This document shows positions 1-54,773 of a stretch of 54,773 bases of DNA, one piece after another. The notes under the pieces were generated by a model. That model did not search any database and was not told the origin of the DNA. It was given only the letters and a program-made list of their open reading frames with translations. A program made the position numbers and the translations under genes. Within the stretch, counting starts at the first letter, position 1. Each line of letters starts with the position of its first letter. Source of the DNA: an uncultured bacterium (GTDB lineage: Bacteria; Desulfobacterota; Binatia; HRBIN30; CADEER01). The stretch covers positions 3,829 to 58,601 of the forward strand of contig CADEER010000019.1 in the NCBI GenBank assembly GCA_902826395.1. Direction: 5' to 3'.

Positions 1-554
1 CGAGTGATCGTGGTGGAATCTTCCGCCATGTAGGAGATCAGCTCTCGGAAGATCTGCTCCATGAGAGCATCGACCGCGGCATCGGCTCGACAAACTCGCA
101 GCGCCAGGTCGACGTCCTCGCGCACGAACGAATTGAGGCTATCCTGCAGCATCTCCTGCGTCATGCGTGCCATGCGCGGCAGGTCGATGTAAGGCTTCAG
201 TTGCGGCTCGAGGCTGAGCTCCATCGCGCGCTCGCAGATGTTGCGCGCCATGTCCCCCGCCCGTTCCAGGTCGGCATTGATCTTCAGAGCCGTGGTGATC
301 AGGCGCAGGTCGCGCGCCGCCGGTTGGTGCAGCGCCAGCAAGCGCAAGCACATCTCGTCGATCTCGACGTCCATGCGGTTGACGACGTGGTCGCGCTCGA
401 TGATCCGCTCCGCCTCCACTGCATTGCGATCCATCAGGGCCCGCATGGCGTCGTCGATCTGCTTCTCGACGAACCCACCCATCTCCAGCACGCGCCGGCG
501 CAGCTCGCGAAGCTCGTCTTCGTAGTGACGATCGATGTGTGGTTTCGCCTGCAT
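1..554 (-). CDS. phoU: Phosphate transport regulator PhoU (C-terminus cut off by window edge)
   Basis: Cytoplasmic negative regulator that links the Pst transporter to the PhoR/PhoB phosphate-starvation response. Reading the minus strand from the ATG at 552-554 gives 184 residues with no stop before the window edge, against about 220-240 for the family, so the last few dozen residues are missing. The sequence shows the two-repeat helical PhoU pattern: HIDRHYEDELRELRRRV near the start, then the DLRLITTALKINADLERAGDMA segment region (about residues 85-105) with the metal-binding E..GD motif. A GGAGGT ribosome site lies 9 nt before the ATG. It is the last gene of the pst operon, 28 nt after pstB. 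Confidence 0.93.
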   Translation of the reverse strand, partial: MQAKPHIDRHYEDELRELRRRVLEMGGFVEKQIDDAMRALMDRNAVEAERIIERDHVVNRMDVEIDEMCLRLLALHQPAARDLRLITTALKINADLERAGDMARNICERAMELSLEPQLKPYIDLPRMARMTQEMLQDSLNSFVREDVDLALRVCRADAAVDALMEQIFRELISYMAEDSTTIT

Positions 555-582
555 GAGCAACTACCTCCGTCCGCCCCGCCCC

Positions 583-1467
583 TCAGCCGAATCTGCCCGT
601 GATGTAGTCTTCGGTCTGCCGCTTCTTGGGATTCGTGAAGATCTCCTGCGTCGGTCCGGTTTCGACCAGCTCGCCGATGTACATGAATGCCGTCTGATCC
701 GAGACTCTCGCTGCCTGCTGCATATTATGCGTGACGATGACGATCGTATAGCGCTCTTTCAGTTGGTGGATCAGGTCTTCGATCTTGGCCGTCGCGACCG
801 GGTCCAGCGCCGAGCACGGCTCGTCGAGGAGCAGGACGTCCGGCTCGATGGCGATCGCTCTGGCGATACACAGCCTTTGCTGCTGCCCACCGGAGAGACC
901 GAGAGCACTCTCCTGAAGTCGATCCTTCACCTCGCCCCAGAGGGCGGCGCCGCGCAGGCTCTGCTCGATGATCTCGTCGAGCAGAGCCTTCTTCTTGATG
1001 CCGTGGATCCGGCATCCGTAGGCGACGTTCTCGTAGATCGACTTCGGAAACGGATTGGATTTCTGGAAGACCATGCCCACCCGCTTGCGCAGGCTGTTCA
1101 CGTCGAGGTCGGGGGCGTAGATACTCTGCCCTTCGAACAGGACATCGCCTTCGACCCGCACGCCGTCCACCAGATCGTTCAGGCGGTTGAAGCACCGCAG
1201 CAGGGTCGACTTGCCGCAGCCGGAAGGGCCGATGAACGCCGTAACTCGCTTCTCGGCGATCTCGAGCGATACGTCGTTCAGCGCACGCGATGTCCCGTAC
1301 CACAGTGACAGTCGCTCGGTCACGAAAACCCGAGCGTTGGGAGATTTCCCGCTACCGCTCCGCGGTGCCGACGGCGCGACGCTGGATCGCGATGCCTCGT
1401 GCTCGAGGTCGAGATCGGACGCTTGTCGCAGAGCCGTCGACTTGAGAGCCATACTGCGCGGAAGCAT
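583..1467 (-). CDS. pstB: Phosphate ABC transporter ATP-binding protein PstB
   Basis: ATPase that powers phosphate import through PstA/PstC at the inner face of the membrane. All catalytic motifs are intact: Walker [10 protein letters not shown] (about residues 79-87), Q-loop VFQKSNPFP, signature LSGGQQQR, Walker B VLLLDEP followed by CSALDP, and the switch histidine in IVTHNMQQA. The protein is 294 residues, about 35 longer than usual because of a low-complexity Ser/Arg-rich N-terminus; a second ATG at 1452 starts five residues later. A GGGAG site precedes the first ATG. It lies 20 nt after pstA and 28 nt before phoU. Confidence 0.96.
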
Positions 1468-1487
1468 ATCTCTTTTTCTCCCGGTAG

Positions 1488-3137
1488 TTAAACCGCGCTG
1501 GTTGCGTACGACCGCCGCACCCGGTTGCGCACGACGATCGCCACGAAGTTCATGCCGATCACGACGCCGACGAGGAGGAGCGCCGTTGCAAATACGAGCG
1601 GCTGGCTGGCTTCGACGTTGGGACTCTGGAACCCCACGTCGTAGATGTGGAAGCCCAGGTGCATGAACTTCCGCTCGAGGTGGACGTACGGAAAGTATCC
1701 GTCGACCGGCAGTGACGGCGCCAGTTTCACCATGCCGACGATCATCAGCGGCGCCACCTCTCCGGCTGCGCGGGCCATCGCAAGGATCATCCCCGTCAGG
1801 ATACCCGGCGACGCCGCCGGCAGTACGACGCGCCAGATGGTTTCGAACTTGGTGGCCCCCAACGCGAGTGACCCCTCCCGGACCACGCGTGGAACCGCGG
1901 CGAGCCCCTCCTCCGCCGCGACAATGACCACCGGCACCGTCAAGAGCGCCAGGGTGAGACTGGCCCAGAGGATCCCGCCTGTTCCGAACGTCGGAGTCGG
2001 CAGGGCTTCCGCATAGAATAGCTGGTCGATCGTGCCGCCGATGAGATAGACGAAGAAGCCGAGCCCGAAGACGCCGAAGACGATCGAAGGAACGCCAGCG
2101 AGATTGTTGACGGCGATACGGACCGCACGCACCATCGGCCCGTCCTTCGCGTACTCTCGCAGATAGAGCGCGGCGAGCACACCAAAGGGCACGACGGCGA
2201 ACGACATCAAAAAGACCATCATCACCGTGCCGAAGATCGCCGGGAAGATGCCTCCTTCGGTGTTGGACTCGCGCGGCGCGCCGCTCACGAACTCGACGAT
2301 CCGTCCGAGATAGAGCCGCACCGAGGCGAGTGTGCCCATCGAATTGGGCTGCACTACTCGCACGATCTCTCCGACGGCGATCTCCTTCGTCTGCCCGCCG
2401 GCATCGCGCATGACGAGCACGACGTCATGCAGTCGGTCTCGCATGGCCGTCAACTCGGCCGCCAGCTCCCGATAACGCTCGTCGAGCTGCGCCTGCGTCC
2501 GCTCCATGCGCGCCAAGTCGGCGGAAGCTCGCGCGTCGTCGCCGCGCATACGCACGGCTCGCTCTTCCAGGCGAAGCTTCTCCAGCTCGTAGTTGACCTC
2601 GCCCATCTCCCCGTGTTCGAGACTCTCGATGCTCTCCCGCAATGCCATCTGGCGCTGGTGCAAGTCCGGCAACGCTGCCAAGACCGCCTCACTACCGGCT
2701 GCGACCGGAGAGCCCGCCTGGCGCAGCTCGACCATGCGCCCGTAGAAGTTCCCCCACTCCAAGCGCTCGAGAAGGACGACTTCGTCCGGAGTCGTGACCG
2801 TCTCGATCTCCGATTCGCGCAGCCAGCGAAAATCGAGACCGTAGAGATCGCGATTGCCGATCTTGAGCCGCATGCGCTGCTCGCCTTCCCAGGCTGCGTC
2901 CGCCGTCGGGACGGCTTCGATTCCGTGCACCTCGCCAATCAACCGGGTGCCGTCCTTGAGCTCGATCTCCGTTACGCTTGCCTGCCAGAAATACGCCAGC
3001 CCGTGCATGCCGATCAGAATCAGCAGGCCAACCGCCAGCAGGAGATTGAGCGCCAGGGCACCCGCACACATCCAGGTGAAGACCTGGCCCAGTCGCTCGG
3101 TGCTGCGCCGACGGGAGGTCATTCCCAGCATCGTCAT
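1488..3137 (-). CDS. pstA: Phosphate ABC transporter permease PstA with coiled-coil insert
   Basis: Inner-membrane permease of the Pst phosphate importer. The start is the ATG at 3135-3137, which overlaps the pstC stop in TGATG; the open frame continues upstream only inside pstC. The 549-residue product is nearly twice the usual PstA length of about 280-300. An N-terminal membrane segment (about 23-46) is followed by a soluble region (about 50-270) containing a charged heptad-like helix with many Glu/Arg/Leu, and then the normal permease core. The core has the EAA loop [18 protein letters not shown] and the APLMIVG end. Long-insert PstA proteins exist in some proteobacteria; the role of the insert is unknown. 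Confidence 0.93.
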
Positions 3138-5395
3138 CACAGCCGGGCGTAGCGCGCGCGAAGCCGCTGCCGGACGAGCTCCGCCAGGGTGTTTAGGGCG
3201 AACGTCACTGCGAACAACAACAAGGCCGCCAGGAACAGCACTCGATACAAGGTGCCGAACTGCGGCGCTTCTGGAATCTCGACCGCGATGTTGGCCGACA
3301 GCGTGCGAAAGCCATTGAACGGGCTCCAATCACGGATCGGCGTATTGCCGGTGGCCATCAGCACGATCATCGTCTCACCGACGGCGCGTCCGAAGCCGAC
3401 CATGATCGCCGAGAAGATACCGGGGCTCGCCGTGGGCAGTACGATGCGCGACACCGTCTGCCATCGGTTTGCGCCCAAGGCGAGCGAACCCGACACCAGA
3501 GTGCGCGGAACATTCGAGAAGGCGTCTTCGGAGATTGCGAATATGATCGGAATCACCGCAAAGCCCATCGCGAGGCCGACCACGATCGCGTTGCGCTGAT
3601 CGTATTGAAGTCCGACGACGCTGCGCAGCCAGGTCTGGAAACTGCCGCCAAACACGGCTGCCTCGAAAGCGTCGTTCAACGCGAGGCAGCCCGCGCCTGC
3701 CAGCGCTAGCGTCACCGCGAACACCAGCGCCTCAGAGCCCACCGGCATCCGGTTGCGCCATCGCACCGGCAGGCGCTCCCAGAGGCTGCCGGAGACGATG
3801 ATGACGACTGGGAAGGCGACGATCATGAGGAGGAGCGCCGAGAACACCTCTTCGATGCGGGGCGCGAGCCACAGGCCGGCAAGGAAACCGAGGACCACGC
3901 TGGGAAGTGCGGCCATGAGCTCAACCGTCGGCTTGATCACGTTGCGCAAGCGCGGATGCATGAACTGGGAGACGTACATCGCGCCGAGGACGCCCAGCGG
4001 GATGGCGATGAGCAGCGAGTAGAAAGTCCCCTTGAGCGTCCCGATCAACAGCGGCGTGAGACTGTACTTTGGCTCGAAGTCGTCGGTGCCGCCCGTCGAT
4101 TGCCAAACATACTCGGGTTGCGAATACCCCTCGTACCAGACGGGTGCGAACAGCGACCACAGGCTGACGTCGGGGTGGGGATTGTCCACCTCCAGAACCG
4201 AGATCGACTGCGATCCGCTCATCGCGATGCCATCGCCCTTTGGACTCATCACGACCGCCCGCACCGCCTCCACCTGGGCAGGCCCGCGCCACAACACACG
4301 CTCAGAAGTCGAATAGTACAGACCTACGTTGTCGGCGGCGTCGACGGCGACGAAGCCTTTGTCGCGGCGCGACGACGTGAGGTGTCGGATTGCCGAGGCG
4401 TGGGGCGGAAACTTGCGAATCAACGAGAGCGATTCGTGTCCCTCCGCCGCGACGGTCGGAAACCAGACTTGCAGACCGCCGCTCTCGAGACCGACGACGA
4501 GCGCTCGGCCTCCGAGCAGCAGGGTCAACGCCGTGATGTCGCCGTCGACCTGTGCGACCTCGATCGGCGGCGCCAGGCTCGGTCGTGCATCCCATCGATA
4601 GATCCGCCCGCCGGCCGCCGATCCGAACAGACTCTCCTGCTCGTCGTCGAGCACCAGGTGCTGCAGGTTGGCCGGCGCCGCTGCGAACGAACGCGACTCC
4701 GACTCTTTCGTTTCGCCCGTGAAGTCGTTCACCTCGCGCGAACGGCGGAAAAGCGCGATCTGCCCGGTTGCCGTGTGCGCGGCCAGCACTTCCGAGCCAT
4801 CCTCGGTCGTCCGCGCGACGAACGGCATGACCAGTCGATCTTCGGGCAACTGATACGACGACGGATCGCCGATCTCGACGGCGATCTTTCGCTGCCCCTG
4901 ATCGAAACTCACCTGCCAGGCGATGGGGACGACCGCGATCGAGCCCGAGCCGTCGAGCAGCGCGAGAAACCTCCCCTCGGGGTCCGCGAGGCCGGCCACC
5001 AACGAAGACATCGACACGTCGATCACCTTGCGCTCGTCGACGACGCTGCCGGACTCCAGGCTGCGAGCGCGAACGTGGCCGTCGCCGTCGACCGACACGA
5101 CGATGGATCGATATGGGTCGACCAGCAGTGCCTGCGCCGGTGGATCGACACTCAGCTTCGCATCCACCACCACCCGGGCGCCGCCCAACAGCGGCCACAC
5201 CTCGGCGACGATGAACACCAGAATCGCCAGGATGCTGGCAATAATGCCTACGCCGCCGGCGCGGACGACGATCGCCGCGATGCGGTCGGCCAAGGCACGC
5301 CGGTCGGGGATGGAAACGGCCCCGACCGCCGCAAGAGCGCCGGGGTCGCCCTCCGGAGTAGTCGCGTCGCCTCGCATCCTCATGGCAATCGGCAA
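3137..5395 (-). CDS. pstC: Phosphate ABC transporter permease PstC with large propeller-like extracytoplasmic region
   Basis: Second permease of the Pst importer. The 752-residue protein has one membrane segment at about 42-68, a soluble region of some 360 residues, then the permease core with the EAA loop SGSLALGANRWQTVSRIV. The soluble region has recurring short beta-type motifs (VVSVDGDGHVRARS, GGRIYRWDARPS, SGGLQVWFPT) that look like WD/PQQ-type propeller blades. The start used is TTG at 5393-5395, with GAGG close upstream; ATG at 5381-5383 or 5375-5377 would be equally reasonable. It begins 10 nt after pstS and overlaps pstA by one base, so the genes are surely co-transcribed. Confidence 0.94.
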   Translation of the reverse strand: MPIAMRMRGDATTPEGDPGALAAVGAVSIPDRRALADRIAAIVVRAGGVGIIASILAILVFIVAEVWPLLGGARVVVDAKLSVDPPAQALLVDPYRSIVVSVDGDGHVRARSLESGSVVDERKVIDVSMSSLVAGLADPEGRFLALLDGSGSIAVVPIAWQVSFDQGQRKIAVEIGDPSSYQLPEDRLVMPFVARTTEDGSEVLAAHTATGQIALFRRSREVNDFTGETKESESRSFAAAPANLQHLVLDDEQESLFGSAAGGRIYRWDARPSLAPPIEVAQVDGDITALTLLLGGRALVVGLESGGLQVWFPTVAAEGHESLSLIRKFPPHASAIRHLTSSRRDKGFVAVDAADNVGLYYSTSERVLWRGPAQVEAVRAVVMSPKGDGIAMSGSQSISVLEVDNPHPDVSLWSLFAPVWYEGYSQPEYVWQSTGGTDDFEPKYSLTPLLIGTLKGTFYSLLIAIPLGVLGAMYVSQFMHPRLRNVIKPTVELMAALPSVVLGFLAGLWLAPRIEEVFSALLLMIVAFPVVIIVSGSLWERLPVRWRNRMPVGSEALVFAVTLALAGAGCLALNDAFEAAVFGGSFQTWLRSVVGLQYDQRNAIVVGLAMGFAVIPIIFAISEDAFSNVPRTLVSGSLALGANRWQTVSRIVLPTASPGIFSAIMVGFGRAVGETMIVLMATGNTPIRDWSPFNGFRTLSANIAVEIPEAPQFGTLYRVLFLAALLLFAVTFALNTLAELVRQRLRARYARL

Positions 5396-5405
5396 ACTGC
5401 CTCGA

Positions 5406-6371
5406 CTACTTCAGCTTCTCCAACTCTTGACCGACGATCTTCGCGGAAAGCGGGAGGTAGCCATCCTTCACGACGATCTGCTGCCCCTCGCGGCTCACGA
5501 TGAACTTCAAGAACTCGCGGACGAGTGGATCCATCGGCCTATCCGGGTGGCGATTGACATAGACGTAGAGGAAACGCGCCAGCGGGTAACGACCGGCCAG
5601 AACCAGCTCCGGATCTGTGTTGACGTACTCGTCTCCCTCTTTATTGGCGATCGACAATGCCTTGACGCCCGAGGTCTTGTAGCCGATGCCGCTGTAACCG
5701 ATGCCTTGGACGTCTTCGGTTACGCCCTGCACCACGGACGCAGACCCGGGCTGTTCCTTGACGGTGTCGCGAAAGTCTCCCTTGCAGAGCGCGTTTTCTT
5801 TGAAAAACCCGTACGTCCCGGAAGCGGAATTGCGCCCGTACAGGCTGATCGGCTTCGCCGCCCATTCACCCGACACACCTGCGGCGCCCCAAGTGTCGAT
5901 AGCGGCGGCAGCGCCGCAGTGCCGCGTCTTGGAGAAGATGGCGTCCACCTGCGGCAGCGTCAGCTTTTCGATCGGATTGTCCTTGTTGACGTACACCGCG
6001 AGTGCATCGACCGCCACCCGCACCTGCGTCGGCTCGTACCCGAACTTCTTCTCGAACTCGTCTACTTCGGTCGGCTTCATCTCGCGGCTCATCGGCCCGA
6101 TCTGCGCCGTCGCGGCGATCAATGCGGGCGGGGCCGTCGAGGAGCCCTTCCCTTCGATTTGGGTGCGAACGTTTGGATAGTTCTTCTGAAAACCCTCCGC
6201 CCATAGGGTCATCAGGTTATTCAGAGTGTCCGACCCGATGCTGTTCAGGTTGCCCGCGACTCCGCCAACCTTCGCATAGGGCGCAACGGCTTCGTCCACC
6301 TGGATGGGACTTGCCCCAGCGATACCGCTCAAAGAGACGAGGGCCGTCCAAGCAATCCAAACTCGCTTCAT
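5406..6371 (-). CDS. pstS: Periplasmic phosphate-binding protein PstS
   Basis: High-affinity phosphate receptor that delivers phosphate to PstC/PstA. The 321-residue product begins with a Sec signal peptide (MKRVWIAWTALVSLSGIAGA) and carries the family phosphate-loop segments SIGSDTLNN, GKGSSTAPPALI, GPMSREM and GRNSASGTYGFF. I chose the ATG at 6369-6371 because GGGAGG sits 5-6 nt upstream and the signal peptide starts there; a frame opening at 6392 adds seven residues without a ribosome site. It is the first gene of pstSCAB-phoU, so the operon promoter should lie in 6372-6825. Confidence 0.96.
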   Translation of the reverse strand: MKRVWIAWTALVSLSGIAGASPIQVDEAVAPYAKVGGVAGNLNSIGSDTLNNLMTLWAEGFQKNYPNVRTQIEGKGSSTAPPALIAATAQIGPMSREMKPTEVDEFEKKFGYEPTQVRVAVDALAVYVNKDNPIEKLTLPQVDAIFSKTRHCGAAAAIDTWGAAGVSGEWAAKPISLYGRNSASGTYGFFKENALCKGDFRDTVKEQPGSASVVQGVTEDVQGIGYSGIGYKTSGVKALSIANKEGDEYVNTDPELVLAGRYPLARFLYVYVNRHPDRPMDPLVREFLKFIVSREGQQIVVKDGYLPLSAKIVGQELEKLK

Positions 6372-6552
6372 CACTACCTCCCTAAAGACCACTCAACCGG
6401 GCAGCGCCGACCGCACGGCATGCGCCCGCCCGTCCCGAGGACGACTCCGCAGTTGCGCGAATCAAGATGCAACTCGGCCCGAGAAGACATCTCTTCTCAA
6501 CCAACTGGAGACCCCCACGGCACTCTTATCGCCCCGCACGGTACCGGGGCAA

Positions 6553-6570
6553 TATTACGAGACAATGACG
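6553..6570 (-). promoter_or_regulatory. Possible Pho box upstream of pstS
   Basis: On the minus strand two 7-bp half-sites, CGTCATT and CGTAATA, are separated by 4 bp, giving the 11-bp period of PhoB boxes; five of seven positions agree between them. It lies about 180 nt upstream of the pstS start. The AT-rich spacer of a good Pho box is absent and no clear -10 element follows at the expected distance, so this is a candidate only. Confidence 0.3.
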
Positions 6571-6591
6571 GTGGCGTGAAGTTACGCTGAG

Positions 6592-6625
6592 AGGGAGGGA
6601 GGTGCCGGACGGCACCTCCCTCCCT
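6592..6625. repeat. Perfect 15-bp inverted repeat with GGAC loop
   Basis: AGGGAGGGAGGTGCC (6592-6606) pairs exactly with its complement at 6611-6625 across the 4-nt loop GGAC. There is no T-run on either side, so it is not a standard intrinsic terminator. It could be a bidirectional transcription barrier, an mRNA leader structure for pstS, or a protein-binding palindrome. Confidence 0.6.
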
Positions 6626-6825
6626 ACGACACGACGGCTTGAAGGTTTAGGGGGTCTCCGAGCCATCGGACGCGACGCGCACTCTAGGCGGGCCGTGTTG
6701 CAAGGAGGTGACGCATCCTTGAACAAATCGCGAAAGCTGCCGCTCATACGACGCTTCATACCGCCGCAACGTCGCCTTCACCCGCCTTCTCTACTGTCGA
6801 GCGGAAATTACGGAGGGACATTCCG

Positions 6826-8718
6826 ATGACGGCCACTCGATTCCTGGCGCTCGCCGCCCTGATCCTCACCGCCTCACCGAGCGGGGCGATGATCGTCTCG
6901 CTGGCGCCAAACGCAGACACCTATATTCGCACCGGTAACCAGAACTTCGGCAGCGACGCGTTTCTGCGCCTGCGAAGTACGGGGAACCACCGCTCCCTGG
7001 TTCGGTTCGACCAGAACGCCATCGCCGCTGCGGTCGGCGGAGGCGTCCTCCAGTCGGCCACCCTCGGACTGTTCATTGAATCGAACAACACCAGTTGGTC
7101 TACCGGTAGGCCGGTCGACGTCCATCGGTTGAGCACCGCTTGGACCGAAGCCGGCGCGACCTACAACTGCCCAAACGACACCGATACGACGAACGGGGCG
7201 GTCGACTGCCCGGTTCAATGGGACGGCGGCTCCTATGCCAGCACCCCGACCGCGTCCTACCTGCAAACGAACGAGTTGGTAGGCGCGATCGATCTCGACG
7301 TCACCTCAGATGTAGTCGCTTTCCTGGGCGGCACGCCGAACCAGGGATGGCTCGTCAAGAAACGCGATGAAAACCTCAACGGGCTCGTCGACTTCACCTC
7401 GCGCGAGGGGACGACTACGCAGGCGCCGAGGCTGGTGCTCGACATCTTCATTCCGCCGACCAACACGCCGACCAACACGCCGACAGTCACTCCGACGGCA
7501 ACGCCGTCGAGCACGGCCACTCCCACGCCCACTCCGGACCCAAATTGCGGACCACAACCTCTCGTCGGCTGCCGCCAGTCCGTTCAAGCCGGTAAATCGC
7601 TCCTCCTCATCAAAGACAAGGGAGGCGCGAGCGACGGGCTGCTCTTCAAATGGATCAAAGGGGAGCAGACAGACATCTCCGCCTTCGGAAACCCAACCGC
7701 CGACACCGATTACTCGTTCTGCATTTACGATCAGACCGCAGGCCAATCGTCGCTCGTCGCACGCGCCGAGATCCCGCCCGCCGGATCGTGCGGCGGCAAG
7801 CCGTGCTGGAAGGCCACGAGTAAGGGCTTTCGCTACAAGGACAGCCTCCTTCTTCAGGACGGGATCAAGGTCATCACCCTCAAATCAGGAGGCGACGGAA
7901 CCGCGAAGATCATTCTGAAGGGCAAAGGTTCCAACCTCGATCTCCCCTCTCTCCCACTCGATCAAGACCAGCAGGTCATCGCTCAGATCAAGAACGATAC
8001 CGGCGCTTGCTGGGAGGCGCGATTCAGCGGCCCGGCCAAAAAGAATGACTCGGACAGGTTCAAAGACGGCGCCGACACCGCAATCGTATTCCCGCCGTCG
8101 CCCACCCCGACCATGACGCAAGCCGTGACGCCCACTGTCACCTCTACACAACTCCCTACCTCAACACCCGGTGGACCAACTGCCACGCCAACTGCGACCC
8201 AGACGCCTGGCATCGAGAACTGCGGTAACGGCTTCCTCGAAAGCGGCGAGTTCTACGACGATTCCGACGTCGGCCTGCTCGGCGATCTCGATGGCTCCGA
8301 ATGCCCGGCCGACGCACAGGTGCTTCCGTGCACCGTGCTCGGCTCCGTGAGCGTCCGCGTCGACCTGATCCCAGCGGTGGCCACGCAGCCCACCGCCGCC
8401 ACCATCTTGGTCGGCTACAAGAGCGACCTTGCCAGCCTGCCAGCCGCGAAAGGTACATCCACCATCGCTCGCGTGACCTGGCCGCCGCCGCTTCCCTTCA
8501 TCCGCAACGCTACCGATTTCAATTACGCCTTGCGCGCCGTCACCGTGCGGACGGATGGACCCATCGACACAGATCAGCCTATGTTCACCATCAACTTCGA
8601 CGCATGCTCGGGACAGCCGCTTCCCGATCCGGCAACCGAGTTCGGTTGCATCGTCGAGGGCTGCAGCGGTCAAGGCGGCCCCATCGAGGGCTGCACTTGC
8701 GTGACGTCGGCGCCGTAG
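6826..8718 (+). CDS. Secreted modular protein: DNRLRE-type domain, two Thr-Pro linkers, two Cys-containing modules
   Basis: 630-residue exported protein of unknown function. Residues 1-22 form a Sec signal peptide. Residues about 23-205 resemble the DNRLRE/CBM96-type beta domain (start LAPNADTYIRTGNQNFG, end NQGWLVKK and RLVLDI). A Thr/Pro-rich linker (about 211-236) leads to a second module that begins near DPNCGPQPLVGC. Another linker (about 424-463) leads to a C-terminal module that starts with CGNGFLESGE, a degenerate form of the Cys-rich CGNG..E.GE..DD motif of myxobacterial-type surface proteins, and ends with GGPIEGCTC. There is no C-terminal anchor or sorting signal. GGAGGG precedes the ATG by 8 nt, and a strong terminator follows. 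Confidence 0.88.
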   Translation: MTATRFLALAALILTASPSGAMIVSLAPNADTYIRTGNQNFGSDAFLRLRSTGNHRSLVRFDQNAIAAAVGGGVLQSATLGLFIESNNTSWSTGRPVDVHRLSTAWTEAGATYNCPNDTDTTNGAVDCPVQWDGGSYASTPTASYLQTNELVGAIDLDVTSDVVAFLGGTPNQGWLVKKRDENLNGLVDFTSREGTTTQAPRLVLDIFIPPTNTPTNTPTVTPTATPSSTATPTPTPDPNCGPQPLVGCRQSVQAGKSLLLIKDKGGASDGLLFKWIKGEQTDISAFGNPTADTDYSFCIYDQTAGQSSLVARAEIPPAGSCGGKPCWKATSKGFRYKDSLLLQDGIKVITLKSGGDGTAKIILKGKGSNLDLPSLPLDQDQQVIAQIKNDTGACWEARFSGPAKKNDSDRFKDGADTAIVFPPSPTPTMTQAVTPTVTSTQLPTSTPGGPTATPTATQTPGIENCGNGFLESGEFYDDSDVGLLGDLDGSECPADAQVLPCTVLGSVSVRVDLIPAVATQPTAATILVGYKSDLASLPAAKGTSTIARVTWPPPLPFIRNATDFNYALRAVTVRTDGPIDTDQPMFTINFDACSGQPLPDPATEFGCIVEGCSGQGGPIEGCTCVTSAP

Positions 8719-8744
8719 TTCTCGATCCCGCACACCGCGATTGA

Positions 8745-8779
8745 AACGGGGAAGCGCCTTTGTGCGCTTCCCCGTTTTT
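8745..8779 (+). terminator. Intrinsic terminator after the secreted-protein gene
   Basis: A 13-bp perfect stem (8745-8757 with 8764-8776) with a 6-nt loop CTTTGT overlaps a run of five T at 8775-8779. It ends transcription from the 6826 gene 27 nt past its stop and insulates it from ppx. Confidence 0.9.
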
Positions 8780-8866
8780 GCTTCACCGACGGTGGGTGCT
8801 ATGTAGGCCTCATGTGGATTGCGGTGCCGGGCGGCGTGCGGCGGCGAGGAGACGGTTGCTGAGAAT

Positions 8867-10450
8867 ATGCGCGTCGCCGCCGTCGATATCGGAAGTAACT
8901 CCATCCACATGGTGGTCGCCGAGGTGGATGCGGACGGCCGTTTTCGCGTTCTCGATCGCGCGAAAGATATGGTGGGGCTCGGTGGGCGGACCCACAACGA
9001 AGGCGTCCTTTCGGCGGAAGCCATGGATCGGGGTGTCGAGACGCTGGCGAAGTTTCGAACGCTGGCTGATCGCCATGAGGTGACACGCGTTCAGGCAGTA
9101 GCAACCAGTGCGATTCGCGAAGCTGCCAACGGCGGCGACTTCATCCGCAGAGTAAAACGCGACGTCGGCTGGCGTGTAAAAGTCATCCAAGGGCTCGAAG
9201 AGGCGCGGCTGATCTTTGTTGGCGTCCGTCACGCGATGGACCTGAGGGCCGCGTCGCCGACCCTGATCGTCGACATCGGCGGCGGCAGCGTCGAGCTGAT
9301 CCTGGTGGAGAATGGCGCCGCCACCTGGCTCGACAGCCTCAAACTCGGCGTGGCTCGGCTCACCGATCGCTTCTTGCACAAGGATCCGCCGCGCGAGCAC
9401 GAACTGGATCAGATGGTCACCGCCATCGATCGTGAGATCGCGGTCGTCAAGAAAGATCTCGCCGCACAGCGCCTGCCGGCTTCGGTCGACCGGGTCGTCG
9501 GCACTTCCGGCACGATGCTCAACTTGATCGCGATGGCCGCGAATCGTGGAGCCAACTCGACCGAGGGCAAGCAACAGAGCCTGACCGTCGACGCCGGCGA
9601 GATCTCGCGCCTGCGGCGCGCGATCTCCCGCAGCAATCGAGACGAGCGCTTGAAGATCAAGGGCCTCGACGCCAAGCGCGTCGATTTGATCGTCGCGGGC
9701 GCCTGCGTCGCCGACCGCGTCCTCAAGGCATTTTCCGCCAAGACCGTCGCCCCTTGCACTTGGGCACTCCGTGAAGGCGTCCTCCTGGACTTCATACGTC
9801 GCCACCAGAGAGGCATCGAGGAAACGGCTCGCTACGTGAATCCTCGCATGCGCAGCGTAATGCGCCTGGCTCGACATCTCGGCGAGACGTCTCAACACGG
9901 CACACAGGTCGCCAAACTGGCGCTGCAGCTCTGGGATCAGCTCCACGACGCCCTCGGCCTCGACTCCCCGTCGCGCGAGTGGCTGCAGTGCGCCGCCCAG
10001 CTTCACGACATCGGCCATCACATTTCGCACAAGGACCACCAGCGCCACTCGCACTACCTGATCACCAACGGCGAGCTGCTCGGCTTCGAACCCTACGAGA
10101 TCGACGTGATCGCGCTGGTCGCTCGCTATCATCGCAAGAGCCCGCCGAAGGAAGGCGATCAGGACTACTCGGCAATCTCGCCAGATCTGCAGGCTACCGT
10201 GCGCGCGCTGAGCGCGCTTCTCCGAGTGGCCGATGCGCTCGACCGCAGCCATTTCGGGGTCGTCCGCAGCGTCGAGGTCGCGCGCACCAATGACAAGCTG
10301 ACGTTCTGGCTCGATGCCGGCGAAAATGACGCCGCCCTCGAGATCTGGGAGGCCGAGCAACGCTCCAAGCCGCTGCGCCAACTGCTCGGCAACGAGTTTG
10401 GCTTCGCCGTTCGCGCGAGCCAACCGGAGACACAGTCGCAAACCGCGTAA
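8867..10450 (+). CDS. Ppx/GppA phosphatase (exopolyphosphatase or pppGpp phosphohydrolase) with C-terminal HD domain
   Basis: Hydrolyses terminal phosphates of polyphosphate and/or converts pppGpp to ppGpp in the cytoplasm. Residues 1-300 are the ASKHA ATPase-fold domain: phosphate loop VDIGSNSIHMVV at the N-terminus, ATSAIREA, the second loop DIGGGSVEL and GTSGTMLNL. The C-terminal half is the HD-type helical domain (QLHDIGHHIS, RYHRKS, RVADALDRSH) found in long Ppx/GppA proteins; 527 residues fits the long class. Start set at the ATG of 8867, the usual Ppx N-terminus; the frame extends 16 codons further upstream. The CYTH gene follows after 8 nt and sixA after that, suggesting phosphate metabolism. 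Ppx versus GppA specificity cannot be decided from sequence. Confidence 0.92.
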   Translation: MRVAAVDIGSNSIHMVVAEVDADGRFRVLDRAKDMVGLGGRTHNEGVLSAEAMDRGVETLAKFRTLADRHEVTRVQAVATSAIREAANGGDFIRRVKRDVGWRVKVIQGLEEARLIFVGVRHAMDLRAASPTLIVDIGGGSVELILVENGAATWLDSLKLGVARLTDRFLHKDPPREHELDQMVTAIDREIAVVKKDLAAQRLPASVDRVVGTSGTMLNLIAMAANRGANSTEGKQQSLTVDAGEISRLRRAISRSNRDERLKIKGLDAKRVDLIVAGACVADRVLKAFSAKTVAPCTWALREGVLLDFIRRHQRGIEETARYVNPRMRSVMRLARHLGETSQHGTQVAKLALQLWDQLHDALGLDSPSREWLQCAAQLHDIGHHISHKDHQRHSHYLITNGELLGFEPYEIDVIALVARYHRKSPPKEGDQDYSAISPDLQATVRALSALLRVADALDRSHFGVVRSVEVARTNDKLTFWLDAGENDAALEIWEAEQRSKPLRQLLGNEFGFAVRASQPETQSQTA

Positions 10451-10458
10451 GTACGGTC

Positions 10459-11121
10459 ATGTCTGCCGCCGCCATCGACGAGATCGAAGCGAAGCTGTTG
10501 GCCGAGGACGAACGCGCTCTGCGAATCATCAGTCGCCTGCGAGCTGTCGGCCGATTCAGCATCGACCCCGGCGAAACTACCCGCTTGCGTACCACCTATC
10601 TCGATACCGACGACCGGCGGCTGCTGCGCCGGCGCATCGGGTTGCGCGTTCGCCAGCAACTATCCGACCCGCCGCGGTGGGAGATGACCGCGAAGTGGGG
10701 CGGCGCCGTCGACAAGGACGTCCACTCTCGCCGCGAGCTGACCGTCGAGCTCGCGATGCCGGAGATCCCGACGTCGCTGCCTTCCGGACCGCTGCGGGAC
10801 CACCTGAGTGACATCGTCGAAGAGAAGCCGCTGGTCGAGCTGGTGACGACGGCAATCGACCGTCAGACGGCGCTCGTCAAGAACCAGCACAGCGAGCCCG
10901 TCGCCGAGCTCGCGCTCGATGTGGTCCGTCATTCGTCGCCCCAGTCCGCCAAGCAACCCGCCGCGTACTACGAGGTGGAGGTCGAGCGAATCGGGGGCGG
11001 CACCCGCGCCGACGTCGCAGAGATCGCCCGCCTGCTGCGCCGCGAAGCGCCACTCACAGCCACGTCGGAGACCAAGTTCTCCCGCGCCTTGCGCGATCTT
11101 TATGGCTTGACCATCGCTTGA
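10459..11121 (+). CDS. CYTH-domain (triphosphate tunnel metalloenzyme family) protein
   Basis: Likely acts on a triphosphate or polyphosphate substrate. The N-terminus contains the family E-x-E-x-K signature (E8, E10, K12 in DEIEAKL), followed by a run of alternating charged beta strands: TTYLDTDDRRL, LRVRQQ, WEMTAKW, RRELTVEL, and the late ELALDVVRH and YYEVEVER strands that line the tunnel, then a helical end with K near SETKFSRAL. 220 residues matches a CYTH domain alone; no CHAD domain follows. It lies 8 nt after the Ppx/GppA gene and 22 nt before sixA, a common polyphosphate-related gene association. Confidence 0.88.
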   Translation: MSAAAIDEIEAKLLAEDERALRIISRLRAVGRFSIDPGETTRLRTTYLDTDDRRLLRRRIGLRVRQQLSDPPRWEMTAKWGGAVDKDVHSRRELTVELAMPEIPTSLPSGPLRDHLSDIVEEKPLVELVTTAIDRQTALVKNQHSEPVAELALDVVRHSSPQSAKQPAAYYEVEVERIGGGTRADVAEIARLLRREAPLTATSETKFSRALRDLYGLTIA

Positions 11122-11143
11122 GCGGCGATCTTTCGGAGAAAGC

Positions 11144-11665
11144 ATGAACCTGGAGACCGTCTACATCGTGCGGCACGGCATCGCGGAGGAGCGTTCGTCC
11201 AGCGGTTTGGACGAGCACCGCCATCTCACCCCGATCGGTGTCGAGAAGACGAGGCAGGCCGCTCTCGGCTTACAACGGAGCGGCGTAGCTCCCGATCTCA
11301 TCCTGAGCAGCCCCCTCTTCCGCGCCGAAGAAACGGCAAGAATCCTAGCCGAGGTGCTCGGCGGCGTGCCGATGCGCGAGACCGAGACACTGTGTCCCGG
11401 CGTCGACTACGAGCAGATCATGCGCGAAGCGATCAAATCCCCCAAGCCCGCGCGAGTGATGTTCGTCGGACACCAGCCCGACCTCGGCCTCCTTGCCTCC
11501 TGGCTGATGTGCGGTCGCCCGGAGACGGCGTTTCTACCATTTCGCAAGGCGGGCGCGGCATGCCTGGATATCTCCGGGGCACCCGGCCGCGTTCGCGGCA
11601 CGCTGCAATGGTTCCTCATGCCGTCCCAATTGCGAGCAATCGGCTCAGCGCCTCGGTCCGACTGA
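11144..11665 (+). CDS. sixA: Phosphohistidine phosphatase SixA
   Basis: Histidine-phosphatase-superfamily enzyme that removes phosphate from phosphohistidine in phosphorelay or PTS proteins. The RHG catalytic motif is at residues 10-12 (VYIVRHG), followed by LTPIGVEKTRQAA, SSPLFRAEETA and the second catalytic histidine in VGHQPDLG. 173 residues is typical for SixA. A CGGAGAAAG ribosome site lies just before the ATG. It completes the Ppx-CYTH-SixA trio. Confidence 0.9.
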   Translation: MNLETVYIVRHGIAEERSSSGLDEHRHLTPIGVEKTRQAALGLQRSGVAPDLILSSPLFRAEETARILAEVLGGVPMRETETLCPGVDYEQIMREAIKSPKPARVMFVGHQPDLGLLASWLMCGRPETAFLPFRKAGAACLDISGAPGRVRGTLQWFLMPSQLRAIGSAPRSD

Positions 11666-11729
11666 AAAAAGATCGCCGCTCAGGAACTATCCAAGGTGCA
11701 CTGGTGTTGTCTCCCGCAAGGAGGCGACC

Positions 11730-12137
11730 GTGGCAGAGCTGAGTAATACCGCGGCAGCAGAACTGCTGATTGCCGACACCGTGCTGCCGGTGCAGTTTTG
11801 GGATCGGCGGCCAAATGGGGCCGACCCCGAGCGACGGCTGATGGCGGCCGTTCTGGAAGATGCCGTCGCTTTGTGTGTTCGGGCAGTTTCGCTGCGGAAT
11901 GCGGCGCTGGCGCGCGAAGCCGAGGAAGCCGACGAGTGGATGGCCAGCGACGATCGGGTCGGGCCGTTCTCCTTCGCCAGCATTTGCGACGCGCTCGACC
12001 TCGATCCGCAGGGCGTGCGCGACGCCATCAATCGCCTGCGCCGAGCGCGCGCGAGGTTCGTGCGTCCCCGCACGTCGGCCGGGCGCGGACGCCACCAGAT
12101 CCGCCAGCGGCGACAGCGGACCAGCAGCGCGGCCTGA
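11730..12137 (+). CDS. Conserved-looking small protein with helix-turn-helix-like core
   Basis: 135-residue protein of unknown function. The start is GTG at 11730, supported by AAGGAGG about 8 nt upstream. It looks all-helical: a helix with ERRLMAAVLEDAVALC, then DDRVGPFSFASICDALDLDP and GVRDAINRLRRAR, which resembles a helix-turn-helix with a basic C-terminal tail (many Arg after residue 95). DNA or RNA binding is inference from charge and helix pattern. It follows sixA by 64 nt and precedes a cupin gene. Confidence 0.7.
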   Translation: MAELSNTAAAELLIADTVLPVQFWDRRPNGADPERRLMAAVLEDAVALCVRAVSLRNAALAREAEEADEWMASDDRVGPFSFASICDALDLDPQGVRDAINRLRRARARFVRPRTSAGRGRHQIRQRRQRTSSAA

Positions 12138-12205
12138 CCCTCCGCAATCCGTCCGCGCGGCGTGCTTCCCTTGCGACCGGCCGCGCCTGCATGCGAAGAG
12201 ACCGC

Positions 12206-12571
12206 ATGCCAAAGTTGATCGAATCGCCGACCCGGATCGAGGCGGCCGGCAACAAGCCGAAGCTGATCGACGAGTACGTCGGTCGCGTCAATTCGGGCGC
12301 GTCGCACGTCAGCGTCGCTCACATGCGCTCGCCGGCTGGCTGGCTCGAACCGGCGCAAACTCCCGAGTTCGAGGAGATCACCGTCGTCCTGAAAGGGTTG
12401 TTGCGGGTCGAGCACAGCGGCGGCCACCTCGACGTCGCCGCCGGCCAAGCAGTGGTGACGTTTCCCGGCGAAAGAGTTTGCTACAGCACCCCGAATCCGG
12501 AAGGCGCCGAGTACATCGCTATCTGTCTGCCTGCGTTCTCACCAGCCTCGGTTCATCGCGACGAGGGGTGA
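12206..12571 (+). CDS. Cupin-domain protein
   Basis: 121-residue single cupin fold. The central strands EFEEITVVLKGLLRVEH and LDVAAGQAVVTFPGERVCYS correspond to the two cupin motifs. The usual HxH pair of metal ligands is not evident; E and Q occupy those positions, so metal binding and enzymatic activity are uncertain. I chose ATG 12206 (GAAGAG upstream) over the in-frame ATG at 12191. It is 30 nt before rsmH, possibly co-transcribed. Confidence 0.8.
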   Translation: MPKLIESPTRIEAAGNKPKLIDEYVGRVNSGASHVSVAHMRSPAGWLEPAQTPEFEEITVVLKGLLRVEHSGGHLDVAAGQAVVTFPGERVCYSTPNPEGAEYIAICLPAFSPASVHRDEG

Positions 12572-12601
12572 GCGGCGCATCGACAGCGGTCGCCGGCGCC
12601 G

Positions 12602-13567
12602 ATGGCCCCTGACGGCGGCGGCGAGCGAATCGACGACGGCTCACCGCCGCTCGCGATCCATGAGCCAATTCTCGTCGAAGAAGTCCTGAACCTACTCGAC
12701 GTGCGCCCGGGACGGCGCTACATCGACGCGACCGCAAACGGTGGCGGCCACACCAGGGCGATTCTCGAGACGTCGGCGCCCGACGGTCGCATACTCGCCT
12801 TCGACCGCGATCCCGGGCTCATCGAACGGATGCACGTCACTCACGCCCAGTACATCGAGACAAGCCGCCTGGTGCCCGTCCATGCGAGCTTCGTTCACAT
12901 GGAAGAGGTCGCCGCACGGCATTCGTTCCTCCCGGTAGACGGAATTCTCTTCGATCTGGGGCTCAGCTCGTATCACCTCGACCGCAGTGGTCGCGGCTTC
13001 GCCTTCGCACGCAACGAGCCTCTAGACATGCGCTTCGACTCTACCGACGTCGACACACCGCCGGCGAGTGACTGGATCGCCGAAGCCTCCACGGACGAGC
13101 TCGTCAGAACATTCCGCGAGCTCGGCGAAGAGCGCTTTGCGTCGCGAATCGCCCGGACGATCGCCGCCCGCCGCCAACATTCTGCAATTGCAACGACGAC
13201 GGACCTGATGGAGGTGATCGAGCGCTCGCTGCCGGCCAAGGTTCGCTGGCGCGCCGCGCGTCATGCGGCGCGAACCTTTCAAGGGTTGCGCATCGCCGTC
13301 AACGACGAGCTTGCCACCGTCCGCGACGCGCTACCGGTCGCGTGGAATTGCCTGGCCCCGAATGGCCGGATGGCAGTGATCTCCTTCCACTCACTCGAGG
13401 ATCGCCTGGTCAAGCACTTCTTTCGCGAGCGCCATCAGCAGGGCGAGGGCACCGTACTCACGAAAAAGCCCCTGTCGCCGGGCGACCAAGAAAACGCGCG
13501 CAACCCGCGGGCCGCCAGCGCCAAGCTACGCGCCATCGTCAAGCGAGCGGCGTCGCGAGACGACTGA
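12602..13567 (+). CDS. rsmH: 16S rRNA (cytosine(1402)-N(4))-methyltransferase RsmH
   Basis: SAM-dependent methyltransferase that modifies C1402 of 16S rRNA in the decoding centre. Family landmarks are the N-terminal HEPILVEEVLNLL, the SAM loop DATANGGGHTRAIL, DGILFDLGLSSYHLD, the GFAFARNEPLDMRFD motif, ARTFQGLRIAVNDEL and the C-terminal VISFHSLEDRLVKHFF. 321 residues is normal. In most bacteria rsmH heads the dcw cell-division cluster after mraZ; here it stands alone beside a cupin gene, with no ftsL or ftsI downstream. Its 3' end overlaps a convergent frame by 42 nt. Confidence 0.95.
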   Translation: MAPDGGGERIDDGSPPLAIHEPILVEEVLNLLDVRPGRRYIDATANGGGHTRAILETSAPDGRILAFDRDPGLIERMHVTHAQYIETSRLVPVHASFVHMEEVAARHSFLPVDGILFDLGLSSYHLDRSGRGFAFARNEPLDMRFDSTDVDTPPASDWIAEASTDELVRTFRELGEERFASRIARTIAARRQHSAIATTTDLMEVIERSLPAKVRWRAARHAARTFQGLRIAVNDELATVRDALPVAWNCLAPNGRMAVISFHSLEDRLVKHFFRERHQQGEGTVLTKKPLSPGDQENARNPRAASAKLRAIVKRAASRDD

Positions 13568-13969
13568 AGGCCCACCTCTGCCGGCTGCCTCTCTGCCGCT
13601 CCCTCGCGGGCCTGCCGTCGTATCGTCAGCCACCTCGCGCAGGATCGACGCGACGTGCTCGCGCAGCGATCCGGTCCGCCGGCCATAGAGGTCGCGTGTC
13701 GACAGTGCGACCTCCTTGCCGACGATATCCGCCGCCAGCAGGTCTGCCAGGTACTGGCAAACGGCCTGCCGCATCCGCTCCTGGCGCAACCGCAATCGCG
13801 ATTGTCGCTGTCGCTCGGAAATTCCCTTCTCCCGCGGATCCGGCAGTGGCTCGTTCGTCAGCTCGCGGATGATGCGCCGCAGTCGAAGCTCCCAGCCCGG
13901 CGGCATGCTGACGACGAGCTCGCCGGGCTTGTCCCCCAGTCTCGCCTTGATCGGGTGTGGGCGGCTCAT
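13526..13969 (-). CDS. Unknown basic protein, convergent with rsmH
   Basis: 147-residue frame, very rich in Arg/Glu, with predicted long helices (for example GWELRLRRIIREL and SERQRQSRLRLRQER) and a Gly/Arg/Ser-rich tail. Third codon positions are strongly G/C like the neighbouring real genes, and competing plus-strand frames here look worse as protein. No ribosome site is evident before the ATG, and I recognise no family. Its 3' end overlaps rsmH by 42 nt, so either the annotation or the end is unusual. It precedes nothing on its own strand. Confidence 0.5.
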   Translation of the reverse strand: MSRPHPIKARLGDKPGELVVSMPPGWELRLRRIIRELTNEPLPDPREKGISERQRQSRLRLRQERMRQAVCQYLADLLAADIVGKEVALSTRDLYGRRTGSLREHVASILREVADDTTAGPRGSGREAAGRGGPSVVSRRRSLDDGA

Positions 13970-14063
13970 CGACGAGAACAGCTAGCAGACGGCCCGCCGC
14001 CGTGTCCAAGGTCATGCGCAGCCACGAGAGCGTCCGAACGGCTGCGCTGGAAAGTAATCGGAG

Positions 14064-14909
14064 TCACGTTTCGTCCCCTTCTTCCGACGTGCCGAGATTG
14101 TACACCTCGCGGCTGCTCCAGCCAGTCTCTCCAGCGATCTGACGAGCGATCGACTTCATCCCGATGCCCGACCCGCGCAGCTCCGAGATGCGCTGCCGGA
14201 CCGCTTCCCGACCGACGCGCGGCTCCTCACTCGCCCCGGCAATGAGCAGAGTGACTTCGCCGCGCACCGGCGCACTCTCCAGCCGATCGGCGACTTCTCC
14301 CACCGGTCCGCGGTCAAACTGCTCGTACATCTTGGTGACCTCACGGCCCACGACGACGTCCCGACTACCCAACACCGCTTCCAGGTCGCGCAACGAATCG
14401 ACGAGTCGCCTCCCCGCTTCGTAGCAGACAACAGTGCGTGTTTCCGCGCGCAAGCCTTCATAAAAAGAGCGACGCGCCGCCGAGCGAGCGGGCACGAAGC
14501 CCTCGAAGCAGAAGCGATCGGTCGGCAATCCGGAAACACTCAGACACGCAACGAGGGCAGAGGCACCCGGAATCGGCACCACGGCAACGCCGGCTTCGAT
14601 CGCCGCCCTCACCAGGCGATAGCCGGGATCCGCGATTCCGGGCGTGCCGGCATCGGAGATCAGCGCGACATCGGCGCCGGATAGCAGGCGTTCGATCAGA
14701 ATCGGCGCCTTCGCCCGTTCCGAGTGATCGTGGTAGCTGGTCATCGCTGTGCCGATCCCGAAGTGATCGAGCAGCTTGCGACTGTGCCGAGTATCCTCTG
14801 CCGCGATCAGATCGACTTCGGCCAGGACTCGCAGCGCCCGCCGAGTGACATCTTCGAGATTTCCGATCGGCGTCGCCACGACGTACAAAGTTCCGCGGCC
14901 CGCGCCCAT
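14064..14909 (-). CDS. rsmI: 16S rRNA (cytidine(1402)-2'-O)-methyltransferase RsmI
   Basis: Methylates the ribose of C1402 of 16S rRNA, the same nucleotide that RsmH modifies. It is a tetrapyrrole-methylase-fold enzyme: GTLYVVATPIGNLEDVTRRA at the N-terminus, AAEDTRHSRKLLDHF, SDAGTPGIADPGYRLV and PIPGASALVACLSVSGLPT. The C-terminal helical domain ends with a helix-turn-helix-like segment (ETGWSSREVYNL). I start at the ATG of 14909, giving 281 residues; the frame extends upstream into the neighbouring gene. rsmH, which acts on the same base, lies about 0.5 kb away. Confidence 0.94.
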   Translation of the reverse strand: MGAGRGTLYVVATPIGNLEDVTRRALRVLAEVDLIAAEDTRHSRKLLDHFGIGTAMTSYHDHSERAKAPILIERLLSGADVALISDAGTPGIADPGYRLVRAAIEAGVAVVPIPGASALVACLSVSGLPTDRFCFEGFVPARSAARRSFYEGLRAETRTVVCYEAGRRLVDSLRDLEAVLGSRDVVVGREVTKMYEQFDRGPVGEVADRLESAPVRGEVTLLIAGASEEPRVGREAVRQRISELRGSGIGMKSIARQIAGETGWSSREVYNLGTSEEGDET

Positions 14910-14943
14910 GACGCCGGCATCACGCCTCAGATAGCCGAGCTTT

Positions 14944-15921
14944 TCAACCGATGCGCGGCACCTCGGCGACGCGGCCGCTGCGCGCCGCTTCGAGACACGC
15001 GACGGCGACCGCAACCGCTTCGAGTCCGTCGCTCAATGGGATGGAGACCTGCAACCCGCGATCAATGCACTCGACGAAGTCGCCGATGATCTCGCGCACT
15101 GTCGGCAGCGCATCGCCGACCGGCAGATCGAACGCTTCGCGGCCGCGCACCAGGTGGGCGCGATTGAGAACATGGTCGCCGGCCAGCGTTCCCTCGTCGC
15201 CCGACAACTCGATATGCCCGGTTCGGCCGCCCGTCGTGCGCGCCAGGCTGACCGTCGCGAGGATGCCATCCTCGAGAGCCAGCGTCGCGGCACAAGAATC
15301 CTCCGTCCGACTCGTTTGTATCCTTTCCACCTGGGCACCGACGCGGAGCACTCTCTTCCCAGTCAGATGGCGAATCAGATCGAAGCAGTGGACGCCGGTA
15401 TGGAGAGCTATCCCCGCACCTGACCGAGCCGGATCATCCAGCCAATCCAAGACGCTCGCCTCGAAGCGCTGCGTCAGGCTGATCGACGTAACGCGGCCGA
15501 CGGACGGCAGGTTGGCGCGCAGAGCACGTACGACGCTGCTGTAGCGCAGAGTCTGCGCGACCATGATCGGCACCTCGGCGCGGCGGCTCAACTCGTACAT
15601 CCGGCGAGCGCTCTCGAGGTCCGGCGCCGCGGGTTTCTCCAGCAACAGCGGCAAGCCCGCGGCACAGCATCCAGCGACGATCTCGAGGTTCAGATGCGGC
15701 GGGACCACCGCAATGATCGCGTCGCACGTCCCCGATTCCAGCAACTCGCGGAAGTCCGCGAAGCCCTGAGCGCCTGTCGCCTCGGCGTCCGCCGCCAACC
15801 GCTCCGGGTCACTGCGAGAGATCGCTGCGAGACGCAGCCCCGGAAAGTCCTCGCGGATGTGTCGCGCGTACCTCTGGCCGTGCTTGCCGAGACCGATGAT
15901 ACCGATGCGGGAGACGTTCAT
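14944..15921 (-). CDS. Gfo/Idh/MocA-family oxidoreductase
   Basis: NAD(P)-dependent dehydrogenase acting probably on a sugar or related polyol. The Rossmann glycine motif GIIGLGKHGQRY lies near the N-terminus, the EKP motif (LLLEKPAAPD) near residue 95, and the C-terminal domain has the HTGVHCFDLIRHLTG segment with the candidate catalytic HxxxD pair. 325 residues is normal for the family. Substrate cannot be named. It ends 34 nt before rsmI and diverges from lysA. Confidence 0.88.
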   Translation of the reverse strand: MNVSRIGIIGLGKHGQRYARHIREDFPGLRLAAISRSDPERLAADAEATGAQGFADFRELLESGTCDAIIAVVPPHLNLEIVAGCCAAGLPLLLEKPAAPDLESARRMYELSRRAEVPIMVAQTLRYSSVVRALRANLPSVGRVTSISLTQRFEASVLDWLDDPARSGAGIALHTGVHCFDLIRHLTGKRVLRVGAQVERIQTSRTEDSCAATLALEDGILATVSLARTTGGRTGHIELSGDEGTLAGDHVLNRAHLVRGREAFDLPVGDALPTVREIIGDFVECIDRGLQVSIPLSDGLEAVAVAVACLEAARSGRVAEVPRIG

Positions 15922-16072
15922 TCGTGGAAACCGGACTTCGCGCCGCGCCTTTCTCGGCAGTCCACCTTCTTGTACTGCGAGTCTGCGGCTGTTACCCCAG
16001 CGCCCGAGCCGAGCTCACCGAAGGAACGTCGCAAACCTACTGAGATAGGATTCAAATTCATAAGGAAGCCCA

Positions 16073-17362
16073 ATGCCGACCAATTTCACGGAAAACGTCG
16101 ATCTCGAAGCAATCGCCCGTCGCGTAGGCACGCCATTCTTCCTCTACAGCGCCGACGTACTCCGCTCGAGAATCGAAGCCGTCAAAGCAATCACCCCCGG
16201 TGGCACCTTACAAGCGCGTTACGCGATGAAAGCGTGCTCGACTCGACGCATTCTCGAGGAAGTGTCGGCCGCCGGTCTGTGGATCGACGCGGTATCGGGC
16301 AACGAAGTTCTGCGCGCCAACGCCGCCGGATTCGCCCTCGGCCATCGCCCTCCGGTCATCCTCTATACGGCGGATGTCTTCCGGGACAACGCGCTCGCGG
16401 TCGTCGGTGAGACGGGCGTGCTTCCCAACATCGGGTCGCCCGCCATGATCACCGAGCTACACGACGCCGGCTATCGCGGCCCGATCGGCCTGCGGCTCAA
16501 CCCGGGCTTCGGCCATGGGCATGTTCGCGAATGCGACACCGGCGGCCCAAGCTCCAAGCACGGGATCTGGTATCGCGATGTCGAGCGCACCCGAGCCGCG
16601 GCGGCGAGCGCCGGCTTCCCCATCGTCCTCCTGCACGCGCACATCGGCAGCGGGCCGCAGATCGAAGAGTTCAATCGCAACATGGGGCTGCTCGTCGACT
16701 TCTTCACCGGCATGCTCGACGACTACCCCGATCTCGAAGCCGTCAACTTTGGAGGCGGCATTCCCCATCCATATCGTCCCGACGCCCCTCGCGTTGATCT
16801 CGCGCCGCTCGGCGCCCTGTTGTCCGAAGCGCAAAGGTCGCTCAGCAGCCGCGCCGGCCGGTCGATCCGCGTCGAGATCGAACCCGGCCGATTCTTCATC
16901 GCGCCGAGCGCCGTCCTGGTCGCCCGCGTGCACGACGTCAAGGAAACCAGCGAGAACGAAAAGGGCCCCGGCTACCGATTCGCCATGGTCGATGCGGGGT
17001 TCACCGACCTGGTGCGCCCTGCGATGTACGGCTCGTATCATCATATTTCGGTCCACGGCCGAGCGACCGCCGATCCTACCGAGTCCTTCATCGTCGCAGG
17101 CCCCCTCTGCGAGTCGGGCGACGTCTTCACCCGCGACGCCCGCGAGTTCCTCGAACCCCGTCAGTTGCCGCACCTGGCTTCGGGGGACCTGCTGGTCTTT
17201 CACGACACCGGCGCCTACGGCGTACAGATGAGCTCCTATTACAACTCGCTGGGTCGCGCCCCGCAGATCTGGCTCGAGGACGGAGATGCGCACCTGATCT
17301 CGCGGCGCGAGACGCTCGCCGACATCGTCGGCAACGAGTGCTTCGAGCCAATCTCCCTCTGA
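16073..17362 (+). CDS. lysA: Diaminopimelate decarboxylase LysA
   Basis: PLP-dependent fold-III decarboxylase that makes L-lysine from meso-diaminopimelate. The PLP lysine is K53 in RYAMKACS. Other family marks are HAHIGSG, NFGGGIPHPY, EPGRFFIAPSAVLVARV, the GPLCESGDVF motif that binds substrate from the partner subunit, and DTGAYGVQMSSYYN. 429 residues is usual. AAGGAAG lies just before the ATG. Closely related carboxynorspermidine or ornithine-type decarboxylases share this fold, but the CESGD motif and length favour LysA. Confidence 0.88.
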   Translation: MPTNFTENVDLEAIARRVGTPFFLYSADVLRSRIEAVKAITPGGTLQARYAMKACSTRRILEEVSAAGLWIDAVSGNEVLRANAAGFALGHRPPVILYTADVFRDNALAVVGETGVLPNIGSPAMITELHDAGYRGPIGLRLNPGFGHGHVRECDTGGPSSKHGIWYRDVERTRAAAASAGFPIVLLHAHIGSGPQIEEFNRNMGLLVDFFTGMLDDYPDLEAVNFGGGIPHPYRPDAPRVDLAPLGALLSEAQRSLSSRAGRSIRVEIEPGRFFIAPSAVLVARVHDVKETSENEKGPGYRFAMVDAGFTDLVRPAMYGSYHHISVHGRATADPTESFIVAGPLCESGDVFTRDAREFLEPRQLPHLASGDLLVFHDTGAYGVQMSSYYNSLGRAPQIWLEDGDAHLISRRETLADIVGNECFEPISL

Positions 17363-17431
17363 CGAAGCACCGCCGGGCGGCGACTCCGGGTCCGACGCGG
17401 GCGTGCGCTCTCGTCCGTTGCTCCAGAACTC

Positions 17432-17459
17432 TTGACGGCATTTCGATCGTGCTTAGCTT
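17432..17459 (+). promoter_or_regulatory. Possible promoter for the Hsp20 pair
   Basis: TTGACG (17432-17437) and TAGCTT (17454-17459) are separated by 16 bp, a fair sigma-70-like match, 55 nt before the first Hsp20 start codon. The CTTGA at the -35 would also suit a heat-shock sigma factor, but no CCCCAT-type -10 follows and no CIRCE repeat is visible. Confidence 0.35.
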
Positions 17460-17514
17460 CGGCGGCACAAGCGAAACGCCAAGTGCCAACGAGTTCTGCA
17501 AAGGAGGAACGACC

Positions 17515-17955
17515 ATGCTCTACGCTTTGACGGAGGCAAGTCCGCTGGACAGGTTCTGGGACTTCCGACGAGAATTCGATCGCCTCTTCGACGAGGCGTT
17601 CCCGTTCGGCAGACCGGAGGGTAGCTCGACGTCGTTCACCCCGGCGTTCGACTGGCAGGAGCAAGACGATGGGCTGTCGCTGCGGGTCGAAGTGCCCGGA
17701 GTCGAGCCCGACAAGCTGAACGTGTCGGTAACCGGCCACGTTCTCACCGTCGAGGGCGAACGCTGGTCCAAGAACGACGAGCACAGCGTCCACCGCAACG
17801 AACGCAGCTTCGGAAAATTCTCGAAGTCGCTTCATCTTCCCGAGCAGTACGATCTCGCGGCGGTCGAAGCCAAACACGAGAACGGCATCCTGACCCTGCG
17901 CATACCGAAGAGCGCCGCGGCAAAGCCGCGCAACATTCGCATCGAAGCGCGCTGA
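17515..17955 (+). CDS. Small heat shock protein, Hsp20 family
   Basis: 146-residue ATP-independent holdase chaperone. The N-terminal arm (FWDFRREFDRLFDEAF) is followed by the alpha-crystallin domain: FDWQEQDDGLSLRVEVPGVE, LNVSVTGHVLTVEGER, SFGKFSKSLHLPE and HENGILTLRIPK, then the C-terminal I-x-I motif (NIRI) used in oligomer assembly. The frame is open upstream, but AAAGGAGG immediately before the ATG at 17515 fixes the start. A second Hsp20 gene follows 36 nt later. Confidence 0.95.
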   Translation: MLYALTEASPLDRFWDFRREFDRLFDEAFPFGRPEGSSTSFTPAFDWQEQDDGLSLRVEVPGVEPDKLNVSVTGHVLTVEGERWSKNDEHSVHRNERSFGKFSKSLHLPEQYDLAAVEAKHENGILTLRIPKSAAAKPRNIRIEAR

Positions 17956-17991
17956 GGCGCGACCACCATCACCAGATCAGGAGGAGAGAAC

Positions 17992-18345
17992 ATGAGCACG
18001 AAAGAGCTGACGCGAGGGGCCGAGGCCACGTCGGTCAAGTACGTGACGCCCCGAGTCGAGATATCGGAAACGGAAACCGCCGTCCGCCTCTATGCGGATA
18101 TGCCCGGAGTAGGCCTCAACGGCGCTACGGTCGAGCTGCACGACGACGTGCTGAGCTTCGAGGGATCGGCGGAGAGCAGCAACGGGCGTTCCGCCAGACA
18201 CTATCGCCGCCGCTTCAACCTCTCCGACCCGGCCTTGTTCGACCTCGAAAAGATCGCCGCCAAGATGTCGCACGGTGTTCTCGAAGTCGAAATTCCGAAA
18301 GCGGCGAAGCCTCAGCCGCGCCAGATCAAGATCGCGACCACCTGA
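17992..18345 (+). CDS. Small heat shock protein, Hsp20 family (second copy, short N-terminus)
   Basis: 117-residue Hsp20 with a shorter N-terminal arm than its neighbour. Crystallin-domain marks are YVTPRVEISETETAVRLYADM, VELHDDVLSFEGSA, ARHYRRRFNLSD and MSHGVLEVEIPKA, and the C-terminal I-x-I is IKI. AGGAGGAGAG lies just before the ATG. Tandem divergent Hsp20 genes of this kind usually form hetero-oligomers or a two-component chaperone; that is inference from the pairing. Confidence 0.94.
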   Translation: MSTKELTRGAEATSVKYVTPRVEISETETAVRLYADMPGVGLNGATVELHDDVLSFEGSAESSNGRSARHYRRRFNLSDPALFDLEKIAAKMSHGVLEVEIPKAAKPQPRQIKIATT

Positions 18346-18404
18346 CCGACGTCGCGGCGCGCGACGCGCCGTGACACCTGCAGCGCAAGGCCCCCGACCA
18401 GGCA

Positions 18405-18442
18405 GAAGGCCGTCCGGAGCGAGATGCTTCGCGACGGCCTTC
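18405..18442 (+). terminator. Long hairpin between the Hsp20 pair and aceE
   Basis: GAAGGCCGTC (18405-18414) pairs with GACGGCCTTC (18433-18442), and the enclosed sequence contains a further short GCGA/TCGC pairing. There is no T-run, and it ends only 16 nt before the aceE ATG. It may act as a rho-assisted terminator for the Hsp20 operon or as a leader structure of aceE. Confidence 0.4.
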
Positions 18443-18458
18443 GCGCTATGGTCGCGGC

Positions 18459-21113
18459 ATGAGTCATTCCGGCGATACGAACCCTCGTGACACTGAAGCG
18501 TGGCTGGAATCCTTCGACGCCGTCGTGCACGGAGACGGCCCCGACCGCGCCCGTTATCTACTTGATCGACTGGTCGAGAGAGGCAACACCGCCGGCCTGT
18601 CGCGTCCCTTCTCCGCCAACACACCCTACGTCAACACCATCCCTCTCGGGCGGCAGCCCGCTTATCCCGGCGATCTCGACCTCGAGCGACGGATCCGGGC
18701 GATCCTGCGCTGGAACGCCATGGCGATGGTGGTGCGGGCGAACCGCGCATTCTCCGGAATCGGCGGACACATCTCCACCTACGCCTCTTGCGCGAGCTTG
18801 TACGACGTCGGCTTCCATCACTTCTTCCGCGCCGGCACGGAGGATCGCGCCGGCGATCACATCTTCTTCCAGGGACACGCGTCGCCGGGCATTTATGCTC
18901 GCGCCTACCTGGAAGGTCGCATCGACGCCACCTTGCTCCACCGCTTCCGGCGCGAGAGCTCCGCTGCCGGCCTGTCTTCCTATCCACACCCCTGGCTCAT
19001 GCCCGATTTCTGGGAGTTCCCGACCGTCTCGATGGGCCTGTCGCCCATCGCTTCGATCTACCAGGCGAGGTTCAACCGCTACCTCCGCGATCGCGGCATC
19101 CGGGACACCGATTCATCGCGCATCTGGGCGTTTCTCGGCGACGGCGAAACGGACGAGCCGGAAGCCCTGGGCGCCATTACGCTGGCGTCGCGCGAGCACC
19201 TCGACAATCTGATCTGGGTCATCAACTGCAACCTGCAGAGACTCGACGGGCCGGTTCGCGGCAACGGCAAGATCATCCAGGAGCTCGAAGCCGTCTTTCG
19301 CGGCGCCGGGTGGAACGTCATCAAAGTCATCTGGGGCGACGATTGGGATCCTCTCCTGGCACAGGACGAGAGCGGCCTCCTGGTCAAACGGATGGGCGAG
19401 GTTCCCGACGGGCAGTACCAGAAGTATTCGGTCTCGGCGGGCGACTTCATCCGCAAGGACTTCTTCGGGAAGTATCCCGAGACTCTCGATCTCGTGCGCG
19501 ACCTGACCGACGTCAAGCTCGCCAAAATGCGGCGCGGCGGCCACGACAGCCACAAGATCCACGCCGCCTATCGCGCCGCGGTCAATCACGCCGACGGCCC
19601 CACGGTGATCCTCGCCAAGACCATCAAAGGCTTCGGCCTCGGCGAGGCCGGCGAGGGACGCAACGTCACGCACCAGCAGAAGAAGCTGAGCGAGAAGGAG
19701 CTGCGCGAGTTTCGCGACCGCTTCGGCATCCCGATCGCGGACTCCGAGATCGACGAGACCCCCTTCTATCGCCCACCCGCCGACAGCGCCGAGATTCGCT
19801 ACTTGCGGGAGCGGCGCGAGGCCCTCGGCGGACCGATCCCGCGGCGCCGCGTGCGGGCGAAGCCGATCGATGTCCCGACGCTCGCGCAGCTCGAAGAGTT
19901 TCTCGACGGCACCGGCGAGCGCGAGGCCGCGACCACCATGGTGATGGTGCGGCTGCTGCAGAGGCTCATGAACGATCCGACGATCGGCGACCTGATTGTC
20001 CCAATCGTACCCGACGAAGCTCGCACTTTCGGAATGGATGCGCTGTTTCGAAAGTTCGGCATCTACTCGCGCGTCGGGCAGCAATACGATCCGGCCGACT
20101 CTGACGTCGTGCTCTACTACCGCGAGGCCGTCGACGGCCAATTGCTCGAGGAGGGCATCACCGAGGCTGGATCGATGTCTTCGTTCCTCGCCGCCGGCAG
20201 CGCCTACGCTACCCACGGCGTCAACACCATCCCGTTCTTCTTCTTCTACTCGATGTTCGGATTCCAACGCATCGGCGATCTCATCTGGCAGAACGCCGAC
20301 CAACGCGGCCGCGGCTTTCTCATCGGCGGTACCGCCGGGCGAACGACGCTCGCGGGAGAAGGTCTGCAACACCAGGACGGACACAGCCATATTCTGGCCA
20401 GCACCGTACCTACGCTCAAAGCCTATGACCCGGCGTTCTCGTTCGAGATCGCAGTGATCGTGCAAGACGGCCTGCGGCGCATGTATACGGACGGCGAAAC
20501 CTGCTTCTACTACATCACTGTCGCCAACGAGATGTACCCGATGCCGCCGATGCCCGAGGGTGTCGAGGAGGGAATCCGCCGCGGCATTTACAGATTCCGC
20601 GCCAGCTCTCTCACCAATGCACCGCGGGTCAATCTGCTCGGCAGCGGCGCCATCGTGCGCGAGGCGCTCGCGGCGCAGGCCGCGCTGGAGGAGCGCGGCA
20701 TCGCCGCCGATGTCTGGAGCGTCACCAGCTTCAGCGAGTTGCGCCGCGACGCCATGGCGGCCGAGCGCTGGAACATGCTGCATCCCACCGAGCCGCCGCG
20801 CTCGTCCTATCTTGCCCAGGTGCTCGGCGACGATCCGGCACCGCTCGTCGCGGCATCCGACTATATGCGCATCGTCGCCGACCAGATCACCCGATACGTG
20901 CCCGGAGACCTGCTCTGCCTCGGCACCGATGGCTTTGGACGCAGCGACACGCGCGAGGCCCTGCGCCGGTTCTTCGAAGTGGACGCGGCCGCAATCTCGA
21001 TTGCCGCGCTCTACCAGCTCTCCCGGACCGGCGCCGTCGACGCGCAAGATGTGGCTCAGGCGATCCGCGATCTCGGCGTCGATCCGGACCAACCCGATCC
21101 GGCGACTGCCTGA
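18459..21113 (+). CDS. aceE: Pyruvate dehydrogenase E1 component, homodimeric type (AceE)
   Basis: Thiamine-diphosphate enzyme that decarboxylates pyruvate and acetylates the lipoyl domain of E2. 884 residues matches the homodimeric proteobacterial E1 (about 885). Landmarks are RWNAMAMVVRANR, GGHISTYASCASLYDVGFHHFF, the ThDP motif AFLGDGETDEPEALG...NCNLQRLDGPVRGNGKI, KTIKGFGLGEAGEGRN, EEGITEAGSMSSFLAAG and GLQHQDGHSHI. The E2 (aceF) and E3 (lpd) genes are not in the window, so aceE is not in the usual aceEF arrangement here. It is convergent with nadE. Confidence 0.96.
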   Translation: MSHSGDTNPRDTEAWLESFDAVVHGDGPDRARYLLDRLVERGNTAGLSRPFSANTPYVNTIPLGRQPAYPGDLDLERRIRAILRWNAMAMVVRANRAFSGIGGHISTYASCASLYDVGFHHFFRAGTEDRAGDHIFFQGHASPGIYARAYLEGRIDATLLHRFRRESSAAGLSSYPHPWLMPDFWEFPTVSMGLSPIASIYQARFNRYLRDRGIRDTDSSRIWAFLGDGETDEPEALGAITLASREHLDNLIWVINCNLQRLDGPVRGNGKIIQELEAVFRGAGWNVIKVIWGDDWDPLLAQDESGLLVKRMGEVPDGQYQKYSVSAGDFIRKDFFGKYPETLDLVRDLTDVKLAKMRRGGHDSHKIHAAYRAAVNHADGPTVILAKTIKGFGLGEAGEGRNVTHQQKKLSEKELREFRDRFGIPIADSEIDETPFYRPPADSAEIRYLRERREALGGPIPRRRVRAKPIDVPTLAQLEEFLDGTGEREAATTMVMVRLLQRLMNDPTIGDLIVPIVPDEARTFGMDALFRKFGIYSRVGQQYDPADSDVVLYYREAVDGQLLEEGITEAGSMSSFLAAGSAYATHGVNTIPFFFFYSMFGFQRIGDLIWQNADQRGRGFLIGGTAGRTTLAGEGLQHQDGHSHILASTVPTLKAYDPAFSFEIAVIVQDGLRRMYTDGETCFYYITVANEMYPMPPMPEGVEEGIRRGIYRFRASSLTNAPRVNLLGSGAIVREALAAQAALEERGIAADVWSVTSFSELRRDAMAAERWNMLHPTEPPRSSYLAQVLGDDPAPLVAASDYMRIVADQITRYVPGDLLCLGTDGFGRSDTREALRRFFEVDAAAISIAALYQLSRTGAVDAQDVAQAIRDLGVDPDQPDPATA

Positions 21114-21119
21114 TCCCCT

Positions 21120-21139
21120 CGCCCGGCTCGGCTCGGGCG
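21120..21139. terminator. Hairpin between convergent aceE and nadE
   Basis: CGCCCG (21120-21125) pairs with CGGGCG (21134-21139) over an 8-nt loop, filling the 27-nt gap between the two convergent stops. No T-run; it could serve as a shared bidirectional terminator. Confidence 0.35.
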
Positions 21140-21140
21140 A

Positions 21141-23150
21141 TCAGATACTCTCCGGGACGGCGCGTGCCGCCGCCAACCAGGCAACCGAGCTCGCGTCCGA
21201 CGGCATGCGCCAGTCGCCGCGCGGCGACAGGGACCCGCCGGAGCCGACCTTGGGACCGTCGGGTAGACAGTCGCGTTTGAACTGGCTCGCGAAGAAACGA
21301 TCGAGAAAGACGATCAGCCATTTACGGATCTCGCCAATCGCGTATCGCCCTTCGAACGCGTGTAAGCACATGCGCGCGATGCGCGCTGGATCCGAGCCGA
21401 AACGCAGGAAGTGATAGAGGAAGAAATCGTGCAGCTCATACGGACCGACGATCTCCTCCGATCGTTGCGCAATCTCGCCGGCGGCGTCGGGGCGCTTCAG
21501 CTCCGGCGATATCGGCGTCGCCAAGATATCTTCCAGCACCGCGCGCACTTCCACTTCTCCGGCAAACACGGTCTCGGCTGACCAGCGGATCAAATAGGTG
21601 ACGAGAGTCTTCGGGACGCCGGCGTTGACTCCGTAGTGCGACATGTGGTCGCCGCCGTAGGTGCACCACCCGAGCGCCAACTCGGAGAGATCCCCGGTGC
21701 CGAGGTCGATACCGCGATGGCGCGATGCCATCGCGAACAGGAGAATCTTGCGAATCCACGCCTGGACGTTCTCGAAGGTCAGGTCCTCGACGGTCGACGG
21801 ATGATCGATGACCGCAAAGACGTCCTCACTGAGCTGGTTGATCGAAAGCTCGAACAGTCGTGCGCCGATCGCATTCGACAAGGCGCGCGCGTTGCCGAGC
21901 GTGCGCTCGGTGGTGCCGAGCCCCGGCATCGTCACGGCCACGATGCGCTCCCTCGGCAGCTCGAGTAGATCCACCGCGCGGCTCGCCACGAGCAGGGCGT
22001 GCGTAGAATCCTGTCCGCCCGAGACTCCGATGACGATACGGCGCGATTCCTCCGGCAGCGCATTCAGGCGCCTCGCCAGCGACGTCGCCTGGATGTTGAA
22101 GACCTCGCGACAGCGCTCGTCGCGCCGTTCCGGGTCGGCGGGAACGAATGGATGAGCGGCGATCGCGCGGCGAAACGAAAGGTTGCCGTCGAAGCGCCTC
22201 GCGTCGCGATTGTCGCCGAACTCCACTGTTCGAAACGCGCGAGCGAAGTCCGCCGCATTGTCGGCGAACGACGACTGACGTACGCGATCCTGCGTCAGCG
22301 ACCGCAGGTCCACGTCGACGACCGCCGTCGTGCCGTACATCGTGAATCGTTCGCTCGCCGCGAGCAGTGTACCGCGCTCGGCGATCATGCCCTGCCCGTC
22401 CCATGCCAGGTCGTCGGTCGATTCGCCGAAGCCGGCGGCGCTGTACATCTGCACCGCCAGATTTGCCGCCGAAGACGCAACCACCAGATCGCGCCGGTAC
22501 TCCGCCTTGGCGACAGTTACGTTCGAGGCGGAGAGATTGGCGAGAATGGTCGCCCCGTGCAGCGCCGCCACCGCGCTCGGCGGAATCGGCACCCACAGGT
22601 CCTCGCAGACCTCGACATGAAGGGCGAAGCCCTCGATGTGGCGGGCTCGGAGAATCAGGTTCGTCCCGACCGGCACCACCTTCCCCAACAGCTCGATCTC
22701 GGTAGAACGACAGGCGCGCGCCGGCGAGAACCAACGGCGCTCGTAGAACTCCCGGTAGTTGGGAAGGTAGCTCTTCGGCGCGATCCCTATCGCCGCGCCG
22801 CGGTAGAGAGTCACCGCGCAATTGAAGAGGCCGCCGTCGAGCGCCAGAGGCAGCCCGACGCTGACGGCCATGTTCATGTGCGCCGTTTCACCCGCAACGG
22901 TGGACAGGGCATCTACGGCCGCGTGCTGCAGAACGTCGTCGAAGAAGAGGTCGCCGCACGTATAGGCGGTCAGACCCAGCTCCGGGCAGAGCGCGTACAC
23001 GGCGCCATCTTCGTGCGCAGCCGCGAGGAGTCGCAGATGCTCGACTGCATTCGCAGCCGCGTCGCCCACACTCACGCGTGGCACGACCACAGCGACCCGT
23101 GCGAAGCCGTGACGGCGGACGTCGAGAAAAGATGATCGTCGATCGATCAT
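21141..23150 (-). CDS. nadE: Glutamine-dependent NAD+ synthetase NadE
   Basis: Last step of NAD biosynthesis: amidates nicotinate adenine dinucleotide using ammonia from glutamine. Residues 15-290 form the nitrilase-type glutaminase with the E57-K126-C182 triad (CPELG, PKSYLPNY, EVCEDLW), closely matching the spacing of the mycobacterial enzyme. Residues about 345-669 form the synthetase with the P-loop SGGQDST (377-383). 669 residues is the long two-domain form. I start at the ATG of 23150; the frame runs 121 codons further upstream without family resemblance. The ribosome site is weak. Confidence 0.95.
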   Translation of the reverse strand: MIDRRSSFLDVRRHGFARVAVVVPRVSVGDAAANAVEHLRLLAAAHEDGAVYALCPELGLTAYTCGDLFFDDVLQHAAVDALSTVAGETAHMNMAVSVGLPLALDGGLFNCAVTLYRGAAIGIAPKSYLPNYREFYERRWFSPARACRSTEIELLGKVVPVGTNLILRARHIEGFALHVEVCEDLWVPIPPSAVAALHGATILANLSASNVTVAKAEYRRDLVVASSAANLAVQMYSAAGFGESTDDLAWDGQGMIAERGTLLAASERFTMYGTTAVVDVDLRSLTQDRVRQSSFADNAADFARAFRTVEFGDNRDARRFDGNLSFRRAIAAHPFVPADPERRDERCREVFNIQATSLARRLNALPEESRRIVIGVSGGQDSTHALLVASRAVDLLELPRERIVAVTMPGLGTTERTLGNARALSNAIGARLFELSINQLSEDVFAVIDHPSTVEDLTFENVQAWIRKILLFAMASRHRGIDLGTGDLSELALGWCTYGGDHMSHYGVNAGVPKTLVTYLIRWSAETVFAGEVEVRAVLEDILATPISPELKRPDAAGEIAQRSEEIVGPYELHDFFLYHFLRFGSDPARIARMCLHAFEGRYAIGEIRKWLIVFLDRFFASQFKRDCLPDGPKVGSGGSLSPRGDWRMPSDASSVAWLAAARAVPESI

Positions 23151-23364
23151 GAGATGGTCGCTCGGCCAGCGGGCTTTGCATACCCCAAAGGCGCTGCGCA
23201 CATCATACACACACACGGGACCACGTAAACGACATGCTCTCGTTCCCGATTCCTCGGTCGGGCCATCGCCTCGCCATATCCAGTTGCTAGCCTCCGACAT
23301 GGTCGTACCCTGGGGTGACAAGCAGCCGCGTCTGATATAACTCGCCCCATGGATAGGGAGTGCC

Positions 23365-23595
23365 ATGGGAGCCATCATCGATTTCGAAGCGCACCGTGCG
23401 CGGCGCGCCGTCCGTCGGCCAGTGGGACACGGCGGGCAATTCGTCGAGTGTGAAAACTGCCGAGAATGCCACCCAGTCGTCCGCATGGCTGGAGGCGAGG
23501 AGCGATGCGTCACCGCCTTCTACGACGGTCGCAAATGGTTCTGTAAGAATCGCGGCTGTCGCCAGGCCTGGTTGAAGCCACTGCAATCGTCTTGA
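23365..23595 (+). CDS. Small Cys-rich putative zinc-ribbon protein
   Basis: 76-residue protein with GGGAGTG just before the ATG. The N-terminus is MGAIIDFEAHRARRAVRR and the rest has ordered cysteines: CENCREC, then C in EERCV, and WFCKNRGC near the end. Two CxxC-like knuckles about 25 residues apart suggest a zinc ribbon, possibly a nucleic-acid or protein adaptor. I recognise no family. The opposite-strand frame overlapping it looks like noise. It lies between divergent nadE and the ABC protein gene. Confidence 0.6.
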   Translation: MGAIIDFEAHRARRAVRRPVGHGGQFVECENCRECHPVVRMAGGEERCVTAFYDGRKWFCKNRGCRQAWLKPLQSS

Positions 23596-23711
23596 GCTCC
23601 GGGCGCCAAGTCCGGACCGTTGAATAACGCCGCCGGGCCTGCCATCGGTTCGCTAGATCGCCGCCGCCGCGACCAACCCGCGGCCAGGGATCCCGGCGAA
23701 TTGCACTCGGC

Positions 23712-24764
23712 ATGGCGAACGCGCACATCGAACGACTGCAGCTTCACGAGGTCGTGTCATCGCTCGACCTGCGCATCGCTGACGGCGAGGCCATCAGCAT
23801 CCTCGGCGCGAGTCGCTCTCACAACACGCGACTGCTGCGCGCCATCGCCGGGCTCGAACCGCTCGACGCCGGCAGCATCGTCATCGGCGGAAGCCCGGTG
23901 CAGTCCCTGCCCCCGGGGCGCCGCGGCGTGGCGATGGTCTTTCGGGATCTGGCGCTCTACCCGCACCTCGATGTCGAAGGAAACATCGCATTCCCGCTGC
24001 GGGCCCATGCGAAGCCGGAGAGCGATCCGCGCGATCGTATCGACGACCTGGCCCACCAGTTCGATCTGCACGGCTGTCTCGATGCAATCCCCGCCGAGCT
24101 GACCGCGGCGCAACGCGTGCGCGTCGCGATCGCCCGCGCCCTAGCGCCGCGCCCGTCGCTGCTGCTGATCGACGACGCGCTCGCGGATCTTTCGAGCACC
24201 GAGCGCCTGGAGTTGCGCGGCGTGCTTCGACGCCTCCAGAGATCCTGGCGGTTGACCACACTGTACGCGGCAAGCGACTCGATCGAGGCGATGGGTCTCG
24301 CCGACCGCATCGCCATTCTGGCAAACGGCACCCTGCAACAGATCGACACGCCGGCCTTTCTGTACGCCAATCCCGCCACCGTCGCCGTCGCACAGACTCT
24401 CGGTGTGCCGCGCATCAACCTTCTCGAAGGCTCGCTCGTCGGCGATCGGCTCCAACTCGCCGATCAGGAGATCCGTCTCCCCACATCGCCACGCGCGGGA
24501 GCGACGAGCGACGTACTGGTGGGAATCCGCCCCGAGGCATTCGACGTCAACGGCGAGCGGAAGGACGCCGTCCTAGCCGTGCTCGATCCGAGCAGCCGGG
24601 AATTCTTCGGCAGTCACGCGATCGTCCACGGGCGCGTCGGCGATCAACCTGTCCGCGTTCGCGTCTCCGGCAACGCCGCCGACGTGCCACGGCGGGCGTA
24701 CGCAGCGGCCGCATCGCTGCTGCTGTTTCGGCGCGACAGCGGCGAGCGCCTGGTGATGGAGTAA
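23712..24764 (+). CDS. MalK/UgpC-like ABC protein with all ATPase motifs degenerate (putative pseudo-ATPase)
   Basis: 350-residue protein with the fold order of carbohydrate-importer ATPases: nucleotide-binding domain (about 1-225) plus C-terminal TOBE-type region (about 235-345, VLVGIRPEAFDV). Every catalytic motif is changed. Walker A reads GASRSHNTR (32-40) where GPSGCGKST is expected, so the lysine is lost. The Q-loop Gln is R78 (VFRDLALYPHL), the signature LSGGQ is LTAAQ (130-134), Walker B DEP is DDA (154-156) and the switch His is S188 (YAASD). The scaffold between motifs is well conserved. The frame is intact over 1053 nt, which argues against a recent pseudogene. No permease or binding-protein gene lies nearby. 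No clear ribosome site. Confidence 0.85.
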   Translation: MANAHIERLQLHEVVSSLDLRIADGEAISILGASRSHNTRLLRAIAGLEPLDAGSIVIGGSPVQSLPPGRRGVAMVFRDLALYPHLDVEGNIAFPLRAHAKPESDPRDRIDDLAHQFDLHGCLDAIPAELTAAQRVRVAIARALAPRPSLLLIDDALADLSSTERLELRGVLRRLQRSWRLTTLYAASDSIEAMGLADRIAILANGTLQQIDTPAFLYANPATVAVAQTLGVPRINLLEGSLVGDRLQLADQEIRLPTSPRAGATSDVLVGIRPEAFDVNGERKDAVLAVLDPSSREFFGSHAIVHGRVGDQPVRVRVSGNAADVPRRAYAAAASLLLFRRDSGERLVME

Positions 24765-24828
24765 TGGATTTGCCGCACGGAACCGAAACCCGTACCTTCG
24801 GGTCTATCCGATGAAGGAACCCTGTTCG

Positions 24829-25545
24829 ATGAAGTCGTTCGCGCACATGATCGCCCTTGCTACCTCGATGACTCTCATCGCCGCCGTCGGCGTCGCGGAG
24901 CCGATTGCGCCGCCCTCCATTGCGGTCACCGGACAGGGCGAGCACTCCGCCCCTCCAACCCTTGCCGTCGTCGGATTCGCCGTCGAGACCGCCGCGCCGA
25001 CCGCCGGCCAGGCCATGGACGAGAACGCGCGCAAGAGCCAGGCGGTGAGCGACGCGATCAAGGCCGCCATCGGAGACAAAGACCGTCTCTCGACGGCCGG
25101 CTTCGGACTCGACCCGGTGTACGACCATCGGCAGGAGCGCACCGGCAATCAGCCCCCCGCGATCACCGGCTACATCGCCCGCAACGAGGTGCGCGTCGAA
25201 ACCTTGAACACCAAGGATGTCGGGCAACTGATCGATCTGGCCACCAAGGCCGGGGCGAACCGGGTGTCCGGGCTTCACTTCACCATCGAAGACCAACGAG
25301 AGGCGCGTGACCGAGCGCTCGAAAAGGCCGCCGAGGATGCCAAGCGGCAGGCGAACACCATCGCCTCGTCGCTCGGAGTGCGCGTTGGCAAGGTTCTCGC
25401 GGCCACTACGTCACTCGCCAGCCAACCGCCGCCGATGCCATTTTTTCGAGCTGCAATGGCGATGGAAGCGCAAGCGACAACTCCGATCGAACCTGGCGAC
25501 GTACGCATCGAAGCAACCTTGCACGTCACCTTCGCAATCGACTGA
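24829..25545 (+). CDS. SIMPL-domain (DUF541) exported protein
   Basis: Periplasmic or surface protein of the SIMPL family, function not established. Residues 1-24 form a Sec signal peptide (MKSFAHMIALATSMTLIAAV). The mature part has the family pattern: IAVTGQGEHSAPPTLAVVGF, ARKSQAVSDAIKAAIG, TGYIARNEVRVET, ALEKAAEDAKRQANTIAS and the final VRIEATLHVTFAI strand. I chose ATG 24829 because AAGGA lies 10 nt upstream; the ATG at 24811 would add six residues ahead of the signal peptide. Convergent with the acyltransferase 13 nt away. Confidence 0.88.
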   Translation: MKSFAHMIALATSMTLIAAVGVAEPIAPPSIAVTGQGEHSAPPTLAVVGFAVETAAPTAGQAMDENARKSQAVSDAIKAAIGDKDRLSTAGFGLDPVYDHRQERTGNQPPAITGYIARNEVRVETLNTKDVGQLIDLATKAGANRVSGLHFTIEDQREARDRALEKAAEDAKRQANTIASSLGVRVGKVLAATTSLASQPPPMPFFRAAMAMEAQATTPIEPGDVRIEATLHVTFAID

Positions 25546-25558
25546 CGCGCGAGCCAGC

Positions 25559-26371
25559 TCACGTCGTCGGGTGGGCCTCGAGCGCGCCGCTGATGGCCGC
25601 CCGCGTGCGCTCGCTGAGCTCATCTACGAGATCCGACAGTTCGGCTTCCGCGCCTGCCCTCGCGGTTTCGATCGGTGTGCAGAAATCGACGAAGATCTCG
25701 CTGCCAGGATTGAGCTTCCACCAAGCGGTCCGCGCCAGAGCCCGGTGAGCGCCGCCAATCGCCGTTGGCAACAGCGGCAAATCGTTCGCCAGCGCGAAGT
25801 GAAAGGCGCCCTTCTTGAACGGCAGCAACTCACCGGTCTGCGATCGAGTACCCTCGACGAAGAAGACGATCTGGCCGCGCACACCGGCGAGCGCCGCAGC
25901 CGAGATCGAGCGAATCGCGCTCGATCTCCGGTCGCGGTCGACGATGATCTGGCCCGACGGCTTCAACACCCAACCGATGACGGGCCACCATGTCAGCTCC
26001 CGCTTGGCTACGAAGCGCATCGGCACCGGTACGGCGCTCATCAGGGCCATCACGTCGAACAGACTCGTGTGGTTCGCGCAGATGACGTGCGTGCGGCGCC
26101 AATCGATGGGGCTCTCTTCGCGCATCGAGAACGACATCCTGGTGAGCTTGAAGATGCCCGGCGCAAACAGCTCGCGCCCCACGAACTCGAGGCTCAGGAC
26201 GTTGCGGTCGATCTGCCTCTCGAGCGCGTCGTCATCGCCCAACCATCGCCGAACGACGCCGATCAGGTACCGCGCATAGACGAGCAAGACCAGCGGCAGC
26301 CCGACCATCGCCGTCCATACCAGGCAGAGACCGACGCGGATCCAACTTCCCATCAGATGCAGAAGGTTCAT
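25559..26371 (-). CDS. 1-acyl-sn-glycerol-3-phosphate acyltransferase-like protein (PlsC family)
   Basis: Membrane acyltransferase that probably makes phosphatidic acid for phospholipid synthesis. An N-terminal membrane segment (about 10-35) precedes the acyltransferase domain with motif I NHTSLFD (HxxxxD), motif III FFVEGTRS, and PLLPTAIGG as motif IV. 270 residues is typical. It lies 77 nt after argC on the same strand. Acyl-acceptor specificity cannot be settled from sequence. Confidence 0.9.
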   Translation of the reverse strand: MNLLHLMGSWIRVGLCLVWTAMVGLPLVLLVYARYLIGVVRRWLGDDDALERQIDRNVLSLEFVGRELFAPGIFKLTRMSFSMREESPIDWRRTHVICANHTSLFDVMALMSAVPVPMRFVAKRELTWWPVIGWVLKPSGQIIVDRDRRSSAIRSISAAALAGVRGQIVFFVEGTRSQTGELLPFKKGAFHFALANDLPLLPTAIGGAHRALARTAWWKLNPGSEIFVDFCTPIETARAGAEAELSDLVDELSERTRAAISGALEAHPTT

Positions 26372-26448
26372 TCCCCGCCGCCACTACAATGCGAGCACCG
26401 AACTTCCCGAGTCGTCGCGTTCGCTGCAGACCGGCGCCGAGCCGCCGA

Positions 26449-27510
26449 TCAGGGATGGAGACCGCGCATCTCGAGACCCATTTCCTCCGGCAGACCGAGC
26501 ATGCAGTTCATGTTCTGAATCGCCGATGAGGCGGCCCCCTTGCCCAGATTGTCGAGAGCCCCGATGGCGACGATCCGTCCGCGCCGCGGATCGACGTCGA
26601 GACCAATCTGGACGTAGTTCGACCCCGCCAGGTAGGCGACGTTCGGATACGGGAGATACTGCCACGACACGGACGGATCGATCGGCATCGAGATGACGTC
26701 GACGAACGGCTCGCTGCCGTAGAACTCGCAGTACAGGTCCACCAATTGTGCGCGGCTCACGTCGCGGGTCATGAATCCGTTGCAGGTGGCGAGGATGCCG
26801 CGCGTGAACGGAGAGAACACCGGAGTGAAGTGGACGCGCACGCTGGCGCCCGCGACGCCGCTCAGCTCCTGCTCGACCTCGTAGGTATGGCGGTGATCGA
26901 CGACGTTGTACGGCGTCACCGAGTTGGAGATCTCACTATGGCTGCTCTGCGGCTTCGGCTCCGCCCCCATGCCGGACGTGCCGGTCATCCCGGTCACGAC
27001 GATCCGCTCGAGCTCGACCCAACCGGCGCGCACCAGCGGCGCCAGAGTCAGAATCGTCGTGTAGGCGAAGCAGCCCGGATTGGCCACCAGGTCGGCCTTG
27101 CGGATCTCGTCGCGATGCAGCTCCGTGGCGCCGTAAGGCGCTCGTTCGACCAGATCCCAACACGCGTGCGGTCCGCCGTACACGCGAGCGAAGAGATCGG
27201 GATCTTTCAGCCGGAAGTCGGAACCGACGTCGATCACCTTGGCGCCGCGATCGAGATAATCCTTGGCCCGCGTCATCGATTCCCGGTGCGGCATGCAGAG
27301 GAAGACGACGTCGCAATCGCCAGCCTCCTCCTCGCGCACGAACTCTAGATTCGTCCCGAGCAGGTTGCGGTGCACCTGCTCCAGGCGCTTGTCGCCGCGC
27401 GACGTGATCCACGCGAGCTCGGCCCGCGGGTGCCCGAGAAGCAGTCGGATCAGCTCGCCCCCGGAGTATCCGGAGCCACCGACGATCCCAACTCTGACGA
27501 TTTCCTTCAT
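26449..27510 (-). CDS. argC: N-acetyl-gamma-glutamyl-phosphate reductase ArgC
   Basis: NADPH-dependent third step of arginine synthesis, reducing N-acetyl-glutamyl phosphate to the semialdehyde. The Rossmann motif VGIVGGSGYSGGELIRLL is at the N-terminus, the catalytic cysteine is C147 in ANPGCFAYTT, and HRHTYEVEQEL carries the catalytic histidine region. 353 residues is normal for the long form. No other arg gene is in the window; it sits between ychF and the acyltransferase. Confidence 0.96.
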   Translation of the reverse strand: MKEIVRVGIVGGSGYSGGELIRLLLGHPRAELAWITSRGDKRLEQVHRNLLGTNLEFVREEEAGDCDVVFLCMPHRESMTRAKDYLDRGAKVIDVGSDFRLKDPDLFARVYGGPHACWDLVERAPYGATELHRDEIRKADLVANPGCFAYTTILTLAPLVRAGWVELERIVVTGMTGTSGMGAEPKPQSSHSEISNSVTPYNVVDHRHTYEVEQELSGVAGASVRVHFTPVFSPFTRGILATCNGFMTRDVSRAQLVDLYCEFYGSEPFVDVISMPIDPSVSWQYLPYPNVAYLAGSNYVQIGLDVDPRRGRIVAIGALDNLGKGAASSAIQNMNCMLGLPEEMGLEMRGLHP

Positions 27511-27666
27511 CGATCTCCACTCGGCAAAACTTCGACTACGACACCCTGAAACGACACGTCGCGAAACTCAATCCCGGCGCCTCAGCCGCACACCGGTGGC
27601 ATCGCCTTTCGTTTCGACGCTCGTGGCTGCCTTGCAGCAGTGGATGTCGCGCGGGATCAGCGGGAG

Positions 27667-28713
27667 TTAGACGTTGAAGCGGAAGTGGATGATGTCGCCG
27701 TCGCGAACCTCGTAGTCCTTTCCCTCGAGGCGCAGCTTGCCCGCTTCCCTGCACTTCGCGTCCGAGCCGAGCGCCACGAAGTCGTCGAATGCCACCACCT
27801 CGGCGCGAATGAAGCCGCGCTCGATATCGCTGTGGATCTTGCCTGCGGCGCGCACCGCCGGAGTGCCCTTGCCGATCGGCCAGGCGCGGACCTCGTCTTC
27901 GCCCGACGTGAGAAACGAGATCAAGTCGAGCAACCCATAAGCGGCGCGCACGAAACGATCGCGTGCCGGCTTCTCGACGCCCAGATCGGCGAGGAACGCA
28001 CCGCGATCCGCCTCGTCCAACCCGGCGATCTCCATCTCCACGCGCGCCGACATCGCCAGTCCGGCGACGCGTCCCGCCGCCAACACCGCCGCCACCGACT
28101 CGTCGAGCGGCTGCGCCGCGCGCGCTTCGTCGACGTTGACGAGCACCAGCAGCGGCAATCGGGAAAGGAACCCGAACCCGGCGAGCTCGCGTTCCTCGCT
28201 CTCGCTGAGCTGCAGCTCGCGAAGCGGGCGCTCGCTCTCGAGAACTTCTCGACAGCGGTCCAGCAGCCCAGTCTCCTTCTCCTTGCTCTTGTCCTTGCGC
28301 AGCCGCTCGAGCCGCTTCTCGACGATCTCCAGGTCGGCGAGTAGCAGCTCGGCCGCGAATCCCTCGATGTCTCGCTTCGGATCGGCGGCGCGCTCGGCAG
28401 CCGGGTCCTCGAAGTCGCGGACCACCTGCACCAGCGCATCCGCATCGCGCATCTGCGCGATAGTGCCGCGGTCGATGGAGGCCGATGCGTCAGGCCGGCC
28501 GGGGTAATCGACGAACACGACCTCGGCGTAGGTGGTCTTCTTCGGACTGAAGATCTCACTCAGCCGATCGATGCGCTCGTCGGGGACCTTGATCGCTCCC
28601 AGATTCGGCTTGCTGAGGTCGCCGCCGAATCCGACGGCCGCGTCGAGGCCCGTGAGGGCGTTGAAAACCGTGGTCTTCCCGGAACGCGGGAAGCCGACGA
28701 TACCAATCTTCAT
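27667..28713 (-). CDS. ychF: YchF/OLA1-type P-loop ATPase (diverged)
   Basis: Universally conserved translation-factor-class P-loop protein that binds ribosomes and prefers ATP over GTP. The P-loop is GFPRSGKTT (7-15), the G3 region reads VDYPGR in place of the usual DIAGL, and the G4-like motif is NVDE, which explains the ATP preference of the family. A helical insert around residues 120-180 and a TGS-type C-terminus (YEVRDGDIIHFRFNV) complete the family layout; 348 residues is near normal. The altered P-loop and G3 place it on a diverged branch. AAAGG precedes the ATG. A 158-bp palindromic element lies directly upstream. Confidence 0.88.
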   Translation of the reverse strand: MKIGIVGFPRSGKTTVFNALTGLDAAVGFGGDLSKPNLGAIKVPDERIDRLSEIFSPKKTTYAEVVFVDYPGRPDASASIDRGTIAQMRDADALVQVVRDFEDPAAERAADPKRDIEGFAAELLLADLEIVEKRLERLRKDKSKEKETGLLDRCREVLESERPLRELQLSESEERELAGFGFLSRLPLLVLVNVDEARAAQPLDESVAAVLAAGRVAGLAMSARVEMEIAGLDEADRGAFLADLGVEKPARDRFVRAAYGLLDLISFLTSGEDEVRAWPIGKGTPAVRAAGKIHSDIERGFIRAEVVAFDDFVALGSDAKCREAGKLRLEGKDYEVRDGDIIHFRFNV

Positions 28714-28759
28714 GGGCTGCCTTTACCTCGCGCTCAGCCCGAACCGCGGCACGAGCCTA

Positions 28760-28917
28760 GTGTCCTGAGTCGGAAGTTCGTTGCAAAATTTCGGCGAGCA
28801 ATCGGCGTTCGTGCCGAGGCGCGACGACGACGGAATATCATTGATATTTCGAGGAGGAGCAACGCAGGCACGGACGCCGAGCCCGCGAAATTGAAACGAA
28901 TCTCCGACTCAGGACAC
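28760..28917. repeat. 158-bp imperfect palindromic element
   Basis: The first 15 bases (28760-28774) are exactly complementary to the last 15 (28903-28917). Inward of these the arms stay recognisably complementary with small gaps, down to an AT-rich palindromic centre at 28834-28848 (AATATCA-T-TGATATT). The whole element can fold as one long hairpin. No target-site duplication or coding sequence is visible. It fits a MITE- or REP-like dispersed repeat, though no second copy is in this window. It fills the space between the stop at 28945 and the ychF promoter region. Confidence 0.85.
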
Positions 28918-28944
28918 CAACAGCCGGCAGAGCGATGACGGGCC

Positions 28945-29421
28945 TCAGTAGACCCACTCGTTCTTGCTGTAGCGGAAGATCTCGGTCACCTCGATTACCT
29001 CGAGGATCTTCGGCTTGCTCGCAATCGCCTCACCGCTCGACGACCCTTTGTAGCGATACTTGAACTCCAGGTACTTGATGGTGCCGACCGGCACCTTCGA
29101 GTCGGGCCGCGCCTCCGAGAGAAGACACGTGTACTTCTTGTCGTAGCCGATGATGTCGCCTTCGACGCCTTCGGAGATCTGTCGCCAGGCGATCTTCGCT
29201 TTGTTGTCGCGCTCGCGTTCTTCCAGGAAGCCCATCCACTTGGTGCAGAAGACATCGAGCGAGCCCTGCAGAGCTGCGCGATCCTGCCCGCGGGCCGGCG
29301 TCATCGAGAACACCGTCGATACGACGGCGACCCCCACCCAAGCTATTGCGGATCTCAATCCATCCTCCCGATCGCCAAGCGACGGTAATGCGAAGGCCGC
29401 ACCGCGCGACCGCTGAAACAT
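28945..29421 (-). CDS. Exported or membrane-anchored protein of unknown function
   Basis: 158-residue product. I use the ATG at 29419-29421; the frame stays open far upstream but overlaps the exosortase gene there. A hydrophobic stretch (about 24-40, AIAWVGVAVVSTVFSM) ending in TPARGQ looks like a signal peptide or single anchor. The mature part is charged and beta-type (DVFCTKWMGFLEERERDNKAKIAW region, GYDKKYTCLLSEARPD, TIKYLEFKYRYKG) with two cysteines that could pair. I recognise no family. Divergent from xrtH by 111 nt. Confidence 0.7.
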   Translation of the reverse strand: MFQRSRGAAFALPSLGDREDGLRSAIAWVGVAVVSTVFSMTPARGQDRAALQGSLDVFCTKWMGFLEERERDNKAKIAWRQISEGVEGDIIGYDKKYTCLLSEARPDSKVPVGTIKYLEFKYRYKGSSSGEAIASKPKILEVIEVTEIFRYSKNEWVY

Positions 29422-29532
29422 CGGGAACTTACGCCGCGCCTCCCGGGCGGTCAACTCCCACTTGAAGACGCGACTCCGGCAGCGACCCCGCACCTTGCCC
29501 GACCGTCGCGGCTCCCGTACAGGACTGCCTGC

Positions 29533-30015
29533 ATGCGACGCCTTTCCCACGCTCAGATCTTCGGACTTCGCTTCCTGCTGTTGCTGGTCGCGGCGAGCAT
29601 CCTCACCTGGGCGGTCGACCTGCCGAACCGCCTCACCGCGGTCCAGGAGTTCCTCGCCGCTTCGGCGATGCAGATCGCGGCCCTCGCCGGCAGCGCGGCT
29701 CGCGTCGTCGGCGATCAGATCTTCGTCCGCGGTCTCACCATCAACATCAACTACGAATGCACCGGCGCCTACGTCTTGCTGATCCTGATCACGTTCCTCG
29801 TGTCCTACCCGGCGCGATGGCGGAGTCGGTTGCTCGGGATCGGTGTCGGAGTCGCCGCTCTCAGTCTCGTGAACATCATCCGCATCGCCGTCCTCATTCG
29901 CATCGCCGAGATTCGACCGGATCTGTTCGCCTACTTTCACGAGTACGTCTGGCAGGGCGTGTTCCTGGTACTGGTCATCGTCTACGCCATGGCGTGGGTC
30001 GAGCAGGTGCGATGA
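29533..30015 (+). CDS. xrtH: Exosortase H (XrtH-like) membrane protease
   Basis: Small integral-membrane cysteine protease of the exosortase/archaeosortase family, which cleaves C-terminal sorting tags from surface proteins. All three catalytic residues are present: C76 in NYECTGAY, R117 in NIIRI and H136 in YFHEYVW. 160 residues with about five membrane segments fits the short XrtH type, which elsewhere handles IPTLxxW-CTERM-type proteins. No protein with such a C-terminal tag is in the window. The next gene overlaps its stop by 4 nt. Confidence 0.88.
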   Translation: MRRLSHAQIFGLRFLLLLVAASILTWAVDLPNRLTAVQEFLAASAMQIAALAGSAARVVGDQIFVRGLTININYECTGAYVLLILITFLVSYPARWRSRLLGIGVGVAALSLVNIIRIAVLIRIAEIRPDLFAYFHEYVWQGVFLVLVIVYAMAWVEQVR

Positions 30016-30530
30016 AGACGCGATTTCTGCTGCGCTTCCTTCTCGTCTTTGCCCTCCTCGTTCCGCTCGGCGCACTCGTCGACTTCACCCGCTTCTACTC
30101 GCGCGCCCTCGAGGTGACCGCGTCGGCAGTCGGCCCGGCGCTCAACGGTTGGTCTTTCGAGCGCCACGCACCTTCCCTTCCCACCGGGCTGCGTTTTCGG
30201 CGCGACTCCGAATCGCTGCCTCTGCTTCTCAGCCTGGAGGCGCTCGCTCTAGGTCTGCTGCCCCTGCTCAGCCTCATCGGAGCGACGCCCGGCATGCCGC
30301 CGCGCCGCCGCGCCGCCGCGGTCGCACTCGGAGTCGCCGGTCTGTTCGCCCTCGATCTGCTCGTGCTGCTCGCCTATCCGTGGATGGTGCGCAATCCGAA
30401 TGCGCTGAAGGACATCGTCGGCACGTATCTCGGGCTGCTGACGTTCGTCGGCGGCCCCGTGATTCTCTGGTTCATCCTCACCTACCGCGATCTCACGGCG
30501 GTCTGGCGCCTGCCGGACAGTCCCTCCTGA
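30012..30530 (+). CDS. Membrane protein associated with exosortase H
   Basis: 172-residue integral membrane protein with about four hydrophobic segments (about 5-25, 68-90, 98-123 and 138-158). The soluble part between segments 1 and 2 (SRALEVTASAVGPALNGWSFERHA region) probably faces the periplasm. The ATG overlaps the xrtH stop in ATGA, so the two are translationally coupled and probably act together, for example in substrate presentation. That role is inference from context; the fold is not one I can assign. Confidence 0.8.
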   Translation: MKTRFLLRFLLVFALLVPLGALVDFTRFYSRALEVTASAVGPALNGWSFERHAPSLPTGLRFRRDSESLPLLLSLEALALGLLPLLSLIGATPGMPPRRRAAAVALGVAGLFALDLLVLLAYPWMVRNPNALKDIVGTYLGLLTFVGGPVILWFILTYRDLTAVWRLPDSPS

Positions 30531-30538
30531 GGATTCCG

Positions 30539-30946
30539 TCAGCGCCGTTCGAGAGGTATCCGCGGCACCAGCCAGCGATCGAGAAAGGTCGCACCGGCGC
30601 GGCCGCTGCCGGCCCGCTTGCCGCGGGCGGCGCGATCCTGGAGATCCTGGACGTACGCGTAGAGGCTGTCGTAGAGGGCGTCGGTCCGCACCCCGGCGCG
30701 CGTCGGCCGCAGATCTTCCAACACGATCAGCGATTGGCGCAACAAGTTGAGGGCGCCGCGGCCGCCGCCGCGGTGGAAGTGCAGGTGCATCGCGCAGGCC
30801 ACCATCGCCAGCGAGCGGACGAGCGGTTGCTCGTCGGCGGAACATTGGGCGTGAACCCTTTCGAACGCTTCCTGGCTGTCGAGGTACTTGCCGCGGTTGT
30901 ACAGCTCGACCGCAGCGTGCAGGTCGCGCTGTCTCTCCTCGTCCAT
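30539..30946 (-). CDS. DUF309-family protein
   Basis: Cytoplasmic all-helical protein of the DUF309 family, function unknown. The family motif region AVELYNRGKYLDSQEAFERVH is near the N-terminus, followed by a helix containing AMHLHFHRGGGRGALNLL. The start is the ATG at about 30946; the upstream frame overlaps the preceding gene. It starts 4 nt after the ThyX-like gene stop, the last member of the long alr-purH-purD-purE run. Confidence 0.82.
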   Translation of the reverse strand: MDEERQRDLHAAVELYNRGKYLDSQEAFERVHAQCSADEQPLVRSLAMVACAMHLHFHRGGGRGALNLLRQSLIVLEDLRPTRAGVRTDALYDSLYAYVQDLQDRAARGKRAGSGRAGATFLDRWLVPRIPLERR

Positions 30947-30950
30947 CCCG

Positions 30951-32588
30951 TCAGGATTCCAACGCCGGCGGTTCGCCGCCGGCGTCGCGCCGCTTCGCCT
31001 CGCCGCGCCGCTCCGCTTCCAGCCTGCCCTCGTCGCCACTGCTGTGATCGGTGAAGATCATGGCCGCCGCGATGGCGCGATGGCCGGCGTGGTCGCGAAT
31101 CGCGTCGTGCATCGCCTGACAGACCTGCCGGTAGGCGGGATGCCCCTGCGGAGTCGTGCGCAGCTCGATGACGTGCATCGCCTCGCGGGCGTTCATGTCC
31201 ATGTAAAAGCGGATGCGGTATGCCATCGGCAGCACATACGATGCGGCGTCCGGGTGCCCGGCCGCCGCGATCTCGTCGTGCAGTGACGCCGCCTGCTCCA
31301 TCAGTCGCTTCCACTCCGCCGCCGCGCCGATCGCCGCAATCTCGGCCGGCATGACGTAGCCGTGCGACGGGCTCAGGCGTTGCCATTCCAGCGTGAGGAG
31401 CCGGTGTCGCTGCAGGTCCCGGAAGGCGCCGTAGTCGGCGACGACATCGAAGCGATACGACGTGCGCTCGAAGGCGCGCCCCGGTCGGTGCCGCCGGTTG
31501 CTTCGCGTGCCGACGTAGGCGCGCAACACCTCGCCGCGCTCGGCGGCCGACATGGTCCGAACTCGCTCCTGCAGTTGGTCGTCCGGCAGGTCGCTGACCG
31601 CGTAGAGCGCCGCGGCGACCACTTTGTCCTCGCCGAACGGATCGAAGTCGGTGAGCGTCACCAGCGGCCGCGGCTCGACCTCGACGCCGGCGAGCAGCCG
31701 GCCGGCGACCTCGCGCACGGCCTCGCGCGTCGCACCAAAGTAATCGCTCCACACACCGCCCCGATCGGGCCGATCGACGCGCGTCAGGAACGCCGGGATG
31801 ACTTCGCGAAGCTCTTCGAGCATCGCCGCGGCGCAGTCGCGAACCTCGGCCAGCGGATGCGCGCGCATGCGCAGGATCATCAGCTCGTAAGCCTGGCCGC
31901 TGCCGAAGATACCGACGCTCGAGCGCGTCGCCGCGGGCAACACCCCGCGCAATGCGTCGAGCGCCTTGGCGCGGATCGTCGATCGGTACGCCGCCGCCGA
32001 GACGCCTTCCTGCTGCGCGAATCGCGCTTCGCAGTGACGCATCGCCGGATCGATCCAGGCCGCGTAGTGCTCGAACAGGTCATCGAGTAGATCCCGGCAC
32101 CGCGCTTCCAAAGGCGATCCCACGATCTCCGCCGGCACCGCATAGCGCCATTGGCCGCCCTCTTTGGACGTGTACGGGATGTAGCGGGTGGATTGCTCGA
32201 GATAGGCCATCAGTCGCCCCCACTCGAGCACCTTGGTGAGCAGGTTCGACGCTCCTTCCACGGCGATGTGCGCGCCGCCGAGCTGCGCCACTGAATCGTC
32301 GCCGTACTCGGACAGTACACGCTGGAACAGTCGTTCGGAGCGCTCCGTGCCGACCAGAGCCGTCGCAACGGCACCGCTGTCGCGATCGAGGAACTCGTCG
32401 AGGAACAGTCGCCGCAGACTCTTCGGCGAGCGCGAATAGCGCGCGAACAGCGCCGCCTTCACGACCTCCGGCAGATTGCGCAGCGCGAATACCGGGCGGT
32501 CGAGGTTGGTGAAATACGGTTCGAGAGCCCGCCGCTCCTCGTCGCTGAACTCGTCGGCGGCCCCTTGCGGGCTCGTCTCGGCGCTCAT
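30951..32588 (-). CDS. Tandem ThyX-like protein (FAD-dependent thymidylate synthase family)
   Basis: 545-residue protein made of two ThyX-like repeats. Repeat 1 (about 30-290) has EYGDDSVAQLGGAHIAVEG and ends EWGRLMAYLEQSTRYIPY, keeping the EQSxRY half of the ThyX signature but with EWG where RHR is expected. Repeat 2 (about 310-520) has RHR at 394-396 (DLQRHRLLTLEWQ) but WQRLSPSHGY where EQSxRY would be, and a NAREAMHVIELRTTP segment like the ThyX nucleotide-binding helix. Single-domain ThyX is 220-260 residues. It overlaps the DUF1015 gene by one base. Whether it makes dTMP is uncertain; the family relationship is firm. Confidence 0.8.
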   Translation of the reverse strand: MSAETSPQGAADEFSDEERRALEPYFTNLDRPVFALRNLPEVVKAALFARYSRSPKSLRRLFLDEFLDRDSGAVATALVGTERSERLFQRVLSEYGDDSVAQLGGAHIAVEGASNLLTKVLEWGRLMAYLEQSTRYIPYTSKEGGQWRYAVPAEIVGSPLEARCRDLLDDLFEHYAAWIDPAMRHCEARFAQQEGVSAAAYRSTIRAKALDALRGVLPAATRSSVGIFGSGQAYELMILRMRAHPLAEVRDCAAAMLEELREVIPAFLTRVDRPDRGGVWSDYFGATREAVREVAGRLLAGVEVEPRPLVTLTDFDPFGEDKVVAAALYAVSDLPDDQLQERVRTMSAAERGEVLRAYVGTRSNRRHRPGRAFERTSYRFDVVADYGAFRDLQRHRLLTLEWQRLSPSHGYVMPAEIAAIGAAAEWKRLMEQAASLHDEIAAAGHPDAASYVLPMAYRIRFYMDMNAREAMHVIELRTTPQGHPAYRQVCQAMHDAIRDHAGHRAIAAAMIFTDHSSGDEGRLEAERRGEAKRRDAGGEPPALES

Positions 32589-33895
32589 CACCGCCCCGCG
32601 TCGGCGCCCGCCCCGGCTTCGTCCAGAAGGTGAAACACCAGCCCCGTCTGCAGCTTGGGGTGGAAGTAGGTCGACTTCTGCGGCATCACCTCGCCGGCCA
32701 GGCACACCTTCTGCACCTCCTCGATGCGCGTCGCGCGCAAGAGGAACACCGCCTCGGCGTCTCCCGACTCAACGGCCGCGAACGCCTTGTCGTCTTCGTG
32801 CGTGTAGGCGACGACGCCCGCCTCGGTGTCGCGCAGGTAGTCGATACCGAGCAGCTTGCCGAACACGTATGCGTCGAGAACGGTGACATCGAGCTCGCGC
32901 AGCGGCGCCGCCAGGCCGCTCAATTCGCGCTCGATCTGCGACCAGTCGCGCGGCCGCAACAACAGCGCACCGCGCTGGCCGCGCAGCCGCAGCCCGAGAA
33001 CGCCGCGGTCGCGCTCCGCTTCGAGGCGCGTTCGCAGCGCCTCCGCATCGGCAACGTCCAGTCGCTCGATCGAAAACGCCGTAGCGAGCTTTTGCTCCCA
33101 ACCCGCGGCAGTGCCACCGCCGCCGCGCCACACTCGGTGGGTCGGCAGGATCACCAGCCCCGACTCCTGCATCGGGCACAGATACATCAGGAGATAGTTG
33201 AACGCCTCGTCCTCACCGCCGCCAGCGGCGCGCCGGCGGTCGCGATACTCCAGCGCCGTCTCGTAGCGGTGATGTCCGTCGGCGATGAAGACGACGCTGT
33301 CGGCAAATCCCCGCTGCACCGCGGCAATCGATGCGGGGTCGTCGATGCGCCACACCCGGTGCCGTCCGCCGCGATTGTCGCCGGCGTCGATCCACGCCGC
33401 ACCGCCGCGAGTCCGCGCGCTGACCTCCGCCACCTCGGCGCCCGCGGTCGGATAGATGCCGAAGATCGGGCTCAGATTCGCCTTGCAGGCCTCCATGATC
33501 TTCAGGCGATCCGCCTTCGCCTTCGGGAAGGTGCGCTCGTGCGGCATGATGTTGCCCGCCGAGAACGCTTCCAACCGCACCGAAGCGAGGATGCCGAAGC
33601 GTTCGCGCCGGCTGCCGTCCGGCATCGAGAACTCCTGCGCGTAGTAGTAGAAGCTCGGCCGCGCGTCTCTCACCAGGACCCCGTCGCGGCGCCATTGCGC
33701 CAGGTCGCGTCCCGCCGCCGCATAGCGGTCGGCTTCCCGGCTGAGGATCAGGCGCACCGCGTTGTAGTCGCTGCGCGCGTACAACTGATCCCTCTCTTCG
33801 TCGTCGATGACGTCGTAGGGCGGCGCCAGCACGGTGTCCATGTCGACGACGCTGCCGTCGTAGTGGAGGGCGCGAAACGGTCGCGCCGTGATCAT
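32588..33895 (-). CDS. DUF1015-family protein
   Basis: 435-residue cytoplasmic protein of the DUF1015 (COG4198) family, function unproven. Family landmarks are the start MITARPFRALHYD, VLAPPYDVIDDEERD, PHERTFPKAKADRL, the conserved FIADGHHRYETALEYRD motif and TYFHPKLQTGLVFHLL at the end. GGAGG lies 6 nt before the ATG at 33893-33895; the open frame continues upstream only inside purE. It overlaps the ThyX-like gene by one base. Confidence 0.9.
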   Translation of the reverse strand: MITARPFRALHYDGSVVDMDTVLAPPYDVIDDEERDQLYARSDYNAVRLILSREADRYAAAGRDLAQWRRDGVLVRDARPSFYYYAQEFSMPDGSRRERFGILASVRLEAFSAGNIMPHERTFPKAKADRLKIMEACKANLSPIFGIYPTAGAEVAEVSARTRGGAAWIDAGDNRGGRHRVWRIDDPASIAAVQRGFADSVVFIADGHHRYETALEYRDRRRAAGGGEDEAFNYLLMYLCPMQESGLVILPTHRVWRGGGGTAAGWEQKLATAFSIERLDVADAEALRTRLEAERDRGVLGLRLRGQRGALLLRPRDWSQIERELSGLAAPLRELDVTVLDAYVFGKLLGIDYLRDTEAGVVAYTHEDDKAFAAVESGDAEAVFLLRATRIEEVQKVCLAGEVMPQKSTYFHPKLQTGLVFHLLDEAGAGADAGR

Positions 33896-33941
33896 CGTCT
33901 GCCTCCGCCGCCGCGACGCGGCGCACGGCTCGCCACTCGCG

Positions 33942-34442
33942 TCACAATTGCTCCTGCAACTTGGCGTTCTTCGCCGCGACCTTCTTCGCCATGTCCTTCT
34001 TGAAGTGCTGCAGCGCGGTCGCCAGCCGCTCGTCGGCCAGCGCCAGCATCTGCGCCGCGAGAATGCCTGCGTTCTCGGCGCCTCCCACCGCCACCGACGC
34101 CACCGGCACCCCGGCCGGCATCTGCACCGTGGAGAGCAACGCGTCCAGGCCCTGCAGAGACGTCGCATTGAGCGGCACACCGATGACCGGCAACGTCGTA
34201 TGCGCCGCGACCACACCGGCCAGATGCGCCGCCGCGCCGGCGCCGACGACGAAGACGCGGATGCCGCGCTTCGCGGCGCCGCTGACAAACGATGTCACTA
34301 CATCGGGCGTCCGGTGCGCCGACATCACCTGGACGTCGCACGCGACTCCGAAATCGCGCAGGCGCGAGACGGCGCCCTGCATCACCTGCCAATCGCTGTC
34401 GCTGCCCATCAACACGGCAACGCGCGGCTTTTCTTTCTTCAT
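33942..34442 (-). CDS. purE: 5-(carboxyamino)imidazole ribonucleotide mutase PurE
   Basis: Purine-pathway step that converts N5-CAIR to CAIR. Class I landmarks are VAVLMGSDSDWQVM, VMSAHRTPD with the active-site histidine, and GAGAAAHLAGVVAAHT and PVIGVPLN. 166 residues from the ATG at 34442, which has GAAGG 8 nt upstream; a GTG three codons earlier (34451) is possible. A class I PurE normally works with PurK, which is not in the window. It lies 45 nt after purD. Confidence 0.94.
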   Translation of the reverse strand: MKKEKPRVAVLMGSDSDWQVMQGAVSRLRDFGVACDVQVMSAHRTPDVVTSFVSGAAKRGIRVFVVGAGAAAHLAGVVAAHTTLPVIGVPLNATSLQGLDALLSTVQMPAGVPVASVAVGGAENAGILAAQMLALADERLATALQHFKKDMAKKVAAKNAKLQEQL

Positions 34443-34487
34443 TGCTGCCACCTTCTCATCCTCCCACTTGGATTCGCAAAGCCTCTC

Positions 34488-35774
34488 TCACGATCGCGCC
34501 GACGCACGCAGCGCGCGGTGCGCGATATCGCGCCGATACTGCGCCCCCGGCCAGCGGATGCGCTCGACCGCCGCGTAGGCTTCGCCTACCGCCGCGGCCA
34601 CATCGGCACCGAGCGCCGTCACGCCGAGGACCCGACCACCCGCAGTCAGGACCTCACCGTTGCGGCCGGCCGTCGTCCCGGCGTGAAAGACTACGCCGTT
34701 CGACCAGCCACGCAGGTCCTGCAAGCCCTCGATCACCCGCCCCTTCTCGTAGTCGCCGGGATAGCCCTCGGAGGCCATGACGACGCACACCGCGACGCGA
34801 TCATCCCATTCGATGCGCGTCTCGGCGAGCCGGCCGTCGACCGTCGCCTGCATCAGCTCGAACAGATCGCCCCGCATTCGCAGCAGGATCGCCTGGCACT
34901 CGGGATCGCCGAAGCGCACGTTGAACTCGAGCACCTTGGGCCCGGCGGAAGTGATCATGAGCCCGGCGTACAATACGCCGCGATAACGGATCCCGCGTTT
35001 GGCGAGCCCGGCAACCAGAGGTCGCATGACCTCGGCCATCACCTGCTCGTGCAGCTCGGGCGTGACGACCGGCGCCGGCGAATAGGCGCCCATGCCGCCG
35101 GTGTTCGGCCCCTCGTCGCCGTCGTAGATGCGCTTGTGATCCTGCGACGAGGCCAGCGGCAACACGGTGCTGCCGTCGGTGACCGCCATGAACGACGCCT
35201 CTTCCCCGCCGAGGAACTCCTCGATCACTACCGTCGCGCCGGCGTCGCCGAAGACGCGCGACTCCATCATTTCTTCGATGGCGCGCTCGGCCTCGGCCAC
35301 CTCGCCGCAGACGACGACGCCCTTGCCGGCTGCCAACCCGTCGGCCTTCACGACGATCGGCGCTCCGACTTCGCGCACGTAGCGGCGAGCTGCGGCTGCA
35401 TCGGTGAAGGAGCCGTAGAAGCCGGTGGGAATGCCGCATTCACCCAACAGCTCCTTGGTGAACGCCTTGCTCCCCTCGAGTTGCGCCGCCGCCCGACTCG
35501 GCCCGAAGCAGCGCAGACCCTGCGCTTCGAGCGCGTCGGCGATTCCCAGCGTCAGCGGCAGCTCGGGGCCGGGCACGGTGAGGTCAATCGCCTGGTCGCG
35601 TGCGAACGCCACCAGCGCCGCCACGTTGGAGGGATCGATCGCCACGGGCGTTGCCAGCTCGTCGATGCCGGCGTTGCCCGGCGCGCAGTAGATCTCCTCG
35701 ACGGCCGGCGATTGACGCAGCTTCCACACGAGCGCGTGCTCGCGCCCGCCTCCACCGATGACGAACACCCTCAT
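34488..35774 (-). CDS. purD: Phosphoribosylamine-glycine ligase PurD
   Basis: ATP-grasp enzyme for the second step of purine synthesis, joining glycine to phosphoribosylamine. It starts MRVFVIGGGGREHALVWKL and shows the ATP-grasp marks VVKADGLAAGKGVVVC, EEFLGGEEASFM, LEFNVRFGDPECQ and the C-terminal rigid-loop region. 428 residues is normal. It lies 7 nt after purH. Confidence 0.97.
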   Translation of the reverse strand: MRVFVIGGGGREHALVWKLRQSPAVEEIYCAPGNAGIDELATPVAIDPSNVAALVAFARDQAIDLTVPGPELPLTLGIADALEAQGLRCFGPSRAAAQLEGSKAFTKELLGECGIPTGFYGSFTDAAAARRYVREVGAPIVVKADGLAAGKGVVVCGEVAEAERAIEEMMESRVFGDAGATVVIEEFLGGEEASFMAVTDGSTVLPLASSQDHKRIYDGDEGPNTGGMGAYSPAPVVTPELHEQVMAEVMRPLVAGLAKRGIRYRGVLYAGLMITSAGPKVLEFNVRFGDPECQAILLRMRGDLFELMQATVDGRLAETRIEWDDRVAVCVVMASEGYPGDYEKGRVIEGLQDLRGWSNGVVFHAGTTAGRNGEVLTAGGRVLGVTALGADVAAAVGEAYAAVERIRWPGAQYRRDIAHRALRASARS

Positions 35775-35781
35775 GCGAGCA

Positions 35782-37328
<1,547 letters not shown>

Positions 37329-37329
<1 letters not shown>

Positions 37330-38456
37330 CACCCGGCCTCCTCTCGCCGCACCTTCGGGACTCGCTTGCCGACTCGCGCCAGCAGCTCGTACGGGATCGT
37401 ATCGCACGCGGCGGCGACCTCGTCGACCGTGAGGAGCGAATCGCCGAGCTCTCCCCACAGCGCGACCGGATCGCCTTCGGCGACTCCTGCAATGTCGGTC
37501 GCGTCGACCATCATCACATCCATGCAAACGCGGCCGAGCACCGGCGCCCGCTGCCCGGCGATCAGTACCGCGCCGCGGTTCGAGAGCGCGCGCGGATACC
37601 CGTCGGCATATCCGACCGGCAGCACGGCGATGCGCGTTGGCCGTTTGGTGCTGAAGGTCTGCGCGTAACCGACGTGGCGACCGGCCGGCACGTCCCACAG
37701 TCGCCACACACGGCTGCGCAGGTGCATCACCGGGCGCAGCGGCGGATCCGGCGCGTTGGCCGGCTTGACCCCATAGAGGCAGACGCCGGGGCGCACCATA
37801 TCCCAGTGCGTGTCCGTCCGGGTCAGCGTCGCGGCACTGTTCCCCAGATGCACCCAACGCGGCCGCAATCCGGCAGCCTCCAGCTCCGCCACCGCGGCGC
37901 GGAACACCTCGAGTTGGCCGGTCGTGAACTGTGAGTGCACGTCGTCAGCGCTGCCGAAGTGCGAAAAGAAGCCCTCGAGCTCCAGACCCGGCGACGCTCG
38001 GATCGCCGCGGCGACCGCCGTCACCTCGGCAGGCCGGACCCCGAGTCGGGTCATGCCGGTGTCGACCTCCAGGTGCACGCGCAGCCGCCCGCCCGAGCCT
38101 CCTACCGCCGTCGCCAGCGGCGCCACCGCGGCGGCGTCGACCACCGCTACCGCCAGGTCGTGCCGCAGCGCGCGCGCCGCCTCTTCCGGCAGAATCCCGT
38201 AGAGCACCAGGATCGGCTTGCGGATACCGAGGCCGCGCAGCTCGGCGCCCTCGCCGACAGTGGCGACGCCGAACCAATCGGCACCGGCCTCTTCGAGCAC
38301 CGGCACGACCATGCCGACGCCGTGTCCGTAGGCATCGGCCTTGACGATCGCCATCACGGCGGTCTCTGCGCTCACTGCCGCTCGCACGCGCGCGAGATTC
38401 GCACGCAACGCCGCGGCATCGATGTAGGCGCTGGTGCGATTCGGCAGATCGGTCAT
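37329..38456 (-). CDS. alr: Alanine racemase Alr
   Basis: PLP-dependent enzyme that makes D-alanine for peptidoglycan. The PLP lysine is K39 in IVKADAYGHG, and the catalytic tyrosine of the partner subunit lies in VGYAQTF. Other marks are EVDTGMTRLG, HFGSAD, HLGNSAA, RPGVCLYG and RVCMDVMMVD. 375 residues from the ATG at 38454-38456; the open frame extends 21 codons upstream. It is the first gene of the minus run that continues through the pur genes. Confidence 0.96.
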
Positions 38457-38665
38457 TGCGATGAAGCAGGCGACTACCAAACACCTCCGGCGATGTAAAC
38501 GCTGGCGGCGCCAGGCCATGTGCCAGTTGAGGTTGCGACGATCGAGTGCCGTCCGGAGGCCGATCGCCGCCGAGAACCGATGCAGCCGCGGATCGACGCC
38601 TCGGCGCGCTAACAGAGCAGCCGACCGCGCTTGTATTGCCGCACCGTGCTCTTTATCGTTTGCCG

Positions 38666-38866
38666 ATGCAGGTCATGCTCAACGGCGAATCGACGGACCT
38701 CGCCGACGGCGCCACCATCGACGACCTCGTAAATCAACTCGATCTGGCCCATCGGCGCATCGCAGTCGAGGTCAACCGCGACATCGTTCCGCGCGACTGC
38801 TTCGCCGGGCGGGCGTTGCGCGACGGCGACGTGATCGAGATCGTACACTTCATCGGAGGAGGCTGA
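38666..38866 (+). CDS. thiS: Sulfur carrier protein ThiS
   Basis: Ubiquitin-fold sulfur carrier for the thiazole half of thiamine. The 66-residue product starts [15 protein letters not shown] and ends [10 protein letters not shown], whose Gly-Gly end is thiocarboxylated. The frame is open 40 codons further upstream, but the ATG at 38666 gives the standard length. No TPP riboswitch elements are visible in the 209-nt gap to divergent alr. thiG follows 7 nt downstream. Confidence 0.92.
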
Positions 38867-38873
38867 CCGTTCC

Positions 38874-39650
38874 ATGCAGCAAGACGTCTTCGAGCTCGGC
38901 GGCGCGACGTACACCTCGCGGCTGATCGTCGGCACCGGTAAGTATCGCGACTTCGAGGAAACCCGTGCCGCCATCGACGCTTCGGGGGCCGAGATCGTCA
39001 CCGTCGCGGTGCGCCGGGTGAACATCACCAGCCGCGACTCCGACAACCTCCTCGATCATCTGGACCTCGACCGCATCACCATCCTCCCCAACACCGCCGG
39101 CTGCTACACCGCGGAAGACGCCGTGCGCACGGCGCGGTTGGCGCGCGAAGCCGGCGTCGGCTCACTCGTCAAGCTGGAGGTGATCGGCGACGAGAAGACC
39201 TTGTTTCCCGACGTGCCGGCGACCATCGAAGCGGCGCGAGTGCTGGTCGGCGAGGGCTTCGTCGTGCTGCCCTACCTCAATGACGATCCGATCGCGGCCA
39301 AACGCCTGGCCGACCTCGGCTGCGCTGCCGTGATGCCGCTGGCCGCGCCGATCGGCTCCGGCCTCGGCATTCGCAACCCCTACAACTTGAAGATCATCCT
39401 CGAGCAGAGCGAGGTGCCGGTCATCGTCGACGCCGGCGTCGGCACCGCGTCCGATGTCGCTCGGGCGATGGAGCTCGGCTGCGAGGCGGTCCTGCTCAAC
39501 ACCGCGATCGCCGGCGCCAAAGACCCGATCGCCATGGCCGAGGCGATGAAGCTGGGCGTCCGCGCCGGCCGCCTCGCCTACCTGGCCGGCCGCATCCCCA
39601 AGAAGCTCTACGCCACCGCCTCGAGTCCCATCGAGGGCCTGCTCGATTAG
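38874..39650 (+). CDS. thiG: Thiazole synthase ThiG
   Basis: Condenses deoxyxylulose phosphate, dehydroglycine and ThiS-borne sulfur into thiazole phosphate. TIM-barrel landmarks are [31 protein letters not shown], the Schiff-base lysine K100 in [27 protein letters not shown] and [20 protein letters not shown]. 258 residues is normal. GGAGGAGG lies upstream, inside the end of thiS. The dehydroglycine-forming partner (ThiH or ThiO) is not in the window. Confidence 0.97.
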
Positions 39651-39656
39651 CAAAGC

Positions 39657-40277
39657 ATGGCGGCGCCGCGCCTCTACCTGGTGACCGACCGGCGGGCCAC
39701 CGGGGGCCGGCCGCTCGCCGAAGTGGTCGACGCCGCGATCGAAGGCGGCGTCGATGCGGTGCAGTTGCGCGAGAAGGATCTCTCGACCCGCGAGCTGCTC
39801 GCCGTCGCGCAAGAGCTGCGCGAGGTGACGCAACGCCGCGGCGCCCGCCTGCTGATCAACGATCGCATCGATGTCGCCATCGCGGTCGGCGCCGACGGCG
39901 TGCACCTGCCGGGCGACTCGTTCGCCGTCGCCGACGCGCGCGAGTTGCTCGGCGGAGACCGCACCATCGCCGTCTCCATCCACTCGCGCGCCGACCTCGC
40001 GCGCGCCGCCGGCGCCGACTTCGCGGTGTTCGGCCCGGTGTTCGATACGCCTTCGAAGCGACAGTACGGCTCACCGCAGGGCGTCGATGGACTGCGCGCG
40101 ATCAGCGCCGCCGCATCGTTGCCGATCGTCGCAATCGGCGGCATCGACGAGACCAACGCGGCCGCCGTTGCCGCCGCCGGCTGCGCCGGCATCGCCGTCA
40201 TCCGCAGCATCCTCGCCGCGCCCGACCCACGCGCCGCCGCCGTCGCACTGCGATCCGCGTTCGACGAGCCGGGATGA
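39657..40277 (+). CDS. thiE: Thiamine-phosphate synthase ThiE
   Basis: Joins the pyrimidine and thiazole moieties to make thiamine monophosphate. TIM-barrel marks are LYLVTDRR, VDAVQLREKDLSTRELL, LLINDRIDVAIAVGADGVHL, AVSIHSRADLARA, FGPVFDTPSK and PIVAIGGIDETN. 206 residues is typical. It starts 6 nt after thiG and its stop overlaps the next gene's ATG by 4 nt. Confidence 0.96.
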   Translation: MAAPRLYLVTDRRATGGRPLAEVVDAAIEGGVDAVQLREKDLSTRELLAVAQELREVTQRRGARLLINDRIDVAIAVGADGVHLPGDSFAVADARELLGGDRTIAVSIHSRADLARAAGADFAVFGPVFDTPSKRQYGSPQGVDGLRAISAAASLPIVAIGGIDETNAAAVAAAGCAGIAVIRSILAAPDPRAAAVALRSAFDEPG

Positions 40278-40909
40278 GCGAGCCGCTGATCCCAAAGCAC
40301 GGCGGCTACAGGAAGCTGAAGAGCTTCCGGGTCGCGCAGCTCGCCTACGACGTCACCGTGCGCTTCTGCGAGCGCTACATCTCACCGCGCAGTCGCACCC
40401 ACGATCAAATGGTGCAGGCGGCGCGCTCCGGCGTGCAGAACATCGCCGAAGGCAGCCAGGCGAGCGGCACCTCGAAGAAGATGGAGCTCAAGCTGACCAA
40501 TGTGGCGCGCGCCAGCCTCGAAGAGCTGCGACTGGACTACGAGGACTTCTTGCGGCAACGCGGCCTGCCGATCTGGGAAAGGGACGATCGACGGCGGGCG
40601 GCGCTGATCGCAGGCCGGCCGGACTCGGCCGAGGCCGTGGCGAAGTGGGCGCGACAGGTTCATGGACAGCATGGACAAGGTGGACGGCATGGACAGGGTG
40701 ATCCGTCCACTCTGTCCACATCGTCCATGTCGTCCACACCCGAAAACCCCACCTACCCCGAGATCGCCGCCAACGGCGCTCTCGCTTTGATCGCCGTCGC
40801 CTGCAGCCTGCTCGACCGCCAGCTCGCCTCGCAGGCGCGCGCCTTCGAGACAGACGGTGGCTTCACGGAGCGCCTCTACAACCATCGCCGCGGTCGCCGC
40901 GGCTATTGA
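40274..40909 (+). CDS. Four-helix-bundle protein with suffix domain (23S rRNA intervening-sequence protein family)
   Basis: 211-residue protein. The N-terminal 115 residues form the IVP-like four-helix bundle (FRVAQLAYDVTVRFCERYI, MVQAARSGVQNIAEGSQAS, LTNVARASLEELRLDYEDFL). A low-complexity linker at about 130-154 (HGQHGQ, then STLSTSSMSST) is produced by a phased DNA palindrome, described separately. The C-terminal part (about 155-200, ANGALALIAVACSLLDRQL) is the short suffix helix region. Function of this family is unknown. The ATG overlaps the thiE stop (ATGA). Confidence 0.85.
   Translation: MSEPLIPKHGGYRKLKSFRVAQLAYDVTVRFCERYISPRSRTHDQMVQAARSGVQNIAEGSQASGTSKKMELKLTNVARASLEELRLDYEDFLRQRGLPIWERDDRRRAALIAGRPDSAEAVAKWARQVHGQHGQGGRHGQGDPSTLSTSSMSSTPENPTYPEIAANGALALIAVACSLLDRQLASQARAFETDGGFTERLYNHRRGRRGY
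40663..40736. repeat. 74-bp palindromic array of 9-nt-phased TGGAC/GTCCA units within a coding sequence
   Basis: TGGAC occurs at 40663, 40672, 40681 and 40690, then its complement GTCCA begins at 40705, 40714, 40723 and 40732. All steps are 9 nt and the array is exactly symmetric about 40699-40700. A 9-nt step is three codons, so the array stays in frame in the four-helix-bundle linker. It resembles dispersed TGGAC-type intergenic repeats that occasionally land in linkers; copy number elsewhere in the genome is unknown. Confidence 0.9.
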
Positions 40910-40944
40910 TTGCGCTGCGGCGCGTGGGTCGCTACACCGCCGGC

Positions 40945-42204
40945 ATGTTGCGTCGACGCCTCGTGGTGATCGGTTTTGCTGCTCTGCTGCCGCTGTTGTC
41001 CGGCTGTGCGCTGCTCTCCCAACTGCGGTCGCTGAACCGCAGCATACAACGCGCGGACGGTCAGACAGCGCTCGAAGGACGGGTCGCGGTGAAGGGCGGC
41101 GACGGGCCGATCGTCGTGGTTGCATACGACGAAGACGCCGGCGAGGTTGCCGATCTGTTCGTGATGCCGCAGCCCCGGCCCTACTTCTTCGCCCTGCCGC
41201 CGGGACGCTACCGCATGGCCGCGTTTGTCGATCTCAACCGCGACCTCGAATACCAGACCGACGAGCCGGCGACGATCGGCGACGCGGTCGACGCCGTCGC
41301 CGGCGAGCGGAGCGACGGGCTCGACCTGACGATCGATCCGAAGCTGCCGCAACCACTGCCCTTCTCCGTCGACAGCCACGCCACGAGCAGCGGCCGGATC
41401 CGCCAGTTCCCGGCACCGCAGACCGGTACGGTCGTCGACATGGACGATTCGCGGTTCAGCGAAGAAAACGCCAGGCTCGGCCTCTGGGATCCATTGCGCT
41501 TTCTGTTCGATGTCGGCGCCGGCGTCTATTTTCTCGAAAAGTACGATCCGAAGAAGATCCCCATTCTCTTCGTGCACGGCGCGCTCGGCCACCCGGGCAA
41601 CTGGAGCTATCTGGTCGGCCGCATCGACCGCGACCGCTTCCAGCCCTGGCTGGTGTACTACCCGACCGCACCGCGACTCGAACGCATCGCGCAGATGCTG
41701 TTGCGCGCTCTCTCCACGCTGCAGGCGAGGTACGAGTTCCCCCGCATCGTCCTCGTCTCGCACAGCATGGGCGGTCTGGTGGCGCGCGGCGCCGTGAACA
41801 TGGCCGTCGCCGATATGACCGAGGATCGGATCGTCCACATGCCATTGTTCGTCAGCATCTCCACTCCCTGGAACGGTCACGCCGCCGCGGCCAGAGGAGT
41901 CGAGCGATCGCCGGTCGTCGCGCCGTACTGGCGCGACATCGCACCGAACAGTCCCTTTCTCGAGGCGCTGCCGCAGACGCCTCTGCCGCCCGAAACCACG
42001 TACACACTCTTCTTCGGCTTCGGCGGCCGCGGCGGCGCCGCCAACGACGGCTCGATCCCCCTCTCGAGCCAACTGTCGATGCCGATCCAGACGCAAGCGC
42101 ACCAAGTCGTCGGCTTCGACGAGCTGCACATGGGGATCTTGAGCAGCGCCGCCCTCGCGGAGAAGCTGAATCAGGCTCTCGCCGCGATCCCCGAATCAGA
42201 ATAG
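40945..42204 (+). CDS. Lipoprotein alpha/beta hydrolase (lipase/esterase-like)
   Basis: 419-residue protein from the ATG at 40945; the open frame extends 13 codons upstream without a signal peptide. The N-terminus is a lipoprotein signal (LPLLSGC, lipobox Cys21). A beta-rich region (about 40-110) precedes the hydrolase domain, which has the oxyanion-hole motif ILFVHGALGHPGNW and nucleophile motif VSHSMGGLVARGA; the elbow has Ser for the first Gly (SHSMG). Acid and His partners probably lie near NDGSIPL and ELHMGIL. Substrate unknown; probably an outer-membrane or periplasmic esterase. Confidence 0.85.
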   Translation: MLRRRLVVIGFAALLPLLSGCALLSQLRSLNRSIQRADGQTALEGRVAVKGGDGPIVVVAYDEDAGEVADLFVMPQPRPYFFALPPGRYRMAAFVDLNRDLEYQTDEPATIGDAVDAVAGERSDGLDLTIDPKLPQPLPFSVDSHATSSGRIRQFPAPQTGTVVDMDDSRFSEENARLGLWDPLRFLFDVGAGVYFLEKYDPKKIPILFVHGALGHPGNWSYLVGRIDRDRFQPWLVYYPTAPRLERIAQMLLRALSTLQARYEFPRIVLVSHSMGGLVARGAVNMAVADMTEDRIVHMPLFVSISTPWNGHAAAARGVERSPVVAPYWRDIAPNSPFLEALPQTPLPPETTYTLFFGFGGRGGAANDGSIPLSSQLSMPIQTQAHQVVGFDELHMGILSSAALAEKLNQALAAIPESE

Positions 42205-42250
42205 CTTCCGCCGTCTCGACCGAGGCTGCCCGAGGCGGTAGGCTGCCCCG

Positions 42251-43264
42251 ATGCTGAAAGCCCAGGAGCTGTCGTACAAGCGGCTGCAAGAGCTCGATAA
42301 GCGGCGCACGTTGTGTTTCCTGCCGGTGAGCGCGCTCGAAGTGCACGGACCGCACCTGCCGTTGGGAATGGATTTCTACATGGCGCGCTGGATGGCCGAG
42401 GAATCGGGACGGCGCTTCGCGGCGGCTCATCCCGACTGGACGGTGATCCAGTATCCGCCGCTGCCGCTCGGCACCGACGAGCTGCCGCTCGCCGGATCGA
42501 TGAACACCAACCAGAAGACCGTCTACCGGGCGCTCTACGATCACGGCATGTCGCTCGCCGGAGCGGGCTTTCAGTACATCGTCGTCACCAATGGCCACGG
42601 CGGACCGCGCCACGCGTCGGCGCTCGAGGCGGCCTGCCGCGACGTCGCGCGGCGCAGCGGCGCCAAGATGTTCTCGCCTTCGATCGCGGTGCTGCACGGC
42701 ATCATCACCGGCGCCCATTTCGACTTCGTCGAGGAGCAACTCGGTCGGCCGCTGACCGACGCCGAGAAGGACGGCATGCTGAGCGGTGAGCACGCCGGCA
42801 CCTGGGAGACGTCGTTCATGCTGGCGGAGAATCCCGCCCTGGTCGAAGACGGGTATCAGCACCTGGCGAAGGATGGGCCTCCGCAGTTCCGGCCATTGCT
42901 GACAGCCGGCAACAAGCTCGCAGACCTGCTCGACCGCGCCGGCACCGATACGGCCCAGACGCGCGAGATGGTCGGTCTCCTGGCCGGCAGCGTCGGTTGG
43001 CTTCTCAACAACAAGCACGGCTACGGCGGGCCCACCGTGTCCTACAAAGGCGTACCGGCACTCGCCTCGGCGGAGATCGGCCACGTCTTTCGCGAGCTGC
43101 TCGCCCGCGAATGCCTGCGCATGGTCGAAGACGTAACTTCGGGCCGCAAATCGGCGCTCGAGATTCGAAGCATCGCCTCCGACTCGGCGCTGATCCAGCC
43201 GAAGTTTCTGCGCAGCGTCGGCATGGCCGCCGCCGCGGTCGTGGCGCTCCTCATCCTGCTCTGA
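42251..43264 (+). CDS. Creatininase-family metal-dependent amidohydrolase with C-terminal membrane tail
   Basis: 337-residue protein. Family metal-binding marks are SALEVHGPHLPLGMDF (E, H, D ligands), NGHGGPRHASAL and GEHAGTWETS. The substrate may be a cyclic amide or a peptide; the family includes creatinine amidohydrolase and mycofactocin peptidase MftE, and no mycofactocin genes are visible here. The last 15 residues (GMAAAAVVALLILL) form a hydrophobic segment ending at the C-terminus, unlike the usual soluble members. It follows the lipoprotein hydrolase by 46 nt. Confidence 0.86.
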   Translation: MLKAQELSYKRLQELDKRRTLCFLPVSALEVHGPHLPLGMDFYMARWMAEESGRRFAAAHPDWTVIQYPPLPLGTDELPLAGSMNTNQKTVYRALYDHGMSLAGAGFQYIVVTNGHGGPRHASALEAACRDVARRSGAKMFSPSIAVLHGIITGAHFDFVEEQLGRPLTDAEKDGMLSGEHAGTWETSFMLAENPALVEDGYQHLAKDGPPQFRPLLTAGNKLADLLDRAGTDTAQTREMVGLLAGSVGWLLNNKHGYGGPTVSYKGVPALASAEIGHVFRELLARECLRMVEDVTSGRKSALEIRSIASDSALIQPKFLRSVGMAAAAVVALLILL

Positions 43265-43335
43265 CGACACGCTCGGCGAGATTTCTGCGCCGCGGTGTCG
43301 ATTGGCGCTCCTGGTGCGCGTCTACCCGGTGTAGC

Positions 43336-43392
43336 CGCTCTTCATATCGAAGAGCGACGGACCGAATGATCCGCCGGCCGAGCGCGGCCGGC
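43336..43392 (+). repeat. Two hairpins in the leader of the VOC gene
   Basis: CGCTCTTC/GAAGAGCG with a 5-nt loop (43336-43356) and GCCGGCCG/CGGCCGGC with loop AGCG (43373-43392) are both perfect 8-bp stems. They lie between the creatininase stop and the VOC ribosome site. They could terminate the upstream run or regulate the VOC gene. No T-run. Confidence 0.4.
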
Positions 43393-43410
43393 ACAGCGGA
43401 AGGAGCGACC

Positions 43411-43887
43411 ATGGCAACGAAGCGAGTGAGTTACATCCCGGAGGGAATGCACACCGTCACCCCGCATCTCGTGTGCGACGGCGCCGGCGCGGCGATCGAT
43501 TTCTACGTGGCGGCATTCGGCGCCGTCGATCTCGGCCGAGTGCCGACGCCGGAAGGCAAGCTGATGCATGCGATGATCCGCATCGGCGACTCGACCGTGA
43601 TGCTGGTCGACGAGTTCCCCGAGATGGGCAACCGCGGACCGAAGGCGCTGCAGGGATCGCCGGTGACCATGCACATCTACGTCGAAGACGTTGATGCCGC
43701 TGTCGAGCAGGCGGTCGCGGCCGGCGCTTCGGTGGTCATGCCGGTCGCCGACATGTTCTGGGGCGACCGTTACGGCATCGTCCAGGATCCCTTCGGTCAC
43801 CAGTGGTCGATCGCCACCCACATTCGCGACATGACCGACGACGAAGTCATCGCCGCGTCTCAGTCCGCTCCCGCCTGCAGCGCATAA
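43411..43887 (+). CDS. VOC-superfamily (glyoxalase/PhnB-like) protein
   Basis: 158-residue single VOC fold. Typical segments are TPHLVCDGAGAAIDFYVAAFGA, MHAMIRIGDSTVMLVDEFP, VTMHIYVEDVDAAVEQAVAAGA and YGIVQDPFGHQWSIATH. The DPFGHQWSIA ending is characteristic of PhnB-like VOC proteins. GGAAGGAG lies just before the ATG at 43411, which I prefer to the long open frame beginning at 42997 inside the preceding gene. Function not assignable. Confidence 0.88.
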   Translation: MATKRVSYIPEGMHTVTPHLVCDGAGAAIDFYVAAFGAVDLGRVPTPEGKLMHAMIRIGDSTVMLVDEFPEMGNRGPKALQGSPVTMHIYVEDVDAAVEQAVAAGASVVMPVADMFWGDRYGIVQDPFGHQWSIATHIRDMTDDEVIAASQSAPACSA

Positions 43888-43900
43888 CCGCCGCGCTGGT

Positions 43901-46318
43901 TCAGCCCTCGGCCGGCGACCCCGTCTCCAGGCGGTCGCCGCCGCGCTCCCAGAAGCGCACCTGCTCGGCCCGATAGCCGCCGATCGCGACGCGCACGCGC
44001 AAGGCGTGCTCGTCGCGATCGACACCGTCGAGGGCCAGCGACACCGCATGCAGGCGGATGACGGCGCGCCGCTCGGCGTCGATCTCGATGGAGAGGTGAC
44101 GCAGACCGCCGGCGTCGCCGGATGGATCATCGAACGCGTAAACGCCGCCGGCTGCGGCGGCAGCCAACCCGCTCTCGAACACCGCCGCGAAAATCTCGCC
44201 GCCGTCGGCGAGGCTCACCTCGATCGCGTCGGCGCCCGGGTCGACTTCGTCCGGTAGACGCCCGATCGCCATCGACAGCTCGATCGCGTCGCCGGCGGGG
44301 TCGAAGGCGATGGCGCCGTCGACACGGCCGATCGCCTCGGGCCGATACCAGATCGGCGAGCTCCAGGCGCGCTCCTGCACGGTGCGCTCGCGAAACGGAT
44401 CGTCGCTCTCGGTATCGCAGCAGGCGGCGTAGGCAGCACCGGCCGCCTCGGCCTGCTGACGGCAGTCCTCGGCGAACGGGTCGACGCCCTGGCTCCGGCA
44501 CACCACGGTGCTCCAGCGACAGGTCGGGCTCTCGAGCAGGCGGGCGTAGTAGAAAGCGCGCGCCGCCGGGTCGAACTCCGCATCCTCCCAGATCGCGCAG
44601 AGGCTGTTCAGACCCGGTCGCGCCGGACCGCAGGTGCGCGGATCCACGGCCGTGTCGGCGGGCTGACCGGCGACGTCGAACACGCGCTCGCGCGCTCTCC
44701 CTTGCGCGTCGACCCATGCTTTGACGATCTGCACCCGCTGCAGGTCGGTGCCCGGTGCGCCATCGCTGCCGGGGTCCTTGAAAGCCAGCACGGCGAAGCG
44801 CGGCCGCGCGACGCCGTCGTCGCCCCCCACCTCGCCGCCCATCGGCGTGCCCGTGCGGTAGGCGCGCCGCACGAAGTCCGCGTCGTTGCAGTCGAGATCG
44901 GTCAGCTCACCGCCGAAGAAGCGCAGCGTCGGTCGCGTGCCGCTGGTGGCGTAGGTCTCGCGCCGACGCAGCGCCGCGAACAGCGCGTCGCGCGAGTTCT
45001 CCTCCGCCCACACCACCGCCAGGCCGCCCGGGTTGTTGCGGACGTTGTCGCCGATCAATCGCTCCGGCGTCGCGTCGTCGCTGCCCTGTGCACCCTCCCA
45101 CTCGAGCTCATCGACGTTGCCCGGCGTCGCGTCGTGCGTATCGCTGCTGCCGATGAAACCCATCTTGAACGGGTTGACGCCCAGCGTTTCCTCGAACACC
45201 AGTCCGTCGGCGAGCGCGTTGCGCACCATGTTGCGCCGCGGGTACTGGTCGATCGGCGGCGGCGGCGTGCCGGGCAGCTCGTGCGCGCCGAGCAACTGCT
45301 CGAAGGCGCAGAGCTCGTCCTCGGTGCCGACGCCGGCGCCGGCCAGCCGGTCGAACCGGCACTCCGAGGAGCCCTTGTGCTGAAACATCTCGACCAGCGG
45401 CTCGCGGTCCTGGCGCCGCTGCGCGTCCGCGGCGTCCAGTGGATCGAAGAACTGCTCGCCGCCGCTCAGATTGGAGTTGTGCGGAATGATCACCGCGTCG
45501 CAGCCGGTGCCGGCGTCGAGACACTCGCCTTCGATCGCCGTCCACAAGCCCTGCGGAAACCCGCCGGCGTCGGTCTCGAGCTGGCTCGCCGGGAGCGCCG
45601 GCACGACGGCGTTGCGGAAGATGACGTTGCGATGCCGGTGGCGCCCGAGCAGGCTCGCGGTGTTTTCGTAGCCGACGAAAGTCGTGAATCGGCAGGCGGC
45701 GGTGCGGTCGTACGCTTCTTCAGCCGCGAGCTGGATGTCCCCCCACACCGACGCGGCCGCGAGGTCGCAGTCCTGTGCCTCGCGATCACAGAACGGCAGC
45801 GAGGGCGGCGGATTGGGGACACCGGCCGGGAACAACCACGCGACGGTGATCGAGAAGCGATCGCTCGGATCCTCGCTCTGGCGCAACAGCCGGCACTCCT
45901 CGATGTCGTAGACCGGCGATTGCGGATCCGAGCACAGCCGCACCTCGCCCAGCCACTCCGCGTGATCGGTCACTGCCGCGAAATCGAGCGGCCGATCGAT
46001 GCGCGCGCTGCGCGTCGGCAGCTCGTCGGCGTCGGACAGCGCGATGGCACTGCCGGTGGCGAACGCGTACGCGTCGCGCGGCTCGCTGCGCGTGCCGAAG
46101 ATCGACGCGTCCGCCGAGTACGACGTGTGGACGTGCAGATCGCCGAAGTGCGGGCGCCGCAGCAGGTCGAACTCCGCACAGTCGGCGCGCTCCTCGCTGC
46201 GCTGCCACGGCGCCGCCCCGACATCACCGCCGTTCGACGCGTCGCCGCCGCCGTCGCTGCAGCCCAGCAGCGCCGCAAGCAGGGCCAGAACCTTGCGGCG
46301 TTTTCCCCCCATCGCCAT
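43901..46318 (-). CDS. DUF3604-family lipoprotein (PHP-like metal-dependent phosphoesterase fold)
   Basis: 805-residue protein with a lipoprotein signal (LALLAALLGC, Cys20). PHP-type metal motifs are FGDLHVHTSYSADA (H62, H64), FAAVTDHAEW, VIIPHNSNLSGG and GSSDTHDATPG. Long members of this family occur in diverse environmental bacteria; activity is unproven. The start is ATG 46318 (an ATG at 46312 is also possible); the frame extends upstream without a signal peptide. It is 56 nt after the RND transporter gene. Confidence 0.85.
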   Translation of the reverse strand: MAMGGKRRKVLALLAALLGCSDGGGDASNGGDVGAAPWQRSEERADCAEFDLLRRPHFGDLHVHTSYSADASIFGTRSEPRDAYAFATGSAIALSDADELPTRSARIDRPLDFAAVTDHAEWLGEVRLCSDPQSPVYDIEECRLLRQSEDPSDRFSITVAWLFPAGVPNPPPSLPFCDREAQDCDLAAASVWGDIQLAAEEAYDRTAACRFTTFVGYENTASLLGRHRHRNVIFRNAVVPALPASQLETDAGGFPQGLWTAIEGECLDAGTGCDAVIIPHNSNLSGGEQFFDPLDAADAQRRQDREPLVEMFQHKGSSECRFDRLAGAGVGTEDELCAFEQLLGAHELPGTPPPPIDQYPRRNMVRNALADGLVFEETLGVNPFKMGFIGSSDTHDATPGNVDELEWEGAQGSDDATPERLIGDNVRNNPGGLAVVWAEENSRDALFAALRRRETYATSGTRPTLRFFGGELTDLDCNDADFVRRAYRTGTPMGGEVGGDDGVARPRFAVLAFKDPGSDGAPGTDLQRVQIVKAWVDAQGRARERVFDVAGQPADTAVDPRTCGPARPGLNSLCAIWEDAEFDPAARAFYYARLLESPTCRWSTVVCRSQGVDPFAEDCRQQAEAAGAAYAACCDTESDDPFRERTVQERAWSSPIWYRPEAIGRVDGAIAFDPAGDAIELSMAIGRLPDEVDPGADAIEVSLADGGEIFAAVFESGLAAAAAGGVYAFDDPSGDAGGLRHLSIEIDAERRAVIRLHAVSLALDGVDRDEHALRVRVAIGGYRAEQVRFWERGGDRLETGSPAEG

Positions 46319-46374
46319 GGCCCCAGACGCTAGCGCCGATCCGCGGAGAAAGCACGGCCGCGTCGCGCCCGCCG

Positions 46375-48702
46375 TCAACGGCGCGCCGTCAAGGCCGGCA
46401 ACACGAAGAGGGCGGCCAACAGCGCCACCAGCACGGCGATCGAAGAGATGATGCCGAAGCTGGCAATGCTGTGCCACGTCGACAAGCTCAGCGTCGCAAA
46501 GCCGACCGCGAGCGCGACCGATGTCGTCACCACGGCGCGCCCGGTGCGCAGCAGCGCCCGCCGCGTCGCACTTCGCGTCCCGTGCCCGACCCGTCGCGCG
46601 TGCCGGTAGACGGCCAACAGGTGGATCGCGTCATCGACCGCCAGGCCAAGGACGACCGACGCCACCATGGCGCTGCCGACGTCGAGGGCGATACCGAGCC
46701 AGCCCATCACTCCGAGCGTGACGACGACCGGCAGCAGCGTCGGCACCATCGCCACGGCGCCGAGGCGCAGCGAGCGGAAGAACACCGCCACCAGCCCGAA
46801 CACCGCGACTGCCGCCATCGCGAAACTCTCGAGCTGCGTCGTGCGAATCGCGTCGATCATTCGGCTCACCACCGGCACCGGCCCGGTGATCACGGCCGAC
46901 CACCCCGCTGGCAACTCGGAGTCGACGATCCGCTGCACCGCGACCAGCAACTCGCGCAACTGTTCCTGCGGCAGCTTGGCCGACTCGACGGAGATCCGCA
47001 GCGCCGGCCGCTCGCTGTCGACCAGATCGTCGGTGACCGCCGGATCGCGGCTGCGCAGCAGGCGATACACCGAGGACGGACGCCCCTTTTCATCTTCGCC
47101 GCCGGCAGTGGACGGCAGCGGTAGCTCGTCGCGGTGCAGCAGGCGATTCAAGTGGCGCAGGACGTCGACGATCGACAGCGAGCGGCCGAGGCCCTCGATC
47201 GCCGAGAGTCGTTGCTGGATACGGTCGGCGGCGGCGAATCCCTCGACCGGGATGCCGGCGCTGCCGGCCGGTGCTTGTAGAGCGATCTCGAGAGTGTCGG
47301 GCGCGCGCAATTGCCGGCTCGTCGCCGCCGCCCAGCGCACGACGTCACTGCCTTCGCCGTACAGATCCTCGAAGCTGGCATCGACTCGCAAGTCGCGGGC
47401 GCCGACCGTTCCCAGCAAGCCGGCCAGTACGGCGGCGGCGAGGATCCAGGGCCGCGCTCGCCCGGTCGCGAACCTTGCCACGACGCGCAACAGAACACTC
47501 CAGCGCCGGCTTCGGCCGCCGGTCGCAAACCAGGCTGCCGGCAGCCGGCAAACCAACAGAGGCAGCACGGTGAAAGTGGTGACCAGCGACGCGAACACCC
47601 CGACCGCCGCGATGACGCCAAAGCGCGCGATGCTCTCCAGATCGCTGACCGCCAGCGAGCCGAAGCCGGCGATCGTGGTGAAGGACGTCATCGCGCAGGC
47701 CGCGCCGACATCCGCCGCCGCGCCCCGCATGGCGGGGTCGCCGCTCGCCGCCGCGTTGCAAGCCATCGCGGCATCGCCGCGCGCAGCCGCGGAGCGCGCC
47801 GCGAAGCGACCCAGCAGATGGATCGCGTCGCAGACACCGACCACCAGAATCAACGGCGGCAGCACCTGGGTCAGACTGTTTTGCGACCAACCGAGCCAGC
47901 CCATCAGGCCGAGACTCCACACCAGCGCCAGACCGACACTCAGCAGAGCCGCCACGGCCGCCGCCGGCGCGCCGAACAACACCATCAGCGCAACGGCGAT
48001 CAGCGCCACCATCAGCGGGATGATGCGGCGCGTGCTGTCGGCGAGATCGGCGCCGGCGACGACGAATTCGACCGGTCCGCCGACAAACGAGAACGCGAAG
48101 CCGCGCTCCTCCCAGGGCCGCACCGCGGCGCGCAACGCTGCGAAGGCGCTCTCGGCGGTCGCGCTCGCCGAGTCGCGCAGGTGCAGAATGATCGCGCCGC
48201 TGCGGCCGTCTTCGGAGACCAGGCGCCGCACCCACGTCGGATCGGCAAGCGCCTGCCGGCGAAGCTGATCGACGTCGGCCGCTACCTTGCCGTCGTCGGT
48301 CAACGTCCGCGACGTCGGCAGGCCGATCAGCGGCCGCACCAGGATCGGCGCGTCCGCCGGTGTCTCGGAGCGCAGGATCGTCTGCTCGGTCGACAAGCTC
48401 GCCGCGACGTCCGCCGCCATCGCCAGCGACGCATCGTCGAGCGCGCTGGCGCAAGCACCGCCGCTCTCGCACGACCACACGGCGAGCAGCGGCAGGCCGC
48501 CGCCGAAGCGCTCGACGAAAGCGTCGAAGTCGACGACCGCCGGATGTCGGCTACCGAGAAAAGCGCGATAGCCGACCGCCGTGTCGAGGCGCAGGAGGCC
48601 CAGTACCGCGACCGCCGTTACCCCGGTCGCGAGCAACGCCGCCGGCCATCGCCAGCGCAACGCTGCATTCGTCCACGCGGCGGGTTCGAGCCAGCTCCTC
48701 AT
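46375..48702 (-). CDS. RND/MMPL-family transporter
   Basis: 775-residue protein with a duplicated 6-helix pattern: one N-terminal helix (about 20-40), periplasmic loop, five membrane helices (about 205-405, with VVGVCDAIHLLGRFAAR), a second periplasmic loop (about 425-595) and five more helices (about 600-770, with VVLGLAVDDAIHLLAVYRHA). The AVDDAIH motif is typical of MMPL and hopanoid-transporter-like RND proteins. Substrate unknown, perhaps lipid. I start at ATG 48702; a TTG ten codons upstream is possible. It follows uppP by 43 nt. Confidence 0.88.
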   Translation of the reverse strand: MRSWLEPAAWTNAALRWRWPAALLATGVTAVAVLGLLRLDTAVGYRAFLGSRHPAVVDFDAFVERFGGGLPLLAVWSCESGGACASALDDASLAMAADVAASLSTEQTILRSETPADAPILVRPLIGLPTSRTLTDDGKVAADVDQLRRQALADPTWVRRLVSEDGRSGAIILHLRDSASATAESAFAALRAAVRPWEERGFAFSFVGGPVEFVVAGADLADSTRRIIPLMVALIAVALMVLFGAPAAAVAALLSVGLALVWSLGLMGWLGWSQNSLTQVLPPLILVVGVCDAIHLLGRFAARSAAARGDAAMACNAAASGDPAMRGAAADVGAACAMTSFTTIAGFGSLAVSDLESIARFGVIAAVGVFASLVTTFTVLPLLVCRLPAAWFATGGRSRRWSVLLRVVARFATGRARPWILAAAVLAGLLGTVGARDLRVDASFEDLYGEGSDVVRWAAATSRQLRAPDTLEIALQAPAGSAGIPVEGFAAADRIQQRLSAIEGLGRSLSIVDVLRHLNRLLHRDELPLPSTAGGEDEKGRPSSVYRLLRSRDPAVTDDLVDSERPALRISVESAKLPQEQLRELLVAVQRIVDSELPAGWSAVITGPVPVVSRMIDAIRTTQLESFAMAAVAVFGLVAVFFRSLRLGAVAMVPTLLPVVVTLGVMGWLGIALDVGSAMVASVVLGLAVDDAIHLLAVYRHARRVGHGTRSATRRALLRTGRAVVTTSVALAVGFATLSLSTWHSIASFGIISSIAVLVALLAALFVLPALTARR

Positions 48703-48745
48703 TTCGCGCTGTCCGCTCGCCCGCCCCGTCAACAGTGGCGCCGAT

Positions 48746-49555
48746 TCAGAACAGCGCCGTCAGCATCGCCAGCAGCCCGACCGGCCACACGTAGTACGCG
48801 AAGCGGAAGAAGTGGCGATCGCGTACCAGTGCGATGAGCAGATGGACGGCGCTGAAGCCGAACACCGCGGCGACCAGCATGCCGGCGAGGTAGGGTCCGA
48901 GCGGCAAACTCGCCAGCGATTGCTCCTGCAGCGCCTCGACTCCTTTGAGCAGCGTCGCGCCGGCGATCGCCGGAATCGACATGAGCAGCGAGTACTTCGC
49001 CGCCAGCGACCGGTCGATGCCGAGCAGCAGGGCGACGACGATCGTCATCGCCGAGCGCGACAGTCCGGGCAGCACCGCCAGGCCCTGCGCGACGCCGATC
49101 AGCAGCGCATCGCGGTTGGTCATCTCGGCGATGCCGCGATGCGAATCACGGTCGCGTCCCAGCCACAACATCGCGCCGGTGGCGATCAACATCAGGCCGG
49201 CGAACGGCGGCGTCGATAGCGCGTCTACCGCGTACTTCTCCATCAAGAGCCCGATGATTCCGGTCGGAATGTTGGCGAGCAGGATCAGCCAGACCGTCTT
49301 GGCCTCGTACCCAGCAAAGGGCGGTGTCGTACCGGGGTGGCCGAACAGGCCGCGAACCAGCTCGACCAGCTCGCGGCGGAAGTACACCGCGACTGCCGCC
49401 ATCGTCGCCGTGTGCAGGAGCACAATGAAGAGCAGATCGGACTCGTGCTGGCCGAACCACGCCTGAGCCAGCACCAGATGTCCGTCGGACGAGATCGGCA
49501 GGAACTCGGTGAGCGCCTGCACGAGTCCGAGAACGATCGCTTCGAAGTAACTCAT
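48746..49555 (-). CDS. uppP: Undecaprenyl-diphosphatase UppP (BacA)
   Basis: Integral membrane phosphatase that regenerates the lipid carrier for peptidoglycan and surface polysaccharides. Motif 1 QALTEFLPISSDGH fits the family (E/Q)xxxE pattern with the conserved His, and motif 2 PGLSRSAMT fits PGxSRSxxT. 269 residues with eight hydrophobic segments is normal. It lies 49 nt after rfbD; its start has no Shine-Dalgarno sequence and follows a C-rich tract. Confidence 0.94.
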   Translation of the reverse strand: MSYFEAIVLGLVQALTEFLPISSDGHLVLAQAWFGQHESDLLFIVLLHTATMAAVAVYFRRELVELVRGLFGHPGTTPPFAGYEAKTVWLILLANIPTGIIGLLMEKYAVDALSTPPFAGLMLIATGAMLWLGRDRDSHRGIAEMTNRDALLIGVAQGLAVLPGLSRSAMTIVVALLLGIDRSLAAKYSLLMSIPAIAGATLLKGVEALQEQSLASLPLGPYLAGMLVAAVFGFSAVHLLIALVRDRHFFRFAYYVWPVGLLAMLTALF

Positions 49556-49560
49556 TTTCA

Positions 49561-49591
49561 GGGTCCAGGGGTCAGGGGGCGGGGGTCAGGG
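49561..49591. repeat. G-rich tract with five G-runs
   Basis: Five runs of 3-5 G (49561-49563, 49568-49571, 49575-49579, 49581-49585, 49589-49591) separated by TCCA, TCA, C and TCA on the plus strand, which is the template strand of the rfb-uppP run. It matches a G-quadruplex-forming pattern and also resembles a short GGGGTCA repeat. It starts 6 nt upstream of the uppP start codon. Confidence 0.7.
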
Positions 49592-49604
49592 ATTACGAGG
49601 GACT

Positions 49605-50450
49605 TCATCTCTCATCAGCCGGTTTGGCGGCGGCGAACTCTCGCACGCCTTCGCGCCAGTCGGGGAGCTCGATGCGCGGCTGCTGCAATGTTCCAAGCAC
49701 GGAATAGCGCGGCCGTTCGGCGGGGCGCGGAAAGTCGGCGGTCGACACCGGGATGACCGGCGTGGTGAGGCCTCGCGCCTCGAACAAGGCGACGGCGAAG
49801 TCGTACCAGCTCGCCGCGCCGCCGTTGACGATGTGGTAGGTGCCGAAAGCCCGGCTCGGCAGGAGCTGCGCGATGCCAGCAGCGAGGTGCGGCACGTAGG
49901 TCGGGCTGCCGTACTGGTCGCTCACCACCCGCACTTCGTCGCGCTCGCCGCCGAGGCGGAGGATCGTGTTGGCGAAATTCTGGCCGTCCGCACAGTACAG
50001 CCACGCCGTGCGGACGATGTAGTGGCGCGGATTGAGATCGCGCACCGCCTTCTCGCCCGCCAGCTTGCTGTTGCCGTAGACGGTGCGCGGATTGGGCGGA
50101 TCGAACTCGTGATACGGGCGCGTCGCGCGGCCGTCGAAGACGTAGTCGGTCGACACGTGCAGGAGCGGGATCCCCGCCGCCGCCGTCGCCAGCGCCAGGT
50201 TGCGCGGTCCGAGCGCGTTGCCGGCGTACGCACCTTCGGCATCCGTCTCGGCGGCATCGACCGCGTTGTACGCAGCGGCATTGATCACCAACTCCGGCCG
50301 CACCTGCTCGATCGCCGCCCGCACCGCGTCGAGATCGGAGATGTCGAGCTCGCCGCGCGTCCGCGGCGCCAACTCGCAATCGACGAGCACCGACTGCAGA
50401 GCGCGTCCGAGCTGGCCGCCGGCGCCCGCGATGAGGACCTTTGACGGCAC
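49605..50450 (-). CDS. rfbD: dTDP-4-dehydrorhamnose reductase RfbD
   Basis: Last step of dTDP-L-rhamnose synthesis, an NAD(P)H-dependent SDR enzyme. Marks are VLIAGAGGQLGRAL, LVINAAAYNAVDAAE, LLHVSTDYVFDG with YGNSKLAGE (YxxxK), and SDQYGSPTYVPHLA. 281 residues is normal. It starts 3 nt after rfbC. Confidence 0.96.
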   Translation of the reverse strand: MPSKVLIAGAGGQLGRALQSVLVDCELAPRTRGELDISDLDAVRAAIEQVRPELVINAAAYNAVDAAETDAEGAYAGNALGPRNLALATAAAGIPLLHVSTDYVFDGRATRPYHEFDPPNPRTVYGNSKLAGEKAVRDLNPRHYIVRTAWLYCADGQNFANTILRLGGERDEVRVVSDQYGSPTYVPHLAAGIAQLLPSRAFGTYHIVNGGAASWYDFAVALFEARGLTTPVIPVSTADFPRPAERPRYSVLGTLQQPRIELPDWREGVREFAAAKPADER

Positions 50451-50453
50451 GAG

Positions 50454-51011
50454 CTACCCTTGGCCGTACGCGGGAAGGCGATCGGCGACGTCGGCGAGCA
50501 ACGGCGCGTCGCGGTCCTTGGCGGAGAGGTTCGGATCGCGCAGCGGCCACTCGATGCCAATCGCCGGATCGTCCCAGCGCACCGAGATCTCGTCTTCGCG
50601 CGCGTACAGGCTGGTGCACTTGTACGAGACGTCGGCGAGGTCGCTGAGCACGCAAAAGCCGTGCAGCAGTCCCGGCGGAACGTACAACTGCTTGAAGTTG
50701 TCGCCGGACAGGACGATGCCGAACCAGCGTCCGAAGGTCGGCGAACCGCGCCGCGAGTCGACGGCGACGTCGAAGATCTCCCCGGCGATGGCGCGCACCA
50801 GCTTGCCCTGCGGCTGGCGGCACTGGATGTGCAAGCCGCGCAAGATACCGCGACTCGACCGCGAGTGATTGTCCTGCACGAAGGCGGCGTCGATGCCGCC
50901 GGCGGCGTACTTGCCGGAGTGAAACACCTCGAGAAAGAAGCCGCGGTCGTCGCGGTGCACGTCCGGCTCGACGACGATCACCCCCGGCAGCTCGGTCGGC
51001 GTGAACTTCAC
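50454..51011 (-). CDS. rfbC: dTDP-4-dehydrorhamnose 3,5-epimerase RfbC
   Basis: Cupin-fold epimerase, third step of dTDP-L-rhamnose synthesis. Marks are RGFFLEVFH, FVQDNHSRSSRGILRGLH (catalytic His region), GEIFDVAVDSRRGSPTFG, YVPPGLLHGFCVLSD and DPAIGIEWPL. The start is GTG at 51009-51011, placed by homology since the family begins just there; AAGG lies in the rfbA stop region. 185 residues is standard. It begins 5 nt after rfbA. Confidence 0.95.
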   Translation of the reverse strand: MKFTPTELPGVIVVEPDVHRDDRGFFLEVFHSGKYAAGGIDAAFVQDNHSRSSRGILRGLHIQCRQPQGKLVRAIAGEIFDVAVDSRRGSPTFGRWFGIVLSGDNFKQLYVPPGLLHGFCVLSDLADVSYKCTSLYAREDEISVRWDDPAIGIEWPLRDPNLSAKDRDAPLLADVADRLPAYGQG

Positions 51012-51016
51012 GGCCT

Positions 51017-51895
51017 TCAGAATTCCTGCTCGAGAACCCGCTTGAGGTACTCGCCGTAGCCGGTCTTGGCGAGCGGCTCGACCAGGCGCGCCGCCTGCGC
51101 CGCATCGATGTAGCCCATGCGCAGCGCGATCTCCTCCAGGCACGCGACCTTGAGTCCCTGTCGCTCTTCGATCGCCTGGATGAAGTTCGAAGCCTGCAGC
51201 AGCGATTCGTGCGTCCCGGTGTCGAGCCATGCGAAACCGCGCCCCAGCTTTTCGACCGAGAGCTCGCCGCGCTCGAGATAGACGAGATTGACGTCGGTGA
51301 TTTCCAACTCGCCGCGCGGCGACGGCTTCAGCGAGCGCGCGATGTCGACCACCTGATGATCGTAGAAGTAGAGGCCGGTCACCGCGTACGACGAACGCGG
51401 CTGCAGCGGCTTCTCGACGAGGTTGATCGCCCTGCCCTGCTTGTCGAACTCGACGACGCCGTAGCGCTCCGGATCGCGCACCCAGTAGCCGTACACGGTC
51501 GCGCCCGAAGCGCGCTCGCCGGAGCGCCGCAACACCTCCGGCAAGCCGTGGCCGTAAAAGATGTTGTCGCCGAGGGCCAGGGTCACCGGTTGTCCATCGA
51601 TGAAATCGGCGCCGATCAGAAAGGCTTGCGCAATTCCCTCGGGCGCCGCCTGCTCGGCGTATTTGATGCTGATCCCCAACTCGTCACCGGAGCCGAGGAC
51701 GCGCTCGTAGCAGTCGCGATCCTGCGGCGTGGTGATGACCAGGATATCGCGGATCCCCGCCAGCATCAGCGTCGACAGCGGATAGTAGACCATCGGCTTG
51801 TCGTAGATCGGCAGCAACTGCTTGCTCATGCCGCGCGTCAGCGGGTAGAGCCGCGTCCCGGCGCCGCCGGCGAGGACGATCCCCTTCCTCTGCAT
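51017..51895 (-). CDS. rfbA: Glucose-1-phosphate thymidylyltransferase RfbA
   Basis: First step of dTDP-L-rhamnose synthesis. Marks are [24 protein letters not shown] region, [49 protein letters not shown] and [17 protein letters not shown] use the ATG at 51893-51895 with AAGGTGG upstream, giving 292 residues; the ATG at 51908-51910 overlaps the rfbB stop (ATGA) and adds five residues. Confidence 0.96.
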
Positions 51896-51906
51896 AGCCC
51901 CCACCT

Positions 51907-52983
51907 TCATCCGACCGCCGCCAGGCCGAGGCGCCGGCGGGCATCTTCGCCGCCCTGCACCGCTTCGCACCAATCGCGATTGGCCAGGTACCAATCGACC
52001 GTGGCGGCGATCCCGGTGTCGAAATCGAAGCGCGGCCACCAGCCCAGCTCGGCGGCGATCAAGCTGGCGTCGATCGCATAACGTCGGTCGTGTCCGGGCC
52101 GATCCTTCACGAATCGCTTGAGGTCTTGATAGGAGGCCGCACCGGCCTTTTTCAGGGCCGCATTGCCGGCCGCCGGGCGGATCGCCTCGAGCGCGGCGCA
52201 GATCCGGTCGACGATCTGGACGTTGGTGCGCTCGTTGTTGCCTCCGAGGTTGTACTTGGACCCGGGGCGGCCCTTCTCGAGCACGCACAGGACCCCCTCA
52301 CAGTGGTCCTCGACGTAGAGCCAGTCGCGCACGTTTCCGCCGTCGCCGTAGATAGGCAGCTCCCGGCCTTCGAGAGCGTTGAGGATCATCAGCGGGATCA
52401 GCTTCTCGGGAAACTGGTAGGGGCCGTAGTTGTTCGAACAGTTGGTGAGCAACAGCGGCAGGCCATAGGTTTCGTGGTAGGCGCGCACGAGGTGATCGGC
52501 GGCCGCCTTGCTCGCCGCGTACGGAGAGTTGGGAGCGTACGGTGTCGTCTCACTGAACGCACCCGTCGCGCCGAGGCTACCGTAGACCTCGTCGGTCGAG
52601 ACGTGCAGGAAGCGGAAGTCATCGCCCGCCCCCCCGTCGCGGTAGCGGCGCGCTCCCTCCAGCATCTCGAAGGCGCCGACGACGTTTGCCTGGATGAAAT
52701 CGCGCGGCCCGTCGATCGAGCGGTCGACATGACTCTCGGCGGCGAAGTTCACCACCCAGGCCGGCCGGTACTCCTCATAAACGCGACGCACCAGCCCGCC
52801 GTCGGCGATGTCACCGACCAACAGCTCGCAGCGTTTGGGATCGAGGCCGTGCAGACTCTCGCGATGCCCAGCGTAGGTCAGCTTGTCGACCACGACGACG
52901 CGCAGATCGGGCCGCCGCAAGGCGACGCGAACGAAATTGGAGCCGATGAACCCTGCCCCGCCGGTGACGACGACCGTGCGCAT
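51907..52983 (-). CDS. rfbB: dTDP-glucose 4,6-dehydratase RfbB
   Basis: Second step of dTDP-L-rhamnose synthesis, extended-SDR enzyme. Marks are [86 protein letters not shown] and [12 protein letters not shown]. The start ATG at 52981-52983 gives 358 residues; the open frame extends upstream without homology. It heads rfbBACD. Confidence 0.96.
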
Positions 52984-53026
52984 CCCGTAAGCCATCCCAG
53001 CGCAGCCTGCAAAAATCAAGAATTCC

Positions 53027-53127
53027 CACCACAGAGACACAGAGACACCGAGATTTCGCAGCGAGAAAGGAGCCATGACACTCCCCCGTCTGCCGGATCA
53101 GCCCTCCGTGCCTCCGTGTCTGTGGTG
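53027..53127. repeat. Imperfect inverted repeat flanking the rfbB promoter region
   Basis: CACCACAGAGACACAGAGACACCGAG (53027-53052 region) is a near complement of 53104-53127, with one 2-nt gap and a few mismatches, enclosing about 51 nt. The left arm consists of GAGACACA repeats. It fills the gap between rfbB and the DUF4301 gene. Similar CACCACAGAG-type repeats occur between genes in many environmental genomes; the role is unknown. Confidence 0.75.
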
Positions 53128-53133
53128 AAAAAG

Positions 53134-54645
53134 TCAGGCCTGGTGCTCGGCGCGCAGCAGGTCGACCACTGTCTTCACCGGCGTGAAGGCCGCGGCGCCG
53201 ATCTCCATGAAGACGGTGCCCCAGTATGCCATCGAGCCGTTCCACAGGCCGGGACGCTCGAGTGCCTTGAGGTCGCGGCCCTCGAAGCTCTTCTTGGCGA
53301 TGAACACGGCACGGCGATCGACGAAGCGCTCCAGTTCGTAAGGCCGGCCTTCCAGGTCCCGCAGGCTGCACGCGAGCAGCACCGGATTGAAGTGGCTGGC
53401 GCCGCGGAAGATTCTCTGCTGCTCGGGCGAATCCGGGTCGACCTGCGCACTTTCGATGATCTGCCGCGTGATCGTGCCGCCGTCGCCGCGCACCCAGAAC
53501 GGCCCGCCGCCCGGTTCGCCGGTGTTCGCCACCACGCCGCCGACACGGATCGGCCGGTCGAGCAGCCGTACCAGGTCGCTGTCGGCGCCGGGATCGATGC
53601 CGAAGGCTCCGGCGACATCGCGCATGTGCCCAGCCTTCCCGGTGGCGAGGGCCGACGCGCGCAACTCCTCGAGCCGCACCAGACGGCCGATCAGAAGCTT
53701 CTTCCAATACAGACTGTCGGCGCGGCCGCGATCCGGTTGGATGTTGTCGATGTTCTGCAACAGCGCGATGTCGGCGCCGCAGTGCGCCAGGTTGTCGAGC
53801 AGCGCACCGTGCCCGCCGGGCCGGAAGACCAGTCTTCCCTCCCCGTCGCGAAACGGTTGGTCGGCGAGATCGACGGCGATCGTGTCGGTGCTCGGCGACT
53901 GCGTCGAGAAGCCCACTTCGAGACGGCTGTCGCCCTCCTTTTCGATGTCGCGTCGCACGCCGTCGAGCGCTTCTTCGAACGCCGACACGTGCTCGGGCGA
54001 CACCGTGAAGTGAAGACGCACGCGGCCGTCGCCGTCGCGCACCAGCTCCACTGCCTCGCGCAGGTGCTCTTCGAAGGCGGTGCGCACGGCGCCCGGATAA
54101 CGATGAAACGGCAACAGGCCCTTGGGCACCGCGGCCAGGTCGAGTCCCTCGTCGCCGACCATCGCATCGACCAGATCGCGCAGATCGCCACTCGCGCAGG
54201 CCGATCGCAGGTCGCTGCCGCGGCGGCGCAGCTCGGCGTCGAGCTCGGCTGCAAACGGCAACTGCGCGGCATCGTTCACGCAGCGCACGACGATCTCCGC
54301 CTTGGCATCGCCGTCGGCCGCCATGCGCTCCAGCTCCACCAGCCCGCAGTCGGCGTCGCGATAACTCTGCAGCGCCTGGAACATGCGCGACGCGGCGCCC
54401 GATGCGGGCACGAACTTGCTCAACCGGCCGGCGTCGCGTGCGCGCTCATAAGCGGCCAGCGACGCCGCGCGCTCGTCCTCGCCGAGACTTTCGATGCCGT
54501 CGCCGATCGCGCAGGGGCGCACCAGATCGGCATAGCCCGGCGGATTGCGAAACAAGTCGAGCTGCCGCTCGACCTCTTCACGAGCGATGCCGCGCGCCGC
54601 CAGGTGCTCCGCCTCGATTTCGATCTCCTCCGCGACTCGGTTCAT
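53134..54645 (-). CDS. DUF4301-family protein
   Basis: 503-residue cytoplasmic protein of the DUF4301 family, function unknown. Conserved-looking segments are LSKFVPASGAASRMFQAL near residues 75-92, PKGLLPFHRYPG, FRPGGHGALLDNLA, ADIALLQNIDNIQPD and PGGGPFWVRGDGG. The PASGAASRMF and RPGGHGALLDNL segments recall the nucleotide-binding loops of UTP-type sugar nucleotidyltransferases, so it may be a diverged pyrophosphorylase; that is inference. I start at ATG 54643-54645. Confidence 0.88.
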   Translation of the reverse strand: MNRVAEEIEIEAEHLAARGIAREEVERQLDLFRNPPGYADLVRPCAIGDGIESLGEDERAASLAAYERARDAGRLSKFVPASGAASRMFQALQSYRDADCGLVELERMAADGDAKAEIVVRCVNDAAQLPFAAELDAELRRRGSDLRSACASGDLRDLVDAMVGDEGLDLAAVPKGLLPFHRYPGAVRTAFEEHLREAVELVRDGDGRVRLHFTVSPEHVSAFEEALDGVRRDIEKEGDSRLEVGFSTQSPSTDTIAVDLADQPFRDGEGRLVFRPGGHGALLDNLAHCGADIALLQNIDNIQPDRGRADSLYWKKLLIGRLVRLEELRASALATGKAGHMRDVAGAFGIDPGADSDLVRLLDRPIRVGGVVANTGEPGGGPFWVRGDGGTITRQIIESAQVDPDSPEQQRIFRGASHFNPVLLACSLRDLEGRPYELERFVDRRAVFIAKKSFEGRDLKALERPGLWNGSMAYWGTVFMEIGAAAFTPVKTVVDLLRAEHQA

Positions 54646-54739
54646 CGCTTCTCGACTACCAGCGCCAGCCCCGCCGGGCAAAAAGAAGAGCGTCGCCCCT
54701 CAGAAGTCATCCCGGCGAAAGAGACCGTCGATTTTCTCC

Positions 54740-54769
54740 CGTACACGTACTCGTACGCGTACCCGTACA
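54740..54769. repeat. Five CGTACN hexamers
   Basis: Five contiguous CGTACN units with N being A, T, G, C, A run up to the window edge. CGTAC-based hexamer arrays are prone to hairpin pairing because GTAC is self-complementary. It lies upstream of the DUF4301 gene (128-nt gap after its start) and may continue beyond the window. Confidence 0.8.
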
Positions 54770-54773
54770 CGAT

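Follow-up and report, generated by a model that had tools for sequence, protein, structure and literature searches.

A Selected Clade of Catalytically Dead MalK-Type ABC Proteins, Likely Exapted for ATP-Independent Binding or Regulation

A MalK-Type ABC Protein That Has Lost Its Catalytic Residues

The window analyzed here, a 54,773-nucleotide stretch from the genome of an uncultured Binatia bacterium (G000), carries on its forward strand a gene for a 350-amino-acid ABC protein of the MalK/UgpC type (positions 23,712 to 24,764, including the stop codon) whose catalytic motifs have been replaced, and to which we refer as the dead ABC protein. Comparison of a PurH-type protein agrees with placement in Binatia: the Binatia genome G527 scores 58%, within the 53-79% spanned by seven genomes of the class, and eight further named genomes score at most 54% over their longest matches. 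Its reading frame comprises 350 uninterrupted codons (23,712 to 24,761) followed by a TAA stop, and the product begins MANAHIERL, with a start codon backed by a Met-Ala start that is conserved across the clade described below. The protein matches the ABC ATPase domain profile PF00005 (ABC_tran) with 64.6 bits against a cut-off of 25 and, over residues 231-277, the OB_MalK profile with 27.8 bits against a cut-off of 27. The MalK fold with a C-terminal OB/regulatory domain, typical of MalK/UgpC importer ATPases, is present; we place the C-terminal region at residues 233-350 (24,408 to 24,761, forward strand) on the basis of the OB_MalK match and the conservation of residues 277-346. The best NCBIfam model is UgpC, whose score of 239.4 bits falls under the cut-off of 432, and the top sequence match among solved structures is the sugar-importer ATPase 1v43 (E = 4.7e-54). 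The original prediction that fold and frame are preserved agrees with these matches. One protein recovered in our searches, P0001, differs from the window protein at two residues only (A204T and L288P).

All five motifs of a working ABC ATPase (Walker A lysine, Q-loop glutamine, LSGGQ signature, catalytic glutamate, and switch histidine) are replaced. On the forward strand, the former Walker A (residues 32-40; 23,805 to 23,831) reads GASRSHNTR, with asparagine in place of Lys38; the former Q-loop glutamine is Arg78 (23,943 to 23,945); the former signature is LTAAQ (residues 130-134; 24,099 to 24,113); the Walker B Asp154 is retained and is followed by Asp155 in place of the catalytic glutamate (24,171 to 24,176); and the former switch histidine is Ser188 (24,273 to 24,275). 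Each of these substitutions had been named correctly in the original prediction. A further loss, which had escaped notice, concerns the A-loop, where a deletion of four residues (23,736 to 23,747, forward strand) removes the aromatic Phe or Tyr; the deletion is found in the 16 core sequences of the clade. Every one of the 20 ATPases of the class that served as controls has the five motifs intact (one reads LSGGE).

In the ABC dimer, an ATP site is assembled from the Walker A and B motifs and the A-, Q-, and H-loops of one chain and the signature of the other (PMC7756269). Because both contributions have been lost from the window chain, no normal working site that includes it is expected in a homodimer or in a pairing with a live ATPase.

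The Gene Stands Apart from Any Importer Operon

The gene is preceded by a divergent glutamine-dependent NAD synthase gene (21,141 to 23,513, reverse strand) and, directly upstream, by a 76-amino-acid zinc-ribbon-like ORF (23,365 to 23,595, forward). It is followed directly by a gene for a SIMPL/DUF541 protein (PF04402; 24,811 to 25,545, forward), and then by genes for an acyltransferase (PF01553; 25,559 to 26,371, reverse) and an ArgC-like semialdehyde dehydrogenase (26,449 to 27,510, reverse). The same order and orientations recur in two other genomes of the genus (G001 and G002). In a third (G003) the order is the same as far as its 3,707-base contig reaches, which ends just past what appears by eye to be a signal-peptide-like start downstream. 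In G004, from another genus of the same family, the NAD synthase, zinc-ribbon, and SIMPL genes occur in that order with the zinc ribbon directly before SIMPL and no ABC gene between them. This arrangement implies that the dead ABC gene was either inserted in the line of the window's genus or removed from that of G004.

Several smaller observations concern this region. The zinc-ribbon-like ORF is conserved in all five family genomes compared (the window genome and G001-G004). The GTG start listed for the NAD synthase overlaps it, and comparison with G004 places the true start probably near 23,150. The interval from 23,100 to 25,600 holds a single sigma-70-like site and four matches resembling terminators, none of them decisive. 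Farther upstream in the window, two Hsp20 genes lie in tandem (17,338 to 18,345, forward), each of which is matched in G001 and G002.

None of the adjoining genes encodes a transporter component, as had been noted at the outset, and the permease and binding protein that accompany a MalK/UgpC importer ATPase are absent from beside the dead ABC gene. Among the neighborhoods of intact relatives that were scanned, a binding protein and a permease adjoin the ATPase at loci L024, L027, and L028, and matches to both were found for L026. When the L028 permease was used as the query, no match at E = 1e-8 was obtained in the four genomes of the genus, which are drafts of 130-1200 contigs, such that the absence is not absolute. 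The same query matched all five other genomes besides its own, at 61-70% identity in four of them and as a relative of only 30% identity in G004. About 20 kb upstream, not adjacent to the gene, the window also contains an ORF resembling ABC ATPases and a match to type I permeases (586 to 1,467 and 3,158 to 4,003, both reverse).

Related Motif Losses Define a Monophyletic Clade

A search of 5.8 billion proteins yielded 15 close matches to the window protein. P0016 was then found by an alignment search and, used in turn as a query, led to P0017, P0018, and P0020, each protein search having scored the best 7998-7999 candidates by shared words. Left out of the count were P0001 and P0015, the latter being the G001 copy in truncated form; the copies from G001 and G002 were added from their genomes, giving 20 distinct dead sequences; the G003 copy is P0006. 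These 20 were aligned with 10 intact genome copies and 116 other matches in 146 rows; three of these matches repeat genome copies, leaving 123 distinct other relatives.

Full-length, catalytically dead orthologs that are 47-55% identical are present in the three other genomes of the genus. The signature, catalytic glutamate, switch histidine, and Q-loop glutamine are absent from the copies of all four genus genomes, and only the G003 copy retains Walker A. Across the clade as a whole, LSGGQ and the switch histidine are intact in none of the 20 sequences, the catalytic glutamate survives in one (P0017) and is replaced by aspartate in the other 19, the Q-loop glutamine is kept in three, and a strict Walker A is kept in 13. 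The A-loop aromatic is missing from all 19 dead sequences that cover the site (P0020 ends short of it); P0016, P0017, and P0018 have Ala, Gly, and Asp there, respectively, and 121 of the 126 other rows have Phe or Tyr. The five-motif test is passed by 122 of the 123 other relatives, the exception, P0075, carrying VSGGQ. Of the 16 core dead sequences, 15 are 349-351 amino acids long and the remaining one has 358. The motif loss is neither chance nor a single-genome artifact: homologs with related losses, which the original prediction had proposed to seek, exist in three other genus genomes and in 16 further protein sequences, and a recent lesion or an assembly error is thereby ruled out. Because the signature and the histidine are lost in every member, no normal working site is expected anywhere in the clade.

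The Asp154-Asp155 pair, with its first residue invariant and its second present in 19 of 20 sequences even where Walker A has gone, raises the question of whether these proteins might still act as ATPases through an alternative aspartate chemistry. In other ABC proteins a Glu-to-Asp change at this position can leave slow hydrolysis (PMC7756269). In the window protein, however, the Walker A lysine, signature, switch histidine, Q-loop glutamine, and A-loop aromatic are all gone at once, and we regard such an activity as scarcely credible.

In a scan of 148 genomes of the class, taking the best 14 candidates per genome, 14 genomes reached E = 1e-85: 10 of them have intact motifs, and the other four are the dead members of the genus. 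At the same threshold, and with the best five candidates per genome, a search of 395 genomes drawn from the phylum matched the window alone. A scan of contigs with a 16-row alignment, which may have left near relatives of the window's genome outside its range, returned as its best 80 loci MalK-type sequences from many phyla with 31-43% identity; these, among which dead relatives may occur, lie outside the dead-clade counts.

To place the clade, a tree was built from 53 rows (20 dead, 23 intact subfamily, and 10 other MalK-type sequences) after the N-terminus and the motif columns had been removed; 13 of the 23 intact rows were drawn from the 116 other matches, and the genome copies supplied the remaining 10. 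Even with the motif columns removed, the 20 dead sequences are monophyletic (support 100/99), and they are nested within the intact subfamily, at a fork that holds all 20 of them and 20 of the 23 intact rows (support 98/92). On this tree, the minimum number of changes is four for strict Walker A, three for the Q-loop glutamine, and two for the catalytic glutamate. These counts indicate that the loss of the signature and the histidine is common to the clade and that Walker A was lost later and repeatedly.

The retention of a strict Walker A in 13 members, together with the near-invariant aspartate pair, would fit a non-hydrolyzing sensor of nucleotides or small ligands: most relatives would go on binding ATP or ADP at Walker A, and the lineages that dropped it, the window's included, would rely on the C-terminal OB pocket as the sensor. 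ModC and MetN use their C-terminal domains to bind small ligands (PMC10710835). Against this reading, the A-loop aromatic is absent from all 19 members that cover it, and with at least four changes in Walker A on the tree, binding is not essential in all members. We consider a sensor function of this kind unlikely, even though nucleotide binding may still be relevant in the 13 members that keep Walker A, the G003 copy among them.

The Gene Is under Selection

Comparison of the four genus copies under a star-tree codon model gave an omega of 0.054, and omega = 1 was rejected (2dlnL = 360). The branch lengths show saturation of the silent sites, with identities of 0.35-0.49 at third positions, such that this omega is good to an order of magnitude only. 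By codon position, identity declines from position 2 to position 1 to position 3. The estimate covers the four genus genomes; at the protein level, the window protein has an 88% neighbor, P0002. The dN/dS ratio asked for in the original prediction is far below 1, in line with its claim that the gene is under selection; conserved homologs exist, and the copy is no recent lesion.

The reading frame itself says less. No stop or frameshift occurs inside any of the four genes, which had been taken as an argument for selection. In neutral simulations of base substitution without indels, however, the number of runs, out of 2000, that ended with an open frame was 192 for the window gene, 7 for the G001 copy, 545 for G002, and 137 for G003. 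An open frame in such GC-rich DNA is weak evidence, and the claim of selection is carried by the codon pattern.

The constraint is also looser than on the neighboring genes, which have omega values of 0.007-0.039: the dead ABC gene has the highest omega of the seven compared and diverges fastest in every pairing among G000, G001, and G002. Its amino-acid identities are 0.42-0.55, versus 0.47-0.52 for SIMPL and 0.70-0.75 for the NAD synthase. Taken with motif losses that vary between species and with the roughly one neutral run in ten that keeps the window frame open, this divergence might suggest a functionless relic that is slowly decaying, its frame open through high GC content. Such a relic would not be expected to show the strong codon-position structure and low omega seen here, nor the near-constant length, the conserved clade-specific pattern at the C-terminus, and the fixed position in the genus. 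Subject to the saturation noted above, the codon evidence leads us to reject a decaying gene or neutral pseudogene, and we hold the relic reading to be very improbable.

Conservation Has Moved to the C-Terminal Domain

In the dead clade, the weight of conservation has shifted away from the ATPase domain and onto the C-terminal one. Over residues 20-225, mean pairwise identity is 0.512 among the 16 core dead sequences, compared with 0.750 among 10 intact relatives and 0.693 among 10 other MalK-type proteins; over residues 277-346 the corresponding values are 0.576, 0.437, and 0.348. None of 20,000 site permutations reached this domain contrast; among circular shifts, the fairer test because they respect neighboring sites, 6 of 349 did. 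Within the four genus copies the contrast is small (0.479 for residues 231-350 versus 0.458 for the ATPase domain, residues 30-230), with 0.538 over residues 266-350 and 0.338 over residues 231-265.

The C-terminal domain has gained a clade-wide pattern, LDP...GS...PRxAxA. Its first part, LDPSSREFFGS (residues 291-301; 24,582 to 24,614, forward strand), includes Leu291, Asp292, and Ser301 in 19 of the 20 sequences, Pro293 and Gly300 in all 20, and Arg296 in 17. Its second part, PRRAYA (residues 326-331; 24,687 to 24,704, forward strand), has Pro326, Ala329, and Ala331 in all 20 and Arg327 and an aromatic Tyr or Phe at position 330 in 19. Gly307 has a single exception among the 20. At the sites of Leu291, Gly307, Arg327, and Ala329, the intact rows are variable and have a different residue as their commonest.

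Within the old ATPase domain, part of which may be drifting, the least conserved segment is the helical subdomain (residues 86-128; 0.380). Permeases dock at the helical subdomain of ABC ATPases, and its weak conservation therefore bears on the proposal that the dead ABC protein is a degenerate subunit, paired with an active ABC ATPase or seated on the permease of another importer, that tunes transport. The genus has other importer permeases (4-13 PF00528 matches per genome), residues L82-Y83-P84-H85 beside the Q-loop are largely conserved in the core set, and degenerate-site pairs are common among ABC proteins (PMC7756269). A chain that completes the site of a live partner must, however, supply a usable LSGGQ, which none of the 20 members has; its own switch histidine is likewise lost throughout, and the catalytic glutamate remains in one of 20. 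The nearest other MalK-type ATPase in the window's genome is the CysA of a complete sulfate importer, and partnership with that importer was discarded on the ground that it has its own CysA. The suggestion in the original prediction of a regulatory partner for a true ATPase is hard to sustain with Walker A, the glutamate, the histidine, and the partner-needed signature lost in the window protein and none of the four genomes of the genus matching the related permease at E = 1e-8; we judge a degenerate partner subunit quite unlikely. Elsewhere in the same genome, a single 679-amino-acid ORF, possibly a fusion, encodes both the CysW permease (residues 22-281) and the CysA ATPase (residues 331-675) of a sulfate importer (contig C51, L186:3371-5407, forward strand).

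A Candidate ATP-Independent Regulator

We lean toward the reading that the dead ABC protein is a selected, free-standing, ATP-independent regulator or scaffold, which would use its conserved C-terminal domain to bind a second protein of the cytoplasm. The analogy is with E. coli MalK, which both sequesters MalT and serves as a binding target of EIIA-Glc (PMC10305011, PMC10710835). After loss of the importer, the chain would have retained such a protein-binding job; the old ATPase domain would now form a rigid body in which nucleotide no longer drives dimer closure, and the remaining constraint would fall on that body and on the C-terminal domain. The original prediction of a sequestration factor resembling MalK in its action on MalT fits the shift of conservation toward the C-terminus in part, the role itself being assigned by analogy. 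More tentatively, and with rather less confidence, this may be a Binatia MalK lineage that lost both importer and ATP chemistry and acquired a new C-terminal binding surface, becoming an ATP-independent signaling regulator for which the side activity of MalK is now the sole function.

The closest known systems differ from this one in several respects. The ABC fold is used outside transport by SUR and by the ABCF/GCN20 proteins, as we propose for the dead ABC protein; ABCF proteins hydrolyze ATP, whereas the dead ABC protein is predicted to be non-hydrolyzing. Intact MalK/UgpC importer ATPases (for example, L005/G034, L007/G008, and L009/G012) are 38-44% identical to it and have the same domain order, and the dead clade is nested among them, but such relatives retain all motifs and, at the loci scanned (L024, L026, L027, and L028), transport-gene neighbors. 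E. coli MalK is likewise an active ATPase in MalFGK2. The degenerate-site subunits of TAP, TM287/288, and Pdr5, where the first site of Pdr5 is without Lys, Glu, and His, have lost catalytic residues in one chain, as has the dead ABC protein; these transporters have a second, live site (PMC7756269), unlike the dead ABC protein, which has neither its own residues, nor the signature for a partner, nor an adjoining transporter. We recognized no description of a free-standing dead MalK in searches of the open PMC literature.

The ABC proteins known to have one dead ATP site have a second site that hydrolyzes; here, the catalytic residues and the partner signature are gone clade-wide, no transporter adjoins the gene in the genus, and selection persists. 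The clade represents a natural separation of the MalK body from its motor, with relatives in which none to several motifs are left, and it makes the ABC fold as a binding platform without ATP a testable idea. By analogy with the regulatory activity of MalK, the dead chain has likely been exapted as an ATP-independent binding or regulatory protein. Three of the 20 members (P0010, P0016, and P0020) are called "sugar transport ATPase" in source records, a name that is probably wrong for the dead clade.
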